Shown one piece after another: positions 1 through 64,000 of a DNA stretch of 64,000 bases. Within the stretch, counting starts at the first letter, position 1, and each line of letters opens with the position of its first letter. A program made the translations under genes and the position numbers. Source of the stretch: Hyphomonadaceae bacterium (GTDB taxonomy: Bacteria; Pseudomonadota; Alphaproteobacteria; Caulobacterales; Aquidulcibacteraceae); NCBI GenBank assembly GCA_019753105.1, contig JAIELJ010000009.1, positions 62,001-126,000 of the forward strand, written 5' to 3'. The notes under the pieces were generated by a model. That model was not told where the DNA came from. It did not search any database and saw nothing but the letters and a program-made list of their open reading frames with translations.

Positions 1-86
1 GAGCCGGTGGGCCGCGACAGATAACGGCTGTCAGCAATGCCGGCGATGCCGCGTTGGTGCGCCGAGAATCGGGCTAGGCGTGGTGG

Positions 87-1895
87 ATGTCAGGTGCGGT
101 GGCGAAAATCGTTTCCGAAGTGCGCGCGCAGGCGTTTCTCGGCGTCGAGCGTTCGCTGACAGGGCGGCGCTGGCGCACGCGCGAGGCCGATCTCGCGCTT
201 ACCGAAGCATTCCGCCGCCGATTCTCCCTGCCGGAGATTGCCGCGCGTTTGATGGCCGGGCGTGGCGTTGCGCTTGATGATGGCGAGGCGTTTCTCAATC
301 CGACGCTAAAGACGCACTTTCCCGATCCGTCGACGTTTACCGATATGGATGAAGCCGCGCGCGTCATCGAAGATGCGATCGTGAGCGGGCGCAAGTGCGC
401 GGTGCTTGCTGACTATGACGTCGATGGCGGCTCCTCTGGCGCGCAGCTCGTTCGCTATTTCCGCGCGCGCGGACGCGAATTGATGATCTACGTGCCCGAT
501 CGGATGAAGGAAGGGTACGGCCCGAGCGTCGTCGCATTTGAGCGCCTCAAGGAAGCGGGTGTTGAACTCGTCATCACCGTCGATTGCGGCGCGGCGGCGG
601 AAGGGCCGTTGAACGCGGCTGCTGAACTCGGCGTCGATGTGGTTGTGCTCGATCACCACTTGATGAGCGGGCCGCCGCCGAAAGCGCGCGCGGTGGTCAA
701 TCCCAATCGGCAAGACGATCGCTCGGGGCAAGGCCATCTCACGGCGGCTGGTGTCGTGTTGGTGACGATGGCGGCTGTGAACCGCGAGGCGCGGCGGCGT
801 GGTTCGATCGGTTCGAACAACTTGCCGGACTTGATGCAGATGCTCGATCTCGCCGCCATCGGCACGGTTTGCGATGTCGCGCCGCTGACCGGCTTCAATC
901 GCGCCATCGTCACACAGGGCCTGAAGGTTCTGCGCAACGGCAAGAATATTGGCATGGTTGCGCTCGCCGAGAACGCCGGCCGCAAGGGCAGCGCCACTGT
1001 CTACGATTTCGGTTTTATTCTTGGCCCACGCATCAATGCCGGCGGGCGCGTCGGCGACGCTTCCCTAGCCACACGTTTACTCTCGACTGAGGATGAAGAT
1101 GAAGCGCGCGAACTGGCATCAACGCTGGAAGCGCTTAACCAGGAACGCCGTGCGCGCGAGGCGGAGATGCTGGCGGAAGCGGAAAGCGCAGCGCTCGAAG
1201 AAGCAGAGAAGCGCGCTGTCGTTATCGTCGGCTCGCATCGCTGGCATCCGGGCGTCATCGGTATTGCGGCTGGGCGCCTCAAGGATCGGCTGATGAAGCC
1301 CACGATCGTGCTCGGCGGCGTGACGGAGCATGAGCCGGCGAAAGGTTCGGGGCGCTCCACGCCGGGCGTGAACCTCGGCGCGGCGGTGGCGGCGGCGAAG
1401 GAAGCGGGCCTGCTCATCAATGGCGGCGGCCACGCGGCGGCTGCCGGCCTTACCGTCGAGTGGGATCGGGTCGAGGCGCTGAAGGATTTTCTCTCAGAGA
1501 AGCTTGAGCCGGAAATGGCCGCTGCCGCGGGTGAAGCGCGGGCGCTGACGATTGACGCTGCCGGCGCAATCGGCGCGATGGATTTGAGCCTGATCGAGGC
1601 GCTCGACCGCATCGGCCCGTACGGGCAGGGGCATCCTGAGCCGGTGTTTGCGCTGCCGGACGTGCGCGTGTGTTTTGCCAAGCTGGTGAAGGAAGAGCAC
1701 GTCCGCTTCACGCTGGAGGACGCGCGCGGCGCGCGGATCAGCGGCATCGCTTTCCGGGCGATGAAATCAGCGCTCGGTGAGGCGCTGATGAAGCGTGACC
1801 AAGTCTACCATGCTGCGGTGCGCATAAAGCGCAACGAGTGGAACGGCACGGTGAAGTGCGAGGCTGAAATCGTCGATCTGGCGCTGGCGGGTTGA
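87..1895 (+). CDS. recJ: Single-stranded-DNA-specific exonuclease RecJ
   Basis: RecJ degrades single-stranded DNA 5' to 3' during recombination and mismatch repair in the cytoplasm. The 602-residue product has the DHH-family phosphoesterase order: an ADYDVDG motif with metal-binding aspartates near residues 109-113, a DHH triad at 189-191, and a C-terminal DHHA1 part with GGGHAAAAG near 446-454. Length is normal for the family. The ATG at 87 is used because the RecJ-like N-terminal region begins right after it. The 86 bases before it hold no gene I can name. The next gene follows 31 bases downstream on the same strand. Confidence 0.96.
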   Translation: MSGAVAKIVSEVRAQAFLGVERSLTGRRWRTREADLALTEAFRRRFSLPEIAARLMAGRGVALDDGEAFLNPTLKTHFPDPSTFTDMDEAARVIEDAIVSGRKCAVLADYDVDGGSSGAQLVRYFRARGRELMIYVPDRMKEGYGPSVVAFERLKEAGVELVITVDCGAAAEGPLNAAAELGVDVVVLDHHLMSGPPPKARAVVNPNRQDDRSGQGHLTAAGVVLVTMAAVNREARRRGSIGSNNLPDLMQMLDLAAIGTVCDVAPLTGFNRAIVTQGLKVLRNGKNIGMVALAENAGRKGSATVYDFGFILGPRINAGGRVGDASLATRLLSTEDEDEARELASTLEALNQERRAREAEMLAEAESAALEEAEKRAVVIVGSHRWHPGVIGIAAGRLKDRLMKPTIVLGGVTEHEPAKGSGRSTPGVNLGAAVAAAKEAGLLINGGGHAAAAGLTVEWDRVEALKDFLSEKLEPEMAAAAGEARALTIDAAGAIGAMDLSLIEALDRIGPYGQGHPEPVFALPDVRVCFAKLVKEEHVRFTLEDARGARISGIAFRAMKSALGEALMKRDQVYHAAVRIKRNEWNGTVKCEAEIVDLALAG

Positions 1896-1926
1896 GCGCG
1901 GCTTAGGTGCGTGCTTGGTTGCGTGC

Positions 1927-3156
1927 ATGAGCACAGATTTCCCGCAAAACGGCACGCCTTGGCCTGAACTCGAAGCGCGCATGCGCGAGCTCGGCGCGGG
2001 CGACGTCAAATGGCGCGACGGCAAAACCGCGGTCTATGTCTTCAACGCGGGCGAGGACGTCGCACAGGTGAAGAAGGCCGCATACGCCATGTTCTCGGAA
2101 GAGAATGGCTTAGGGCCTGCAGCGTTCCCCTCACTCGCGCGCATGGAGCGCGAGGTTGTCGCGTTCGGCTTGCGCATATTGAACGCGCCGGATGGCGCTG
2201 GCGGTGCGATGACCAGCGGCGGTACGGACTCGATCTTCATGGCGCTGAAGACGGCGCGCGATTACGCGCGCTCACAGGGCAAGATCGGGCCCTTCAACAT
2301 CGTGACGCCGTATTCAGCGCATCCGGCGTTCGACAAAGCGGCGATGGTTATGGACATTGGAGTCCGCCGCACGCCGCTCAAGGATTTTCTCGCTGACCCA
2401 GCCGCAATCGAAGCCGCGGCGGATGAGAGCACGATCATGATCGTGGGCTCGGCGCCGTGTTTTCCGTTTGGGCTGATTGATCCGATTGAAACGCTGGGTG
2501 AGATCGCCCAGCGCAAGAAGCTGTGGTTGCACGTCGATGCGTGCGTCGGCGGCTATATCGCGCCGTTCGTTCGCATGAATGGCGCTGATCTGCCGGCGTT
2601 TGATTTCGGCGTAGCGGGCGTGTCCTCTATGTCGGCCGATCTGCACAAATACGGTTACGCGTCGAAAGGCGCATCCACCGTCTTCTTCCGCAGCGAAGCG
2701 CTGAAAGCGTTCATGCCGTTCGACGCTGGCCCTTGGCCGCTTGGGCGCATGATCACGCCGACGCTCGCGGGCACGCGGCCAGGCGGCGCGATCGCAGCGG
2801 CGTGGGCCGTGATCCAGTTTCTTGGCGTCGACGGCTATCGCAAGAAACAGGCGATGGTGACCGAAGCGCGCGAGAAGATCGAAGCCGGTGTGAAGCGGTT
2901 AGGGTTCGAAATTCTGGGTCAGCCGCAGCTCGGCATTGTCTCGTTCCGCCATCCGACGGCCGATGCGTTCGCACTCTTGGCGAAGCTGCATCAGCGCGGC
3001 TGGATTACGGGCGTCAACATCGAGCCCAAAGCGCTCCATCTGATGCTGTCACCGGTACATCTGGAGGCAAGCGCGACTTACCTGGCCGATCTGGAATGGG
3101 CCTTAAGCGAAGCCGGGGATAAGTCCGCCACGGCGCAGTCTAGCTACGGGCGTTAA
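1927..3156 (+). CDS. PLP-dependent decarboxylase / sphingosine-1-phosphate-lyase-like aminotransferase-fold enzyme
   Basis: A fold-type I pyridoxal-phosphate enzyme of 409 residues. The SGGTDSIFMALK stretch is the cofactor phosphate-binding segment seen in group II decarboxylases and sphingosine-1-phosphate lyases. HVDACVGGY carries the aspartate that contacts the pyridine ring, and ADLHKYGYASKG carries the Schiff-base lysine, residue 241. The lyase-like motifs suggest cleavage of a phosphorylated amino alcohol or an amino-acid decarboxylation; the substrate cannot be read from sequence. ATG 1927 is preferred over an in-frame TTG four codons earlier. The 3' end overlaps the convergent gene by four bases. 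Confidence 0.85.
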   Translation: MSTDFPQNGTPWPELEARMRELGAGDVKWRDGKTAVYVFNAGEDVAQVKKAAYAMFSEENGLGPAAFPSLARMEREVVAFGLRILNAPDGAGGAMTSGGTDSIFMALKTARDYARSQGKIGPFNIVTPYSAHPAFDKAAMVMDIGVRRTPLKDFLADPAAIEAAADESTIMIVGSAPCFPFGLIDPIETLGEIAQRKKLWLHVDACVGGYIAPFVRMNGADLPAFDFGVAGVSSMSADLHKYGYASKGASTVFFRSEALKAFMPFDAGPWPLGRMITPTLAGTRPGGAIAAAWAVIQFLGVDGYRKKQAMVTEAREKIEAGVKRLGFEILGQPQLGIVSFRHPTADAFALLAKLHQRGWITGVNIEPKALHLMLSPVHLEASATYLADLEWALSEAGDKSATAQSSYGR

Positions 3157-3380
3157 CGAGGCAGGGCGAGGTCGTCCTCGCGTCTGGCCAAGCTCCTGAC
3201 CGAGAGGCCGATCAGGACGAGCCCCCCGACGCTGCAGAACGCCAGCATCGGCACGGATACGGCGATCCCGGCGAAGGGCTCCATCCAATCCATCGGCGGG
3301 ACGCCGGCCCAGAGCAGGATCACCACGACCAAGGGCATAAGCAGAGCCCAGCCGCTCAGCAGACCTAAGACGCCGCGCAT
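3153..3380 (-). CDS. Small two-helix membrane protein, unknown function
   Basis: A 75-residue protein with two hydrophobic helices, about residues 3-24 and 36-60, separated by a short loop with tryptophans and prolines and ending in a charged tail (ARREDD). I do not recognise a family. It is kept as a gene because the hydrophobic pattern is regular, the ATG has a purine-rich upstream stretch, and it neatly fills the space between the decarboxylase gene, with which it converges by four bases, and tRNA-Glu. No operon partner is visible. Confidence 0.6.
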   Translation of the reverse strand: MRGVLGLLSGWALLMPLVVVILLWAGVPPMDWMEPFAGIAVSVPMLAFCSVGGLVLIGLSVRSLARREDDLALPR

Positions 3381-3451
3381 GAAAACCCCCGCTTGCCAGC
3401 CCCGCCGGGCGCCTCTATATCGCGGCCTCCCCGCGTTCCAGCGTGGTTCGT

Positions 3452-3526
3452 GGGCCCTTCGTCTATCGGTTAGGACGCCTGGTTTTCAACCAGGAAAGAG
3501 GGGTTCGACTCCCCTAGGGCCTGCCA
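3452..3526 (+). tRNA. tRNA-Glu (UUC)
   Basis: A full cloverleaf can be folded by eye. The acceptor is GGGCCCT with AGGGCCT (first pair a G-U), the D arm begins GTCTATCGG, the anticodon stem CCTGG/CCAGG encloses the loop TTTTCAA giving anticodon UUC, and the T arm is GGGG TTCGACT CCCC. Discriminator G and an encoded CCA end the gene, as is usual for bacterial tRNA-Glu. Confidence 0.95.
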
Positions 3527-3579
3527 CTTTCCCGCCTCCGCGCGCGTGCTAAATACCGCTCCGGAAGAGGGATTGCTTC

Positions 3580-4077
3580 ATGTCTTGGCTCAACGTTCTA
3601 CGCGGCGCTGCGTGCGCTCTGTTACTTAGCGCCGCTGCGGCGTGCGCCGAGCAGGCGGCCATGCCTGGCCCGAGCGGCGAAAGTGTTGGGCCGAACGCGC
3701 CGACGGAGGTGCTGACGATCGACACGGCCAACGGCGAGGTGCGTTTCAACGTCGAAATCGCCGACGACGAGAACGAGCGCAATCACGGCCTGATGTACCG
3801 CGATCCGCTGCCGGACGATCGCGGCATGCTGTTCCACTTCCAGGAGCCTGAAATGGCGAGCTTCTGGATGCGCAATACGCCGTCTTCGCTCGATATCATC
3901 TTCATTGGCGTTGATGGGCGCATTCTGAACATCGCCGAGCGGACTACGCCATATTCCGAAGCGCCGGTGCCGGCGGTGGGGCTAACGCGCGGGGTGCTTG
4001 AAATCCGCGGCGGCCGAGCGCGCGAGCTGGGAATTGCAGCCGGCGATCGCGTCAATCACCGCATCTTCCCCAGTTAG
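3580..4077 (+). CDS. DUF192 family lipoprotein
   Basis: A 165-residue exported protein. It starts with a hydrophobic signal followed by a lipobox-like AAAAC, so the mature N-terminus is probably a lipidated cysteine at about residue 22. The rest matches the DUF192 fold: an early N-HGLMYRDPLPDDRGMLF segment, then SFWMRNT and a DIIFI core, and a C-terminal VLEIRGG region. DUF192 proteins are small periplasmic or outer-membrane domains of unknown biochemical role. ATG 3580 is chosen because the signal peptide starts there. It lies between tRNA-Glu and tRNA-Pro. Confidence 0.9.
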   Translation: MSWLNVLRGAACALLLSAAAACAEQAAMPGPSGESVGPNAPTEVLTIDTANGEVRFNVEIADDENERNHGLMYRDPLPDDRGMLFHFQEPEMASFWMRNTPSSLDIIFIGVDGRILNIAERTTPYSEAPVPAVGLTRGVLEIRGGRARELGIAAGDRVNHRIFPS

Positions 4078-4121
4078 CGCGTTGCAGGCTGCGCCAACGC
4101 GTGGCAACAGGACGGCCAAGT

Positions 4122-4198
4122 CGGGGTGTAGCTCAGCCTGGTAGAGCATTAGCTTTGGGAGCTAAGGGTCGCGAGTTCGAATCCCGCCGCCCCGACCA
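4122..4198 (+). tRNA. tRNA-Pro (UGG), intact copy at the island edge
   Basis: The cloverleaf folds with acceptor CGGGGTG/CGCCCCG, anticodon stem TTAGC/GCTAA around the loop TTTGGGA (anticodon UGG), T arm GCGAG TTCGAAT, and encoded CCA. A 47-bp imperfect copy of its 3' half occurs again at 20553-20599, so this gene is the probable integration site of the segment in between. No terminator hairpin follows directly; one is found only after the distant copy. Confidence 0.95.
4152..4198 (+). repeat. Island attachment-site repeat, left copy (inside tRNA-Pro)
   Basis: The 3' part of tRNA-Pro, from the anticodon arm to CCA. It recurs at 20553-20599 in the same orientation with 44 of 47 bases identical. 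The three differences are C4170 to A and the G-A pair at 4179-4180 to T-T in the T loop. Such tRNA 3'-end duplications are the usual footprint of tyrosine-recombinase integration. The function is inferred from that pattern. Confidence 0.8.
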
Positions 4199-4583
4199 AT
4201 TAATTCAAAGCGCCAGATAGATCCTCGGTGGTGCGCCCGACCTTTGGGGCCACACTGGGGTCACTTCGGAGCAGGATCTGACGTGGCTTTCTGCGTCAGT
4301 CTGCCACGCGACGCTGACTGGGTTGGGGTCTGGCTCTCATGGGAGCTTTGATCCGTTAAGGTCAGTGAGCGCCTTCGCTGGCGAGTGATCGGCGCGCGAT
4401 TGTTAGCTTGCAGGCTGGACGGCCCCATTGACCCCCTCGATTGGTTGGCCGCCTTAAGGCTAGGGGAGGCGACTGGCCCACGATACGGGCAGGCGTGACT
4501 ATACCGGGTTTGAAAACACGCCCCTCGGTTCCGCGTCTCGTCCCATACCGGGAGGGGAGGGCAGCGGAAGCTGTCAGATCGCT
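4199..4583. other. Non-coding left edge of the island
   Basis: No open frame with protein-like composition is present on either strand, and no integrase motif could be recognised. It separates tRNA-Pro from the 3' end of the leftward exporter operon. A short GGGGTCAC string near 4257 has a counterpart near 20426 at the other edge, but this is too short to interpret. Confidence 0.6.
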
Positions 4584-5783
4584 TTACCTGCGGCGCGAAA
4601 CTCCCTGAACCCGGGCGCCATCGACCATGCTGTCTCCAGGAAAGAGGATGATACGGTCACCTTCGTGTAATCCAGACGATACGACGCGATAGTCATCACC
4701 GCCTTCGCCCAACGTGATCGGCGTGAGCCGCGCGCGTCCGCCTCGAACCACAAAGACCGCCCAGCCCTCGCCGTCGCGCACCAATGCATCGGTAGGTGTG
4801 CGGACCGCGTCGGGCTGCTCGCTCAACACCACGCGCGCATCGACGCGAAAGCCGTGGCCGAGCGGCGGAGCGGCTGCAGGGTCGACAAGATGTAGGATGA
4901 CGTTGACGCGCTGCTCCTCAACGCCCAACGCTGAAATGCGCGTGCGCGCATAGGGCTCGATGCGGAAGACACGAGCCGGGATTGGCGTATCGCCGCCCCA
5001 GTTTTCGATCTGGGCTGAAGCCCCGGCCTGCATGCGTACGGCGTCTTGGGTGAGGAACTCGGCCGCGATCTCGATTTGGCTGGTGTCGCCAATCTCAAGC
5101 AGGGGCGCGCCGGCAAGCGCGATCGTCTCACTTTGTTGCAGCACGCGAAGCACGCGACCGGCTGCCGGGCTGGTCACCGGGGTCGCACGGTGCGCGCGCG
5201 CGGACGGAGAACTCGCCGCCGCGCGCGCTCGTGTGACCTCGGCCCGGCGTGCGTTGACCGCCGCGCGGGCTGCGCGCAGGGCTGCATTGGCGGCGTCGAG
5301 CGCTGCCTGTGAAGCAAACTCGCGGGCAAAGAGTGTCGCCACCCGCCTCTGCTCACTCTGCGCCAGCTGCAAATCCGCTTCACTGGCGGCAAGTGCTGCT
5401 TGCGCCGCGGCCACGGCCGCGCTGGCCTCAGCGGCGACGCGCGCGTCCAGCAATGCTGGATCCGCCGGCAGGATAGAGGCGACCACTTGCCCGCGCTCGA
5501 CCGCGTCGCCTGGCTCAAGCTCAATGCGCTGCAGCTCGCCACTGACGGGAGCGGCGATCACAAAGACATCGTGGATGCGTGTCCGCGCTTCGTCGACAAC
5601 CTCGCTGCGCACGGCGCCGCGGTCGATGATGGCGATTTCCACGCTCATCGGCCGAGGCCACGCCAGCCACACCAACAGGAGCGCAACCACAATGCCTGCC
5701 CCCAACCAAACGCGCTGCGCGACGGTGAGCTTGAGTGGCGCTTGCGCCCACGAAATCAGATCTGTGCGGGAGGGCAGGCGCAT
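4584..5783 (-). CDS. HlyD/MacA-type periplasmic adaptor (membrane fusion protein)
   Basis: A 399-residue adaptor that would link an inner-membrane ABC exporter to an outer-membrane channel. One N-terminal membrane segment (about residues 25-43) is followed by a lipoyl-like half (PVSGELQRIELEPGDAVERG), a long alanine-rich helical hairpin (about 115-195) with coiled-coil character, and a second lipoyl half with a beta-barrel domain (SPAAGRVLRVL onward). It is the last gene of a three-gene minus-strand operon, four bases after the permease gene. The hairpin predicts contact with a TolC-like partner not encoded here. The substrate is unknown. Confidence 0.88.
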   Translation of the reverse strand: MRLPSRTDLISWAQAPLKLTVAQRVWLGAGIVVALLLVWLAWPRPMSVEIAIIDRGAVRSEVVDEARTRIHDVFVIAAPVSGELQRIELEPGDAVERGQVVASILPADPALLDARVAAEASAAVAAAQAALAASEADLQLAQSEQRRVATLFAREFASQAALDAANAALRAARAAVNARRAEVTRARAAASSPSARAHRATPVTSPAAGRVLRVLQQSETIALAGAPLLEIGDTSQIEIAAEFLTQDAVRMQAGASAQIENWGGDTPIPARVFRIEPYARTRISALGVEEQRVNVILHLVDPAAAPPLGHGFRVDARVVLSEQPDAVRTPTDALVRDGEGWAVFVVRGGRARLTPITLGEGGDDYRVVSSGLHEGDRIILFPGDSMVDGARVQGVSRRR

Positions 5784-5787
5784 GAAA

Positions 5788-8151
5788 TCAGTCTCTGGCT
5801 TTGAGGACGGCGATCATATCGAGTTTGTCGATGCTGGCGCGCACGGCCATCGCGGCGGTCGCTACGCATCCTAGCGTGAACGCGATGGCGAAGGCGTAGC
5901 CGGCCGGATTGAATACGAATGGGAAGGCGTACATGTCGGTCTGAAACAGCTGCATCAGCCAGACCGATAGAAGGGTACCGAGCGCGAGGCCCGCGGGGAT
6001 GGCGATGAGCGCGAGCGCCATAAGTTCGCCGACAAGAATGTAAGAGACTTCGAGGCGGGTGAAACCGAGGACGCGCAGCGTCGCCAGATCGCGCTCCTGT
6101 TCGGCCAGAGTTATGCGCGCAGCCGAGAAGGCGACGCCGCCCGCCATGATCGCAGCGAAGGCGGCGTAGATGAAGTTCATGACGCCCACACCTTGCTCGA
6201 ACTCGTTGCGCATCGACGCTTCGGCCTGACCGACGAAGCTGACGCCGGCTATGCCTGGAATTTCCGTGATCTCGCGATTGAAGGCCTCGTAGCGCGATGT
6301 GTCCATGCGCAGATGTGCGCCGCTGACGCGGGCCGGCTCGCGCATCAGTCTCGAGAGCGCGGCGATTTCCATGTAAGCGGATGACCCAATCATCGGCTCG
6401 ACGATCGCGGTCACCCGCACATTCGTCGCGATGCGCCGGCCGCGTGTCTGCTCCAGTCGGATTTCATCGCCCGGCTCAGCGCCGAGCTTTTCCGCTAGCG
6501 CGCGCGCCAAGGCGATGCCGCTCGTTGGCGGCGCCATCACTGTTTGACCTCTGCCCACGATTTGGCTGAGGCGCGCTTGTTGCGGCACACCGAAGACGGC
6601 CTCGTGCACGGTGCGGCCATTATGGCGCAAGACGACGTCGTCGAGCCGGAAAGGCTCGGCGTAGAGTACGCCGGGAAGCCGTTCGACTTGATGGAGGACT
6701 GTGCTATCGCGCGCCTCGGTGAAGGTGAGCGTCACATCTTGGCGATTGGCGACGCCGAAATTGACGTCGAGCAGATAGTCCATTTCCGCAGGCATGGTGC
6801 GCGCGACCACAAGCAGCGCGATTGCGAAAGCGACACCCAGCGCGGTGGTCCCGGCGCGGCGGGGAAAACGCACGATGCGGCGCATGATGATCCGCGACTT
6901 GGCGTCGAGGCTGGCTTCAAAGCGGGAAAGCATGGGGCCAGCTGAGAAAAAGGTGGTCGGCCGTGGTGGCGTCAGCGCTTCGGCCGGAGATAGCCGCGCG
7001 GCCTTCAGTACTGAAAAGATGCAGCCCGTGAGCGCCGCCCCGAAACCCGCGGCCCACGCGCCGAGGAAAGTCGCGGGCGAGGCGGAGAACTCAAGCGTCG
7101 GGAAATGATAATAGTCACGGTAAAGGTCGGCGACTGACCTGCCGAGCGCAATGCCGGCCGCCGAGCCAATAAAGGCGCCGAGCGCGGCGAAGATGAGCGC
7201 ACTCTTGGCGTAGTGCCACGCAACCGCTGCATTGGAATAGCCGAACGCCTTCAGCAGGCCGATATTGGAGCGCTCAGTCGCGATCACGCGGCCAAGCGCG
7301 ATGTTTACTAAAAACGCCGCCGTGATCAAAAACAACGCCGGCAGAAAGATCGCCATGGTGGAGAGCTGGCGAAGTTCTTCGCTGAGGAAGCGGTCCGACA
7401 CCATGCGGTCGCGGCCATACGCGCCGATGCCGCCATAAGGCTCGAGAATGCGATCGATGACGGCGATCGTCTCGGCTTGACTGGCGTGGCGGCCAAGCAG
7501 GAACACCGCGTCGTTGAAGGCGCCGTCGAGATCATAGGCGCGCGCCAGCGCTTCACGGTTCATCCAGATTACGCCGAAACGCTTGGCTTGCCGAAAGAGT
7601 TCGCCGGGCGCTGCGACGAAAACAAACTCAGGCGAGTTGGCGATGCCGACAATCCGCAAGCTCTGTCGCCGCCCGTGAATTGTGGCGTCCAGTGTGTCGC
7701 TGGGCCGGAGGTTGTTGGCATCGGCGAAGGCTTGGCTCAGCACTATCTCATCGGCGCGTGCCGGATCCGGCCAGCGCCCGCGGGCGAGCGTCAGGTCATT
7801 GATGCGAGGCCTTCCTGCGATCGGGAGCGAGACAAGACGCGCCGAAGGCGGTTCAGATGCGCCGGGGAGATCGAGCAGCGCAATGCCGCTGACGCGCGTC
7901 TCTACCGTCTGCACGCCGGGCGCTGCCGCAAGCTCACGCGCCACGCGTTCTGGCGCGCGCACGGCGGACGCCGCCAAGTCGGCCATGTTCCGTTCACTGT
8001 AATAGGTTGCGCGTGTGCGCTCCATCGAGCCGCGCATGCCCACAGCCATGACCATGACCGAGAGCCCGCACCCGAGCACGAGCGCCACACCCAGCGCATG
8101 AACGCGCATGCGCCAGACGTCACGAAAGAGCTTCTTGTCCAGCGCGCGCAT
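5788..8151 (-). CDS. MacB/FtsX-family ABC transporter permease with two FtsX domains
   Basis: A 787-residue inner-membrane permease. A first transmembrane helix is followed by a large periplasmic domain, then an FtsX block of three helices (ALFLITAAFLVNIALG onward), a second insertion helix after the linker, another periplasmic domain and a final FtsX block (YAAFAAIMAGGVAFSAARI onward). This doubled architecture is typical of permeases of the MacB superfamily that work with a separate ATPase, which here is the preceding gene three bases upstream. Such exporters often act on lipids, lipoproteins or peptides. Which one applies here cannot be told. Confidence 0.88.
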   Translation of the reverse strand: MRALDKKLFRDVWRMRVHALGVALVLGCGLSVMVMAVGMRGSMERTRATYYSERNMADLAASAVRAPERVARELAAAPGVQTVETRVSGIALLDLPGASEPPSARLVSLPIAGRPRINDLTLARGRWPDPARADEIVLSQAFADANNLRPSDTLDATIHGRRQSLRIVGIANSPEFVFVAAPGELFRQAKRFGVIWMNREALARAYDLDGAFNDAVFLLGRHASQAETIAVIDRILEPYGGIGAYGRDRMVSDRFLSEELRQLSTMAIFLPALFLITAAFLVNIALGRVIATERSNIGLLKAFGYSNAAVAWHYAKSALIFAALGAFIGSAAGIALGRSVADLYRDYYHFPTLEFSASPATFLGAWAAGFGAALTGCIFSVLKAARLSPAEALTPPRPTTFFSAGPMLSRFEASLDAKSRIIMRRIVRFPRRAGTTALGVAFAIALLVVARTMPAEMDYLLDVNFGVANRQDVTLTFTEARDSTVLHQVERLPGVLYAEPFRLDDVVLRHNGRTVHEAVFGVPQQARLSQIVGRGQTVMAPPTSGIALARALAEKLGAEPGDEIRLEQTRGRRIATNVRVTAIVEPMIGSSAYMEIAALSRLMREPARVSGAHLRMDTSRYEAFNREITEIPGIAGVSFVGQAEASMRNEFEQGVGVMNFIYAAFAAIMAGGVAFSAARITLAEQERDLATLRVLGFTRLEVSYILVGELMALALIAIPAGLALGTLLSVWLMQLFQTDMYAFPFVFNPAGYAFAIAFTLGCVATAAMAVRASIDKLDMIAVLKARD

Positions 8152-8154
8152 TGC

Positions 8155-8886
8155 TCACCACACCAGATCTGAAGGTGGAACGCGGTCGGCATTGGTCTCG
8201 ACGCCGCGGACGCGTCCGTCGCCAAAGCGAATGACGCGCGCGCCCATGCGCGCTACATCGGCATTGTGGGTGACGATCAAGGTTGTCGAACCGTAGCGTT
8301 CGTTCACTTCTTGTAGCGCTTCGAGCACCCGGACTCCGGTCTTGACGTCTAGCGCACCTGTGGGTTCGTCGCACAAGAGCACGGCCGGCCTTTTGGCGAT
8401 GGCGCGCGCGACCGCGACACGCTGTTGTTCGCCGCCAGACAATTGCGATGGAAAGTGATCGAGGCGTTGCCCGAGACCAACGAGGTCAAGCGCCTCGGCG
8501 GCTTCCAGCGGATCGTCGGTGATCTCGCTAACGAGTTCGACGTTCTCACGCGCCGTGAGGCTTGGAATGAGATTGTAGAATTGGAAAATGAAGCCGACGT
8601 GCTTGCGGCGATACTGCGTCAGCGCTTGTTCGCTTTGTCCGGTGAGGGGGGCGCCGCGGAAGTGGATCGCGCCCGCGCTCGGACGATCCAATCCGCCCAG
8701 AATATTGAGAAGGGTGGACTTGCCGGAGCCTGATGGGCCCAAGAGCACGATCAATTCGCCGCTGGTGATGTCTAGGTCGACATCAATGAGCGCGCGAACC
8801 GCTGTTTCGCCCGCGCCATAGGTCCTGCAAATGCCGCGCAGGGCGAAAAGCGGCGCAGGCTGATCCGACGGCGCGACGTTGATCAT
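8155..8886 (-). CDS. ABC exporter ATP-binding protein (MacB/LolD-like)
   Basis: The 243-residue ATPase drives the exporter encoded by the next two genes. The Walker A motif GPSGSGKST is at residues 50-58, the signature LSGGEQQRV is near 148, and Walker [12 protein letters not shown] is near 170, with a switch histidine after LIVTH. It is the first gene of the leftward operon (ATPase, permease, adaptor). An FNR/FixK-like site is centred about 40 bases upstream of its start, in the space shared with the divergent P-type ATPase gene, so low-oxygen control is plausible. Confidence 0.93.
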
Positions 8887-8918
8887 GAGGTTTCATGCCC
8901 AGTTTGGTCAGACCATCC

Positions 8919-8932
8919 TTGATCAGGCTCAA
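8919..8932. promoter_or_regulatory. FNR/FixK-like binding site between divergent operons
   Basis: The sequence TTGATCAGGCTCAA matches the FixK consensus TTGA-N6-TCAA exactly and the FNR consensus TTGAT-N4-ATCAA at nine of ten defined bases. It sits between the leftward exporter operon (start 8886) and the rightward P-type ATPase operon (start 9069), so it could control either or both. Two more such sites occur elsewhere in the island. Function is inferred from consensus and position. Confidence 0.65.
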
Positions 8933-9068
8933 GTGACACTGCTTGGTGCTCTGCTCTGGTGTCCTTTCTCTTTCGCGATTTTTGGATGATAGGGGGCGTT
9001 GGCGTGGACCCTTCCGGGATGACCCTGCGCGGGCGTGATCTCACTGAGAGAGCGGGATAACCTGTCCG

Positions 9069-11576
9069 GTGACCGAAGACAGCCTCACGGGCCTAAGCGC
9101 GGCGCAAGCCCGGCAATCGCTTGACCAATGGGGCGCGAACGAACTGCCGAGCCCAGGGCGTCGAGGGCTTGCTAAGATTGCTGTCGAGACCTTGCGTGAG
9201 CCGATGTTCATGCTGCTGCTCGCAGCGGCGGGGCTCTATCTCTTTCTCGGTAGCCTTGGCGAGGGCGTCTTTCTGCTGCTCGGCGCATGCGCGGCGATTG
9301 CGCTTGTTGTCGCACAGGAGGCGCGCAGTGAGCGGGCGCTATCGGCACTACGCGACCTCGCGCAGCCTCACGCCCGTATCGTGCGCGATGGCGTTCAGCG
9401 AAAGCTGGCCTCGCGCGAAATTGTGCCCGGCGACATCATGCTGGTTGGCGAAGGCGATCGCATCTGCGCCGATGCCGTGCTGATCGCAGGCGACATTCTA
9501 AGCGTCGATGAATCGTCTCTGACCGGAGAGTCCGCCCCAGTCTCCAAGCGCTTGGCCCTTGCTGGCGATGTCTTTGCCGAAGTCTTCGCGCCTCCGCACG
9601 AAGCGTCGCCGCTCTTATTCTCAGGAACGCTGGTGGTGCGTGGCCAAGCCGTAGCGCGGGTCACCCACACAGGCGTGCGCTCGGCGCTTGGACGCATTGG
9701 CCGCTCGCTCGCCGAGATAGATCAGCAACCTACGCCGTTGCAGCGGACCGCAGGCAAACTTGTTGGCCTATTGGGTCTCTTTGCGCTCGCTTTCTGTGGC
9801 TTGGTGGTGCTTGCCTTCGGTGTTTTCCTCGGCGACTGGGTCGCCGGCGCGCTTGCTGGAATAACGACAGCGATTGCGTTGGTGCCGGAAGAGTTTCCGA
9901 TGGTGCTCGCCGTCTTTTTGGCGTTGGGCGCTTGGCGGCTCGCGACCCACAAAGTGCTCGTGCGGCGGAGCGCTGTCATCGAGACGCTGGGCGGGGCGAC
10001 GGTTTTGTGTGTCGATAAGACCGGCACTCTGACTCAGAATCACATGCGGCTCGTACGTGTTTGGACAAAAAGCGGCGTTGCCGATGTAGACGCGGCGATG
10101 GGAGAGGAGGGGCGCGCGCTCGTCGCTTGCGCCGCCCTCGCGTCAAGTGTGCGGCCAATAGATCCGATGGATCGCGGCATTCATGAAGCGGCGACGGCGA
10201 TCGGAGTGCCTGTCGCCGTTGGCGAGATCGAGCAGAGCTGGCCGCTTCGCCCCGAAACCATGGCGGTGACGCAGCTTTGGCGTGATGGCGAGGAGCGCGT
10301 GGCGGCCGCAAAGGGCGCGCCGGAAGCCGTGTTTCGTTTGTGCGGCCTCCACGATGCGACGATCACCCGACTGCATGAGATTATCGAAGCTTTCGCGAAG
10401 GATGGATTGCGCGTCCTCGGCGTCGCCAGGTGGCGCGGCGGGACCACGTTTCCGGGGACCCCGGAGAGCGCTTCATTCGAGTTTGTAGGTCTCATCGGAT
10501 TTCTCGACCCGCTGCGTGAAGATGTGCCCGGTGCGTTGGAAGAGGCGCGCAGCGCCGGCATTCAAGTCATCATGATCACTGGCGATCATCCGGCAACTGC
10601 GCTGGCGATCGCGTCCGCGGCCGGTATCGACGTCGCAAGCGGCGTAACGACGGGCACTGCGCTGGCAGAGCTTCCGTTTCCCTCCTTGCGCCAACACATG
10701 CGGCAGGGCCGTGTGTTTGCACGCATTGCCCCAGATCAAAAACTGCTCATCGTCGAAGCGCTCAGAGCCAATGGCGAAGTCGTGGCGATGACAGGCGATG
10801 GCGTAAACGACGCGCCCGCGCTTGAGGCAGCTCATATCGGGATTGCGATGGGCCGAAAAGGCACCGATGTCGCGCGTGAAGCGGCCGACCTTGTGCTTCT
10901 CGATGACGGCTTTGCGTCAATCGTGGGCGGCGTGCGCATGGGTCGGCGCATCTTCGCCAATCTACGCAAGGCCTTAATCTACATCACTGCGATCCATGTC
11001 CCGATTGCCGGGCTCGCGCTCTTGCCGATCCTGCTTGGATTGCCGCAGCTTTTGTTTCCGATGCACGTGGTTTTGCTGGAACTCGCGATTGACCCGACTT
11101 GTGCTCTCGCCTTTGAAGGCGAACGCAGCAGCCGATGCGCCATGAAACGCCCGCCGCGCAAGCCCGACGAAGCGTTGTTTGGCCCGAGGCAATTGCTCAC
11201 CGCTGCTTTGCAGGGTCTCGTCATTTTGGGCGCCGTCCTGGCGCTCTACGTCTACGCTGTGGTTACTCTGACCGTCGAGCAGGCGCGCGGCGCGGCTTTC
11301 ATTGCGCTCGTTGTCGCCAATCTTACTCTGGCGCTGGTGGACGCGGTCGGCGCGGAAGGACGCATCCTCGATCCTGAGCGGCGCATTTACTGGATCATCG
11401 CCGGCGTGCTGATGGTCGTGCTGGCCATGGTAGTCGCGAGCCCCTGGTTAGCGGGGATATTTCACTTGGCGGCGCCGAGCACGCAGTATGTGCTGTTGGC
11501 CCTTGGCGTTGGTTTGGTCAGCGGCGCCTGGCATTGGCCATTGCTGCGCTTCGGGGCATGGAGGAGGCGCACGTGA
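9069..11576 (+). CDS. P-type cation-transporting ATPase (P2-like)
   Basis: An 835-residue ATP-driven cation pump of the inner membrane. It has an N-terminal cation-ATPase domain, the TGES actuator motif at residues 152-155, an ion-site helix with PEEFP at 273-277, the phosphorylation motif DKTGTLT starting at D316, and the hinge TGDGVNDAP at 575-583, followed by C-terminal membrane helices. The order fits P2-type Ca2+/Mg2+-like pumps; the cation is not certain. The start is a GTG. The last codons overlap the next gene (GTGA), and an FNR-like site lies about 140 bases upstream, which suggests oxygen-linked expression. Confidence 0.93.
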   Translation: MTEDSLTGLSAAQARQSLDQWGANELPSPGRRGLAKIAVETLREPMFMLLLAAAGLYLFLGSLGEGVFLLLGACAAIALVVAQEARSERALSALRDLAQPHARIVRDGVQRKLASREIVPGDIMLVGEGDRICADAVLIAGDILSVDESSLTGESAPVSKRLALAGDVFAEVFAPPHEASPLLFSGTLVVRGQAVARVTHTGVRSALGRIGRSLAEIDQQPTPLQRTAGKLVGLLGLFALAFCGLVVLAFGVFLGDWVAGALAGITTAIALVPEEFPMVLAVFLALGAWRLATHKVLVRRSAVIETLGGATVLCVDKTGTLTQNHMRLVRVWTKSGVADVDAAMGEEGRALVACAALASSVRPIDPMDRGIHEAATAIGVPVAVGEIEQSWPLRPETMAVTQLWRDGEERVAAAKGAPEAVFRLCGLHDATITRLHEIIEAFAKDGLRVLGVARWRGGTTFPGTPESASFEFVGLIGFLDPLREDVPGALEEARSAGIQVIMITGDHPATALAIASAAGIDVASGVTTGTALAELPFPSLRQHMRQGRVFARIAPDQKLLIVEALRANGEVVAMTGDGVNDAPALEAAHIGIAMGRKGTDVAREAADLVLLDDGFASIVGGVRMGRRIFANLRKALIYITAIHVPIAGLALLPILLGLPQLLFPMHVVLLELAIDPTCALAFEGERSSRCAMKRPPRKPDEALFGPRQLLTAALQGLVILGAVLALYVYAVVTLTVEQARGAAFIALVVANLTLALVDAVGAEGRILDPERRIYWIIAGVLMVVLAMVVASPWLAGIFHLAAPSTQYVLLALGVGLVSGAWHWPLLRFGAWRRRT

Positions 11577-12937
11577 AGCTCACATTTCGAAGTCTTGGCG
11601 GGGCCGAGACCGTCACCGGATCGAAGCACTTGATCGATGCCGATGGCACGCGCGTTCTGGTCGATTGTGGTCTGTTTCAGGGATTGAAGCACCTGCGTGA
11701 GCGCAATTGGGCGCCGCTCGCCGTGCCGCCGGATTCAATCGATGCGGTCGTCCTCACGCACGCACATCTGGATCACAGTGGCTATCTGCCCAAGCTGGTG
11801 CGCGACGGGTTTCGCGGCGTTGCCCATTGCACCGATGCGACCGCAGCTCTTTGCGACATTCTCCTGAAGGATAGCGCCCAGATCGCCGAGAAGGATGCCG
11901 ACTACGCCAATCGCAAGGGCTTCTCCAAGCACGAGCCGGCGTTGCCGCTTTACACAATGCGCGATGCAGAGCGGGCGCTGAAGCACTTGAAGCCAATGCC
12001 TTTTGACTCAGAATTCGAGATCGCTCGCGATTGTGGTCTGACGTTCCGGCGCGCGGGGCATATTCTTGGCGCTGCCACCGCGGAGGTGAAAATCGGCGGG
12101 ATGACGCTGGCGTTCTCCGGCGATCTCGGCCGCTACAACGATGCGGTCATGTGCGATCCCGAGCCTGTCGCGCATGCGGACTATGTGATCGTTGAATCCA
12201 CTTACGGCGACAGAACGCACGATAAGGGCGACCCCTTGGCGGAACTCGGCGATATCATCGAGCGCACGGTGGAGCGCGGTGGCACCGTAGTTATTCCCGC
12301 ATTCGCCGTGGGGCGTGTGCAGAGTCTGCTTTATCATTTGTGGTTGCTCAAGCGCACCGGACGATTGAGGGCGACGCCAGTGTTTCTAGACAGCCCTATG
12401 GCGATCAGCGCCACCGAGTTGCTGCATGCCCATCCCGATGATCACAAGCTGGACGCTGAAGCCGTCGCAGGCTCCTGCGCGGTCGCCACCTACACGCGTG
12501 ATGTGGAAGCCTCCAAGGCAATCACATCCAACCCAATGCCCAAGGTCGTGATCGCAGGCAGCGGCATGGCGACCGGCGGGCGGATCGTGCACCATATTCG
12601 TACCTTTGCGCCGGATCCTCGAAGCACCATCCTGTTTGCGGGCTACCAAGCTCTGGGTACGCGCGGCGCGCGTCTGCTGGCAGGGGAGACGGAGCTCAAA
12701 ATGTTCGGCGAATGGATTCCGGTCCGCGCTGAGATCGCCAACCTGCCTCAGCTTTCAGCTCACGCCGACGCCGATGAAATCATGCGATGGCTGAGAGGCT
12801 TCGAGCAGGCGCCGCGCCGTCTGTTCATCGTTCATGGCGAGCCCGCGGCGTCGGAGGCGCTGCGCACTCGTGTGGAGCGTGAGCTGAACTGGAAGGCGAG
12901 CGTGGTGGACGCGCTTTTTGGCTACGATCTCTCATGA
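11573..12937 (+). CDS. Beta-CASP metallo-beta-lactamase RNase (YSH1/CPSF73-like)
   Basis: A 454-residue protein with the zinc-site motif HAHLDH (H63, H65, D67, H68), a later GHILGAA histidine, SGDLG aspartate, and the beta-CASP features ESTYGDR, a central IPAFAVGR-QSLL insert, GSGMATGG and the terminal SAHAD and HGE histidines. Family members are RNA endo- or exonucleases. The GTG at 11573 is chosen: GAGGAGG sits five bases upstream and the codon overlaps the previous stop as GTGA, indicating coupled translation. An ATG at 11558 is the alternative. It overlaps the phosphorylase gene downstream by four bases. RNA as substrate is family knowledge, not shown here. Confidence 0.9.
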   Translation: MKLTFRSLGGAETVTGSKHLIDADGTRVLVDCGLFQGLKHLRERNWAPLAVPPDSIDAVVLTHAHLDHSGYLPKLVRDGFRGVAHCTDATAALCDILLKDSAQIAEKDADYANRKGFSKHEPALPLYTMRDAERALKHLKPMPFDSEFEIARDCGLTFRRAGHILGAATAEVKIGGMTLAFSGDLGRYNDAVMCDPEPVAHADYVIVESTYGDRTHDKGDPLAELGDIIERTVERGGTVVIPAFAVGRVQSLLYHLWLLKRTGRLRATPVFLDSPMAISATELLHAHPDDHKLDAEAVAGSCAVATYTRDVEASKAITSNPMPKVVIAGSGMATGGRIVHHIRTFAPDPRSTILFAGYQALGTRGARLLAGETELKMFGEWIPVRAEIANLPQLSAHADADEIMRWLRGFEQAPRRLFIVHGEPAASEALRTRVERELNWKASVVDALFGYDLS

Positions 12938-14439
12938 ACACGGATGCGCATCCGCTCCGCGCGCGACGCCTCCTGCTGCTGACGCAGCATGAGGCGATCG
13001 TGCTGATGCGCACCGACTGCCACGTGTGCAAATCAGAGGGACTTGCCGCGCGCGCGCGTGTGCTGGTGCGGGCCGGGACGCGCGAGGTGATCGCGACGCT
13101 TTATCAGATCGAGAACGAGTGGCTGCATCCCGACGAGGTCGGACTTTCTGAAGCGGCGTGGCAGCGGCTGGGCCTAAAGGCAGGCGACGTGATCGACGTC
13201 GAGAACGCGCCGACGGTGGAATCACTCGCCGATGTGCGACGTCGAATTTATGGCGGCCGTTTAGATGCACGCGCCTTTGGCGAGATCATCACGGACATCG
13301 TCGCCGGCCGCTATGCGGACATCCATCTCGCCACTTTCGTTGCGGCCTGTTCTGCCTTTCCGCTGGATGTTGAGGAGATAACTCATCTCACCGGGGCGAT
13401 GGCTGACGCCGGTGATCGACTTTCGTGGGGTTCGCCAGTTGTCAGCGACAAACATTGCGTTGGTGGTTTGCCGGGGAACCGCACAACCCCGATCGTTGTC
13501 GCGATCGCCGCGAGTTGCGGGCTGATCATGCCCAAGACATCCTCGCGCGCCATCACTTCGCCATCGGGAACGGCTGATGCAATGGAAACGCTCGCGCCTG
13601 TTGACCTCGATGTCACGGCCATGCGGCTTGTGGTCGAGGCTGAAGGTGGGTGCATTGCCTGGGGCGGCGCAGTAAAGCTCTCGCCTGCGGATGATGTGCT
13701 TATCCGCGTCGAGCGGGCGCTTGAGATCGACACTGAAGGCCAATTGATCGCATCGGTCTTGTCAAAGAAGATCGCCGCCGGCGCCACCCATGTTGTTTTG
13801 GATCTTCCGGTTGGACCCACCGCAAAGGTCCGCACAGAGCGCGCCGCAGAAAAACTCACCGCGCACATTTCCGCGGTTGCGTCATCGTTCGGCTTAAAGA
13901 CACATGTTCTGCGAACCGATGGCTCGCAGCCGGTGGGACGCGGCATTGGGCCGGCGCTGGAAGCGCGTGATGTTTTGGCGGTGCTGAAGGGCGAGCCAGA
14001 GGCGCCGCAAGATTTGCGCATGCGCGCTCTAGCGATCGCTGCAGCAGTGCTGGAGCTCTCTGGCGTCGCGCCCGTAGCGCAAGGAGCTGCTCTCGCGGAG
14101 GAGACGCTCGCAAGCGGGCGTGCATGGACCAAATTCCAGCGAATCTGTGCCGCCCAGGGCGGCATGCGCGAGCCGCCGATCGCGCCATTGACGCGTGCTC
14201 TGGCCGCCCCTCATTCGGGTATCGTGACACACATCAACAACCGAAAGATCTCTCGACTCGCCAAATTGGCGGGCGCGCCGGACGATAAGGCGGCTGGCGT
14301 AGAACTTCTGGCGCGCCTTGGCGATCAAGTGACGGCCGGAGCGCCACTCGTGATCGTGCACGCCGAGGCGCCGGGCGAATTGGATTATGCATTGGCGTTC
14401 GCCGCCGCCAGTATGGACATGTTCGAAATAGAGGCTTGA
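12934..14439 (+). CDS. AMP phosphorylase / thymidine phosphorylase family enzyme (long archaeal-like form)
   Basis: The 501-residue length and an N-terminal extension of about 85 residues match archaeal AMP phosphorylases rather than the 440-residue bacterial DeoA. Conserved stretches include the phosphate-binding KHCVGGLPGNR, then PKTSSRAITSPSGTADAMETLA and a C-terminal domain with GDQVTAGAPL. Archaeal AMP phosphorylases convert a nucleoside 5'-monophosphate and phosphate into base and ribose-1,5-bisphosphate. Whether this protein uses NMPs or nucleosides is undecided. It overlaps both neighbours by a few bases, between an RNase-like protein and a PRPP synthetase, which fits ribonucleotide salvage. 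Confidence 0.88.
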   Translation: MNTDAHPLRARRLLLLTQHEAIVLMRTDCHVCKSEGLAARARVLVRAGTREVIATLYQIENEWLHPDEVGLSEAAWQRLGLKAGDVIDVENAPTVESLADVRRRIYGGRLDARAFGEIITDIVAGRYADIHLATFVAACSAFPLDVEEITHLTGAMADAGDRLSWGSPVVSDKHCVGGLPGNRTTPIVVAIAASCGLIMPKTSSRAITSPSGTADAMETLAPVDLDVTAMRLVVEAEGGCIAWGGAVKLSPADDVLIRVERALEIDTEGQLIASVLSKKIAAGATHVVLDLPVGPTAKVRTERAAEKLTAHISAVASSFGLKTHVLRTDGSQPVGRGIGPALEARDVLAVLKGEPEAPQDLRMRALAIAAAVLELSGVAPVAQGAALAEETLASGRAWTKFQRICAAQGGMREPPIAPLTRALAAPHSGIVTHINNRKISRLAKLAGAPDDKAAGVELLARLGDQVTAGAPLVIVHAEAPGELDYALAFAAASMDMFEIEA

Positions 14440-14444
14440 GCGCG

Positions 14445-15317
14445 ATGCGTGTGATCTTGCCGATGCCGGGCAACGAGGCGATGGCGGGTGCGCTTTCGGA
14501 GCGTCTTGACGCTGAATTAGGTGTTCTCGAGTGGCGGCGCTTTCCCGACTCTGAAGCCTATGTTCGCATTGCAAGCGAGGTGCGGGGAAAGCGCGTCCAT
14601 ATCGTTTGCACATTGGCAAATCCGGATCCGCAAATGCTGACGCTGGTCTTTGCGGCGGCCGCCGCTCGTGAGTGCGGCGCAGAGAGCGTGCATCTGGTTG
14701 CGCCTTATCTTGCCTATATGCGTCAGGATAGGCGCTTTAATGCTGGCGAGGCGCTGTCGGCGACACACTTTGCGCGCCTGCTCTCGCAGAACTTCGATAG
14801 CCTGGTGACCATCGATCCGCATCTTCATCGCATAAGCAGTCTGGACGCGTTATTCTCGATTCCCACGCATGTAGGCGCCGCTGCGCCGCTACTTGGCGAG
14901 TGGATTGCGCAGAACGTCGACGCACCTTTGGTTATCGGGCCGGATCAAGAAAGCGAACAATGGGCAGCGGAGGTCGCGAGAAGCGCGGGCGCGCCACATG
15001 TGGTCGCGAGCAAACTGAGGATCGGTGATGAACAAGTGCGCGTCGAACTGCCAGACTTGAGAGCGTGGAGCGGCCGGCGGCCAGTATTGACCGACGACAT
15101 AGTCTCTTCCGGGCGGACCATGATTGAAGCATCTCGTGTGTTGGCGGCGCGCGGAATGGCAAAGCCCTATTGCCTGGCCATCCACGCCGTTTTCGCTCCA
15201 GGCGCCTTCGATCATCTCGCCGAGTTGTCCGAGCGCGTGGTGACGACCGATACGATCGCTCATCCATCCAACGCCATCTCTATCGTGCACACGCTGGCGA
15301 GATTGATCGCATCCTAG
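14445..15317 (+). CDS. Ribose-phosphate pyrophosphokinase (short form)
   Basis: PRPP synthetase makes 5-phosphoribosyl diphosphate from ribose 5-phosphate and ATP. The 290-residue protein carries the family landmarks: EWRRFPDSEAYVRI near the N-terminus, a DPHLHR loop, and the PRPP-binding VLTDDIVSSGRTM with D217 and D218. It is about 20-30 residues shorter than the housekeeping enzyme and has DPHLHR, as in archaeal and class II/III types, so it is probably a specialised paralogue. ATG 14445 is chosen; an in-frame TTG at 14436 overlapping the previous stop is possible. It ends the core island operon. Confidence 0.9.
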   Translation: MRVILPMPGNEAMAGALSERLDAELGVLEWRRFPDSEAYVRIASEVRGKRVHIVCTLANPDPQMLTLVFAAAAARECGAESVHLVAPYLAYMRQDRRFNAGEALSATHFARLLSQNFDSLVTIDPHLHRISSLDALFSIPTHVGAAAPLLGEWIAQNVDAPLVIGPDQESEQWAAEVARSAGAPHVVASKLRIGDEQVRVELPDLRAWSGRRPVLTDDIVSSGRTMIEASRVLAARGMAKPYCLAIHAVFAPGAFDHLAELSERVVTTDTIAHPSNAISIVHTLARLIAS

Positions 15318-15325
15318 CGTGGTTC

Positions 15326-15937
15326 ATGGGTCGCCTGGCGACGATGAGAGCACCCCGGGGATGATTAAGGGCCGAGGCAGTTGTTGACCTCCAGGGCGGC
15401 GCCTCAATCGAACTCCGGCTTGATGAGTTCAGTCGACTCTTCGATCCATTTGACCAATTTCCGATCCCGACGCGCGATCTCGCCAGGAGTGCCGAAGATT
15501 TCATAGTCAGCTGTGCCCGAGAGCTACCGAGAGGCCAAGCATTGCGCATCGTCGTTCATCTGTCGCAAGGCGAGGCGCAGAGCGCCACCGCGGCGGGACT
15601 AGCGGACGCAGTGCGGCGTAGCTTCAGCTATCGCGCCGAGCGCGTGAGAAGTGATCTCCACGATATGTTTCGCATTGGACGCCTGTCGCTGCTTATCGGT
15701 TTGGCGGGTTGGGCGGTTGCGTGTTGGGTGGGAGATTGGTGAGCGGTGTGTTCGGGCTTGGTGACGTCTCGAGCTTCTTTGCCGAGGGGCTCATTATCCT
15801 CGGCTGGGTCGCCAACTGGCGTCCGATCGAGGTCTTCCTCTACGATTGGTGGCCACTGGCCGCAAAGGCGACAATTGTATCTGCGCCTTGCCGAGGCAAA
15901 AGTGGAGGTTCGGTCGCTGCGCGAGGAAGAGGTCTAG
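15326..15937 (+). pseudogene. Decayed integral membrane protein gene (stop codon plus two frameshifts)
   Basis: A continuous protein can be read only by changing frame. From ATG 15326 or 15344 the frame hits TGA at 15362. The same frame then reads on as a soluble part (LDEFSRLF..., SAEDFIVSCARELPRG) and a first membrane helix until TGA near 15742. The second helix with EEGLIILGWVANWRPIE-like sequence continues in another frame, and the tail YLRLAEAKVEVR returns to the original frame before TAG at 15937. The C-terminal pattern resembles small membrane proteins I have seen annotated only as hypothetical. The gene follows the PRPP synthetase directly. Sequencing error is an alternative to decay. 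Confidence 0.65.
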
Positions 15938-15998
15938 CCGCCGGTCGTGACCACGCGTCTGCCTCGATTTCGCAGCCCATTATCCTGCCCGCTCAGTC

Positions 15999-17339
15999 TC
16001 AGCGGGCGCTCCTGCACTCCGTCAGCGGCGGTGTGAAGCTGGACGCGACGATGGCGGAAGGTTGCGGCGCGTCTAGGGCCGCAATCAAAGCGGCGTCGCG
16101 TCCGTAGATATCATCCGCATATAGAACTGTGGGGTCGTCGGCGCTGAAGGCGGTGATGTAGAGAACATACACCGGAAGCGGCGTCTCAAGCGGCAGCGAT
16201 CTTGTCTGACCGGTGTCGACCTCGGCTTGCAGTGAAGACGCCGCGTAAGCCGGCGTCAACACTGCCGCCGCGAGATCGAGCGCGTCCTCCACGCGGACGC
16301 AACCATGGCTGAGCGCACGCTGCTCTCGTGCGAATAGAGCGTGATTGGGCGTGTCGTGAAGATAGATGTCATAAGGATTGGGCATCTCGAATTTGACCCG
16401 TCCCAACGCATTGAGCGCGCCGGCGCGTTGGCGCACCTGATAGGGAAAAGGCCGCGCACTCCAATCAACAGATGCGGAATCTACGATCGCGCCCGCTGCA
16501 TCGATCGCATCATAGCCGCCACGTGACGCGGCAGTTGGGTCACGTGCAAATAGGGGCAGAAGCTCGTTGCTCAGAATGCTGCGCGGCGGCGTCCATGTCG
16601 GATTCAAAGTGACCGCGTTGATGTCTGCTGTGAAGGACGGCGTCTGCCGCGTTCGAGCGCCAACAATCGCGTTGTGGATGCGAGAGGGTGCGGATGCCTG
16701 GCGCAAGATCACCTGGAACTGGGCGATGCGCACCTCGATGCGGGGACTTGGCAGATCGCGCGGCAGCCAGCGCCATCGTTCGAGGCTCGCGCGCAGGCTT
16801 GCGATCCGGGCCTCGCGGACAAGGCCGGATGGGTCGAGCGTACCTAGCGGCTCTGCGTGCACCCGCCCCAACTCAGCACGAAGCGCCGCGTATTCGCTGG
16901 TCTGGGGGAGAAGCATTGTAAGCGCGCGCACAGAACCGGCATCGTCGCGGGCCGCGTTGAGCAGTGACGAGATGTCCGGAAGGGCCGAACGGGGTATCCG
17001 CCATTGCAGATCGGCGCGTGCGGGATCGACCGCGCCTTGCGCGAACGTCCGCGCAAGGTCGATAAAGAGCCTGTCAGCAGCGCGATCGAAAGCGGCCGCG
17101 TCGGCCGCGCTTGTCGTCGAACGTTCTTGAAGCCCCGCAATCTCCGAGCCAGCGCTTTCGTATGAAGCGAGCCCCTCGGCCTGCGCCAATGCAGAGATCT
17201 CGATAAGCGCGTCAACGGCGTCGGCCGACCACAAGGGCTGGCTGATACTTGCCGTAGGCATGTCGGGCGCCTCGGGCGGCGCGATGGTGCACGCGGCGGC
17301 GGCCAAGGCGGCGCAAAATACCAACACACGATGCAACAT
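15999..17339 (-). CDS. L,D-transpeptidase (YcbB-like, YkuD domain) lipoprotein
   Basis: Such enzymes form 3-3 cross-links in peptidoglycan or attach proteins to it, working in the periplasm. The 446-residue product starts with a hydrophobic signal and a lipobox-like AAAAC (C17). It has a scaffold region with ERWRWLPRDLP near 188-197 and the catalytic motif SHGCVRV with C347, all in the order of YcbB-type proteins. The ATG at 17339 is used; a longer in-frame start at 17477 would put a non-signal sequence in front. An FNR/FixK-like site lies about 60 bases upstream. Confidence 0.88.
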   Translation of the reverse strand: MLHRVLVFCAALAAAACTIAPPEAPDMPTASISQPLWSADAVDALIEISALAQAEGLASYESAGSEIAGLQERSTTSAADAAAFDRAADRLFIDLARTFAQGAVDPARADLQWRIPRSALPDISSLLNAARDDAGSVRALTMLLPQTSEYAALRAELGRVHAEPLGTLDPSGLVREARIASLRASLERWRWLPRDLPSPRIEVRIAQFQVILRQASAPSRIHNAIVGARTRQTPSFTADINAVTLNPTWTPPRSILSNELLPLFARDPTAASRGGYDAIDAAGAIVDSASVDWSARPFPYQVRQRAGALNALGRVKFEMPNPYDIYLHDTPNHALFAREQRALSHGCVRVEDALDLAAAVLTPAYAASSLQAEVDTGQTRSLPLETPLPVYVLYITAFSADDPTVLYADDIYGRDAALIAALDAPQPSAIVASSFTPPLTECRSAR

Positions 17340-17838
17340 TTGGGAACTCGCGGGACACGACACTTTCAGCGTGACGCGGTTTCCATACACCAAGTTGATC
17401 TCTCTCAAATGGCGGTCGTCGCGCGGCAGAGCGGGCGCTCGCTGTGGCTGGAGCAGCCAGCGCTTTGCCAGCAGCAAACGCGCCTAGTTCCGCACGCTCG
17501 TCGCAACGCAGCTGCTCTGTGCCGTTCGCCTCGCCTTGACCCCCGCAAGACGAGCACGAGCAACCAATCGGACTAAACGGCTCACGTCGCGACGATGCGC
17601 GAACCGAAGGAGCGGATTCACTTGGGCGCGACGCCCCGCGACTTGCGGCGATCGCGTCATGGTCGCGAGAGAGGCTGGGGAGCCGAGGCAAAACGCGACA
17701 AGCAAGACAAGAAAACGGGCGCCGCTTTGCTCGACGCCCGCATTCGCAGGTGATTTGGCTCCGGCAAGGTGACGCACATGCACCTCATAGCGGCTCGTGA
17801 ACGAACGCCACGCGTCGATGACAAGTTGATGCGCGATT
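17340..17838. other. Intergenic region upstream of the L,D-transpeptidase gene
   Basis: About 500 bases. Frames that stay open here are arginine/alanine-rich and look like high-GC artefacts rather than proteins. The only supported content is the FNR/FixK-like site at 17395-17408 and presumably the leftward promoter. No RNA gene or terminator was recognised. Confidence 0.6.
17395..17408. promoter_or_regulatory. FNR/FixK-like site upstream of the L,D-transpeptidase
   Basis: TTGATCTCTCTCAA fits TTGA-N6-TCAA exactly and nine of ten positions of TTGAT-N4-ATCAA. Its centre is about 62 bases upstream of the start codon at 17339, compatible with an activator site near -41 of a promoter with a short leader. 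It is one of three such sites in the island. Confidence 0.62.
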
Positions 17839-18141
17839 CTATTGTCGCTTCCCGGCGTGGGTCACAGCATAGCCGAGCAACCCAACGGCGGCTGCGGCGA
17901 GCGCCGCTGTGGCGATCGGGTGTTCGCGCACCTCTTCGCCGGCTGCTTTGGCGAGGTTCGTCGATTGCTTCTTGATCTTCTCGGCGAGCTTGGACGCTGA
18001 ATGCACGAAGTCTTGCGCTGACTCAGAAATCGCGTCATCGCCGTGGTCACCAATGTTCTTCGTCATTCTGCCCAGCGCTTTCACCACGACCTCGTAATCG
18101 TCGGACAACTCGGTGATCAGTTGTTTTGCTGCGTTCGGCAT
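17839..18141 (-). CDS. DUF883/ElaB-YqjD-like membrane-anchored protein
   Basis: A 100-residue protein made of an amphipathic, charged helical part (about residues 1-70, with heptad-like spacing in SASKLAEKIKKQSTN) and a C-terminal hydrophobic helix (ATAALAAAAVGLLGYAVTHA). Proteins of this shape in enterobacteria (ElaB, YqjD) are tail-anchored in the inner membrane, rise in stationary phase and bind ribosomes; the same role here is inference. A perfect FNR consensus site is centred 60 bases upstream of the start at 18141. Confidence 0.8.
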   Translation of the reverse strand: MPNAAKQLITELSDDYEVVVKALGRMTKNIGDHGDDAISESAQDFVHSASKLAEKIKKQSTNLAKAAGEEVREHPIATAALAAAAVGLLGYAVTHAGKRQ

Positions 18142-18194
18142 GCTTCCGTCTCCTGTGATGTTTTTAGCTTAGTCCCTAGGCTGAGGCGCCGTGC

Positions 18195-18208
18195 TTGATG
18201 CGGATCAA
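18195..18208. promoter_or_regulatory. Perfect FNR-type binding site
   Basis: TTGATGCGGATCAA matches the FNR consensus TTGAT-N4-ATCAA at all ten defined bases. It lies 54 bases before the leftward DUF883-like gene and about 100 bases before a possible rightward 40-codon frame. It is the strongest of the three sites in this island and supports the oxygen-responsive reading of the other two. Confidence 0.75.
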
Positions 18209-18311
18209 ATCTAACAACATCGCAATTGCTGACGGTGAGCGGCTCAGATCTCGCTCGGCGGGTCGAGGTCACCGCCGCCGTGCGTCTAGGATATGAAGTC
18301 AGGAGACGCGC

Positions 18312-18434
18312 ATGCTGTTGCCTCATGCCACGGCCATGGTCGAGGAAGGCCATTTGGGCGGCTCATATAGCTTTAGGGTGCTGCAGCGTCTGGATGCGCG
18401 AGGGCAATTGACGCTGGTTACGCGTTTGTGTTGA
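18312..18434 (+). CDS. Possible 40-residue small protein
   Basis: A short frame with ATG at 18312, preceded by AGGAGA six bases upstream, ending at TGA 18434. The predicted peptide (start MLLPHATAMVEEGHLGG, end TLVTRLC) is not low-complexity but matches no family I know. It lies downstream of the perfect FNR site and could be a small regulated protein or the remnant of a larger gene. The 281 bases between it and the hydrolase gene contain nothing I can identify. Confidence 0.25.
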   Translation: MLLPHATAMVEEGHLGGSYSFRVLQRLDARGQLTLVTRLC

Positions 18435-18715
18435 AGCGAAAGCGCTCACGCAATGGTCCTTGACGGCGTTCTCGAGCCGACCCTTTAGATTAGAATGTCC
18501 GTTATCGGTCGGTCGTGAACCAATGACCGCTTCTGGGATTCATCGGCAAGACGTGTCGTGCTTCGGGTGTCCCCTGGCCTGAGCCACCGGGCGTTCCACG
18601 CCGTCTAGCTCCAGCCTTACGCAGTCCACGCGCAACGCAGGCAGCGCCGGGTTTCTCGGTGGCCCCATAAGCCGATCTGGTGGGTTACGGTTTTACCCAA
18701 CCAAGAAGGCGTAAG

Positions 18716-19510
18716 ATGCACCAAATTCAACGCGGCACCGGGCCGAAGCTGCTGCTCATTCATGGCCTTGGCGGAAGTTGGCAATCGTGGAGCACGATCC
18801 TTGACGCGCTAAGCGCACAGCGGACCGTTATCGCCATCGATCTTCCCGGACATGGCGCCACGCCAGCAGAAGGCGATAGCGGAACCTTCATCGGCCTCGT
18901 CGGCAACGTCGAGCGATACATCGCCGACAATGATCTAACTGGGATCGACGTTGTCGGCAGCTCGATGGGCGCGCGCATCGCCCTCGAACTTGCGCGTCGC
19001 GGCCGCGTCGGCAACGTCGTCGCACTGGATCCAGGCGGCTTCTGGCGCGGCTGGGAACGAACCTTCTTCAAAGTCACCATCGGGCTGTCGGGACGATTGT
19101 TGCGCATGATCCGGCCGCTACTGCCGACGCTTAGCCGTTATGCCGCTACGCGCACGGCGTTGCTGGCACAATTGTCTGTGCGGCCATGGGCGCTCGATCC
19201 GAATGTCGTAGCGACCGAACTGACGGGTCTCAGCAAGACGCCGACGTTCGCCGCGTTGGTTGAAGATCTTGCCACTGGTCTGGAGCAGACCGGGCCAGCC
19301 GAGGAATCCACTGGTCGCGTCGTGATCGGGTGGGGCAGGCAGGATCGGCTTTGCCTGCCGCGCCAAGCGGCGCGTGCCAAAGCAGCGTTCCCTTCGGCAG
19401 ATTTGCACTGGTTCGAGTCCAGCGGCCATTTCCCGGGTTGGGATATGCCCGACGAGACAATCGCGGTCGTTTTAGACGCAACCCAGCGCCGCTCTAATGT
19501 CGATCGCTGA
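18716..19510 (+). CDS. Alpha/beta hydrolase
   Basis: A 264-residue serine hydrolase of the alpha/beta fold. It shows the oxyanion-hole motif HGLGG at residues 16-20, the strand-turn IDLPGHG at 41-47, the nucleophile elbow GSSMG with S83, and a C-terminal SSGHFPGWD supplying the catalytic histidine. A cap region follows GGFWRGW. The substrate is unknown. ATG 18716 is preferred because AAGAAGG lies upstream and the protein then starts just before the first strand; an in-frame start 12 codons earlier adds an unlikely basic tail. It stands alone inside the island. Confidence 0.9.
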   Translation: MHQIQRGTGPKLLLIHGLGGSWQSWSTILDALSAQRTVIAIDLPGHGATPAEGDSGTFIGLVGNVERYIADNDLTGIDVVGSSMGARIALELARRGRVGNVVALDPGGFWRGWERTFFKVTIGLSGRLLRMIRPLLPTLSRYAATRTALLAQLSVRPWALDPNVVATELTGLSKTPTFAALVEDLATGLEQTGPAEESTGRVVIGWGRQDRLCLPRQAARAKAAFPSADLHWFESSGHFPGWDMPDETIAVVLDATQRRSNVDR

Positions 19511-19742
19511 ATGCGCCTCAAACAATGCCCCAATGGCGGATCGGCGGCCAAGTGTCATTGGCAAGCGCAGGCGTTGACCGACACGAGCGGTGCTCGCGGT
19601 GGCCGGACATGGTTGTAGTTCGTCTGCTTTGCGGCGCGCGACCGCTAGAGACAGCTTCTGGGATGCAGCGGCTGGCAAATACCGCATTCCGGTCGTTCGT
19701 AACTTCGTGTCGGTAGGGCAGGGATTGGCCCCGGAACGGACA

Positions 19743-20054
19743 TCAGCCCGAGCAACTGGCGAGATGTTGCCGCGCCACCTCAACAGCGTTCTCCAGTTCA
19801 CCGCGTAGGCTAATGTCAGGCGGCCAATAATCTGCGTACTCAAACCACCACGCCAACAATTGCTCATCGTTCAGAGAAAGCCGGACTCCTTCAATCTCTT
19901 CAATGAAGTCCTCGTATTGGTGCTTCCGCCGACCGCGAAGCTGATCCGCTATCGCCTCGCGGGGTGTGACTTTGAGGACGTCGAAGTTCTGGATCAGTAT
20001 GCCGCGAATTTCATCCGCTAGCCTACGGTCGTGGTAGCTCCCGCTCGCGTTCAT
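19743..20054 (-). CDS. Hypothetical protein in the right part of the island
   Basis: A 103-residue soluble protein, acidic and rich in aromatic residues in its C-terminal half (QLLAWWFEYADYWPP). I do not recognise its family. The start at 20054 gives MNASGSYHDRRLADEI, a plausible N-terminus; the frame extends upstream for 41 codons but with less protein-like composition. The composition is less GC-extreme than the neighbouring genes, which fits acquired DNA. No partner gene lies nearby. Confidence 0.55.
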   Translation of the reverse strand: MNASGSYHDRRLADEIRGILIQNFDVLKVTPREAIADQLRGRRKHQYEDFIEEIEGVRLSLNDEQLLAWWFEYADYWPPDISLRGELENAVEVARQHLASCSG

Positions 20055-20552
20055 CCTGGGCTCCCGGCCCAAGCATGCGGTTCTTTTCGACTCGTGCCAA
20101 TGACCGTAATCTGCGAATTCGTGCCGGTGATGAAAGTGGCCTGAGCGAATGAGTAGCGCCGCATTCGCGTCATTCACCTTTCGACGACCCGCCTCGCTCG
20201 GCTGCTGACCTGCTTCCGAGAGTTCATCCGTTCAGGCAAATAGGGTCGGCGAACTGCTGCGCCGACTCTTTCGGCTTCATGCTTGAGTTCTGTTCCGCCG
20301 CGCACGACATGATCTGCGCGCTCCGCACGTTGCCCAGGTTTTGGCTTCAATGTTTCGAAAACACGGGGCGGTCAGCGACTTCATCGACTTGCTTCCAGAG
20401 ATCCCGTCCCTTCGGGATCACACAGGGGTCACAAAGAGACGAAACTCGCGGCCCCGGCCTGAAACGCATTGCGCCATGAATTGCTATGTTTATCAACGGA
20501 ATCTAGCCGTTCTTGGCACATGCTGAAACACAGAGAAATTAGGTTGCGCTTT
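20055..20552. other. Non-coding right edge of the island
   Basis: About 500 bases with no convincing frame on either strand and a visibly lower GC content in places. It probably holds decayed mobile-element DNA up to the tRNA-Pro remnant. I could not recognise an integrase fragment in it. Confidence 0.55.
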
Positions 20553-20599
20553 GCTTTGGGAGCTAAGGGTAGCGAGTTCTTATCCCGCCGCCCCGACCA
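20553..20599 (+). pseudogene. tRNA-Pro 3' remnant: right attachment-site copy
   Basis: It repeats the last 47 bases of tRNA-Pro (4152-4198), including CCA, with three substitutions. Two of these break the conserved GTTCGAA of the T loop, and the acceptor, D arm and half of the anticodon arm are missing, so it cannot be a tRNA. This is what remains of the original tRNA 3' end after insertion of a segment that restored the gene at its left edge. Confidence 0.82.
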
Positions 20600-20608
20600 T
20601 AAACGAGA

Positions 20609-20641
20609 AAACGCCGCGCCTCCGATGGAGACGCGGCGTTT
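20609..20641. terminator. Hairpin terminator after the tRNA-Pro remnant
   Basis: AAACGCCGCG at 20609-20618 pairs with CGCGGCGTTT at 20632-20641 around a 13-base loop, followed by a T-containing stretch. It stands ten bases behind the remnant's CCA, the usual place for a tRNA terminator, and may also end the convergent lipoprotein gene. It was probably the original terminator of tRNA-Pro. Confidence 0.75.
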
Positions 20642-20663
20642 CTGGTTTCGGTCCTACCGGTGA

Positions 20664-20990
20664 TTAGCCGCGATACGGCTCGCCATTCTCGTAGAAATAG
20701 CGGCCCGACTGCTGATCGTAGAAGTAATAGCGGCCGGTGCGTTGGTCGTAGCGTTCACGGCGATTGTCGACGTTGCCGCAGCGGCCTTCCTGACGGCAGC
20801 CGAGATACCAGCCGGCCGCAGCGCCAACCGCGGCGCCAGCGAGTGCTGCTTCGTCGTCGCCCAGCACTGCGCCGGCGACGCCGCCGATTGCTGCGCCACT
20901 GAGCGCACCTTGTTCGCTCTGCGTCATGCCGGTGCACGCTGAAAGCGCGATCGCCGCGGCGGAAATGATACCTGTCAAAGCCATACGCAT
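20664..20990 (-). CDS. Glycine-zipper outer-membrane lipoprotein
   Basis: A 108-residue exported protein. Residues 1-18 form a signal ending in the lipobox LSAC, then a glycine-zipper segment (GALSGAAIGGVAGAVLG and a second GAAVGAAAG block, about residues 28-62) predicts membrane-inserting or oligomerising helices. The tail repeats tyrosine-rich units (GRYYFYD, GRYFYEN). ATG 20990 has AGGAGC seven bases upstream; a longer frame reaching 21179 lacks a signal at its start. The role is unknown; proteins of this kind are often envelope-stress or osmotic lipoproteins. Confidence 0.85.
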   Translation of the reverse strand: MRMALTGIISAAAIALSACTGMTQSEQGALSGAAIGGVAGAVLGDDEAALAGAAVGAAAGWYLGCRQEGRCGNVDNRRERYDQRTGRYYFYDQQSGRYFYENGEPYRG

Positions 20991-21075
20991 GGCGTGCTCC
21001 TGTCGTTCCCAGTGTCTAATGGGCTGACAACGAGCGTGCTGGTGTTGCGTTCCGTGGCGATTGTGCCAGGCGACG

Positions 21076-22299
21076 CTATATGGCGCCGACGTCACGCAAG
21101 CGTGCGAGTTCCAAATCTTCGGTTCCCAACAGTTCCCGCAGCGTCTGTTCTGTATTCTCGCCAAGCAAGGGCGGGGCAATGCGTGGATCGGGCGGCGTGG
21201 CGCTCATGCGGATGGGGTTGGCCGTGAGCTTAACTTGCGCGCCGTCGCTGCGTATCATCGTTTGCACCGCGCCACGCGCGATAACGTGCGGATCGGCGAA
21301 CACTTGCGGCAGCGTGTTGATCGGCCCGCATGGCACGCCAGCCTGCTCAAGCACACTCATCCAGTGGGCCGTCGTTCGCTGGTTCATGATTGCCGCAATG
21401 GCGCTTGTGAGCTCAACGCGATTAGCGATACGCGCCGGATTCGTCGCGAAGCGCGCATCGTCGGCGAGCTTTACGCCGGCGGCTGCGCAGAAATCCCGGA
21501 ACTGCCCGTCATTGCCGACAGCGAGCACAACGTGACCGTCGACCGTCGCGAACACTTGATAGGGCGCGATGGACGCATGCGCATTGCCGAGGCGCTTGGG
21601 CTCTTCACCAGAGAGCAGATAGTTCATGCCAAGATTGGCCAACATCGCGACTTGGCAATCGAGCAAAGAGATGTCGAGGTGTTGACCCTCGCCGGTGCGC
21701 TCGGCATGGCGGAGCGCGGCGAGGATCGCTGTGACGGCGTACATGCCGGTAAAGAGATCGGCGACAGCGACGGCGGACTTCATCGGCTCGCCCGCGGGTT
21801 CGCCTGTGAGGCTCATCAAGCCGCCCATGGCTTGGATCATGTAATCATAGCCGGCGCGCTTCGCATAAGGTCCGTCCTGTCCGAAGCCGGTAATGGAACA
21901 ATAGACGAGCGCTGGATTGGCGGCTCGGAGGCTCTCATAATCGAGACCGTACTTCTTCAATCCGCCTGTCTTGAAATTCTCGACCAGAATTTGGCAGTGC
22001 GGCGCCATGCGGCGCACGAGGTCAGCGCCTTCCGGATGCGCGAAATCGATCGCCACGGAACGTTTGTTGCGATTGGCGGCGAGATAATAGGCGGCGTCGC
22101 CAGGCGCGCCGTCTGGCTGCGTGGTGAAGGGCGGGCCCCAGCCGCGCGTGTCATCGCCGGCGCCCGGCTTTTCGACTTTGATCACATCGGCGCCAAGATC
22201 GCCCAGAATCTGTGTCGCCCACGGGCCTGCGAGCACGCGTGAGAGATCGAGAACGCGCACGCCTGCGAGGGCGGCTTTGGGGGCGGGCGCTTCTGTCAT
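21076..22299 (-). CDS. CaiB/BaiF family CoA-transferase
   Basis: Class III CoA-transferases move CoA between organic acids. The 407-residue protein begins with the family signature LAGVRVLDLSRVLAGPWATQILGDLGADVIKVEKP, has the DTRGWGPPF loop and RNKRSVAIDF, and the GYDYMIQAMGGL stretch that contains the probable catalytic aspartate. Length is normal. The ATG at 22299 has AGGTGA upstream; the longer frame to 22383 is rejected. It is divergently arranged with the GFA-family gene 55 bases away, with a shared promoter region. The acyl substrate is not evident. Confidence 0.92.
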   Translation of the reverse strand: MTEAPAPKAALAGVRVLDLSRVLAGPWATQILGDLGADVIKVEKPGAGDDTRGWGPPFTTQPDGAPGDAAYYLAANRNKRSVAIDFAHPEGADLVRRMAPHCQILVENFKTGGLKKYGLDYESLRAANPALVYCSITGFGQDGPYAKRAGYDYMIQAMGGLMSLTGEPAGEPMKSAVAVADLFTGMYAVTAILAALRHAERTGEGQHLDISLLDCQVAMLANLGMNYLLSGEEPKRLGNAHASIAPYQVFATVDGHVVLAVGNDGQFRDFCAAAGVKLADDARFATNPARIANRVELTSAIAAIMNQRTTAHWMSVLEQAGVPCGPINTLPQVFADPHVIARGAVQTMIRSDGAQVKLTANPIRMSATPPDPRIAPPLLGENTEQTLRELLGTEDLELARLRDVGAI

Positions 22300-22354
22300 C
22301 AAATCACCTGGGATTGTCTTGCTCTGGCTTTGGACGCTGGTTAGAGCGGCGCCC

Positions 22355-22813
22355 ATGAGTGAAGTCAAAACACCTGTCGCCACAGGCGGCTGCCAATGTG
22401 GGGCGGTTCGCTATGCGCTTTATGTCGCGCCAGAGAATTCGCATGTCTGCCACTGCCGCATGTGCCAGCGGGCGACGGGTGGCGTGTTTGCAGCCCTCGC
22501 CGGCGCGCCGAAGGCCGCGTTCGCTTGGACCAAGGGTGAGCCGGCCGTGTTCGAGAGCTCTAACCTCGCCAGGCGCGCCTACTGCCGCGATTGCGGCACG
22601 CCGCTTTCGTTCAGCTACAACATGCCGGAAGCGCGCTTCTACGTGACCATTGGATCGATGGACGAGCCTGAGGCGGCGCCGATCATCATCCAGTATGGCG
22701 TTGAGAGTAAGATCGGCTGGGTAAAGTTTTGCGAGGATGTGCCGAGCGAAACCACTGGCACAGATCCGAAGGCCGCGGAATTTTTTGCCAAGATGCAGAG
22801 CCGCCAAGGGTGA
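22355..22813 (+). CDS. GFA family (glutathione-dependent formaldehyde-activating-like) zinc protein
   Basis: A 152-residue single-domain protein with the zinc-binding cysteine pattern of the GFA/CENP-V fold: CQCG near residue 13, CHCRMC near 34-39 and YCRDCGTPL near 83. Proteins of this family are annotated after formaldehyde-activating enzyme, but most members have no proven reaction. ATG 22355 starts the conserved core. The stop overlaps the start of the channel gene as GTGA, so the two are probably translated together. Confidence 0.88.
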   Translation: MSEVKTPVATGGCQCGAVRYALYVAPENSHVCHCRMCQRATGGVFAALAGAPKAAFAWTKGEPAVFESSNLARRAYCRDCGTPLSFSYNMPEARFYVTIGSMDEPEAAPIIIQYGVESKIGWVKFCEDVPSETTGTDPKAAEFFAKMQSRQG

Positions 22814-23613
22814 GCGAGCATCCGCTACGCTCGCGCCTGCGCGAGTTCTATTTCGGGCATACGCAGCAGGCGATCCGCTTTCAGGGCGTTTTGCTGGTGC
22901 TCGACCTGCTTATCGTCGGCTTCTTTATCGGCAGCCAATTCATCGCCGAGCAAAGCTGGTTTTGGATTGTAGACGCAGCGATCGCGGCCTTCTTGGCGGT
23001 AGATTTGTTTGCAAGGCTCTTCGCGTTCGGCACGTTGCAGCGCTGGCTGAAATTTCCGACCACCTGGATCGATCTGGTTGTTCTGGCGACGCTGCTTTTC
23101 CCCGCTGTGCTTCACAATTGGGGCTTCTTGCGCATCTTGAGGCTTTGGACGCTGGTTCACAGCGAGAGGTTTTGGAACGTGCTCGCGCGCGGGCGCTATG
23201 ACGACACTTACGTCGAGGATCTAAGCAAAGCGATCGTAACGCTTTTCGTTTTCATCTTCATGGCGGCGGGCTTTACGCAGGCGTTCTTCCTGGGGGCGCA
23301 TCCGGGGCTCAACAACTTCGTCGATGCTATGTATTTTGTCGTGACGTCGCTCACGACAACCGGGTACGGTGACATCACGCTACCGACCGCGTCGGGCAGG
23401 ATGTTCTCCATCATCCTGATGATTGCGGGCATCAGCCTTTTCTTTTCGGTCGCACAAAAGGCTTTCGCGCCGCAGCGGCGCATCGCTGCGTGTTCATCGT
23501 GTGGCATCGACCGGCATGAGCGGGACGCGCGCTTTTGCCGGGGCTGCGGCGAAGAGTTGCCCTTGCGCGGAGAGCGCAAGCGCGCCAAAGCGTCGGGTGA
23601 AGAGGGCGGTTAG
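22810..23613 (+). CDS. Potassium channel-like protein with C-terminal zinc ribbon
   Basis: A 267-residue ion-channel subunit. Several membrane helices come first, including an S4-like FLRILRLWTLV and preceding voltage-sensor-like helices, followed by a pore loop with the selectivity filter TTTGYGD and a last helix. The tail has a zinc-ribbon-like pair CSSCG and CRGCG. The GTG start overlaps the upstream stop as GTGA. Its own stop codon TAG at 23611-23613 lies within tRNA-Val, which begins at 23604. Gating and ion specificity are inferred from the filter only. Confidence 0.9.
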   Translation: MSEHPLRSRLREFYFGHTQQAIRFQGVLLVLDLLIVGFFIGSQFIAEQSWFWIVDAAIAAFLAVDLFARLFAFGTLQRWLKFPTTWIDLVVLATLLFPAVLHNWGFLRILRLWTLVHSERFWNVLARGRYDDTYVEDLSKAIVTLFVFIFMAAGFTQAFFLGAHPGLNNFVDAMYFVVTSLTTTGYGDITLPTASGRMFSIILMIAGISLFFSVAQKAFAPQRRIAACSSCGIDRHERDARFCRGCGEELPLRGERKRAKASGEEGG

Positions 23614-23678
23614 CTCAGCGGTAGAGCGTCTCCTTTACACGGAGAGGGTCGGGGGTTCGATCCCCTCACCGCCCACCA
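23604..23678 (+). tRNA. tRNA-Val (UAC)
   Basis: Cloverleaf with acceptor GGGCGGT/ACCGCCC, D arm from TAGCTCAGCGG, anticodon stem TCTCC/GGAGA around TTTACAC (anticodon UAC), T arm GGGGG TTCGATC CCCTC, discriminator A and encoded CCA. Its first ten bases are also the last codons and stop of the upstream channel gene, so it may share that gene's transcript. Confidence 0.95.
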
Positions 23679-23843
23679 TCGTATGCTGCGCGTAGCGGAG
23701 TATAGGATGTCCTCCGTAGCCTTGGCGGAGAAGGACTGGTTCTTGCCTTCGCGCAGCCTCGGATGGCTTACGCCATGAGCTACGCGCGCGGGAGGAACTG
23801 ACCCTCCCACGCGCGCGCTGATGATGGTCTCTGCGCCTCGACC

Positions 23844-24890
23844 CTAATCCGCCGTCGCACTGCCGACACGATTGCGCGTGCGGTAGAGCGAATAGAGGAT
23901 CGCGCCGCCGAGAAGCGCCAAGGTGGCGATCAGCGACCATTGCGGTTCGAGATAGGGGACCCAACCCAGTTCCTTAGACAAGCCGAAGTTCCAGATGATC
24001 TTGGCGCCGATCAGCACAAGGACGAGTGAGAGGCCGTACTTCAGATAGGTGAAGCGCTCCACCGCGGCCGCCAGCATGAAATACATCGAACGCAAGCCGA
24101 GAATGGCGAAAATGTTCGAGGTGTAGACGATGAACGGGTCACGCGTGACGGCGAAGATCGCAGGCACCGAGTCAACCGCGAACACGATGTCGACCGCCTC
24201 GACCATGATCAGCGCCAGAAAAAGCGGCGTCGCAAAGAGGACCATCTTGCCGGTTTGCGGATGCGGTTGGCGAACGAAGAAGTTGTGGTTTGTTATGCGG
24301 TCCGTCACCGGCACAATGCGGCGCACGAACTTCAAGAGCACGTTGTCTTCAAGCTTAATGTCGTGACCGCTGCTCTTGCTGGTCAGCATTCGCCACCCGG
24401 TCCAGATCAGGAAGGCGGCGAAGATGTAGAGCACCCAAGTGAACGAGTTTACGATAGCTGCGCCTGCGCCGATGAAGAGGGCGCGGAAAACGATGGCGCC
24501 AATAATGCCCCAGAACAGCACGCGATGCTGATACTCACGCGGCACCGCGAAGTAGGTGAAGATCAGCGAGATGACGAAGATGTTGTCGAATGCCAGCGCC
24601 GTCTCGAGCAAATAGCCCGTGTAGTATTGAATGAGTGCTTGCTGGTTCAGATTATCCGCGCCGTCGTAATAGCGCGGATCGGGCTCATAGAAAAAGCCGA
24701 TGTAGGCGCCGAACGCGATCGCGAGCGAGGCAAAGCCCGCCCACATTAGCGCGCTCTTCTTTGGCGAGATCACTTCGTCGTGGTTGTTGACGACGCCAAG
24801 GTCGAGCCACAGCAGCGTCGCGATAATCGACAGAAAGACGAGCCACAGCCAAATTGGCTGACCCGCAAACTCGTTGAAGACAAAATCCAT
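23844..24890 (-). CDS. TerC family integral membrane protein
   Basis: A 348-residue polytopic membrane protein with about nine helices. It has the acidic intramembrane motifs of the TerC/Alx family: ALAFDNIFVISLIF near the middle and VEAVDIVFAVDSVPAI later, whose aspartates are thought to coordinate divalent metal, probably manganese export. ATG 24890 begins MDFVFNEFAG, just before the first helix. A longer in-frame start at 25058 adds a basic, low-complexity stretch and is not used. The leader of about 260 bases is long for such a gene, and TerC genes elsewhere can be under a Mn2+ riboswitch, but I could not recognise its conserved core. Confidence 0.93.
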   Translation of the reverse strand: MDFVFNEFAGQPIWLWLVFLSIIATLLWLDLGVVNNHDEVISPKKSALMWAGFASLAIAFGAYIGFFYEPDPRYYDGADNLNQQALIQYYTGYLLETALAFDNIFVISLIFTYFAVPREYQHRVLFWGIIGAIVFRALFIGAGAAIVNSFTWVLYIFAAFLIWTGWRMLTSKSSGHDIKLEDNVLLKFVRRIVPVTDRITNHNFFVRQPHPQTGKMVLFATPLFLALIMVEAVDIVFAVDSVPAIFAVTRDPFIVYTSNIFAILGLRSMYFMLAAAVERFTYLKYGLSLVLVLIGAKIIWNFGLSKELGWVPYLEPQWSLIATLALLGGAILYSLYRTRNRVGSATAD

Positions 24891-25148
24891 TCGCTTGCTC
24901 CCAAAAGCGGTCACGCACAGCGAATTGCGGTTGGAGGCCGTCCGGGCTCGGGCTCGGGACGGGGGCTGGAGCGTGGGGACGCCTCTGCCCGCAATCCTCC
25001 AGTCCGACATCACGGTTCGCGAGAACCGCCAGAGGGGCCCGGCCTGGTTCGCGGACATATGGCGCCTCTTGTTGATCTGACAAGCGGGGGGCGGCCCAAA
25101 TGGGGAAACTGACTTCGCGATGGGGCCAGCCGGGGCTAACCTGCGCTG

Positions 25149-25679
25149 ATGAGGTGGATTCCTTTCCGCGCCGGGATGATGGCGGCCGCCGCGCTTGGAC
25201 TAAGCGCCTGCGACCGGCTGGGCCTCGGGCCGCAGACCGCCGAGCCCGCGCCGGTCACGCAGCCGCCTGCGACGGCGGTCCCCGTTGTCGATCCTGCTCT
25301 GCGCGACCACGCGGGCGAGGATTATGCGGCCTTTGTGGCGGCGTCCGGCGCCCGCTACGCGCCAGACCAACTGGGCTTGGGAGCAGGCGACCGCGCCAGG
25401 GTCTGGCGAGCGATGGCTGCAGCCGAGGCCGGGGAAGTGCTCAGTGGCGGCGGTGCGGAGGCCTTGGTGTTCCGTGGTTGCGCCGAAACCGGCTGTGCCG
25501 ACGGGGTGGCGATTGTCGCCGTCGACGTTGCGACAGGTGCGGCCTTTGTGGGCGTCAAGGACGCGGGCGGCGCCGACGTGTTGACGCCAAACGACCGCGT
25601 CGAGGCGCTGCTGCGCCTCAATTCGCCGACCCGTAGCTGGGACAATCCCGAAGCCGCGCCCGAGACAGCGGCGCCTTAA
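25149..25679 (+). CDS. Hypothetical lipoprotein
   Basis: A 176-residue exported protein with a short signal and lipobox LSAC (cysteine 21), then a proline/alanine-rich linker (about 27-47) and a globular part with two cysteines in FRGCAETGCADG. I do not recognise a domain. It is divergent from the TerC gene and followed by tRNA-Asp; its composition and codon usage match the surrounding chromosomal genes. Confidence 0.75.
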   Translation: MRWIPFRAGMMAAAALGLSACDRLGLGPQTAEPAPVTQPPATAVPVVDPALRDHAGEDYAAFVAASGARYAPDQLGLGAGDRARVWRAMAAAEAGEVLSGGGAEALVFRGCAETGCADGVAIVAVDVATGAAFVGVKDAGGADVLTPNDRVEALLRLNSPTRSWDNPEAAPETAAP

Positions 25680-25762
25680 TCTTTCTTTGCTACAGGCTGA
25701 CTTTCGCGCGCTTGACCAGGACGGCGGGTTGGCCTAACCACCCGCCTCTCGCGGATCAGAAC

Positions 25763-25839
<77 letters not shown>

Positions 25840-25969
25840 TTTCGCGCTTAGATTTCTGCCACATCGCCGGATTGCCATTGGAAGCGGGCGCCACTAGCGT
25901 CCGCGCCGATTTCGCGGCTGCGGCGCCAGAACTCTGGCGTCGCGGCCCGATGCGCACTAGGTGGACCGC

Positions 25970-26347
25970 ATGGGCCTCGACCTCATTGAATACGCGCCGA
26001 TTCTCATCTTCTTCGCGATCGCGACGGTGATGGGTGCAGGCTTTTTGATCGCCGCCTGGGCGGTCGCGCCGAAGAACGCCGATAAAGAAAAAGTCTCCGC
26101 CTATGAGTGCGGTTTCAACGCGTTCGACGACGCGCGCATGAAGTTCGACGTGCGCTTCTACCTTGTCTCGATCCTCTTCATCATTTTCGACCTCGAAGTC
26201 GCGTTCCTGTTTCCCTGGGCGCTGACGCTTGGCGCCATGCCGCCCGAGATTGGTCAGTTCGCGTTCTGGTCGATGATGGGCTTTCTCGGCGTGCTGACGG
26301 TTGGCTTCATCTACGAATGGAAAAAGGGCGCGTTGGAGTGGGAATGA
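25970..26347 (+). CDS. nuoA: NADH-quinone oxidoreductase subunit A
   Basis: NuoA is a membrane subunit of complex I, which couples NADH oxidation to quinone reduction and proton pumping. The 125-residue product has three helices, the conserved loop [20 protein letters not shown] with its cysteine, and [18 protein letters not shown] 25970 is preferred to the GTG at 25961 because AGGTGG then sits at good distance in front of it. It is the first gene of the nuo operon, four bases before nuoB. Confidence 0.96.
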
Positions 26348-26351
26348 TCCG

Positions 26352-26915
26352 ATGACCACAACCACACCCGCAGGCGGCGCTGCGCGCGCCGGAGTCGAGG
26401 GCGCGTTCCCGGTGAAAGAGGACGACCCGTTCTATACGGGTCTCTCCAATCAACTCGCCGACAAAGGGTTTATCACCGCTGCTGCCGACGATCTCATCAC
26501 CTGGGCGCGCACTGGTTCGCTGATGTGGATGACGTTCGGCCTCGCATGCTGCGCTGTCGAGATGATGCAGGCATCGATGCCGCGCTACGATCTTGAGCGC
26601 TTCGGATTTGCGCCCCGCGCTAGCCCACGTCAGTCCGATGTGATGATTGTCGCCGGCACGTTGACCAACAAAATGGCGCCGGCGCTCCGCAAGGTCTACG
26701 ACCAGATGCCGGAGCCGCGTTACGTGATCTCGATGGGCTCGTGCGCCAATGGCGGCGGCTATTATCACTATAGCTACAGCGTTGTGCGCGGCTGCGATCG
26801 CGTCGTGCCGGTCGATATCTACGTGCCAGGCTGCCCGCCAACGGCGGAAGCGCTGGTCTATGGCGTGCTGCAATTGCAGCGCAAAATCCGCCGCTCGGGA
26901 AACATCGTGCGATGA
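26352..26915 (+). CDS. nuoB: NADH-quinone oxidoreductase subunit B
   Basis: NuoB holds the terminal cluster N2 that hands electrons to quinone. In the 187-residue protein the ligands are visible as the adjacent cysteines in [21 protein letters not shown] and PGCPP. The first 25 residues are a variable, alanine/glycine-rich tail. ATG 26352 gives a normal length; an upstream in-frame start would overlap nuoA. The 3' end overlaps nuoC by four bases (ATGA). Confidence 0.97.
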
Positions 26916-27526
26916 CTCAAGCGCTAGAAGATCTGGGCGCGCATATTCGTGGGTCGATGACCAACGCAGTGACGGCGCATGCCGTCAGCGTCGGCGAACT
27001 GACTTTAGAAGTGCGCGCCGATGACATCGCCACGGTGATCAAGTTTTTGCGCGATGATCCGCGCTGCAAGTTCACAACGTTGATCGACATTTGCGGCTCT
27101 GATTACCCTCAGCGCGGCAAACGTTTCGACGTCGTCTATCACTTGCTGTCGATGCAACTAAACCATCGCATCCGCATCAAGATTCAGACGGACGAGAACA
27201 CGCCGGTCGCTTCGATCGTCGGCATTTTCCCGTGCGCGGATTGGTTCGAGCGCGAGGCGTTCGACATGTACGGCATTCTCTTCTCCGGCCACCCGGACCT
27301 ACGCCGCATCCTCACCGATTACGGTTTTGAGGGCTTCCCGCTGCGCAAGGATTTCCCGATGAGCGGCCACGTCGAGGTGCGCTACGATTCCGAGCAGCAG
27401 CGCGTCGTCTATGAGCCGGTGAAGCTGCCGCAAGCGTTCCGTAACTTTGACTTCCTCTCTCCATGGGAAGGCATGAACCTGCCGGGCGATGAGAAGGCGG
27501 GCAGCGCCGAAAAGGCCAAGCCATGA
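26912..27526 (+). CDS. nuoC: NADH-quinone oxidoreductase subunit C
   Basis: NuoC is a 204-residue peripheral-arm subunit lying against NuoD. The conserved block is C-terminal: [40 protein letters not shown], followed by EVRYD and a short tail. It is a separate gene, not fused with nuoD as in enterobacteria, and a GFA-family gene lies between the two. ATGA overlaps join it to both neighbours, showing one transcript. Confidence 0.96.
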
Positions 27527-27957
27527 GCGCAGCACCGCTCTCCGGCCGTTGCCTGTGTGGCGCCGCGCGTTTCACCGCGACACCAGAAAAGATGACGATG
27601 GATGCGTGTCATTGCTCAATGTGCCGACGCTCGGGCGGCGGCCCGGCGATGACGGTGTTTTGCACCGATGTGCAGTTCGAGGATGAGAGCGCCGTCGGCG
27701 TCTATGTTTCATCAGAGTGGGCGGAGCGCGGGTTCTGCAAAACCTGCGGCTCGAGCCTGTTCTGGCGCACGCACGACCGCAAGATGTTCACGGTCTCGGC
27801 GCACGCATTCGACAATCCCGAGCAGTTTCCGTTCGAGGTCGAGATCTACATCGACCAGAAACCTGCAAACTATGCCTTCGCAAACGCCACTAAGAAAATG
27901 ACTGGCGCGGAAGTCGAGGCGCAGTTTGCCAGCCTCTCCAGCGGAGAGACAGAGTAG
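27523..27957 (+). CDS. GFA family zinc protein embedded in the nuo operon
   Basis: A 144-residue GFA-fold protein with CLCG near residue 10, [12 protein letters not shown] near 29-38 and [11 protein letters not shown] near 69-79, the expected zinc ligands. It starts within the nuoC stop (ATGA) and ends three bases before nuoD, so it is clearly co-transcribed with complex I. No role in complex I is known for this family; metal handling or a metabolic link is speculation. It is a distant paralogue of the gene at 22355. Confidence 0.88.
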
Positions 27958-27960
27958 CAA

Positions 27961-29175
27961 ATGGCTGACGATCTATCCTCTGCTGTGCCAGCGCCCGCCG
28001 AAGAGAAGCGCACATTCACAATCAATTTCGGCCCGCAGCACCCCGCTGCGCACGGCGTGTTGCGCCTGGTGCTGGAACTGGACGGCGAAGTCGTCGAGCG
28101 CGTCGATCCGCATATCGGGCTGCTGCATCGCGGCACCGAGAAGCTGATCGAGTACAAGACCTATCTGCAAGCGATCCCGTACTTCGACCGGCTCGACTAC
28201 GTCGCGCCGATGAATCAGGAACACGCGTTCTGTTTAGCGATCGAGCGGCTAGCTGGCATTGAAGTTCCGCGCCGCGCGTCGATCATTCGCGTGCTCTATT
28301 CCGAGATTGGCCGCATCCTCAGCCACCTCTTGAACGTCACCACCCAAGCCATGGATGTCGGCGCGCTGACGCCGCCGCTTTGGGGGTTTGAAGAGCGCGA
28401 AAAGCTCATGGTGTTCTACGAGCGCGCCTCGGGTTCGCGCTTGCACGCCAATTACTTCCGCCCGGGCGGCGTCCACCAGGATTTGCCGCCAGCTCTGATT
28501 GAAGACATCGAGGTCTGGGCCGATCAGTTTCCGGGCAAGGTGCGCGATATCGAAGGGCTGCTCACCGGCAACCGCATCTTCAAGCAGCGCAACGTCGATA
28601 TCGGGGTTGTAACGCAGGAAGACGCTCTGAAGTGGGGCTTCTCTGGCGTGTTGGTGCGCGGTTCGGGCATGGCCTGGGACCTGCGCCGCTCGCAGCCATA
28701 CGAGATTTACAGCGAACTCGATTTCAAAATCCCGCTCGGCAAGAACGGCGATTGCTACGACCGCTATCTCTGCCGCGTCGAGGAGATGTACGAGTCCACC
28801 AAGATCATCAAACAGTGCTGCGAATTGCTGCGGAAGACGCCAGGTCCGGTGATGCCGGAGCACTCGAAGTACGCGCCGCCGCGCCGGGCTGAGATGAAGA
28901 GCTCGATGGAAGCGCTCATCCATCACTTCAAACTTTATACCGAAGGCTTCCACGTGCCGGCGGGTGAAGCTTACGCAATGGTCGAGGCGCCAAAGGGCGA
29001 GTTTGGCGTCTACCTCGTCGCCGATGGCACGAACAAACCGTATCGCGTGAAGATCCGTGCGCCAGGTTTCCCGCACTTGAACGCCATGGACTATCTCTGC
29101 AAAGGCCACATGCTGGCTGACGTCTCCGCCGTTTTGGGCTCGCTCGACATCGTGTTCGGTGAGATCGACCGGTGA
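27961..29175 (+). CDS. nuoD: NADH-quinone oxidoreductase subunit D
   Basis: NuoD is the 49-kDa-type subunit forming the quinone pocket with NuoB. The 404-residue protein shows [22 protein letters not shown] near residues 21-42, the [14 protein letters not shown] segment and the C-terminal [11 protein letters not shown] typical of the family. It is followed by a GTG start overlapping its stop, leading into a group of non-nuo genes before nuoE. Confidence 0.97.
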
Positions 29176-29528
29176 GCGAGACCTCGGCATCCCTCGCATC
29201 CGGTTCCTATGGCCGGGACTTCGCCCTGGTGGCGGGCGCCTGGGTGCTTGCAACACTGCTCAGCTTCGCGTTGAGCGCCATGCTCGCGCCTGGCCATTTG
29301 TTGTTTCTCGTTCCTGCGGGCCTTGCGGCGTTCGCGATGTTTCGCGGCGCGTATCTGAGCGCCCAAGTGGCGCAAGAGTTCGCAGTCCGCATACTGCGCC
29401 TGCCTGCGATCGCGTTTGTGGTTTGGATTGTGGTGTTTGCTCTGATCTTGGCTGCGGGAGCGTTTGGTGGCCTTTCTCTCCCCGGCGCCGGACAGGCCAT
29501 GGGCGAGATGCTCGCGATCGGCGGGTGA
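29172..29528 (+). CDS. Small membrane protein in the nuo operon, unknown function
   Basis: A 118-residue protein with three or four predicted membrane helices (about residues 15-36, 39-54 and 76-103). GTG at 29172 overlaps the nuoD stop as GTGA, strongly suggesting co-translation. No family is recognised. Position between nuoD and nuoE makes an assembly or accessory role for complex I conceivable, but nothing in the sequence shows it. Confidence 0.7.
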
Positions 29529-29532
29529 CGAG

Positions 29533-29973
29533 ATGAGCGTAGAGCAGGTCCCGCTAATGCTTTGGATCGAGGGCAGTGTCGCTCTCGTGATCGCACTGGC
29601 GTTCGTGCTGTACGCGTTCTTTGCCTTTAAGCCGGAGCACGTGGAGCACCATCCCGCGCGCGTGCGCATTGGTGCAGCGATCCAAGGCTTGGCGATCGGC
29701 TTACTGATTGGCTTCGTCATCGTGCCGTTGCGGACGCAAGTGATGGATATGCGCGGCTACGAGACGAGCGTCTCCGCCGGCACGGCCTCGCTCTCGTTTT
29801 TGCCGGCCTTGCTGTTGTTAATCGCCATTCGGCGCGGCGCGCTGCTGAAGATGCCGTTGGTGTCGAAGTATTTGCGCGCATTTCGCCGTGCGACGCTGCT
29901 CAAGGCGCGCGACGACGCGAACAAGGCGTTGAGTAAGCTCGATGAAATTGAGGGCCGGAGGGCCGCGGCATGA
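29533..29973 (+). CDS. Small membrane protein in the nuo operon, unknown function
   Basis: 146 residues with three hydrophobic segments (about 9-31, 47-65 and 82-99) and a basic, helical C-terminal part (KYLRAFRRATLLKARDD). ATG 29533 lies four bases after the preceding stop and the gene ends overlapping the next ATG. Not recognised as a known family. The charged tail would be cytoplasmic if the N-terminus is outside. Confidence 0.7.
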   Translation: MSVEQVPLMLWIEGSVALVIALAFVLYAFFAFKPEHVEHHPARVRIGAAIQGLAIGLLIGFVIVPLRTQVMDMRGYETSVSAGTASLSFLPALLLLIAIRRGALLKMPLVSKYLRAFRRATLLKARDDANKALSKLDEIEGRRAAA

Positions 29974-30338
29974 ACCTTGTTCAGGACGAGAACGTTCTGC
30001 TTAGCCTGGCGCTTTGGGTCGGTGTGGCGATCATCGCCGCTGTTGCGCTGTCGTACTTTCTGCGCCCACGCGTGCGGGCGCTCTATCCCGGCGGTTGGCG
30101 GCGATATCTGTCGGCGCTGACGATCCAGGCTGTCGGCTTCATGCTGCCGATTCCGATCGTGCTGTTGCTCTTGCTGGGCGCGCCGATCCCGGCTGGACTT
30201 GATGTCATAGTCGCGGTTTGCGTCGGATTGGCTGTCGTCTTCGCACTGCGCTCGATGCCGGTGACCGGCCCGATGCTGAAGGATTTGCACCGCGCACGCG
30301 TCGAAGCGGCGATGCAGCGACTGGAGCGCAAACCATGA
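29970..30338 (+). CDS. Small membrane protein in the nuo operon, unknown function
   Basis: 122 residues, three hydrophobic helices (about 9-30, 50-70 and 73-90) and a basic C-terminal tail (LKDLHRARVEAAMQRLERKP). ATGA overlap with both the gene before and the gene after. It resembles its predecessor in layout, so the two may be related or act together. Function unknown. Confidence 0.7.
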   Translation: MNLVQDENVLLSLALWVGVAIIAAVALSYFLRPRVRALYPGGWRRYLSALTIQAVGFMLPIPIVLLLLLGAPIPAGLDVIVAVCVGLAVVFALRSMPVTGPMLKDLHRARVEAAMQRLERKP

Positions 30339-30670
30339 GCGCTGTCGATGTCGTCGAGCGCCAACTCGAGGCGTATAACGCGCAGGACCTCGACGCGTTC
30401 TGCGCATGCTTTGCTGACGATTGCGTGCTGGCGGAGCTGAATGGCGCGGTGACTCAATCAGGCATGGCCGCGATCCGTGCGCGCTATGAGGAGCTTTTTG
30501 CGCGCTACCCGGAAAACAAGGCGCGTATCGTCAATCGTATCGTCGTCGGCGACGTCGTGTTCGATCACGAAGATATCTCGCGTTCGCCCAGCGAGCGCAT
30601 TAAAGCCGTCGCCATTTACACCGTAAAGAACGGGCTCATTGCCCGCTGTGACTTTGTGAGAGAAGCATGA
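30335..30670 (+). CDS. SnoaL/NTF2-like protein in the nuo operon
   Basis: 111 residues with the pattern of the SnoaL/NTF2 cone fold: an N-terminal helix VVERQLEAYNAQDLDAFCACFADD, then YEELFARYPENKARIVNRIVVGDVVFDHE and a final strand pair ending CDFVREA. Members are steroid isomerases, cyclases or ligand-binding domains; no activity can be assigned. It overlaps the upstream gene and nuoE by four bases each. Confidence 0.78.
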   Translation: MSAVDVVERQLEAYNAQDLDAFCACFADDCVLAELNGAVTQSGMAAIRARYEELFARYPENKARIVNRIVVGDVVFDHEDISRSPSERIKAVAIYTVKNGLIARCDFVREA

Positions 30671-31320
30671 GCGTCCGCCGTCTAGCCGCAGATCAGCCCG
30701 CGAGCTTCACGTTCTCCCCGGAGACGATGGAGAAGGCGCGCTGGTGGATCGCGAAATATCCGCCTGAACGCAAGCAATCGGCGATCATTCCGATCATGTG
30801 GCTGGTGCAAAAGCAGGAAGGCTGGGTGAGCGAGCCGTCGATCCAGGCGATGGCGAAGCTCCTGGAAATGCCGCCGATCCGCGTGCTCGAAGTCGCCACT
30901 TTCTACACGATGTTTCACTTGGCGCCGGTCGGCAAACACCACTTCCAGCTTTGCGGCACGACGCCGTGCATGCTGCGTGGCGCCGAAGATCTGAAGAAGG
31001 TCTGCAAGAGTCGCATTGGTGAGAAGCACACGGTCAGCGCTGACGGCATGTTCTCGTGGGAAGAGGTCGAGTGCGTCGGCGCCTGCGTGAATGCGCCGGT
31101 CGTGGCGATCGATGATTACTATCACGAAGACCTGACGCCCGAGGCGCTCGAAGCTCTGATGGATAAGCTCGCGCGCGGCGAAAAGATCGAGCCGGGCTCG
31201 GCGATCGGCCGTCAAACGTCTGCGCCAGAGAACGCGCAGAAGACGCTCACCGATCCCTCGCTCTATGATGGCTCGCTCGCGCGCCCAATCAAATTGCCTG
31301 GCCTGCCGGAGAACGCGTGA
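30667..31320 (+). CDS. nuoE: NADH-quinone oxidoreductase subunit E
   Basis: NuoE carries the N1a [2Fe-2S] cluster of the NADH module. In the 217-residue protein the four cysteine ligands are seen in FQLCGTTPCML and VECVGACVNAP, embedded in a thioredoxin-like half after an N-terminal helical half. The C-terminal 35 residues form a longer tail than in E. coli, as in many alphaproteobacteria. It overlaps its neighbours by four bases. Confidence 0.96.
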   Translation: MSVRRLAADQPASFTFSPETMEKARWWIAKYPPERKQSAIIPIMWLVQKQEGWVSEPSIQAMAKLLEMPPIRVLEVATFYTMFHLAPVGKHHFQLCGTTPCMLRGAEDLKKVCKSRIGEKHTVSADGMFSWEEVECVGACVNAPVVAIDDYYHEDLTPEALEALMDKLARGEKIEPGSAIGRQTSAPENAQKTLTDPSLYDGSLARPIKLPGLPENA

Positions 31321-31574
31321 GCGATACGCCGCCCCCGATGCCGCGGCGCGAGAAGCTAGCGGTGGAGCGCCAGATCGGCCCGCCTTCGCTGCAGAAGAGC
31401 GGTGCGCTCGTGCTTTATGGGCTCGTGACGCTCGCGCTGATTGGGGTTGCAGTTTACATGGCGCTTGTTGAACGCCAGCCGCTGATGAGCGGCTACGTTG
31501 CGGCGCCGGCCATTGGAGCCCTCTGGTTTGGGCTCCGCTTGATTATGACTTGGGGTTCGCATGCTCGCCGATAA
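31317..31574 (+). CDS. Small membrane protein between nuoE and nuoF
   Basis: An 85-residue protein with a basic, proline-rich N-terminal part (about 1-28) and two helices (about 30-47 and 57-75). GTG 31317 overlaps the nuoE stop as GTGA. Its end overlaps the start of nuoF by 14 bases, an unusually deep overlap in this operon. Family not recognised. Confidence 0.7.
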
Positions 31575-32874
31575 GGACCGGATCTTTCTCAATCTCTACG
31601 GGACGCACGGCGCGGACCTGGAGAGCGCGAAGAAGCGCGGTGCCTGGAACGGCACGGCGGACATGCTGAGCGCCGGCCGCGACTGGATCATTCAGCAAGT
31701 GAAGGATTCCGGTTTGCGCGGTCGTGGCGGCGCAGGCTTCCCGACGGGTTTGAAGTGGTCCTTCATGCCGAAAGAGGTGAAGGATCGTCCGCACTATCTC
31801 GTCGTCAATGCAGACGAGTCCGAGCCGGGCACCTGCAAAGACCGCGATATCATGCGCCACGATCCGCACCTTCTGATCGAAGGCTGCTTGCTCGCCTCGT
31901 TCGCGATGCAGGCGCACGCTTGTTACATCTATCTGCGCGGCGAGTATGTCGCCGAGCGCGAAGCGATGGAGCGTGCGGTCAAGGAAGCTTACGAAGCCAA
32001 GCTCATCGGCAAGAACAATGTCCATGGCTGGGATTTCGACGTCTACATCCATCACGGCGCCGGCGCGTACATTTGCGGTGAAGAGACCGCTCTGATCGAA
32101 AGCCTCGAAGGCAAGAAAGGCCAGCCGCGCCTGAAGCCGCCATTCCCGGCGAATGTCGGCCTCTATGGCTGCCCGACGACGGTCAACAATGTCGAATCGA
32201 TCGCGGTCGCGCCGACTATTCTGCGCCGTGGCGCAAAGTGGTTCGCCAGCATTGGCCGCGCCAACAATGCGGGTACCAAAGTGTTCTGCATTTCCGGCCA
32301 CGTGAACAAGCCGTGCAATGTCGAAGAGGCGATGAGCATTCCGCTGAAGCAGCTCATCGAAGAGCATTGCGGTGGCGTGCGTGGCGGCTGGGGCAATCTG
32401 AAAGCGGTGATCCCGGGCGGCTCGTCGGTGCGCATGATCAATGCGCAAGAGTCCGAAACCATGCTGATGGATTTCGACGCGCTCTCAGCCGCGCCGCATC
32501 GTTCGGGCCTCGGCACGGCGGCGGTGATCGTCATGGATCAATCGACCGACATGATCCGCGCCATCGCGCGCATCGCCTATTTCTACAAACACGAGAGCTG
32601 CGGTCAGTGCACGCCGTGCCGCGAAGGCACCGGCTGGATGTGGCGCGTGCTCGAACGCATGGCCAAAGGCGAAGCCGATCATAGCGAGATCGATTTGCTT
32701 TTGGATGTCGCCGGCCAAGTCGAAGGCCACACGATCTGCGCGCTTGGCGACGCGGCTGCATGGCCGATCCAAGGCTTGATCCGCTGCTTCCGCGGCGAGA
32801 TCGAACAGCGGATTGATCGCTATCGTTCGGCCAAAGGTGTGCACCAGGTGATCACGCCGGTGGCGGCAGAGTGA
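31561..32874 (+). CDS. nuoF: NADH-quinone oxidoreductase subunit F
   Basis: NuoF binds NADH and FMN and cluster N3. The 437-residue protein has the nucleotide-binding glycines [11 protein letters not shown] near residue 45, the FMN-site segment [14 protein letters not shown], and the cluster ligands in [16 protein letters not shown], with a fourth cysteine in [13 protein letters not shown]. Normal length. The following YciI-like gene starts on the last base of its stop codon. Confidence 0.97.
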
Positions 32875-33173
32875 TGAAACACTTCCTGCTCCTCTACACC
32901 TACGCGCCCGACTTCATGGAAAAGCGCGCCGCCGTGCGCCCCGCGCATCTCGAACTCTGCCGCGCATCCGTCGCGCGCGATGAGCTGCAACTCGGCGGCG
33001 CAGTCCCCAGCGACGATCCGCCGTTCGGCTTGCTCCTGTTCAAAGCTGAGACTGCGCAAGTCGCCGAAGATTTCGCGCGCGCCGACCCCTATACGAGTGG
33101 AGGGGTTGTCAGCTCTTGGCGCGTGCGCGAGTGGATTACCGTGGTGGGCGAGGGCGCTCTGACCAAGGTGTGA
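32874..33173 (+). CDS. YciI-like domain protein
   Basis: A 99-residue alpha/beta protein of the YciI (dimeric ferredoxin-like) type: [10 protein letters not shown] as first strand, RPAHLELCRASVARDELQLGGAV as helix and strand, and a DPFxxxG-like DPYTSGGVV loop near the end. YciI proteins are small, dimeric and of unknown enzymatic role. It is joined to nuoF by a TGATG overlap and followed four bases later by the hydrolase gene. Confidence 0.8.
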   Translation: MKHFLLLYTYAPDFMEKRAAVRPAHLELCRASVARDELQLGGAVPSDDPPFGLLLFKAETAQVAEDFARADPYTSGGVVSSWRVREWITVVGEGALTKV

Positions 33174-33177
33174 TCCA

Positions 33178-33981
33178 ATGGCTGCGGGCGTAATCGAGAC
33201 CTGGGACAAGCTCGCAGATTTCACGCCGCGCTATATGAAGTTCGACGGCCTGAAGCGCAAAGTCTATGTCGCGGGGCAGGGCCCGGCGGTGATCATCATC
33301 CACGAAATACCGGGCATCACGCCGGAAGTGGCGCGCTTTGCGCGCTGGGTGCGCGACGCGGGCTTCACGGTTTATCTGCCGTCGCTGTTCGGAAAACCCG
33401 GCAAGCCGAATAGCCCAGGCTACGTCAACGCCTCGATCTTCCGCGTGCTTTGCATTGCGCGTGAGTTCAAGATTCTGAACTCCGCCGATGAGCACAGCCC
33501 CGTCGTCGATTGGCTGAAGCAGCTGGCTGCGGTCGCGCACAAGGAATCCGGCGGCAAGGGCGTCGGTGCGCTCGGTATGTGCATCACCGGCAATTTCGCG
33601 CTGTCGATGATGGTCGAGCCCGCCGTATTGGCGCCGGTCCTCTGCCAACCGTCCGTGCCGGTGAACAATCCCGCCGGCATTCATGCGTCACCCGAGGACG
33701 TGCGCGTCGTGAAAGCGCGGATGGAGCAGGAGGACCTGACCCTACGCGGCTATCGCTTCGCCGGCGACAAGCACTGCAAAGCGGCGCGCTTCGAGGCGCT
33801 GAGCGGCGCACTGGGGGCGCGGTTCGAAGGCGAGGTGCTGCCCGATAGCGCAGCCAAGCCGGACACGTTCAGCAAAAACCCGCACAGCGTTGTCACGACG
33901 CACCTTATCGATGAAGCCGGTTCGCTCACGCGCTCAAAGGTCGATGAGATCATCGCCTTCTTCAAACTGCGGCTTACCTAG
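33178..33981 (+). CDS. Dienelactone hydrolase family protein
   Basis: A 267-residue alpha/beta hydrolase. The nucleophile elbow is GMCITG with cysteine 135, the residue used by dienelactone hydrolases instead of serine. The HEIPGITPEVARFARWV helix and FAGDKHCKAARFEAL region are also typical. The real substrate is unknown; carboxymethylenebutenolidase activity is only a family label. It ends the segment of the nuo locus that lies before a hairpin and a leftward small gene. Confidence 0.88.
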   Translation: MAAGVIETWDKLADFTPRYMKFDGLKRKVYVAGQGPAVIIIHEIPGITPEVARFARWVRDAGFTVYLPSLFGKPGKPNSPGYVNASIFRVLCIAREFKILNSADEHSPVVDWLKQLAAVAHKESGGKGVGALGMCITGNFALSMMVEPAVLAPVLCQPSVPVNNPAGIHASPEDVRVVKARMEQEDLTLRGYRFAGDKHCKAARFEALSGALGARFEGEVLPDSAAKPDTFSKNPHSVVTTHLIDEAGSLTRSKVDEIIAFFKLRLT

Positions 33982-33989
33982 CGAAAAGA

Positions 33990-34015
33990 AACGGAGCGGC
34001 TTTCGCCGCCCCGTT
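33990..34015. terminator. Hairpin terminator between convergent genes
   Basis: AACGGAGCGGC pairs with GCCGCCCCGTT around TTTC with one bulge, just after the hydrolase stop at 33981 and before the 3' end of the leftward small gene at 34044. It could end both transcripts. It implies that nuoG and the genes after it have their own promoter. Confidence 0.65.
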
Positions 34016-34043
34016 CTGAGATCGCAACAATGTCCCGCGTGAC

Positions 34044-34196
34044 CTATCGCGGGGTTTCTTGATCTTTGCGGTCACCGCGTTCTTGGTTGGGGCGCTCCAT
34101 GTCCTGGTCTTGACGCCGATCATCATCGCGCCGTTCTTGGCCCGGCTGCGCTTGGCGCTGTTCGCGTTCCTGGTTCGGCTGTTGGTTGTTCGCCAT
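34044..34196 (-). CDS. 50-residue hydrophilic, probably disordered protein
   Basis: A small gene with ATG at 34196 and a strong AAGGAG eight bases upstream. The peptide (start MANNQQPNQEREQRQ) consists almost only of Q, N, R, D, E and P, with no hydrophobic core, so it is predicted to be disordered; similar short hydrophilic proteins are often stress-related. It lies on the opposite strand inside the nuo locus, between the hairpin at 33990 and nuoG. The 261 bases up to nuoG should hold divergent promoters; no consensus could be assigned. Confidence 0.65.
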   Translation of the reverse strand: MANNQQPNQEREQRQAQPGQERRDDDRRQDQDMERPNQERGDRKDQETPR

Positions 34197-34457
34197 GAGG
34201 TAAGCTCCTTCATTGCCCGCACGTGCATTCCCAACGGGCAGCGGCGCCTGCCGTTCCAGCAAAATACAAGTAATGTCAGCTGCTTACGTCGCTACCGCGG
34301 AACTTTTGCATGTGCTGGCGCCGGTTGCCGCGATTGTTTCACGCGAGGCGTCGGGCGAACTATTCGCATAGCTGCTAAGCGCCTGTCGCAGCGGACCTTT
34401 CGCCCACTTGCGGCGACGCAATAAATGGGTCATTCGGGCGCCGCGAAAGCGGACATC

Positions 34458-36521
34458 ATGACGAAGATTCTCGTCGACGGCGTTGAAGTCGACGTCCCAC
34501 CTGAACTCACTTTGCTGCAGGCGTGCGAAGCCGCCGGCGCTGAGATTCCGCGCTTCTGTTACCACGAGCGGCTTTCAATCGCCGGCAACTGCCGCATGTG
34601 CCTGATCGAGGTGAAAGTCGGCGGCAAATCGGGCCCGAAGCCGGTCGCGTCCTGCGCGCAGCAAGTGAAAGACTTGCCGCCGCCGCGCGATAATCTGCTC
34701 AATGAACTCGTCACCCGCGGCGCCACTGTCGAGAAGGCGCGCAAAGGGGTGATGGAGTTTCTGCTCATCAATCACCCGCTCGATTGCCCGATCTGCGACC
34801 AGGGCGGCGAGTGCGATCTGCAAGACCAATCCGTCGCCTACGGCCGCGGCGGCTCGCGCTTCGATGAGAACAAGCGCGCGGTCGAAGAAAAGTTCATGGG
34901 CCCGTTGGTGAAGACGGTGATGACGCGCTGCATTCAATGCACGCGCTGCATCCGCTTCGCAACGGAAGTCGCCGGCGTGTCCGAACTGGGCGCGACGGGC
35001 CGCGGCGAGGACATGGAAGTCACAACGTATCTGGAAGCCTCGCTCTCAAGCGAGCTTTCGGCCAACGTCATCGATCTGTGCCCGGTCGGCGCGCTCACTT
35101 CGAAGCCGTACGCGTTCAACGCGCGGCCGTGGGAGCTGACGAAAACCGAGAGCGTCGATGTGATGGATGCGCTCGGCAGCAATATCCGCGTCGATGCGCG
35201 TGGTGACGCTGTTCTGCGCGTGCTGCCGCGCGTGAACGAGGGCGTCAACGAAGAGTGGATTTCGGACAAGACGCGTTACGCCGAGGACGGCCTTTCGCGT
35301 CAGCGTCTCGACCGCCCCTACATCCGCGAAAACGGCAAGCTCCGCGCCGCGTCGTGGGGCGAAGCGCTCGATGCGACCGCCAAAGCGCTCTCGGGCGACG
35401 CCAAAAAGATCGGCGCGATCGCCGGGGATCTCGCCTGCGCCGAGAGCATGAAGGCGACGCTGGATCTTTTCCGCGCGCTCGGTTCGCCGAACACGGATTG
35501 CCGCGCTGACGGCGCAGCGGTCGGCGGTACGCGCCAAAGCTATCTCTTCAACTCGACCATCGCCGGCATAGACCAAGCCGACGCCATCCTTCTGATCGGT
35601 GCGAACCCGCGCCTTGAGGCGCCGGTGCTGAACGCGCGCATCCGCAAAGCATGGCTGCGTGGCGCCGAGATTGGCGTGATCGGCGATACGGCTGATCTGA
35701 CCTATCGCTACACGCATCTGGGCGATGCGATTGGCGGCAACCACGCGTTCCTCGACACGCTGAAGAATGCGCAACGCCCGATGGTAATCGTCGGCGCAGG
35801 TGCGCTGGCGCGCGATGACGGCGCGGCTGTCCTACGCGCTGCGGGCAAGCTCGCGGCTGGCGCCAACGTCGTGCGCGGCGATTGGAACGGTTTCAACGTG
35901 TTGCACACGGCGGCTTCGCGCGTCGGCGGTCTCGATCTCGGCTTTCTGCCGGGTGAGGGTGGCAAGAGCGCGCGCGAGATGCTGAAGGGCGGGCTCGATA
36001 CGCTGCTGCTGCTCGGCGTCGATGAAGTCGAACTGCCGAAGGCCGGCACGGTGATTTATCTCGGTACGCACGGCGATGCGGGCGCACACCGCGCAGACAT
36101 CATCCTGCCGGGCGCTGCCTACACCGAAAAAGAAGCGACCTGGGTGAACACTGAGGGCCGCGTCCAATATGGCCGCCGCGCGACATTCCCGAAAGGCGAC
36201 GCGAAGGAAGATTGGGCGATCCTGCGGGCGCTCTCCGCCGTGCTCGGCAAGACGCTGCCGTATGACACGCTCGGTGCGCTGCGCCAGAAGATGATCGCCG
36301 ATCACCCGACGTTCGGCCAAGTCGATTACGCGCCGGGCGCTACCGATGCGTCGAACTTCAATGTCGCTGGCATCGGCGGCGACGGCCCCGTCAGCAACGC
36401 ACCGCTGCGAACAGCGATAACCGATTTCTACCTCACCAACCCGATCGCCCGCGCCTCGAAGACGATGGCCGAGTGTTCGCGTCTGCGTGCCGGCGTCAGC
36501 GCAAAGGTGGCGGCGGAATGA
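34458..36521 (+). CDS. nuoG: NADH-quinone oxidoreductase subunit G
   Basis: NuoG is the large iron-sulfur subunit of the NADH module. The 687-residue protein starts with a ferredoxin-like domain ([15 protein letters not shown]), then the histidine/cysteine cluster site [15 protein letters not shown] and [11 protein letters not shown], followed by a molybdopterin-oxidoreductase-like domain without cofactor. ATG 34458 begins [15 protein letters not shown], the usual start; the 11 upstream in-frame codons are not conserved. It overlaps nuoH by four bases. Confidence 0.96.
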
Positions 36522-37648
36522 ACCCGAGCGCCGATTACGTTCCGCTGATCAATCTCCCCGTCGAGTGGGAGTGGACGCTCATGAAGACGGGCCAAGTGCT
36601 CGCCATCATGGTCCTGCTGCTGATCTCGCTCGCATTCTTGCTGCTGTTCGATCGCAAGGTCTGGGCGGCGGTGCAGCTGCGGAAAGGGCCGAACGTCGTC
36701 GGGCCGTTCGGTTTGCTTCAGAGCTTCGCGGACTTCTTCAAGTTCGTGTTCAAAGAAATCGTCATCCCGGCGGGCGCGAATAAGACGGTCTTCATTCTCG
36801 CGCCGCTGCTCACCTTCGTGCTCGCCTTCGTCGGCTGGGCCGTTGTCCCGTGGGCGCCGGATGTGGTGATCGCCGATCTCAATGTCGGCATTCTCTTCCT
36901 GTTCGCGATCAGCTCGCTCGGTGTGTACGGCATCATCATGGGCGGCTGGGCTTCGAACTCGAAGTATCCGTTCCTCGGCGGCCTGCGATCTGCCGCGCAG
37001 ATGGTGAGTTACGAAGTCTCGATCGGCTTCATCATTATCACCGTGCTGCTGCTCGTCGGATCGTTGAACCTGACCACGATTGTTGACGCGCAAGCGCAGG
37101 GCATCTGGATGTGGAACGGCTTTCGCATCTTCAACTTCGCCGAGTTCCCGGCAAACATCCTCGTCGGCGTCGTCATGTTTGCGATGCTGGTGATGTTCTT
37201 CGTCTCGGCGCTGGCGGAGACCAACCGTCCGCCGTTCGACCTGCCGGAAGCTGAGTCCGAACTCGTTGCGGGCTATCAGGTCGAGTATTCGTCGACGCCG
37301 TATCTGCTCTTCATGATCGGGGAATATCTGAACATCGTGCTGATGTGCGCGATGATCAACATCCTTTTCCTCGGCGGCTGGCATCTGCCGTGGGGACCGG
37401 TGGAGAGCCTCGGCCTCGATCCGTTCTGGACGTCGTTCATCGCGATGGGCGTCTTCTACGTGAAGATCTGGATGCTCTTCTTCATGTTCGCGATGGTGAA
37501 GGCGATCGTGCCGCGCTACCGCTACGACCAGTTGATGCGTCTGGGCTGGAAGATCTTCCTGCCGACATCGCTCGTCGCTGTCGTCGCCATTGGCTACTAC
37601 GTCACGTTCCTGGCGCCTGCCGCCAGCGCCACCGTGGCGGGAGGGTAA
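36518..37648 (+). CDS. nuoH: NADH-quinone oxidoreductase subunit H
   Basis: NuoH links the peripheral and membrane arms and forms part of the quinone tunnel. The 376-residue protein has about eight helices, the [30 protein letters not shown] segment near its first loop, and the acidic [29 protein letters not shown] loop. ATG 36518 overlaps the nuoG stop as ATGA. nuoI follows after three bases. Confidence 0.97.
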
Positions 37649-37651
37649 GAG

Positions 37652-38140
37652 ATGTCGCGCATTCTCCAAGCCGCGAAGGGCGCTTTGATGCTGGACATGC
37701 TGGGCGGCTTTGCGCTCGGCATGAAGTATTTCTTCACCCGCAAAGCGACGATCAACTACCCGTTCGAGAAGGGCCCACTCAGCCCGCGTTTCCGCGGCGA
37801 GCATGCTCTGCGTCGCTACGCAAACGGCGAAGAGCGCTGCATCGCCTGCAAGCTCTGCGAAGCCATTTGCCCCGCGCAAGCCATCACCATCGAAGCCGAG
37901 CCGCGCGAAGACGGCTCGCGCCGCACGACGCGCTACGACATCGATATGGTGAAGTGCATTTATTGCGGCTATTGCCAGGAAGCGTGCCCGGTCGACGCTA
38001 TCGTCGAAGGCCCGAACTTCGAGTTCGCCACCGAGACGCGCGAAGAACTCTATTACGACAAAGAACGTCTGCTCGCGAACGGCGACCGCTGGGAGCGGGA
38101 GATCGCGAAGAATTTGGAACTGGACGCGCCTTACCGGTAG
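37652..38140 (+). CDS. nuoI: NADH-quinone oxidoreductase subunit I
   Basis: NuoI carries clusters N6a and N6b. The 162-residue protein has two 4Fe-4S motifs, [12 protein letters not shown] and [12 protein letters not shown], in the ferredoxin arrangement, between an N-terminal amphipathic helix and a C-terminal tail ending in LDAPYR. A repeat element of about 130 bases separates it from nuoJ, breaking the otherwise tight spacing of the operon. Confidence 0.97.
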
Positions 38141-38160
38141 GGCGCTTCCGCATTGGTTTG

Positions 38161-38290
38161 CTCCCCCGCTTGCGGGGGAGCTGTCCGCGAAGCGGACTGA
38201 GGGGGCGCTAGAAGCGCGAAAGTGGTGCGAGACGCGCCCCCTCAGTCATTCGCTTCGCTCACGACACCTCCCCCGCTTGCGGGTGAGGGC
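38161..38290. repeat. Palindromic repeat element between nuoI and nuoJ
   Basis: Two related arms face each other. The left arm contains the hairpin CTCCCCCGCTTGCGGGGGAG and GCGAAGCGG with ACTGAGGGGGCGC. The right arm is its inverted, slightly diverged counterpart (GCGCCCCCTCAGT, CGCTTCGCT, CTCCCCCGCTTGCGGG). This layout is typical of dispersed intergenic palindromic units in high-GC alphaproteobacteria. It could form mRNA hairpins inside the nuo transcript. Confidence 0.75.
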
Positions 38291-38308
38291 ATTGGGAGAG
38301 CGTAACGG

Positions 38309-38917
38309 ATGTTGGCGGCAATCGCCTTCTATGTGCTGGCTGCGATCGCGGTGATCTCCGCGTTCGCGGTTATCGCTGCGCGTAACCCTGTGCACTCTGT
38401 GCTCTTCCTGATCCTGACGTTTTTTACGGCGGCGGGTTTGTTCGTGCTGCTGGGTGCTGAGTTTTTGGCGATGCTGCTCGTCGTCGTGTACGTCGGCGCG
38501 GTCGCGGTGCTGTTTCTGTTCGTCGTGATGATGCTCGACGTTGATTTCGCCGAGCTGAAGCAGGGCTTTCTCTCATATCTGCCGATTGGCGCGATCATCG
38601 CGTTGGCGCTGTTTGCAGAACTGGCGCTTGTTGCCAGCGCCTCGATGTCGGCGAATGGCGCTCCAATCGCGGTTGCGCCATCAGGTCAAACGGAAATCAC
38701 CAATGCTGAGGCGATCGGCCTGGTGCTCTACACTGACTATCTGCTCGTCTTCCAATTGGCTGGCCTCGTGCTGCTCGTCGCCATGATCGGCGCGATCGTG
38801 CTGACGCTGCGCCATCGTCCGGGCGTCCGGAAGCAGGACATCAGCGCTCAAGTCGGCCGCAAGCGCTCCGAGGGCGTCGAGCTTAAGGACATCCGTCCGG
38901 GGCAGGGGCTGGGCTGA
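38309..38917 (+). CDS. nuoJ: NADH-quinone oxidoreductase subunit J
   Basis: NuoJ is a five-helix membrane subunit next to NuoK and NuoA. The 202-residue product has [52 protein letters not shown] near its start, the region with the pi-bulge helix in known structures. The tail beyond residue 165 is charged and variable. Its stop shares one base with the nuoK start. Confidence 0.96.
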
Positions 38918-39228
38918 TGTTTGAGATTGGGCTTTCCCATTACCTGTTCGTCGCCGCCGCGCTCTTTACGATCGGCGTCTTCGGCATTTTCGTGAACCGC
39001 AAGAACGTCATCATCATTTTGATGTCTATCGAACTGGTTCTGCTGTCCGTGAACATCAACTTGGTGGCGTTCTCGGCGTACCTGCAAAACCTTGAAGGCC
39101 AGATTTTCGCGATGATGGTGCTGACGGTCGCGGCCGCCGAAGCGGCTGTGGGCTTGGCCATTCTCGTCACCTACTTCCGCAACCGTGGGAACATCGCGGT
39201 CGAAGACATCAATCAGATGCGGGGCTAA
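38917..39228 (+). CDS. nuoK: NADH-quinone oxidoreductase subunit K
   Basis: NuoK is a three-helix subunit with two key intramembrane glutamates used in proton transfer; here they are the glutamate in [14 protein letters not shown] and the one in [13 protein letters not shown]. 103 residues, normal. The start codon overlaps the nuoJ stop by one base (TGATG). nuoL follows after three bases. Confidence 0.97.
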
Positions 39229-39231
39229 GGC

Positions 39232-41250
39232 GTGCAATTCTCACCCGAAGTCCTGATCGTCCTCGGCCCGCTCTTCGCAGCGGCGTTCGCCGGTCTGTTG
39301 CAGCGTTATATCGGCGACAAGGTCGCCATGGCTGTGACGACCGGCTCTATCGGCCTCTCGCTCATTCTCTCGTGGCCGATCTTCATCGGCTTCGTCTGGG
39401 GCGACGAGCAGGCGCGCGTTATCGAGCTTTTCCGTTTCATCGATGTGGCTGGCTTCACGTCGATCTGGAGCGTGCGCATAGACACGCTCTCGGCGATCAT
39501 GCTGGTGGTCGTGAACACCGTCTCGTTCCTGGTTCACGTCTACTCGATCGGCTACATGGCCGAAGATCCGCACCGGGCGCGGTTCTTCTCGTATCTCTCG
39601 TTCTTCACCTTCTCGATGCTCGCGCTGGTGACGGCCAACGACTTCTTGCAACTGTTCTTCGGCTGGGAAGGCGTGGGCGTCGCTTCGTACTTGCTGATTG
39701 GTTTCTGGTTCCAGAAGCGCTCGGCAAACGACGCCGCGATCAAAGCCTTCGTCACCAACCGCGTTGGCGATTTTGGCTTCGCGCTCGGGATCATGGCGTG
39801 CTTTTTCCTCTACGGCTCGATCCAGTTCGATGAGGTCTTCCACGCTGCCGCCGCCAATCCCGAACTGCTGATCGGCGTTGGCGAAGTTCAGTTTAAGGCG
39901 GTCGAGGTTGTCGCGTTCCTGCTGTTCATCGGCGCGATGGGCAAGTCGGCGCAGTTCTTCCTGCACGTCTGGTTGCCGGACGCCATGGAAGGCCCGACGC
40001 CGGTCTCAGCGCTCATCCACGCTGCGACCATGGTCACCGCCGGCGTCTTCATGGTCTGCCGTGCGGGCGAGCTTTATCATCTGGCGCCGCTCGCGAGCGG
40101 GTTCGTGACCATCATCGGCGCCGTCACCGCGCTGTTCGCGGCGACGGTTGGCCTGGCGCAGAACGACATCAAACGGGTCATCGCGTATTCGACGTGCTCG
40201 CAGCTTGGCTACATGTTCTTCGCGGCGGGCGTCGGCGCCTACAACGCAGCTATGTTCCACCTCTTCACGCACGCCTTCTTCAAGGCGCTGCTCTTCTTGG
40301 GGGCAGGCTCCGTCATTCACGGCATGCACCACGAGCAGGACATGCGTTACATGGGCGGCGTCCGCAAACCGATGCCGATTACCTGGGCGATGATGACCAT
40401 CGGCACGCTGGCGCTGATCGGGCTCGGCATTCCGGGCATTGGCGGCTTTGCCGGCTTCTACTCGAAAGACGCGATCATCGAGGCGGCGTATGCGAGTCAC
40501 GGCATCGGTGCGCAATTCGCCTTCTGGTGCGGCGTGACTGCGGCGCTGCTGACGAGCTTCTACTCATGGCGCCTCGCGTTCATGACTTTCGAAGGCAAGT
40601 TCCGCCCGAACCCACACGCTCATCACGACGACCATGCGCACGGCGCGCACGATGATCACGCGCACGATGATCACCACGCGCCAGCTGACGGGTCAGCACC
40701 GGCGCATGAATCGCCCTGGATCATGCTTGCGCCGCTCATCGTTCTGGCGATCGGCGCGATCTTCGCGGGCATGATCTTCTACCCGTACTTCATGGGTTAC
40801 AACGCAGCCGGCTTCTGGGATCACGTCATCCCATTCCACGAAGGCCACCACGACTTCCCGACCTGGGTGCTGTGGGCGCCGCTGATCGTGACGGTCACCG
40901 GCTTCCTCTTCGCGGTGATCTTCTATCTATGGAAACCAGCCGCGCCGAAGGCGATGGCGAAGGGGCCGGTTTGGGCGTTCCTCTATAACAAGTGGTACGT
41001 CGACGAGATTTACGACTTCATCTTCGTTAAAGGCGCACGCGCGCTTGGCGATTTCTTTTGGAAGTTTGGCGACAAGAAAGTCATCGACGGGCTTGGTCCT
41101 GACGGTGTTGCGATGACGTCGCGTGTGGTCTCGCGTGGCGCACGCAAACTGCAGACGGGCTTTGTGTATCACTACAGCTTCATCATGCTGATCGCGGCGG
41201 TCGCGTTTGGCGCCTACGCGCTCTTCGCTGGCCTCGGGAGCGGGCGATGA
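39232..41250 (+). CDS. nuoL: NADH-quinone oxidoreductase subunit L
   Basis: NuoL is the distal antiporter-like proton pump with the lateral helix. The 672-residue protein has the Mrp-type core ([48 protein letters not shown]) with its conserved lysine and histidine sites, and a C-terminal extension with [11 protein letters not shown] histidine/aspartate-rich insert lies at about residues 462-493. The GTG start at 39232 gives normal length and sits three bases after nuoK. Confidence 0.96.
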
Positions 41251-42776
41251 GCGAGTTGATCGCGGGCTGGCCGCTCCTTTCCGTCATCACCTTCATGCCG
41301 GCAGCAGGCGCGCTGCTCATCCTCTTGTCGCGCGCCTCGCAGCGTGGCGACAATCCTGGCTACGACAACGGCGTCAAACTGCTGACATTGTTGATCACGG
41401 TCGGCACGTTTATTGTCTCGCTGGTAGCATTCGGCGGGTTCGATCAGAACGCAGAGGGCTTCCAGCTCCAAGAGAGCATCCCGTGGGCGTTCGGCATGTC
41501 CTACGCCATGGGCGTCGATCAGCTGGCGATGTCGCTCGTCATGCTGACGACATTCCTGATGCCGATCTGCATTCTGGCCAGCTGGCACATCGAAAAGCAG
41601 GTCGCGAGCTACATGGTGCTCTTCCTGGTGCTCGAGACGCTGATGATCGGCGTCTTCTGCGCGCAGGATATTGTGCTGTTCTACTTCTTCTTCGAAGGCG
41701 GCCTCATCCCGATGTTCATCCTGATCGGGGTGTGGGGCGGCGAACGGCGCGTCTATGCGGCGTTCAAATTCTTCCTCTACACGCTGCTCGGCTCGCTGCT
41801 GATGCTGGTCGCGATCGTTGCGATGATCGTGATGGCGCGCAATGCCGGCATTGAGAACCCGTCGAACATCCCGGCGCTGACAGAATTCGCGGCCAGTGGC
41901 GGCTTCAGTCCCGGCATCCAGATCTGGCTCTGGCTCGCCTTCTTTGCTTCGTTTGCGGTGAAGATGCCGATGTGGCCGGTGCACACTTGGCTGCCGGACG
42001 CGCACGTCGAGGCGCCGACGGCCGCGTCGGTCGTGCTGGCGGCAATCCTCTTGAAGATGGGCGGCTACGGCTTCCTGCGTTTCTCGCTGCCGATGTTTCC
42101 GGACGCGTCGCACTTCTTCACGCCAATGGTGTTTGCGCTTTCGGTGATCGCGATCGTGTATGCGTCGCTGGTTGCGTTCCGTCAGCTCGATATGAAGAAG
42201 CTGATCGCGTACTCGTCGGTCGCGCACATGGGCTTTGTCACCATGGGCATCTTCGCCGGCAACGAGCAGGGCATCCAGGGCGCGATCTTCCAGATGCTGT
42301 CGCACGGCATCATCTCTGGCGCGCTCTTCCTGTGCGTCGGCGTTGTGTATGATCGCATGCACACGCGCGAGATCGCCTTTTACGGCGGCCTTGTGCATCG
42401 AATGCCGGTCTATGCCGCGATCTTCCTGCTCTTCACGATGGGCAATGTCGGCTTGCCGGGCACGTCGGGTTTCCCCGGTGAAATCCTCACCATGGTCGGC
42501 GCCTTCCAAATCAATGCGTGGGTCGCGGCGGGTGCGGCGCTCGGCGTGATCTTCTCGGCAGCCTATGCGCTCACACTCTACCGCAAGGTCGCGTTCGGCG
42601 TGATCGAGAACCCCAAGCTCGATGGCATCCTTGATCTCGATGCGCGCGAGTGGGTGACGTTCGTTCCGCTCGTCATCGCCACGCTCGTCATGGGCTTGGC
42701 GCCGTCCTACGTCCTCGACTTTACCAGCGTGTCGGCTCAGGCGATCGCCAGCGCTTTCGCGGGAGCCGCGCCATGA
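41247..42776 (+). CDS. nuoM: NADH-quinone oxidoreductase subunit M
   Basis: NuoM is the second antiporter-like pump. The 509-residue protein shows the family core [22 protein letters not shown] (key glutamate), [36 protein letters not shown], and [18 protein letters not shown]. It overlaps nuoL and nuoN by four bases each. Length and order are as in other alphaproteobacteria. Confidence 0.96.
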
Positions 42777-44227
42777 ACGCCCCGCTTGTCGATTTGACCA
42801 ACAGCCTGCCGCTCGCGCGGCCAGAGCTGCTGCTCGCCGGCTTTGCCTTGATCGCGGTGGTTATCGGCGCCTGGTTCAAGGACCGCGCGTTTGGCGCGCT
42901 CTCCTTCCTCGCGGTGCTGGCGCTCATCGGCGCGGGCGGGCTGGCGATCATGTTCCAACCCGGCGCGCCGGTTGAAATCCTGCAAGGCGCGATGGTGGTC
43001 GATGGTGTCGGCGTCTTTGCCAAGGTGCTGATCGCGTTCTCGGCGGCCGCGACTTTGCTGCTGGGCGCCGATCACTTCAAACACACCAAGGAAACCCGCT
43101 TCGAATATCCGATCGTCGTGACGCTTGCCGTGCTCGGCATGTTCGTGATGGTTTCGGCGCAGGACTTGATCAGCCTTTATGTCGGCGTGGAGCTTCAGAG
43201 CTTGTCAGCCTATGTGCTGGCCGCGTGGCGGCGCGATGATGCGCGCTCGTCAGAGGCTGGTCTCAAGTACTTTGTGCTGAGCGCGATCTCGTCGGGCTTG
43301 CTGCTGTTCGGTTCGTCATTCGTGTACGGCTTTACCGGCTCGGTGCGCTTTGATGCGATCGCGGCCGCGATCAGCGAAGGCGCGGGCGGCGTTGGCCTGA
43401 TTTTCGGCATCGTGATGATGCTGTGCGCGCTGGGGTTCAAGATGTCGGCCGCGCCGTTCCATATGTGGACGCCGGACGTCTATGAGGGCGCGCCAACGCC
43501 AGTGACGGCCTTCTTCGCCGCAGCGCCCAAGGTCGCCGCCGTCGCGCTCATGGCGCGGGTGCTCTACGAGCCGTTCGCCGGCCTTGAGGATCAGTGGCGC
43601 CAGGTCGTCGCTGCACTTGCCGCGATCTCCATGATCTGGGGCTCGATCGGCGCGCTGCTGCAGACGAACCTCAAACGCCTGATGGCGTATTCTTCGATCG
43701 CCAATATGGGCTTCGTGCTCATGGGGCTGGCCAGTGGCGTCGAGAACGGGCCCACGGCCTCGCTGCTCTACCTTTCGTTCTACTTGCCGGCCAATATCGG
43801 GGTGTTCGCGCTCATCCTCGCGATGCGTCGCGATGGCCAATCGGTTGAGACGGTCGCTGATCTCGCGGGGCTCGCGCAGAAGCGGCCGTGGATGGCGGCG
43901 ATGTTCACAATGCTGCTGTTCTCGATCGCGGGCATTCCGCCATTCGCGGGCTTCATCGGTAAGCTCTTGGTGTTCACGGCGGCAGTGGATGCGGGCCTTG
44001 TGTGGCTCGCCATTGTCGGCGCAATCGGCGCGACGATCGCCGCTGCTTACTACCTTCGCATCCTCGCCTCGGTTTGGTTCGCGCCACCAGCTGCGCCGCT
44101 CCAGACCGCAAGCGGCATGGTCGCGGTCACCGCGACTGCGATGGCTGTGCTGACGTTCCCCGTTCTGGTCATCGTGCTTGGCATGTTGCAGGACTGGGCC
44201 GAAGCTGCGGTGCGGATGAGCTTTTGA
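42773..44227 (+). CDS. nuoN: NADH-quinone oxidoreductase subunit N
   Basis: NuoN is the third antiporter-like pump. 484 residues, with [64 protein letters not shown] and [18 protein letters not shown] as family landmarks. ATG 42773 overlaps the nuoM stop as ATGA. It is the last nuo gene; birA follows after 13 bases, so read-through is likely. Confidence 0.96.
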
Positions 44228-44240
44228 GAAAGCGGTGGTC

Positions 44241-44990
44241 ATGATCGACGCGTCGGCGCCGGTCGAGACGTTCGAGGAAATCGACTCCACCATGCTGGAG
44301 GCGCGCCGCCGCGCCGAGCGTGGCGAGCTTGGGCCCGTGTGGCTGGTTGCGAAGCGGCAGACGGCCGGACGCGGGCGGCGCGGGCGAACCTGGATTACCA
44401 AAGACGGCAATCTGCTCGCGACATACCTGTTCGCCACGGATAAACCGCCCGCGCAGATCGCGCTCTTGGGGTTTGTCGCTGGCCTCGGCATCGCCGAAGC
44501 GATCGACGAACACCTTGGCGCCGGCAGTGCTGCGCTGAAATGGCCCAACGATGTTCTGATCGATGGCGCGAAGGCCGCGGGCATCCTGCTTGAATCGGGA
44601 TCGCTTGGCGCAGGCGGGACATGGGCGAGCCTCGCATTCGGTGTAAACCTTGCGGACGCACCCGGAGGCATCGATCAGCCGACAGTAAGTTTGCGCGCTG
44701 TGTTGCCGCCCGATGCTGAAGCGCCGACGCCGCTCGATTTTCTGGCGCGCATCCGGCTTGGGCTTGAGCGCTGGAGTGCACGGCTTGAGAGCGAAGGCTT
44801 CGAACCGTTGCGCGCGGCTTGGCTTGCACGCGCCTACGGCATGGGCCGCGACGCGCGCGTCCTTCAGGGCGAAGCCGTTTTGGAGGGGCGCTTTGCGGGA
44901 CTATCACCGCGCGGCGAACTTGAACTCGATACGGCCGATGGCCGCCGCCTCATCGCCGCCGGCGATGTGTTTTTCCCGCAAGCAGGCTAA
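44241..44990 (+). CDS. birA: Biotin--[acetyl-CoA-carboxylase] ligase
   Basis: Biotin protein ligase makes biotinyl-AMP and attaches biotin to carboxylase carrier domains. The 249-residue enzyme begins with [19 protein letters not shown], has the biotinyl-AMP loop GRGRRGRTW and the [19 protein letters not shown] core, and a short C-terminal SH3-like part. It lacks the N-terminal DNA-binding domain, so it is not a repressor. ATG 44241 is used; GTG 44235 two codons earlier is equally possible. Placement between nuoN and coaX is a common alphaproteobacterial arrangement. Confidence 0.94.
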
Positions 44991-44998
44991 GCTCACCC

Positions 44999-45775
44999 AT
45001 GCTTCTCGCCATCGACGTTGGCAACACCAACACTAAATTCGCTGTCCATGACGGCCAGACGTGGCGCGGCCAATGGCGCGCCTCCACCGATACGACGCGG
45101 ACCGCCGATGAGTACGCGCCGTGGCTCAGCCAAATCATGGCCACCGCCAGTCTTGGACTGAGCGACGTCAACGCCTGCATCATTTCAACGGTCGTGCCGC
45201 AGGCGCTCTTCAATTTGCGCAACCTCGCACGCCGCTATGTGAACACCGAACCGATGGTGATCGGCGAGGATGGGCTGAAGCTCGGGATCGAAGTGCGTAT
45301 CGACAAGCCGAACGAAGCGGGCGCGGACCGCCTCGTGAACGCCGTCGGCGCCTATATCGAGTATGGCGGGCCTGCGATTGTGATCGACAGCGGCACAGCC
45401 ACGACGTTTGACATCGTCGCCGCTGATGGCGCTTTCGAGGGCGGCATTATCCTGCCGGGGATCAATCTTTCGCTGCAGGCGTTGCACGAAGCAGCGGCGC
45501 GTTTGCCTCGCGTCGAAATCCGCGATCCGGGCCGCGTTATAGGCAAGGATACGGTGAGCGCCATGCAATCAGGCATCTACTGGGGATCGATCGAGATGAT
45601 CGAAGGTCTCTGCCGCCGCATCAAGGCAGAGTACGGCCATCCGATGAAAACAATCGCTACCGGCGGCGTCGCGTCGATCTTCGAAGGCGCGTTCCCGACG
45701 ATCGACCATTTCGATCAAGACCTCACCTCGCGCGGTCTCCTTGAAATCTTCAAGCGTAATGGCGGCAAGCTTTGA
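44999..45775 (+). CDS. coaX: Type III pantothenate kinase
   Basis: CoaX phosphorylates pantothenate, the first step of coenzyme A synthesis, and resists feedback by CoA. The 258-residue protein has the ASKHA phosphate loop [11 protein letters not shown] with Asp6, [15 protein letters not shown] with the catalytic aspartate, and [14 protein letters not shown] 44999 follows birA by eight bases; the stop overlaps the TTG start of rnj. Confidence 0.95.
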
Positions 45776-47457
45776 GCAAGCCGAAACCCGACGACGAACT
45801 CGTCTTCCTGCCGCTCGGCGGCGCGGGCGAGATCGGCATGAATCTAAACGCGTACGGCTATGGGCCCCCGGATGCGCGTCAGTGGATCATCGTTGATATC
45901 GGCGTCACCTTCGGGCGCGAAGAGACGACGCCCGGTATAGAACTCATTCTCCCTGACCCGGCCTTCCTCGAGGAAGAGCGCGACAACATCCTCGCCATCG
46001 TGCTCACGCACGCGCACGAAGATCATATCGGCGCGCTCGGCTGGCTGTGGCCACGTTTCAAAGTGCCGGTGTACGCCACGCCGTTCACGGCGGCGCTCGT
46101 GCGCGAAAAGCTGCGCGAGCATGGGCTTCTCGACAAAGTCCCGCTCACCGAAATTCCATTGAAAGGCCAGCTGACACTCGGACCATTCGACATCGATTTC
46201 GTCACGCTCACGCACTCGATCCCTGAGCCAAACGGCCTAGCGATCCGCACGCCGCTCGGTCTCATCTGGCACACCGGCGATTGGAAGATCGACCCCGATC
46301 CGCTGATCGGCGAGACAACTGACGTAGCCAAGCTCCGCGCTATGGCCGACGAAGGCGTGCTCGCCATGGTGTGCGACAGCACCAATGTCTTCGTTGAAGG
46401 CACGGCGGGCTCCGAAGCCGAAGTGCGCCTGAAGCTCACTGAGGTGATCAAGAAATGCACCGGTCGCGTCGCGGTTACGGCGTTCGCTTCAAATGTGGCG
46501 CGTGTGGAGACAGCTCTCTACGCCGCGCGCGCTGCGGGACGCACGCCTTGCCTTGTCGGCCGCTCGATGATCCGCATCTACAACGCCGCTAAGAGTGTTG
46601 GTCTGTTGCAGGACACGCCCGAAGTCATCGATGAAGATGAAGCCGGCAGCTTGCCGGACGCTAACATCCTCTTCCTCTGCACTGGCAGCCAAGGCGAACC
46701 GCGCGCCGCGCTCTCGCGTATTGCACGCGGCGATCATCGCAACGTAGCGCTCCGCCAAGGCGACACCGTGATCTTCTCGTCGAGGGTCATTCCAGGCAAC
46801 GAGCAAGCAATTCATACGCTGCACAATCAATTCCTTGAGCGCGGCGTGGAACTCATCACTGCTGACCAGGAGCACCTCATTCACGTCTCGGGCCACCCCG
46901 CGCGCGATGAGTTGAAGCAGATGTACGCCTGGGCGCGTCCACGCATCGCTATCCCGGTGCACGGCGAGCAACGGCACATTCGCGAGCATGTGAAGCTGGC
47001 GCTTGAACTCCAGGTCCCGGAAGCGATCGGCCCGCAGAACGGCGATCTCGTCCGCCTCGCGCCGGGCGTGGCGGCGATCATCGATGAGGTGCCATCAGGC
47101 CGGCTTTACGTCGATGGCGCTAACATCGTCCCGGCCGAGGACGAGGCGCTGAAGGACCGCCGCCGCCTTGCGTCAGAAGGCGCAATCCACGTCACCTTAG
47201 CCATTGGCGCCAAGAACGCGATTGTCGCAGGGCCGACGATCAGCGTGCGCGGGATATCGATGGCCGACGAAGAAGACTTCGAACTCGCCTTAGAGGAGTT
47301 GCAGGACGCGGCGGAAGCCGCTTTTCAGCGCCTAAAACGCGATGAACGTGAGGATGATGACGCCGTAGAGGGCGCCTTGATGCGTGCCGTTCGCAAGGCG
47401 GCTCAAACGTTGTGGCGAAAGCGTCCGCTCGTGGACGTAAGCGTTCTGCGGCTCTAG
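45772..47457 (+). CDS. rnj: Ribonuclease J
   Basis: RNase J is a beta-CASP metallo-beta-lactamase RNase with 5'-to-3' exonuclease and endonuclease activity, central in RNA decay and rRNA maturation where RNase E is absent or supported. The 561-residue protein has [16 protein letters not shown] (zinc site), [21 protein letters not shown], the beta-CASP insert with [16 protein letters not shown], and [14 protein letters not shown]. The TTG start overlaps the coaX stop (TTGA), the arrangement expected for coupled genes. Confidence 0.95.
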
Positions 47458-47495
47458 AACATCCAAGGGCGGACGTTAGGTTTGGGAGTAGGGCC

Positions 47496-47921
47496 ATGAT
47501 CGGCCGGTTGAATCACGTGGGCGTCGCTGTGCCCTCTATCGAAGACGCGAAAGCGACGTACCGGGATCTCTACGGGGTGCCGGAAAGCGCGATCACCGAG
47601 ACGCGCGAACTGCCGGCGCAGGGCGTGAAGTTCGCATTCGTGAACGTCGCCAACAGCCAGATCGAATTAATCGAGCCGCTTGGCGACGATAGCCCGATCC
47701 GCAACTTCCTCGAGAAGAACCCCAAGGGCGGGCAGCACCACGTTTGCTTTGAGGTTGAGGATATTTACGTGGCGCGCGATGAGATGGTCGTGCGCGGCGC
47801 AAAGGTGCTGAACGAACCCCGCATCGGCGCGCACGGCACGCCGATCATTTTCATCCACCCGAAGGATTCCAACGGCGTCCTCATCGAGTTGATGGAAACG
47901 CCGAAAGGCGCGCACGGATGA
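47496..47921 (+). CDS. mce: Methylmalonyl-CoA epimerase
   Basis: The enzyme interconverts (R)- and (S)-methylmalonyl-CoA in propionate metabolism. The 141-residue protein has the vicinal-oxygen-chelate fold in two halves: LNHVGVAVPSIEDAKATYRDLYGVPE at the start with the first metal histidine, QHHVCFEVEDI in the middle, and FIHPKDSNGVLIELME at the end with the final glutamate. ATG 47496 has GGGAG upstream. It overlaps the DUF1467 gene by four bases. Confidence 0.93.
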   Translation: MIGRLNHVGVAVPSIEDAKATYRDLYGVPESAITETRELPAQGVKFAFVNVANSQIELIEPLGDDSPIRNFLEKNPKGGQHHVCFEVEDIYVARDEMVVRGAKVLNEPRIGAHGTPIIFIHPKDSNGVLIELMETPKGAHG

Positions 47922-48169
47922 CTCTTTTCCTCGGCATCGCGATTTTCGTGATCCTCTGGTGGCTGGCCTTCTTTGTCATGCTGCCGATGGGCGCGCAGAG
48001 CTTACACGAGGCGGATGAGGCATCCGTCCCCGGGGTCGAACGCGGGGCGCCGAAATCTCACCATCTGGGCAAGAAGGCGCTCTGGGCGACGGGAATCGCG
48101 GCGGTTGTGTGGCTGGGTGTCGCCTATGCCGTCTCGGTCGACCTGTTTGGGGTCTACGGAGGCCGCTAG
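47918..48169 (+). CDS. DUF1467 family membrane protein
   Basis: An 83-residue protein with two membrane helices (about residues 3-25 and 57-77) and a hydrophilic loop between; FVILWWLAFFVMLPMGAQS is the recognisable DUF1467 start. The family is common in alphaproteobacteria and nearly always sits next to mce and proS, as here. Its function is not known. Confidence 0.88.
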   Translation: MTLFLGIAIFVILWWLAFFVMLPMGAQSLHEADEASVPGVERGAPKSHHLGKKALWATGIAAVVWLGVAYAVSVDLFGVYGGR

Positions 48170-48231
48170 GCCGCGTTGCGGGGCGACGCGCACCAGTTTA
48201 TGTCCGGGCGCGGATAAGGAACTTTGCCCCA

Positions 48232-49764
48232 ATGCATGCGCTCAAGGTCACTCGCGCGGAAGATTTTCCAGAGTGGTATCAAGCTGTCGTTCGAGAGGCT
48301 GACCTCGCCGAACTGTCGCCGACGCGCGGGTGCATGATCATCAAGCCGTGGGGCATGGGCATCTGGGAGCGCTTCGTCGCCGAGATGGACGCACGCATCC
48401 GCGCTGCCGGTCATGACAATTACTATTTCCCGATGATGATCCCGCTCAGCTTCTTCGCGAAGGAAGCCGAGCACGTGGATGGCTTCGCCAAGGAAATGGC
48501 GGTGGTGACGCACCATCGCTTGAAGCAGATCGACGGCACGCTGAAGCCCGATCCGGATGCGGAGCTGACAGAGCCGCTGATCCTGCGCCCTACGTCGGAG
48601 ACGATTATCGGCGATGCGTTCAGCCGCTGGATCAAATCGTATCGCGATCTGCCGCTGAAGTTGAACCAGTGGGCGAATGTCGTCCGTTGGGAAATGCGCA
48701 CGCGTATGTTCCTACGCACCGCCGAGTTTCTCTGGCAGGAGGGCCATACCGCCCACGCCGACGAAGCGGACGCGATGGAAGAGACGATGTGGGCGCTGGA
48801 AATGTATCGCAGCGTCGTCGAAGACGTGATGGCGATCCCGGTTATCTGCGGCGAGAAGCCAGAGAACGAACGCTTCCCCGGCGCCGATCGAACTTATTCG
48901 ATCGAAGCGATGATGCAGGACGGCAAGGCGCTGCAAGCCGGCACCTCGCACTATCTCGGCACGCACTTCGCCGAAGCGCAGAACATTCGCTATCAGGATA
49001 AGGAAGGCGGCCAGACGCTCTGCCACACGACGAGTTGGGGCACGTCCACGCGCTTGATCGGCGGCATGATCATGACGCATGGCGACGACGACGGCTTGCG
49101 CACCCCGCCAGCCATGGCGCCGCGCCAGATCGTCATCGTGCCGATGCTACGCGGTAAGCCCGAGGACGCCGAGCTGAAACAGTACTGCGCCGATCTCGTC
49201 GCTGAGTTGAACAAAGGCTGGGCGCTCGGATCGCCGATGCGCGCTTATGTCGATATCAAGGACGCCCGTCCTGCCGATAAGCGCTGGGACTGGGTGCGTC
49301 GCGGCGCGCCGCTCATCTGCGAAATCGGTCCTCGCGACGCGGCCAACGGCCAAGTCACCTTCATTAAGCGCAATGGGCTGCGTGAGGGCGAGAAGATCAA
49401 GTCGCACTCGGTCGCGCGTGCTGACTTCGTCACGCAGGCGCCGGGCTTGCTGGAAACGATGCAACAAGAACTCTTCGCCGAAGCCAAGGCCCGGACAGAG
49501 AGCAATATCCGCGACGGTTTCAACACCTTCGCCGATCTCGAACGGTACTATGGAACCGACGACGAGAGCGCCGAGTTCAAGGGCTGGGCGCGCGTGCACT
49601 GGTCGCGGCCAACCGGCGCTGCGCTGGAAGAGGTGGGCAATCGCTTGAAGTCACTGAAGCTGACAATCCGCAACGCGCCGCTGAAACAGCCCGCGTCGTT
49701 CGGCGCTTGCATCTTCACCGGCGTCCCCGCCGTTGAAGAAATTCTGATCGCGCGGGCCTATTGA
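48232..49764 (+). CDS. proS: Prolyl-tRNA synthetase, archaeal/eukaryotic type
   Basis: A class II aminoacyl-tRNA synthetase that charges tRNA-Pro. The 510-residue protein has ELSPTRGCMIIKPWGMGIWE and FPMMIPLSFFAKEAEHVDGF, motif 2 NVVRWEMRTRMFLRTAEFLWQEGHTAH, motif 3 MTHGDDDGL, and a C-terminal domain ending in ILIARAY. This layout (no editing insertion between motifs 2 and 3, a C-terminal extension, terminal tyrosine) is that of the archaeal/eukaryotic-type ProRS, not the usual alphaproteobacterial form. ATG 48232 is the conserved start. It overlaps lolC by one base. Confidence 0.93.
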   Translation: MHALKVTRAEDFPEWYQAVVREADLAELSPTRGCMIIKPWGMGIWERFVAEMDARIRAAGHDNYYFPMMIPLSFFAKEAEHVDGFAKEMAVVTHHRLKQIDGTLKPDPDAELTEPLILRPTSETIIGDAFSRWIKSYRDLPLKLNQWANVVRWEMRTRMFLRTAEFLWQEGHTAHADEADAMEETMWALEMYRSVVEDVMAIPVICGEKPENERFPGADRTYSIEAMMQDGKALQAGTSHYLGTHFAEAQNIRYQDKEGGQTLCHTTSWGTSTRLIGGMIMTHGDDDGLRTPPAMAPRQIVIVPMLRGKPEDAELKQYCADLVAELNKGWALGSPMRAYVDIKDARPADKRWDWVRRGAPLICEIGPRDAANGQVTFIKRNGLREGEKIKSHSVARADFVTQAPGLLETMQQELFAEAKARTESNIRDGFNTFADLERYYGTDDESAEFKGWARVHWSRPTGAALEEVGNRLKSLKLTIRNAPLKQPASFGACIFTGVPAVEEILIARAY

Positions 49765-51038
49765 TGACGAGCGCAAATTCAAAGCCATTCGGCCTGTTTG
49801 AGCGCATGCTCGCGGGGCGCTACCTGCGGGCCAAGCGCCAATATGGCGGCGTTGCCCTCATCTCCGTGATCTCGGTTCTCGCCATTACGCTGGGCGTATT
49901 CGTGCTGATCGTGACGATGTCGGTGATGAATGGTTTCCGCGAAACGTTGCTCTCGCGCATCCTCGGCGTGAACGGACACGTCTATGTCGACACCCGCAAC
50001 ATGCCTGGCAGCGAGATCGAGCGGCTGGCCGGTTTGGCGCGGGGCTCGCCCGACGTCCTCCACGTCACGCCGATCATCAACGCGCAGGCGCTTGCGACGT
50101 CTGAAGGATATGCAGGCGGGGCGATCGTGCGCGGCATCCCGCGCGCGGACTTGGAGGCGTTGCCGATCGTCGCCGACAACATTCGTGGCAGCGGTGGTTT
50201 CGCAGGTTTCGAAGGCATCGACTCGCCGACGATCCTCATCGGCGAACGGCTAGCCGCGTCGCTCGGCGTTGCAGAGGGCATGGCAATTTCAGTTCTCTCG
50301 CCGCAAGGCGCGGCAACGCCCTTCGGCCTGACGCCGCGGCGAAAGTCCTTTCTAGTCGGCGGCGTCTTCAGTGTCGGCATGGCGGAGTTCGATTCCGCGC
50401 TGATCTATATGCCGCTTGAACAGGCGCAGATCCTGTTCAGTCGCGGCGATGGCGCGGACGAACTGGAGATACGCATTCGCAATCCGGATGACACGCTCCC
50501 GGTCATGATGGATTTACGTGAGCGCCTGGGGCCGGACGCCGTGATCTATGATTGGCGCGCCAAGAGCCAAGGCCTGGCGGATGCACTCGTCGTCGAGCGC
50601 AACGTCATGCGCTTGATCTTGATGTTCGTTCTAGGTTTGGCTGCGCTCAATATTGTCACTGGCCTGATCATGCTGGTGAAAAACAAGAGCCGCGACATCG
50701 CGATTCTGCGCACAATGGGCGCCACGAAAGGCGCGATCATGCGCGTCTTCTTCATGGCGAGCGCGAGCCTCGGGGTGATTGGTCTGACAGTCGGCATGAC
50801 GCTCGGCGTGCTCTTCTGCACGTTCATCGAGCCCATTCAGAACTTCCTCTCGGCGTCCGTCGGTTTCGATATTTTCCCAGGCACGGTCTATTCGCTTGAG
50901 ACGCTGCCGGCGCGCGTGGAGTGGGCCGAAGTGGTGTTGATTGCCGCATTCACGATCGTGGTCACCTTCGCTTCGACGCTGGTGACCTCTTGGTGGGCTT
51001 CGCGCTTCGACCCGGTGGAGGCGCTGCGCTATGAATAA
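49764..51038 (+). CDS. lolC: Lipoprotein-releasing ABC transporter permease LolC/E
   Basis: The inner-membrane part of the Lol system, which releases outer-membrane lipoproteins to a chaperone. The 424-residue protein has one N-terminal helix, a large periplasmic domain, and three C-terminal helices; FERMLAGRYLRAKRQYGGVALISVISVLAITLGV and IAILRTMGATKGAIMRVFF are family landmarks. ATG 49764 overlaps the proS stop (TGATG). As usual in alphaproteobacteria, a single permease gene replaces the LolC/LolE pair. Confidence 0.94.
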   Translation: MTSANSKPFGLFERMLAGRYLRAKRQYGGVALISVISVLAITLGVFVLIVTMSVMNGFRETLLSRILGVNGHVYVDTRNMPGSEIERLAGLARGSPDVLHVTPIINAQALATSEGYAGGAIVRGIPRADLEALPIVADNIRGSGGFAGFEGIDSPTILIGERLAASLGVAEGMAISVLSPQGAATPFGLTPRRKSFLVGGVFSVGMAEFDSALIYMPLEQAQILFSRGDGADELEIRIRNPDDTLPVMMDLRERLGPDAVIYDWRAKSQGLADALVVERNVMRLILMFVLGLAALNIVTGLIMLVKNKSRDIAILRTMGATKGAIMRVFFMASASLGVIGLTVGMTLGVLFCTFIEPIQNFLSASVGFDIFPGTVYSLETLPARVEWAEVVLIAAFTIVVTFASTLVTSWWASRFDPVEALRYE

Positions 51039-51720
51039 TGGCTTCCCGGTTCTTCGTCTGACCAACCTTTCGCGCCGCTATCAATCCGGTGAGACCGAGC
51101 TTGTGGTGCTCGATGGGGTCAACCTCGATATCGCAAGCGGCGAGATTGTCGGCCTCATCGGCCCGAGCGGTTCTGGCAAGTCCTCGCTGCTCCACGCCGC
51201 GGGCATGTTGGAGCGTCCGTCTGACGGTGAAGTCTTGGTCGAAGGCCAGAATGGTTGGGCTTTGGCTGATGAACAGCGCACCGGAATCCGGCGCAACCGC
51301 ATCGGCTTCGTGTATCAATTCCACCATCTGCTGCCTGAGTTTGATGCGGTTCATAACGTTGCTCTGCCGGCGTTGATTGCCGGGCGGCCGCGTCGCGAGT
51401 GCTTGGCGGAAGCTGAGCGTTTGCTTGGCGTCATGGGCCTGCAGAGCCGCACCCATCACCAGCCGGCCCAGCTCTCCGGCGGCGAGCAACAGCGCGTGGC
51501 GATCGCGCGTGCGATGATCAATAAGCCTGCGCTGATCCTCGCGGATGAGCCGACAGGCAATCTCGATCCGGATACGTCGACGGTCGTGTTCTCGGCGCTC
51601 TCAGACTTGGTGCGCAAAGAGGGGGCGGCGGCGCTGATCGCCACCCATAATCTCGAGCTGGCCAAGTATATGGATCGCGTCATGTCTGTGGATCACGGTC
51701 AGCTGGTGCAGCGCAAGTAA
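51031..51720 (+). CDS. lolD: Lipoprotein-releasing ABC transporter ATPase LolD
   Basis: The ATPase of the Lol complex. 229 residues with Walker [10 protein letters not shown] near residue 44, the signature [16 protein letters not shown] and Walker [13 protein letters not shown]. It starts eight bases inside lolC, consistent with coupled translation and equal stoichiometry. dnaE follows after 62 bases. Confidence 0.95.
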
Positions 51721-51782
51721 GCGCTTTCGGCTGAGCCAGGGATGGGGTGAGGGCGCGAACGCTCCTATATTCGGGGCGAATC

Positions 51783-54700
51783 ATGCCCGCACCATTCATC
51801 CATCTCCGCGCCCGATCCGCCTACTCGCTGCTGCAAAGCGCGGTGCAGGTGAAGAGCCTCGTCAAGCTAGCGGCAAAGCACGAGATGCCGGCGCTTGGTT
51901 TGACAGACGCCAACAATTTATTCGGCGCGTTGGAGTTTTCCGAGGCCGCGGCCGAAGCCGGCATTCAACCCATCATTGGCGTTTCGCTGAGCGTCAAGAG
52001 CGAGAGCGGCGCCGATGGTGTGCTGGCGCTCCTGGCGCAGAACGATGCCGGCTACTCAAACTTGATGCGGCTATCGAGCGCGGCGTTCATTGACTCCGCG
52101 TCGAACGACGAACCGCATTTGCCGTTGGCGCGTGTGTTCGAGCATGCCGAAGGACTCATCGCGCTGACAGGCGGTGGCGAGGGCTTGCTGGCGGCGCTTC
52201 TGGCTGAAGGCAAAGGCGACATCGCCGAGGCGGTGTTGCGCGACCTTGAGGGGACCTTTGGCAACCGTCTCTATGTCGAACTCCATCGTCACGCTGAGCG
52301 GATCGAGGCGGAGACGGAGGGCGCACTCATCGAACTCGCCTACGCGCGAGGACTCCCATTGGTGGCGACTAACGATATTCGCTTCGCCGAACGTAAAGGT
52401 CACGCGGCGCACGACGCGCTGATTTGTATCGCTTCATCGTCCTATCTCGGCGAGGAAGACCGCCCGCGGGTTACGCAAGAGCACTATTTCAAATCTGCTG
52501 GGGAGATGGCCGAGCTCTTCTCGGATTTGCCCGAGGCCATCGAGAATACGGTTGAGATCGCCAAGCGCTGCGCCGTGCGCGTCGACAAGCGCAAGCCAAT
52601 CTTGCCGCGCTTCGATACCAAGCGTGGCCGCGATGAAGCAGCGGAGCTGAAGGCCCAAGCCGAGGCTGGCCTGAAGGAGCGCTTGAAGGCGCTGGGCGAT
52701 CAGCGCGCGGCGCCGGTTGAGGATTACGAGAAGCGCCTGGCGTTTGAGCTGCAAGTCATCACGCAGATGCAGTTCCCGGGCTACTTCCTCATCGTCTCGG
52801 ACTTCATCAAGTGGGCAAAGTCGAACGACATCCCCGTCGGCCCGGGCCGGGGCTCTGGCGCAGGGTCGGTCGTCGCGTGGGCGCTGACGATCACCGACCT
52901 TGATCCGCTCCGTTGGGGCCTGCTCTTCGAGCGCTTCCTCAATCCCGAACGCGTCTCGATGCCGGACTTCGATATCGACTTCTGCCAGGAGCGACGTGGC
53001 GAAGTCATCGAGTACGTGAAGAACAAGTACGGTGAAGATCGCGTCGCTCACATCATCACGTTCGGCACGCTACAAGCGCGCGCCGTCGTGCGTGACGTGG
53101 GACGGGTGATGCAATTGCCGTTCGGGCTCGTCGATAAGTTCGCCAAGCTCATCCCGGCAAATCCAGCGAACCCGGTCACATTGGCGCAAGCGCTGAAGGA
53201 TGACGATGCGCTGAAAGCGATGCTGCGCAACGAGCCTGAGTTGAAGGGGCTCGTCGATACCGCGCTCGAACTTGAAGGGCTCTATCGAAACGCTTCGACG
53301 CACGCCGCCGGCGTGGTCATCGGCGACCGCCCGCTGATTGAGCTTGTGGCCCTCTATCGCGATCCGCGCGCACATTTGCCTGCGACCCAGTTCAACATGA
53401 AGTGGGTTGAAGCTGCGGGCCTGGTGAAGTTCGACTTTCTTGGTCTGAAGACGCTCACGGTCATTGACCGCGCGGTGAAATCCATCCGCGCGCGCGGCAT
53501 CGAACTTGATCTCGATGCGATCGGCTTCGACGATGAAAAAACCTACGAGCTGATGCAATCGGGTCTGACTTTCGGGGTGTTCCAGCTCGAAGGTCAGGGC
53601 ATGCGCGATACGCTGCGCAAGGTGAAGCCGACGTGCCTGGAAGACGTCATCGCGCTCATTTCGCTCTATCGCCCAGGTCCGATGAAGAACATCGACCGCT
53701 TCGCCAACGTGAAGCACGGCCGCGAACAGCCGGACTATCTGCACGATTCATTGAAGCCGATCCTCGAAGAGACGTACGGCGTTATCGTCTATCAAGAACA
53801 AGTCATGCAAATCGCGCAGGTGCTCTCAGGGTACTCGCTCGGTGAAGCCGATCTGCTGCGCCGCGCGATGGGCAAGAAGCAACCGGCCGAAATGGCCAAG
53901 CAGAAGTCGCGCTTCATCGAAGGCGCCAAAGATCGGGGCGTGAACGAGAATCTGGCGTCGCACATTTTCGATCTGGTCGAAGAGTTCGCGGGTTACGGGT
54001 TCAACAAGTCTCACGCCGCCGCGTACGCCGTGGTTGCGTATCACACCGGCTATCTGAAAGCGCATTACCCCGTCGATTTCACTGCGGCGTCGATGAGCCT
54101 CGAACTGTCGAACTCGGAAAAGCTCGCAAGCTTCTACCAAGACGCGCGCCGCATCGGCGCTAAAGTTCTGCCGCCTGATCTCAATCACTCGGAAGCCGAT
54201 TTTAGCGTGAAGCCCACTGAAGACGGCGATCTTGCCGTTCGCTACGCGCTTGGCGCGGTGCGCAACGTGGCCCTCGGCGCGATGGAGGCGCTGGTCGCGG
54301 AGCGCAAAGCGCGCGGACCGTTCAAGGCGCTCTATGATTTCGCCGAGCGGCTCGATCCCAAAGCCGTGAACCGCCGTCAGCTCGAGAATTTGGCGAAAGC
54401 CGGCGCGTTTGACGGCATGGAGCCCGATCGCGCGCGGGCGCTGGCAGCGTGTGAGATCATGTCCGCGTACGCGCAGCGCGTCGCAGAGGAGCGCGCCAGT
54501 TCGCAGACGAGCTTGTTCGGCGCCGATGAGCCGAGCGCGCGTCCGGCGTTCCCGAAGGCGCCGGCTTGGGGTGCGCAAGATAAACTCGATGCGGAGCGCG
54601 AAAGCGTCGGCTTCTATCTTTCAGGACACCCGCTCTCGGACTTCTTCCTCGACAACGGGGAGCGCTATCGCACCTACGCCGAATTGTTGGAGGAGGGCGA

Positions 54701-55199
54701 GACAGAGCCGCGCTCCTATCCGATGGCGGGTGTGCTTCGCCGTGTTCAGTATCGGCCCGCAATGACTGGCGGGACGCTTGCCTTCATTTCTGTCTCCGAT
54801 CCGACTGGCGATTTTGAAGCGATGATCGTGCCCGAGCAGGTGCAGGCGGCGCGCGATGTGATCGAAGTCGGCAAGGCTTTCGTTTTCCGCGGCCGCGTGC
54901 GCTGGAAGGAAGGCGATCTTAAATTGAGCGCCGATACGTTCGAGATCGTCGAAGCGGCCGAAGCGCGCACGGTCGAGGACCTGCGCGTTATCCTTAAGGA
55001 GGGTGCGCCGATCGATCTGCTGGCGCAGACGATCAGTGCTTTGCCCAAGCCAAATGCTGGCGAAGCGCGGCCGTTGCGGCTGATTTTGCGCCTCGCGGAC
55101 GGACGCGAAGTCGAGATGCGCGCGAAGACTATGGTATCCGGCGCACCCGCCGCGCGCGCGGCGCTTAAGGCTGCGCGTGGGGTGGAACGGGTCATCTAA
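51783..55199 (+). CDS. dnaE: DNA polymerase III subunit alpha
   Basis: The replicative polymerase. The 1138-residue protein has an N-terminal PHP domain, the palm with the catalytic MPDFDIDF (D395, D397, D399), the fingers with RRAMGKKQPAEM, the HAAAYAVVAYHTGYLKAHYP region, and a C-terminal OB fold. Two PHP metal histidines are replaced by arginines near residues 9-11 (FIHLRARSAYSLL), so the PHP domain is unlikely to proofread and a separate epsilon subunit is expected. ATG 51783 is used; twelve upstream in-frame codons are not conserved. Confidence 0.96.
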   Translation: MPAPFIHLRARSAYSLLQSAVQVKSLVKLAAKHEMPALGLTDANNLFGALEFSEAAAEAGIQPIIGVSLSVKSESGADGVLALLAQNDAGYSNLMRLSSAAFIDSASNDEPHLPLARVFEHAEGLIALTGGGEGLLAALLAEGKGDIAEAVLRDLEGTFGNRLYVELHRHAERIEAETEGALIELAYARGLPLVATNDIRFAERKGHAAHDALICIASSSYLGEEDRPRVTQEHYFKSAGEMAELFSDLPEAIENTVEIAKRCAVRVDKRKPILPRFDTKRGRDEAAELKAQAEAGLKERLKALGDQRAAPVEDYEKRLAFELQVITQMQFPGYFLIVSDFIKWAKSNDIPVGPGRGSGAGSVVAWALTITDLDPLRWGLLFERFLNPERVSMPDFDIDFCQERRGEVIEYVKNKYGEDRVAHIITFGTLQARAVVRDVGRVMQLPFGLVDKFAKLIPANPANPVTLAQALKDDDALKAMLRNEPELKGLVDTALELEGLYRNASTHAAGVVIGDRPLIELVALYRDPRAHLPATQFNMKWVEAAGLVKFDFLGLKTLTVIDRAVKSIRARGIELDLDAIGFDDEKTYELMQSGLTFGVFQLEGQGMRDTLRKVKPTCLEDVIALISLYRPGPMKNIDRFANVKHGREQPDYLHDSLKPILEETYGVIVYQEQVMQIAQVLSGYSLGEADLLRRAMGKKQPAEMAKQKSRFIEGAKDRGVNENLASHIFDLVEEFAGYGFNKSHAAAYAVVAYHTGYLKAHYPVDFTAASMSLELSNSEKLASFYQDARRIGAKVLPPDLNHSEADFSVKPTEDGDLAVRYALGAVRNVALGAMEALVAERKARGPFKALYDFAERLDPKAVNRRQLENLAKAGAFDGMEPDRARALAACEIMSAYAQRVAEERASSQTSLFGADEPSARPAFPKAPAWGAQDKLDAERESVGFYLSGHPLSDFFLDNGERYRTYAELLEEGETEPRSYPMAGVLRRVQYRPAMTGGTLAFISVSDPTGDFEAMIVPEQVQAARDVIEVGKAFVFRGRVRWKEGDLKLSADTFEIVEAAEARTVEDLRVILKEGAPIDLLAQTISALPKPNAGEARPLRLILRLADGREVEMRAKTMVSGAPAARAALKAARGVERVI

Positions 55200-55288
55200 C
55201 CGTCCGTCGCAAGATTCTCCCGAAAGGCGTGTAAGCGCTTGTTTAACGGGTTTGGGGCTGCATGCTCGCCACCGGACAGGGAGGGGTC

Positions 55289-56656
55289 ATGCGCCTCGGA
55301 CAATGGACTGCGATGGCAGCTGCGCTTTTGCTCGCAGCGTGCGCCACAACCAGCACGGACACGCCGGCCGATGAGCCGCGCGTTCCGTTCGCTTCGACAT
55401 ATACGCCGGCGCCGTCGACGCCGACTTTGATCCGCAACGCCACCGTGCTTGATGGCAATGGCGGCGAGTTCGCGAACTATGACGTGCTGATGCGCGATGG
55501 GCGTATCGTGGCGATCGGTGCGAATCTGTCCGCCGAAGGCGCGACTGTGATCGATGCGACAGGGCGGTTTGTGACGCCCGGCATCATCGATGCGCACTCG
55601 CATTTGGGCGCCTATCCTTCGCCCGGTATTCAAGCGACGTCGGACGGCAACGAGGCGACGCAGCCGAACACGGCTGAGGTCTGGGTCGAGCATTCTGTCT
55701 GGCCACATGACCCGGGTTTTGCCCGCGCGGTCGCTGGCGGCATCACCACGCTGCACATCCTGCCAGGCTCGGCCAACTTGTTCGGCGGTCGTGGCGTGAC
55801 GCTGCGTCCGGTTCTCGGTGCGCGCACGGTGCAGGAGATGAAGTTTCCTGACGCGCCGTATTCGCTGAAGATGGCGTGCGGCGAGAATCCGTCGCGTGTC
55901 TATGGCGGACGTAACTCATCGCCGGCCACCGGCATGGGCAACGTTGCCGGTTATCGCCAAGCGTTCGCGAACGCTGCGCGTTATGCGCGACGTCAGGAGC
56001 GGGCGGAGGCGGGCGAGGGCGATCCGCCGGATCGTGATCTGGAGATGGAGACGCTCGCGGGTGTGCTGCGTGGCGAGATCCTGCTGCAATGGCACTGCTA
56101 CCGCGCCGACGAAATGGCGGTCGCCATCGATATCGCGCGTGAATTCGATTTCGAGATCAGCGCGTTCCACCATGCTGTGGAGGCTTACAAGATCGCCGAT
56201 CTGCTCGCCGAGGAAGAGATTTGCGCTGCTATGTGGGCCGATTGGTGGGGCTTCAAGATCGAAGCTTATGACGGCATCCGCGAGAACATTCCGTTCGTTC
56301 ACGCCGCTGGCGGCTGCGCCATCGTGCACTCCGATAGCGAGGTCGGCATTCAGCGGCTCAATCAGGAAGCAGCGAAGGCGCTTGCTGACGGGCGTCGCGC
56401 CGGGCTTGAGATTTCGCGTGGCGAAGCGTGGACCTGGCTCTCGCGCAATCCTGCGCGCGCGCTCGGCATCGAAGATGAGACCGGCACGCTGACGGCAGGC
56501 CTCCGCGCTGACGTCGTGATCTGGTCGGCCGATCCGCTGACCAGCTACGCGGTGGCGGAGCGTGTGTTCATGGACGGCGCTGAGATTTATGAGCGCGGAC
56601 GAGGCCATGTTTCCGACTTCGAGCTCGGCCAGACGTACCGGGAGGGCGCCCAATGA
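55289..56656 (+). CDS. Exported amidohydrolase (metal-dependent), lipoprotein
   Basis: A 455-residue enzyme of the amidohydrolase superfamily. A signal with lipobox LLAAC precedes an N-terminal beta sandwich (TLIRNATVLDGNGGEF) and the TIM barrel. Metal ligands seen are the HSH of DAHSHLGAYP, histidines in QWHCYRADEMAVAI and SAFHHAVEAYK, and the aspartate in VHSDSEVGIQRLNQEA. The barrel closes with ARALGIEDETGTLTAGLRADVVIW. Imidazolonepropionase-like or dipeptidase-like activity is possible. ATG 55289 has GAGGGG upstream. It overlaps the second amidohydrolase gene by four bases. Confidence 0.88.
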   Translation: MRLGQWTAMAAALLLAACATTSTDTPADEPRVPFASTYTPAPSTPTLIRNATVLDGNGGEFANYDVLMRDGRIVAIGANLSAEGATVIDATGRFVTPGIIDAHSHLGAYPSPGIQATSDGNEATQPNTAEVWVEHSVWPHDPGFARAVAGGITTLHILPGSANLFGGRGVTLRPVLGARTVQEMKFPDAPYSLKMACGENPSRVYGGRNSSPATGMGNVAGYRQAFANAARYARRQERAEAGEGDPPDRDLEMETLAGVLRGEILLQWHCYRADEMAVAIDIAREFDFEISAFHHAVEAYKIADLLAEEEICAAMWADWWGFKIEAYDGIRENIPFVHAAGGCAIVHSDSEVGIQRLNQEAAKALADGRRAGLEISRGEAWTWLSRNPARALGIEDETGTLTAGLRADVVIWSADPLTSYAVAERVFMDGAEIYERGRGHVSDFELGQTYREGAQ

Positions 56657-57924
56657 GAATCCTCGCCGCACTTCTGATGAGTGTCGCGCTGGCGTCGCCG
56701 GCCGTCGCTGAGACCGTGCTCATCCAAAATGGCCGCGTCGTCACCAATGGCGCCGCCGGCATTATCGAAAATGGCGACGTGTTGATCGTTGACGGCCGCA
56801 TCACGGCTGTTGGCGCGAATATCGCGGCGCCGCGCGGTGCGCGTGTCATTGACGCGCAGGGCCGTTTCGTGACGCCCGGCGGCTTTGCCGCGATGAGCGA
56901 GATCGGCTTGTCCGAGATTTCGGGCTCGGGCGCGCCGAATGACGCGAGCGTTGAAGGCGATCTGATCAGCGCTGCTGCTGATGCGGGCCGTGCATTCGAT
57001 CCGAGCGTTACAGCGATTGCCGTGACGCGCATGGAAGGTGTTACGCGCGCTGCCATCGCGCCTTCGTCCAACCGCTTGTTCGGCGGGCGCGGCGCGCTTG
57101 TGTCGTTGGGCGGCGAGGCCGACAGCGTGTTTGGCGAGCGCACGTTCATGGTGGTCGATCTCGGCGAGACCGGCGCCAATCGCGTGGGCGGTTCGCGTGC
57201 GGCGGTTTGGCCTGCGTTCGAAGCGGCGCTTCGTGATGCGCGTGAATATCCTTCGCGCTATCGCAACGGCCAGGGCGGCGCGGTGCTGAACGAGATCGAC
57301 GCGCAAGCGTTGCAGCCTTTTGCGCGCGGCGAGGGCACGTTCCTTGTTCACGTTGAGAGTGCGGCCGATATCCGCCGCTTGATCGCATTCGCGCGCGCCA
57401 ATCCCCGGCTGAAGTTCGTCATCCATGGCGGCGCGGAAGCGTGGCAGGTGGCTGACGAGTTGGCGCGTTCGCGCATTCCGGTGATCATCGATCCGCTGTC
57501 GAATTTGCCGGACCGCTTCGAGCGGCTCTCGGCGCGGCTTGATAATGCGGCGATCCTCGCGCGTGCGGGCGTTCGCTTCGCCATCGCGCCGGGACCGGGT
57601 TCGGTCGACGCGCACCAGGCGCGGCTCGTGCTGCAACTGGCTGGCAATGCGGTCGCTAACGGCTTGCCGTGGGATGTGGCGTTCGCGGCGGTGACGCGGG
57701 CGCCGGCTGACATTTTCGGTGTCGGCAATCGCTTGGGCCGTTTGGAGCGCAACTATCTTGCCGACGTCGTGATCTGGGACGGCGATCCGCTCGAAGTGCA
57801 AAGCGCGCCGACGGTGGTGTTCATTGAAGGCGTCGAGCAGCCGCTGGTGTCGCGCCAGACGCGCCTGCGCGATCGTTATCATCCCGATCGGCTGCGGGAG
57901 TTGTCGTCTCGTACCGCCCAATAG
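56653..57924 (+). CDS. Exported amidohydrolase-like protein lacking the HxH motif
   Basis: A 423-residue paralogue of the preceding enzyme, with a cleavable signal (ending SPAVAE) and the same fold landmarks (VLIQNGRVVTNG; FVTPGG; LERNYLADVVIWDGDPLEV). Where the first protein has HSH after the TPG turn, this one reads GGFAAMSEIGL, so two metal ligands are missing. A histidine in FVIHGGAEAW remains. It may be a non-catalytic partner of the first protein. The overlap with the upstream gene makes joint expression nearly certain. Confidence 0.85.
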   Translation: MRILAALLMSVALASPAVAETVLIQNGRVVTNGAAGIIENGDVLIVDGRITAVGANIAAPRGARVIDAQGRFVTPGGFAAMSEIGLSEISGSGAPNDASVEGDLISAAADAGRAFDPSVTAIAVTRMEGVTRAAIAPSSNRLFGGRGALVSLGGEADSVFGERTFMVVDLGETGANRVGGSRAAVWPAFEAALRDAREYPSRYRNGQGGAVLNEIDAQALQPFARGEGTFLVHVESAADIRRLIAFARANPRLKFVIHGGAEAWQVADELARSRIPVIIDPLSNLPDRFERLSARLDNAAILARAGVRFAIAPGPGSVDAHQARLVLQLAGNAVANGLPWDVAFAAVTRAPADIFGVGNRLGRLERNYLADVVIWDGDPLEVQSAPTVVFIEGVEQPLVSRQTRLRDRYHPDRLRELSSRTAQ

Positions 57925-57948
57925 AGTCATCTCAGACAGCCGAAGGCT

Positions 57949-57998
57949 GATCTGGAATCCAGGGCTACAAGCTCGTCGTTTGCCCTGGATTCCAGATC
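57949..57998. repeat. 17-bp perfect inverted repeat, probable terminator or dispersed palindrome
   Basis: GATCTGGAATCCAGGGC at 57949-57965 is exactly complementary to 57982-57998 around 16 bases. It lies 24 bases after the stop of the second amidohydrolase. It may terminate that transcript, though no T run follows; the sequence also looks like short palindromes scattered in alphaproteobacterial intergenic regions. Confidence 0.6.
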
Positions 57999-58682
57999 GC
58001 GCTCCGCGCGTCTGGAATGACTCGTGGCCGCACGCGCGTTCGCGCTGCGGAGATGGGAGAGCAAGGACGCGCTTCGACTGAAACTTCTAAAGATTGGTAG
58101 CGAGGGTTTTGTGCCGAAGCGCGCCCTTGCGCGATTTGTTTTGCAGCCGGCGGAAGCATCGTGGCGTTCCTACGGACATCCGGGGGCCATGCGTGTGAGG
58201 GCAGACGAACCGCTGAGTAGGCTGCAGCGCCACTCAGCGCAAAGGTCAACGCGGACTTCTCCCGCCACAGCTGGTGCTACCCAAATTGACCGTTCGCGAC
58301 GCTGGGTATCCGGCGAGCCTTAGCGCCATACTCCCGTTCCCGGCTGACGTGCATTGCGCGCGCCAAATCGCGCGCAAGGTTCTCCGCTTTCCTTCATCTT
58401 ACGGAGCAGCGACCCCAATCCTCGCGGCCCCTCATCGCATCACGTTCAAACCGCATCTCCAACGCTATCGGCCTTGGTACCGGAGCCTCCCGTGTTGGAG
58501 ATGCGGGCATCATCGCACGGGGTGAAGTCGGTCGGATTGATTTTGGCGAAGTGGCGCGAATTCAGGCAGTTGCGATCAAAACGTGTTGGACAACGGGTTT
58601 TCAATCCCCGCATTGCGCGTGCGTCCGCTTTTCGCCGAGAGCAGACATTTCGTTGGCACCGTGAATTCGATATCATCGCGGC
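57999..58682. other. Gene-poor stretch with a second inverted repeat
   Basis: About 680 bases with no convincing protein frame. GCATCTCCAAC at 58453-58463 pairs with GTTGGAGATGC at 58494-58504 around a 30-base loop that can fold further. This could be part of a small RNA or a leader of the small gene at 58683. Otherwise nothing was recognised. Confidence 0.5.
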
Positions 58683-58856
58683 ATGCCAAGTCACCGCTCG
58701 AAAGTGATCCAAGAGAAGATGGAGCTGCTTCGCGGCGCTATTCTCGACGGCCTGAAGCCTGGCGATCCGGGTTATGAGCGAGAACTGAAGCGCGCCGTTA
58801 CGATGCTTTCCTGGGAAGAGTTGCAGACCTTGACGTTAAACAAATCCAAGGACTGA
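58683..58856 (+). CDS. 57-residue small helical protein
   Basis: A short gene from ATG 58683 to TGA 58856. The peptide starts MPSHRSKVIQEKMELLRG and continues with AILDGLKPGDPGYERELKR and a last helix around MLSWEELQTLTLNKSKD. It alternates charged and hydrophobic residues as expected of two or three amphipathic helices, and the codons look like those of neighbouring genes. No family recognised. The next gene follows 100 bases later on the same strand. Confidence 0.6.
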   Translation: MPSHRSKVIQEKMELLRGAILDGLKPGDPGYERELKRAVTMLSWEELQTLTLNKSKD

Positions 58857-58956
58857 AGGTCAGCTTGGGGCCAAAAGCGGGCGCACGAGACCTCCGCTCT
58901 TTGCCGACTGGCGCGCGGGGCGTATTTTCCGTTCCTGAGCCTAATGGAGGCCCGTG

Positions 58957-59223
58957 ATGAGCGACGCTGTCGGACCCGGCGACCTAGTGCTGTGCGTGAA
59001 CGCGGCACCGAACCACTACACCGGCGAGGTTGTGCCGCTGGTGGTGGGCGAGACCTATACGGTCGGGGCGGTGTTTGAGTTTGCGTGTCCGTGCGGGCGT
59101 TCGGATGCGCTGCTGGATGTCGGGGTGGATTTCGCCTGGTGCCAGAGCCGGTTTCGGCTCTTGCCCAAGCCCAAGTTCAAGGCCGAGCCCCGGAAGGCCT
59201 CGGTTCCGAAGGAGACGGTCTGA
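58957..59223 (+). CDS. Hypothetical protein with a small beta-rich fold
   Basis: An 88-residue protein with a strong GGAGG in front of ATG 58957 (GTG 58954 possible). It begins with a strand-rich part (GPGDLVLCVNAAPNHYTGEVVPLVVGETYTVG), has cysteines in FACPCGRSDA and ends with a basic tail (LPKPKFKAEPRKASVPK). The layout resembles small SH3-like proteins often found near phage or gene-transfer-agent loci, but no such genes are nearby. It precedes the rpsB leader. Confidence 0.7.
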   Translation: MSDAVGPGDLVLCVNAAPNHYTGEVVPLVVGETYTVGAVFEFACPCGRSDALLDVGVDFAWCQSRFRLLPKPKFKAEPRKASVPKETV

Positions 59224-59409
59224 GGGAGCAGGGGAGCTATCCCCCGGCAACCCAGCCCCGCGCTTGTCTCCGGGGGACAAATCCCCTACATGGCCGCCTT
59301 CACTACGCACGCGGGAGCGGCGGGGCGGTCTGAAAGCGGCCGTTTCCTCCATCCGGTCCGGGTAATTCCGGTCTCTCCCGTGGCGGCAAACCGGAAAAGG
59401 ATATGTTTT

Positions 59410-60222
59410 ATGGCGCTGCCTGAATTCAGCATGCGTCAGCTCTTGGAAGCTGGCGCGCACTTTGGTCACCAGACCCACCGCTGGAACCCGAAGATGGATC
59501 GTTACATCTTCGGCGAAAAGTCCAACATTCACATCATCGACCTGTCGCAGACGGTGCCGTTGCTGCACCAAGCGCTGCTGAAGGTTCGCGAAGTCGCCGC
59601 GAAGGGCGGGCGCGTGCTGTTCGTCGGCACCAAGCGCCAAGCCGCTGACCAGATCAAAGCCGCCGCGCAACGCTCGGCGCAGTATTTCGTCAATTCGCGC
59701 TGGCTCGGCGGCACGCTGACCAACTGGCAGACGGTGTCGAAGTCGATCGCGCGCCTGCGCGAACTCGAGCAGATCATCGCCGGCGGCGGCGTTGGCCTCA
59801 CCAAGCGCGAAGTGCTGAACCTTACGCGCGAGCGCGACAAGCTCGACCGCTCGCTGGGCGGCATCGCCTCGATGGGCGGCATCCCGGACCTGATGTTCGT
59901 GATCGACACCAACAAGGAAGCGATCGCTATCCAGGAAGCCAAAAAGCTCGGCATCCCGGTCGTGGCCATCGTCGACTCGAACTGCGATCCGGATGCGGTC
60001 ACGTATCCGATCCCGGGCAACGATGACGCGGCGCGCGCGATCCAGCTCTATTGCGATCTCATCGCTGACGCTGTGCTCGATGGCCTGACTGAAGGCCAAG
60101 TGCGTGGCGGCGTTGATATTGGCGCCTCGGCGCGTCCGCCGGTCGAGCCGGCCGTCGCGGTCGAGCGCGCGCCGGTCCCGGTCGAGAGCCCGATGGATGG
60201 CCCCTCTGGCGCCAACTACTAA
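59410..60222 (+). CDS. rpsB: 30S ribosomal protein S2
   Basis: S2 binds the small-subunit head-body junction and recruits S1. The 270-residue protein shows [54 protein letters not shown] and [11 protein letters not shown], all family-typical; the C-terminal 45 residues form a proline/valine-rich tail. ATG 59410 is the conserved start. A leader of about 185 bases precedes it. A long hairpin separates it from tsf. Confidence 0.97.
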
Positions 60223-60237
60223 GCGACACCATTTCAA

Positions 60238-60269
60238 GGCGCGCCCGGCCCGCTAAATCCGGGCGCGCC
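60238..60269. terminator. Strong hairpin between rpsB and tsf
   Basis: GGCGCGCCCGG pairs perfectly with CCGGGCGCGCC around a ten-base loop, 15 bases after the rpsB stop. No T run follows, so it may attenuate rather than fully stop transcription into tsf, or mark an RNA-processing point that sets the S2 to EF-Ts ratio. Confidence 0.6.
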
Positions 60270-60292
60270 CCAGGTTTCAGGAGTGATGAAAA

Positions 60293-61231
60293 ATGGCGGA
60301 AATCACCGCTGCGCTGGTCCGCGACCTGCGCGAAAAAACCGGCGTTGGCATGATGGACTGCAAGAAGGCGCTCGCCGAGAACAACGGCGACCTGGAAGCG
60401 TCGATCGATTGGCTGCGCGCCAAAGGCCTCTCGAAGGCCGCCAAGAAGGCCGACCGCGCCGCCGCTGAAGGCATCGTGGCGATCGCGCTCGCGGCGGATC
60501 ACGGCACGGTGGTCGAATTGAACTCCGAAACCGACTTCGTCGCCCGCAATGGCGATTTCCAAAAGGCGGCGAGCGCGTTCGCGCAGCTCGCGCTCAAGGC
60601 TGATGGCCATGACGCGCTGCTCGATAGCGTGCATGAAGGCCAGAAGGTCTCGGAAGCTGTGACACAGCTGATCGCCACCATCGGCGAAAACATCACGCTG
60701 CGCCGCTCGGCCAAGCTCAAGGTCGATAACGGCGTCATCGCCGCATACGTTCACTCGAAGATCGACGGCGCGGATCATCTGGGCCGCATCGCGGTGCTGG
60801 TGGCGCTGGAGTCGACTGGTGACAAGGCGGTCCTGGAAAGCTTCGGTAAGAAGGTCGCGATGCACATCGCCTCCGCTGCGCCGCTGGCGCTTTCGGAGAG
60901 CGAAATCCCGGCTGACCGCACCGAGCGTGAGAAGGCCGTCATCCTCGAGCAGATCAAGGAAGACCCGAAAGCCGCCGGCAAGCCGCAAGCCGTCTTGGAC
61001 AAAATGCTCGAGGGCCGCATGCGCAAGTTCTTCGAAGAATCCGTGCTGACCAAGCAGGCCTTCGTTCTGAACCCGGACCAGACGGTTGAAGCCGCTGTCG
61101 CCGAGGCCGCCAAGGCGGCCGGCGCGCCGGTTAAGATCGCCGGGTTCGTGCGCTTTGCCGTAGGCGAGGGCGTTGAGAAGCGCCAAGACGATTTCGCGGC
61201 CGAAGTGGCCTCGATGACGAAGAAAGACTAA
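60293..61231 (+). CDS. tsf: Translation elongation factor Ts
   Basis: EF-Ts recycles EF-Tu-GDP. The 312-residue protein has the N-terminal UBA-like [22 protein letters not shown], the core [12 protein letters not shown] and the dimerisation domain with [12 protein letters not shown] at the end. AGGAGTG precedes ATG 60293. Its place after rpsB is universal in bacteria. A hairpin follows seven bases after the stop. Confidence 0.97.
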
Positions 61232-61237
61232 CCGAAA

Positions 61238-61271
61238 CCGCCGCCGTTAGCCTTTGCGCCAACGGCGGCGG
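61238..61271. terminator. Hairpin between tsf and pyrH
   Basis: CCGCCGCCGTT at 61238-61248 pairs with AACGGCGGCGG at 61261-61271 around twelve bases. Stable and close to the tsf stop; without a T run it may be a partial terminator or a processing site in the rpsB-tsf-pyrH-frr transcript. Confidence 0.6.
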
Positions 61272-61313
61272 ACGCGTTATGCTTCGGCGAACCGTCACAT
61301 CCGGAACAATCCG

Positions 61314-62057
61314 ATGAGCCTCGCCGAAATGCCCAAATCGACACCCGCGCGCAAATACAAGCGCGTGCTCCTCAAAATCTCCGGCGAAGCTTTGATGGGC
61401 GATGGCCAATACGGCATCGACCAGGCGACGTGTGAGCGCTTTGCGCAAGAAGTGCTCGACGCCCAGCGCGCCGGCGCTGAGATCTGCCTCGTCATTGGCG
61501 GCGGCAACATTTTCCGCGGTATGGCGGGTGCGGCCAAAGGCATGGAGCGGGCCAGCGCCGACTACATGGGCATGCTGGCCACCGTGATGAACGCGCTCGC
61601 GATGCAAAACGCGATCGAAAGCTTGGGTGGTCACGCGCGCGTGCTTTCGGCGATCCCGATGGTGACTGTGTGCGAGCCCTACATCCGCCGCCGTGCGATG
61701 CGCCACATGGAGAAGGGGCGGATCGTGATCTTCGCCGCTGGCACAGGCAATCCGTTCTTCACCACCGATACCGCCGCTGCATTGCGCGCGGCTGAGATGG
61801 GCTGCGACGCGCTCCTGAAAGGCACGCAAGTCGATGGCGTCTACAGCGCCGATCCGAGGAAGGATAAGGACGCGACGCGTTACGACACGCTCTCGTATCA
61901 CGAAGTGTTGGCGCGCGATCTCAAAGTGATGGACGCCTCGGCGATCAGCCTGATGCGCGACAATGGCATTCCGATCGTGGTGTTCTCTATCCATACGCGC
62001 GGCATGCTGGCCGAGGTTCTGGCCGGCGGCGGCGTGAGCACGACTATTAGCGACTAA
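61314..62057 (+). CDS. pyrH: UMP kinase
   Basis: PyrH phosphorylates UMP to UDP for pyrimidine nucleotide synthesis. The 247-residue protein has [15 protein letters not shown] near the start, [24 protein letters not shown] and [13 protein letters not shown]-type ATP-site sequence ([16 protein letters not shown]). ATG 61314 matches the family start with a short extension; 20 upstream in-frame codons are not conserved. frr follows after 11 bases. Confidence 0.97.
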
Positions 62058-62068
62058 GGACGACGACA

Positions 62069-62635
62069 ATGGCTGCCTCTCCGCCCTTCAAACTCGATGA
62101 TTATAAGAAGCGCATGGACGGCGCGATCACCGCGCTGCAGCACGAGTTCGGTGGTTTGCGCACCGGCCGTGCCTCGCCGGCTTTGCTCGATCCGATCAAA
62201 GTGGACGCGTATGGCTCGGAATCGCCGCTGACCGCAGTGGCCAGCGTCAGCGTGCCTGAGCCGCGCATGATCGCGGTCAACGTCTGGGATAAGTCCGTGG
62301 TTGGCGCGGTCGATAAAGCGATCCGTTCGTCGAACCTCGGCTTGAACCCGATCATCGATGGCCAAACGCTGCGCATCCCGATTCCGCCGCTCACGGGCGA
62401 GCGCCGCCAGGAACTGGCGAAGATTGCGAGCAAGTACGCCGAACAGCAGCGCATTGCCGTGCGCAACATTCGCCGCGATGCGATGGAGCATTTGAAGAAG
62501 CTCGAGAAAGAGCATCAGATCAGCGAAGACGAACACAAGCGCCACGGCACGGAAGTGCAAAAGGCCACCGACGACCACATCAAGAAGGTCGATGATCTGC
62601 TCCGCCACAAGGAAGAGGAGATCATGCAGGTTTAG
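62069..62635 (+). CDS. frr: Ribosome recycling factor
   Basis: RRF splits post-termination ribosomes together with EF-G. The 188-residue protein has the three-helix bundle and small beta domain typical of the family: [55 protein letters not shown] and [16 protein letters not shown], ending in a helix. ATG 62069 is preceded by AAGGA. A G-rich repeat lies between it and uppS. Confidence 0.97.
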
Positions 62636-62722
62636 GTTTTGGGGATTGGGGACTGGGGATTAGGGGGCGTCGCGCTCTCGACTCGACCTCAACCAATCCC
62701 CAATCCGCCGAACCAATCCCTC
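62636..62722. repeat. Short G/T-rich repeat with inverted copy in the uppS leader
   Basis: Units of GGGGATT/GGGGACT are repeated on the left part (near 62640-62665), and AATCCCCAATCC, their complement, recurs near 62694-62705. The two parts can pair over the spacer and would fold over the start region of uppS, in front of which no good Shine-Dalgarno sequence is seen. Short repeats of this kind are common in intergenic DNA; a regulatory role is untested. Confidence 0.5.
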
Positions 62723-63449
<727 letters not shown>

Positions 63450-63463
<14 letters not shown>

Positions 63464-64000
63464 TCCGGCGGCGGACGGCGCGAAGCGTTCGGAATGGTCC
63501 GATCTCGGTCCGCGCATTGTGTCGAGCCTAGTTCTGGCGAGCGGTGGTTTGGTCGCCGCTTATTTTGGCGGACCTTGGCTCGCTGGCGCGTGTGGCGCCG
63601 CCGTTGTCGCGATGAGCTGGGAATGGGCGCGCATGAGCGAGCCCGACAATCCCAACCCCGCGTTTATATTCGCGCTCGCCGGTTCGCTCGGCGCGGTTAT
63701 GTTTTCGAGTTGGATGTATCTCAGTTACGCGGTGGCGTGGCTGGCGCTCTGTTGTGTGCTCTCCGCTCTCCGGCGGCGTACGATTGCGGGCGTTATCGAA
63801 ACGGCCGGCGGCGCATTCTATATCGGTCTGCCGGCGGCGATCTTCGTGTGGCTGCGCGATCGCGCGCCCGAAGGGCTGGAGACGATCCTCGCACTCTTCG
63901 CGATCATATGGGCGTCCGACGTCTTCGCGTATTTCGGCGGCAAGATCATTGGCGGGCCAAAGATTGCGCGGGGCCTTTCGCCCAACAAAACCTATTCCGG
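63450..64000 (+). CDS. cdsA: Phosphatidate cytidylyltransferase, partial (runs off the window)
   Basis: CdsA makes CDP-diacylglycerol for phospholipid synthesis in the inner membrane. The visible N-terminal 183 codons give several membrane helices and the beginning of the family region WASDVFAYFGGKIIGGPKIARGLSPNKTYSG. The start is uncertain: no ATG or GTG lies close to the expected position and the frame opens with CTG at 63450, overlapping uppS by 14 bases; GTG 63519 would shorten it. The 3' end is outside the window. Confidence 0.88.

Follow-up and report, generated by a model that had tools for sequence, protein, structure and literature searches.

Gene layout of the locus

Four overlapping genes lie on the forward strand of the 64,000-nt stretch of DNA analysed here (the window), where ORF translation confirmed their coordinates, and a predicted regulatory box is found upstream of them.

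8919..8932, + strand: FNR/FixK-type box TTGATCAGGCTCAA, a predicted site by consensus match
9069..11576, + strand: type II (cation) P-type ATPase, the first gene of the operon here, GTG start (Pfam, NCBIfam)
11558..12937, + strand: MBL-fold/beta-CASP RNA metallo-hydrolase with RMMBL domain (MBL), ATG start (Pfam, NCBIfam, structure match)
12934..14439, + strand: TP, a long phosphorylase annotated as thymidine phosphorylase (Pfam, NCBIfam, structure match; PhnN fusions)
14436..15317, + strand: PRPS*, a PRPP-synthetase-like protein of subfamily PRK07199, TTG start (Pfam, NCBIfam, structure match)

The overlapping four-gene operon described in the initial annotation is real, as the MBL gene overlaps the ATPase gene by 19 nt, TP overlaps MBL by 4 nt and PRPS* overlaps TP by 4 nt. 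In-frame codons are also present at 11534 (TTG, MBL) and 14445 (ATG, PRPS*). The families of all four genes agree with Pfam and NCBIfam, and those of the last three also with solved structures.

The box fits the FixK2 consensus TTGA/C-N6-T/GCAA given in the available text of PMC9104804 and is separated by 136 nt from the ATPase start codon. It sits in a divergent intergenic region and could serve either side, because the start of an ABC ATPase gene lies at 8886 on the opposite strand. Nine consensus sites were found in the window and 4.6 are expected by chance alone, so that this one is notable by its position only. No sigma-70-type site came up when 8850-15800 was scanned for promoters.

Relatives were analysed in 200 genomes sampled from the phylum (the phylum sample), where TP and PRPS* were scored by family cut-offs, in a class sample, and in 80 named loci, which are the best 80 of the 586 matches that a TP alignment gave and not a random sample. 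ORFs in GC-rich loci were called by amino-acid-use scoring.

The phosphorylase and the altered PRPP synthetase

TP exceeds the curated cut-offs of the bacterial long thymidine phosphorylase family (NF003338, 663 bits against 434; TIGR02645, 577 against 434.6). It scores 468 bits with the AMP phosphorylase profile TIGR03327 and 152 with the thymidine phosphorylase profile TIGR02643. Since 468 is below the TIGR03327 equivalog cut-off of 535, TP would be AMP-phosphorylase-like in its working and is not filed as a member. Its structural model fits AMP phosphorylase 4ga5 best (TM 0.91/0.93 over 499 columns), with the overall fold of that enzyme, N-terminal domain included, predicted to be present; against nucleoside phosphorylases, TM is 0.68-0.73 by query length and 0.77-0.83 by target length. 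By sequence and modelled fold, TP is nearest to archaeal AMP phosphorylase, in line with the AMP-phosphorylase-like identity first given to it.

Ribose-1,5-bisphosphate (R15P) had also been named as the likely product, and gene fusions suggest the same. A domain of PhnN, the ribose 1,5-bisphosphokinase (TIGR02322), is fused to TP in three genomes, all three over the PhnN cut-off, and a PhnN gene adjoins TP in a fourth. Fusion to a kinase of R15P points to R15P as the product of TP, which is proposed, from sequence, predicted fold and these fusions, to be an NMP phosphorylase. PhnN resembles the module in handling R15P, but it is guanylate-kinase-like and of a different family from PRPS*, and it is under cut-off or absent in 20 of the 24 TP genomes of the phylum sample. 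As a general R15P outlet it was rejected, being over cut-off in only 4 of the 24.

PRPS* belongs to the PRPP synthetase family (NF005537, 388 bits over 322; TIGR01251, 188 over 113), and the 50 best PDB matches listed for it are all PRPP synthetases. It shares its fold with the archaeal enzymes of M. jannaschii (1u9y) and T. volcanium (3mbi) at TM 0.86-0.92, as well as their catalytic Lys/Arg and ATP-site residues. In a 19-row alignment that includes the canonical paralogue, K193, R195, F36, D38, E40, R96 and Q97 are invariant, and so is D170. The archaeal enzymes have a canonical diphosphate loop, whereas PRPS* has DxES/DxEA followed by W; in the window's protein, GPDQESEQW stands in the place of SPDxGG. 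DxE(S/A)xxW was found in all 26 PRPS* genes of the phylum sample (the window's and a copy on contig C18 included) and in 71 of 72 PRPS* matches of the named loci (best 80 of 586 TP matches); the canonical PRPS paralogues keep DxGG (2/2). The window's genome encodes such a separate canonical PRPS. By its sequence, PRPS* is a separate PRPS subfamily with a replaced diphosphate loop. Of its first description as a short, divergent PRPP synthetase, the family, fold and catalytic residues are upheld, but the replaced loop makes plain PRPP synthesis doubtful. PRPS* is proposed to be an R15P-using enzyme, perhaps converting R15P and AMP into R5P and ADP.

Conserved partners, probable outlet and probable oxygen control

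TP and PRPS* are over cut-off in the identical 24 genomes of the phylum sample, from 16 genera, and their pairing is more than chance because the 24 TP genomes are exactly the 24 PRPS* genomes. In the class sample the match is less than perfect. There, TP is present in 31 of 32 PRPS* genomes (4.9 expected), or in 25 of 26 when the six genomes that also belong to the phylum sample are left out, and one genome of family f101 has PRPS* without TP. Only 31 of the 59 TP genomes carry PRPS*, and the 28 that lack it count against a module. The surroundings of 19 of these 28 show MBL beside TP in seven, PhnN in four (three fused, one beside) and no parts in eight. Among the 31 class genomes with both genes, five have them split across contigs (two in family f101, three in fragmented assemblies). 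A megablast search of E. coli genomes with the TP-PRPS stretch of one relative gave no match.

The MBL protein carries MBL, beta-CASP and RMMBL domains plus an HxHxDH motif, and its closest solved structure is the TTHA0252 ribonuclease. The motif recurs in 61 of 61 full-length MBL relatives of the named loci (best 80 of 586 TP matches), consistent with the predicted beta-CASP RNase. Its gene accompanies 11 of 25 TP genes in the phylum-sample loci and is no farther than 10 kb from TP in 64 of the 80 named loci (best 80 of 586). MBL is a common but not constant partner of TP-PRPS*, and these counts do not support the RNase as an obligatory part. Membership of the P-type ATPase was rejected: some P-type ATPase occurs in 37 of the 80 named loci, and one scoring over 300 bits against the window's own in five (best 80 of 586 TP matches). 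It is a loose neighbour, not a conserved module member.

A different outlet had been deduced from the lack of an R15P isomerase and RuBisCO alongside, and searches of the window's genome for both (TIGR00511, PF00016) gave no match. R15P isomerase was rejected as outlet, as it is over cut-off in none of the 24 TP genomes of the phylum sample; sub-threshold relatives in 15 of the 24 are presumably of MtnA type. RuBisCO is present in 14 of the 24, which counts against the explanation favoured below. Phosphoketolase (XFP) is encoded no more than 10 kb from TP in 34 of the 80 named loci (28 of 74 once a near-identical island is set aside), and 27 of these 34 genes share the TP strand within 2.5 kb when about 0.07 are expected; acetate kinase (AckA) and GAPDH-like genes occur in 15 each (best 80 of 586 TP matches throughout). 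Two phosphoketolase families occur beside TP-PRPS*. Genome-wide co-occurrence of XFP with TP is only moderate in the phylum sample (XFP in 8 of the 24 genomes with TP and in 23 of the 176 without it, p 0.017, the window's genome being scored as a miss).

The window's genome holds a second set, AckA-XFP//TP-PRPS*, split by an assembly gap: AckA stands beside residues 2-121 of an XFP that runs off the end of contig C14, and the end of TP with PRPS* stands at the end of C18. AckA is present in this genome, and a PF03894 search of it found no XFP match, the C14 fragment being the only XFP piece. The outlet is probably phosphoketolase with acetate kinase, with the gene linkage observed and the reaction proposed. 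The outlet other than isomerase and RuBisCO that had been expected would most likely be this route, not PRPP as an end point.

Exact FNR boxes were found in 11 of the 80 named loci (best 80 of 586), against at most two for 19 permuted palindromes. FNR-like boxes (at most one mismatch) within 400 bp upstream precede only 12 of 298 module genes (about 1% expected for each), which counts against a low-oxygen module. In Bradyrhizobium diazoefficiens, bll3117-3116-3115 form a TP-PRPS-MBL operon and bll2518-2517 encode XFP-AckA (available text of PMC6515984 and PMC9104804); gene order differs from that of the window, XFP-AckA forms a separate operon, and that text assigns no function to these genes. 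According to the same sources, bll3115-3117 and the phosphoketolase gene bll2518 are induced by microoxia (PMC6515984), a FixK2 box precedes both operons alike, and transcripts of bll3117 and bll3115 (TP, MBL) and of bll2518 and bll2517 (XFP, AckA) are lower in a fixK2 mutant (PMC9104804). In the available text of PMC6515984 the trio is listed among neither the FixK2 targets nor the bacteroid-induced genes, which counts against the favoured explanation. From the predicted box and this published expression, the module is probably oxygen-controlled, as would be the window's operon, for which FNR-like control had been suggested.

Proposed pathway and its alternatives

The explanation somewhat favoured here is a bacterial pentose-bisphosphate module through which nucleotides, probably from RNA, serve as an energy reserve under oxygen shortage. 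The beta-CASP RNase, judged by its family, would help to free nucleotides, and TP with phosphate would split nucleoside monophosphates into base and R15P. PRPS* would then carry R15P on to R5P, preferably by transferring the C1 phosphoryl to AMP to give ADP, a chemistry equal to the reverse PRPS reaction minus the terminal phosphate for which the missing DxGG loop would provide the site; phosphoryl transfer from a sugar 1-phosphate to AMP is somewhat uphill, which counts against this step. Ordinary isomerases would turn R5P into xylulose-5-phosphate, from which phosphoketolase and acetate kinase, whose genes are often in the TP operon or a sister cluster, would form acetate, glyceraldehyde-3-phosphate and ATP. 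FNR/FixK-type regulators would turn the module on at low oxygen. The metal-resistance neighbours of plasmid-borne copies also count against this explanation. A stronger version can be entertained only tentatively: PRPS* would be a new R15P:AMP (or ADP) phosphotransferase, conserving the energy of phosphorolysis, in a third pentose bisphosphate pathway, spread by plasmids and islands, by which Pseudomonadota, when oxygen runs out, break down RNA of their own by fermentation, yielding acetate and bases.

It is rather unlikely that TP makes R15P for recycling, PRPS* standing in for PhnN so that PRPP enters NAD or nucleotide synthesis without fermentation. The fusions of PhnN to TP, one of them next to nadC, make such a branch likely in relatives, and the scarcity of PhnN means that a replacement would be needed; however, the PRPP-binding loop is altered in the linked PRPS*, and catabolic XFP, AckA and GAPDH genes recur in the clusters. 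Ordinary salvage, with a correctly named pyrimidine nucleoside phosphorylase and a normal PRPP synthetase supplying base and PRPP, is improbable. Database names favour it, and so does a PF00591 search of the window's genome, where no separate thymidine phosphorylase was seen besides TP, its cut copy at C18 and one other protein, probably TrpD by length and score; against it stand the nearness of TP to AMP phosphorylase, the PhnN fusions, and the separate canonical PRPS in a genome whose PRPS* is tied to TP. There is very little likelihood that PRPS* has lost catalysis and acts as a regulatory subunit in the manner of PRPSAP: PRPSAP2 also has changed active-site loops, but it lacks D171, K194 and R196 (available text of PMC12238573), whose equivalents D170, K193 and R195 are invariant in the 19-row alignment. 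Equally far-fetched is mere co-travel as cargo of stress/metal-resistance islands and plasmids, without common pathway, despite a TP relative on 116 plasmid records, metal-related genes near TP in four of four plasmid regions examined and an island of about 20-21 kb that is 98.6-99.5% identical across six loci, given the recurrent gene orders across many genera, the two phosphoketolase families and two separate FixK2-dependent Bradyrhizobium operons (available text of PMC9104804).

The favoured module resembles the carboxylating pentose bisphosphate pathway of Thermococcus kodakarensis (AMP phosphorylase, R15P isomerase and form III RuBisCO; available text of PMC12628685) in having a long phosphorylase that shares the wider family and predicted fold and in the proposed formation of R15P from nucleotides. 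It differs in the isomerase and RuBisCO search results given above, with PRPS* and phosphoketolase instead. The haloarchaeal non-carboxylating pathway, which by the title of PMC9700705 routes nucleoside ribose without carboxylation, is similar in that routing. A literature search, with subscription papers mostly outside it, found no paper in which phosphoketolase is connected with AMP phosphorylase or R15P in bacteria.

The initial reading of RNA-to-PRPP salvage survives in part, and genes 2-4 recur together; the ATPase as a module part and the RNase as an obligatory one are not supported, and PRPP as end point most likely gives way to phosphoketolase and acetate kinase. The core of a widespread nucleotide-ribose energy module, probably under oxygen control and with nucleotides perhaps from RNA, seems to lie within the four genes. 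If so, many genes annotated as thymidine phosphorylase or ribose-phosphate pyrophosphokinase would be misnamed, and a PRPP synthetase would have been turned to a new reaction through loss of its diphosphate loop. Part of the Bradyrhizobium FixK2 low-oxygen regulon would gain a function, ordinary proteobacteria would possess a pentose bisphosphate pathway that ends in an outlet of its own, and RNA would be a usable energy store in anoxia.

Operon and co-occurrence of its genes

The operon at 9069-15317 consists of four genes that overlap head to tail on the + strand, as the initial annotation had claimed, and the domains and families assigned to them were borne out by domain and family searches.

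9069-11576, + strand: P-type ATPase, first gene
11558-12937, + strand: MBL/beta-CASP RNase-type gene (MBL), second gene
12934-14439, + strand: long phosphorylase annotated thymidine phosphorylase (TP), third gene
14436-15317, + strand: member of a PRPP-synthetase-like subfamily (PRPS*), fourth gene

Ribose-1,5-bisphosphate (R15P) isomerase and RuBisCO, already described as absent, gave no match in the window's genome, which also encodes a canonical PRPS (contig C9) and a second PRPS* (contig C18). Divergent from the operon lies an exporter-like trio recognized by inspection (4584-8886, - strand; adaptor, FtsX-like permease and ABC ATPase). Gene clusters c12, c18 and c19 of the window, which appear to be this trio, were found again near the module in two loci (L055 and L059).

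In a phylum sample of 200 genomes, TP scored over the cut-off in 24 and the PRPS subfamily NF005537 in the identical 24 (lowest member 322.8 bits, next-best protein 163.8), which are not 24 independent cases since only 16 genera are represented. TP was present in 31 of the 32 PRPS* genomes of a class sample of 385 (4.9 expected; PRPS* E <= 1e-70, TP E <= 1e-100), six of whose TP genomes are also in the phylum sample. The two genes are neighbours in 26 of these 31 genomes and on different contigs in five. PRPS* is, however, missing from 28 of the 59 TP genomes of the class sample. Around TP in 19 of these 28, MBL adjoins in seven, a fusion to PhnN is found in three, PhnN is a neighbour in one and none of these is seen in eight. 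In two genomes (L153, L169), TP without PRPS* was seen by eye to adjoin dnaK/dnaJ-like genes.

Phosphorylase, PhnN fusion and the PRPS-like partner

TP scored 663 bits with NF003338, 577 bits with TIGR02645, 468 bits with the archaeal AMP phosphorylase model, under its cut-off of 535, and only 152 bits with thymidine phosphorylase TIGR02643. A structure model built from 19 sequences (mean pLDDT 92) matched AMP phosphorylase 4ga5 at TM 0.91/0.93; the shorter nucleoside phosphorylases ranked next (TM 0.68-0.73 when normalized to the query and 0.77-0.83 when normalized to the target).

PhnN is a kinase acting on R15P. It forms a single protein with TP in three class-sample genomes, where the PhnN domain scores 192, 164 and 179 bits against a cut-off of 156. 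In a fourth, a separate PhnN gene (185 bits) adjoins TP.

L165:7638-9674: PhnN-TP fusion, genome of the window's class
L164:6478-8529: PhnN-TP fusion, genome of the window's class
L167:6631-8736: PhnN-TP fusion, genome of the window's class

Because the fused kinase phosphorylates R15P, its union with TP suggests that TP produces R15P and is the strongest, albeit indirect, argument for nucleoside monophosphate phosphorolysis by TP. The L164 fusion, the one of the three whose neighbours were scanned for nadC, is adjoined by this gene. In genome G351, a possible phosphoribosyltransferase-like gene (L156:9757-10434, - strand; by eye) adjoins PhnN and TP.

The PRPS* model has the PRPS fold (pLDDT 94.7; TM ~0.9 to T. 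volcanium PRPS), and the alignment indicates that ATP-site and catalytic residues are retained (F36, D38, E40, R96, Q97, D170, K193, R195). The canonical DxGG, present in both canonical PRPS paralogues checked, is replaced by DxE(S/A)xxW in all 26 phylum-sample PRPS* (24 ES, 2 EA), the window and C18 copies included, and in 71 of the 72 PRPS* matches among the best 80 of 586 TP loci from named genomes, the exception being a 122-residue fragment in L141. The DxGG (PP) loop holds the terminal phosphate. PRPS* has lost this loop and relies on an enzyme presumed to form R15P, which together suggest that PRPS* uses R15P; the enzyme would convert R15P and AMP to R5P and ADP, that is, the PRPS reaction reversed without the terminal phosphate. 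The available text of PMC12238573 names the terminal-phosphate-holding role of the PP loop, and describes human PRPS1 as binding metal through D171 and contacting ATP by K194 and R5P by R196. The equivalents of these three residues are retained in PRPS*, whereas they are lost in PRPSAP2, a PRPS-associated protein with changed active-site loops.

Phosphoketolase neighbours, probable outlets and mobility

The best 80 of 586 TP loci, from one scan of named genomes, contain PRPS* in 72 (one a fragment), MBL in 64, a P-type ATPase of any kind in 37, phosphoketolase (XFP) in 34, and acetate kinase (AckA) and a GAPDH-like gene in 15 each, all lower bounds because contig ends cut many loci. On the TP strand and within 2.5 kb lie 27 of the 34 XFP genes, against ~0.07 expected by chance for an assumed mean genome of 3.5 Mb; the other seven are on the opposite strand, 5-9 kb away. 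Six of these seven belong to a single near-identical island, and leaving it out gives XFP in 28 of 74 loci. Recurrent orders are PRPS-XFP-MBL-TP, MBL-TP-PRPS and TP-AckA-XFP-PRPS. Two XFP families adjoin TP, the canonical one and a divergent one (~22% identity to it; L053:14842-17241 and relatives). Two plasmid records label the divergent family xylulose 5-phosphate 3-epimerase, and it may use a different substrate. The two GAPDH-like proteins scanned are type II GAPDH, one encoded on C18 of the window's genome ~14 kb from PRPS*.

A PF03894 search of the window's genome gave no XFP match. Contig C14 (L144:1-1572) starts within a divergent XFP gene that the contig end truncates, leaving residues 2-121, and AckA lies upstream of it; C18 (L060:1-1202) starts with the last part of a TP gene, followed by PRPS*. 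We infer that these contigs adjoin in the order AckA-XFP-(gap)-TP-PRPS*, which would account for the missed XFP; the genome probably carries a second, paralogous AckA-XFP / TP-PRPS* cluster split by an assembly gap. At whole-genome level, XFP enrichment is moderate (8/24 TP genomes vs 23/176 others, p 0.017) and RuBisCO occurs in 14 of the 24 TP genomes, so outlets probably differ among lineages.

At E <= 1e-60, TP relatives were found in 116 plasmid records, of which 46 are classed as conjugative. The island, ~20-21 kb at 98.6-99.5% identity, is common to six loci (L122, L125, L128, L129, L132, L134) of at least four genera, in Burkholderiales, Pigmentiphaga, Hydrogenophaga, Pseudomonas and Achromobacter records, and carries MBL-TP-PRPS*, GAPDH and XFP.

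Probable oxygen control

A FixK/FNR-type box is predicted at 8919-8932. Eleven of the best 80 of 586 TP loci contain an exact TTGAT-N4-ATCAA, compared with at most two for 19 permuted palindromes. Of the 298 module genes tested, many of which are operon-internal, only 12 have a box (one mismatch allowed) in the 400 bp before them. A perfect FNR box, TTGATGCGGATCAA, was also seen at 18195-18208, between genes at 17839-18141 (-) and 18680-19510 (+).

Low-oxygen expression of module genes has been published for a relative, B. diazoefficiens. Under microoxia, bll3115 (MBL), bll3116 (PRPS), bll3117 (TP) and bll2518 (phosphoketolase) are up in protein and RNA according to the available text of PMC6515984, where bll3115-bll3117 are marked neither as FixK2 targets nor as bacteroid-induced. 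In excerpts of PMC9104804, bll3117, bll3115, bll2518 and bll2517 (acetate kinase) are down 6.6- to 30.6-fold in a fixK2 mutant and FixK2 boxes precede both operons, bll3116 appearing there only as an operon member. Predicted FixK targets of Rhodopseudomonas palustris include a putative phosphoketolase in the part of PMC3050613 available.

The operon of the initial annotation stands as an observation, and its interpretation as an RNA-to-PRPP salvage route holds in part and can be extended. Linkage and co-occurrence of the genes, the replaced motif and the PhnN fusion are established here and expression is published for a relative, whereas all reactions, RNA as the source and the direction in which PRPS* works are inferred. 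The operon is best read as a bacterial pentose-bisphosphate module that would drain the ribose of nucleotides, putatively released from RNA, into energy metabolism at low oxygen.
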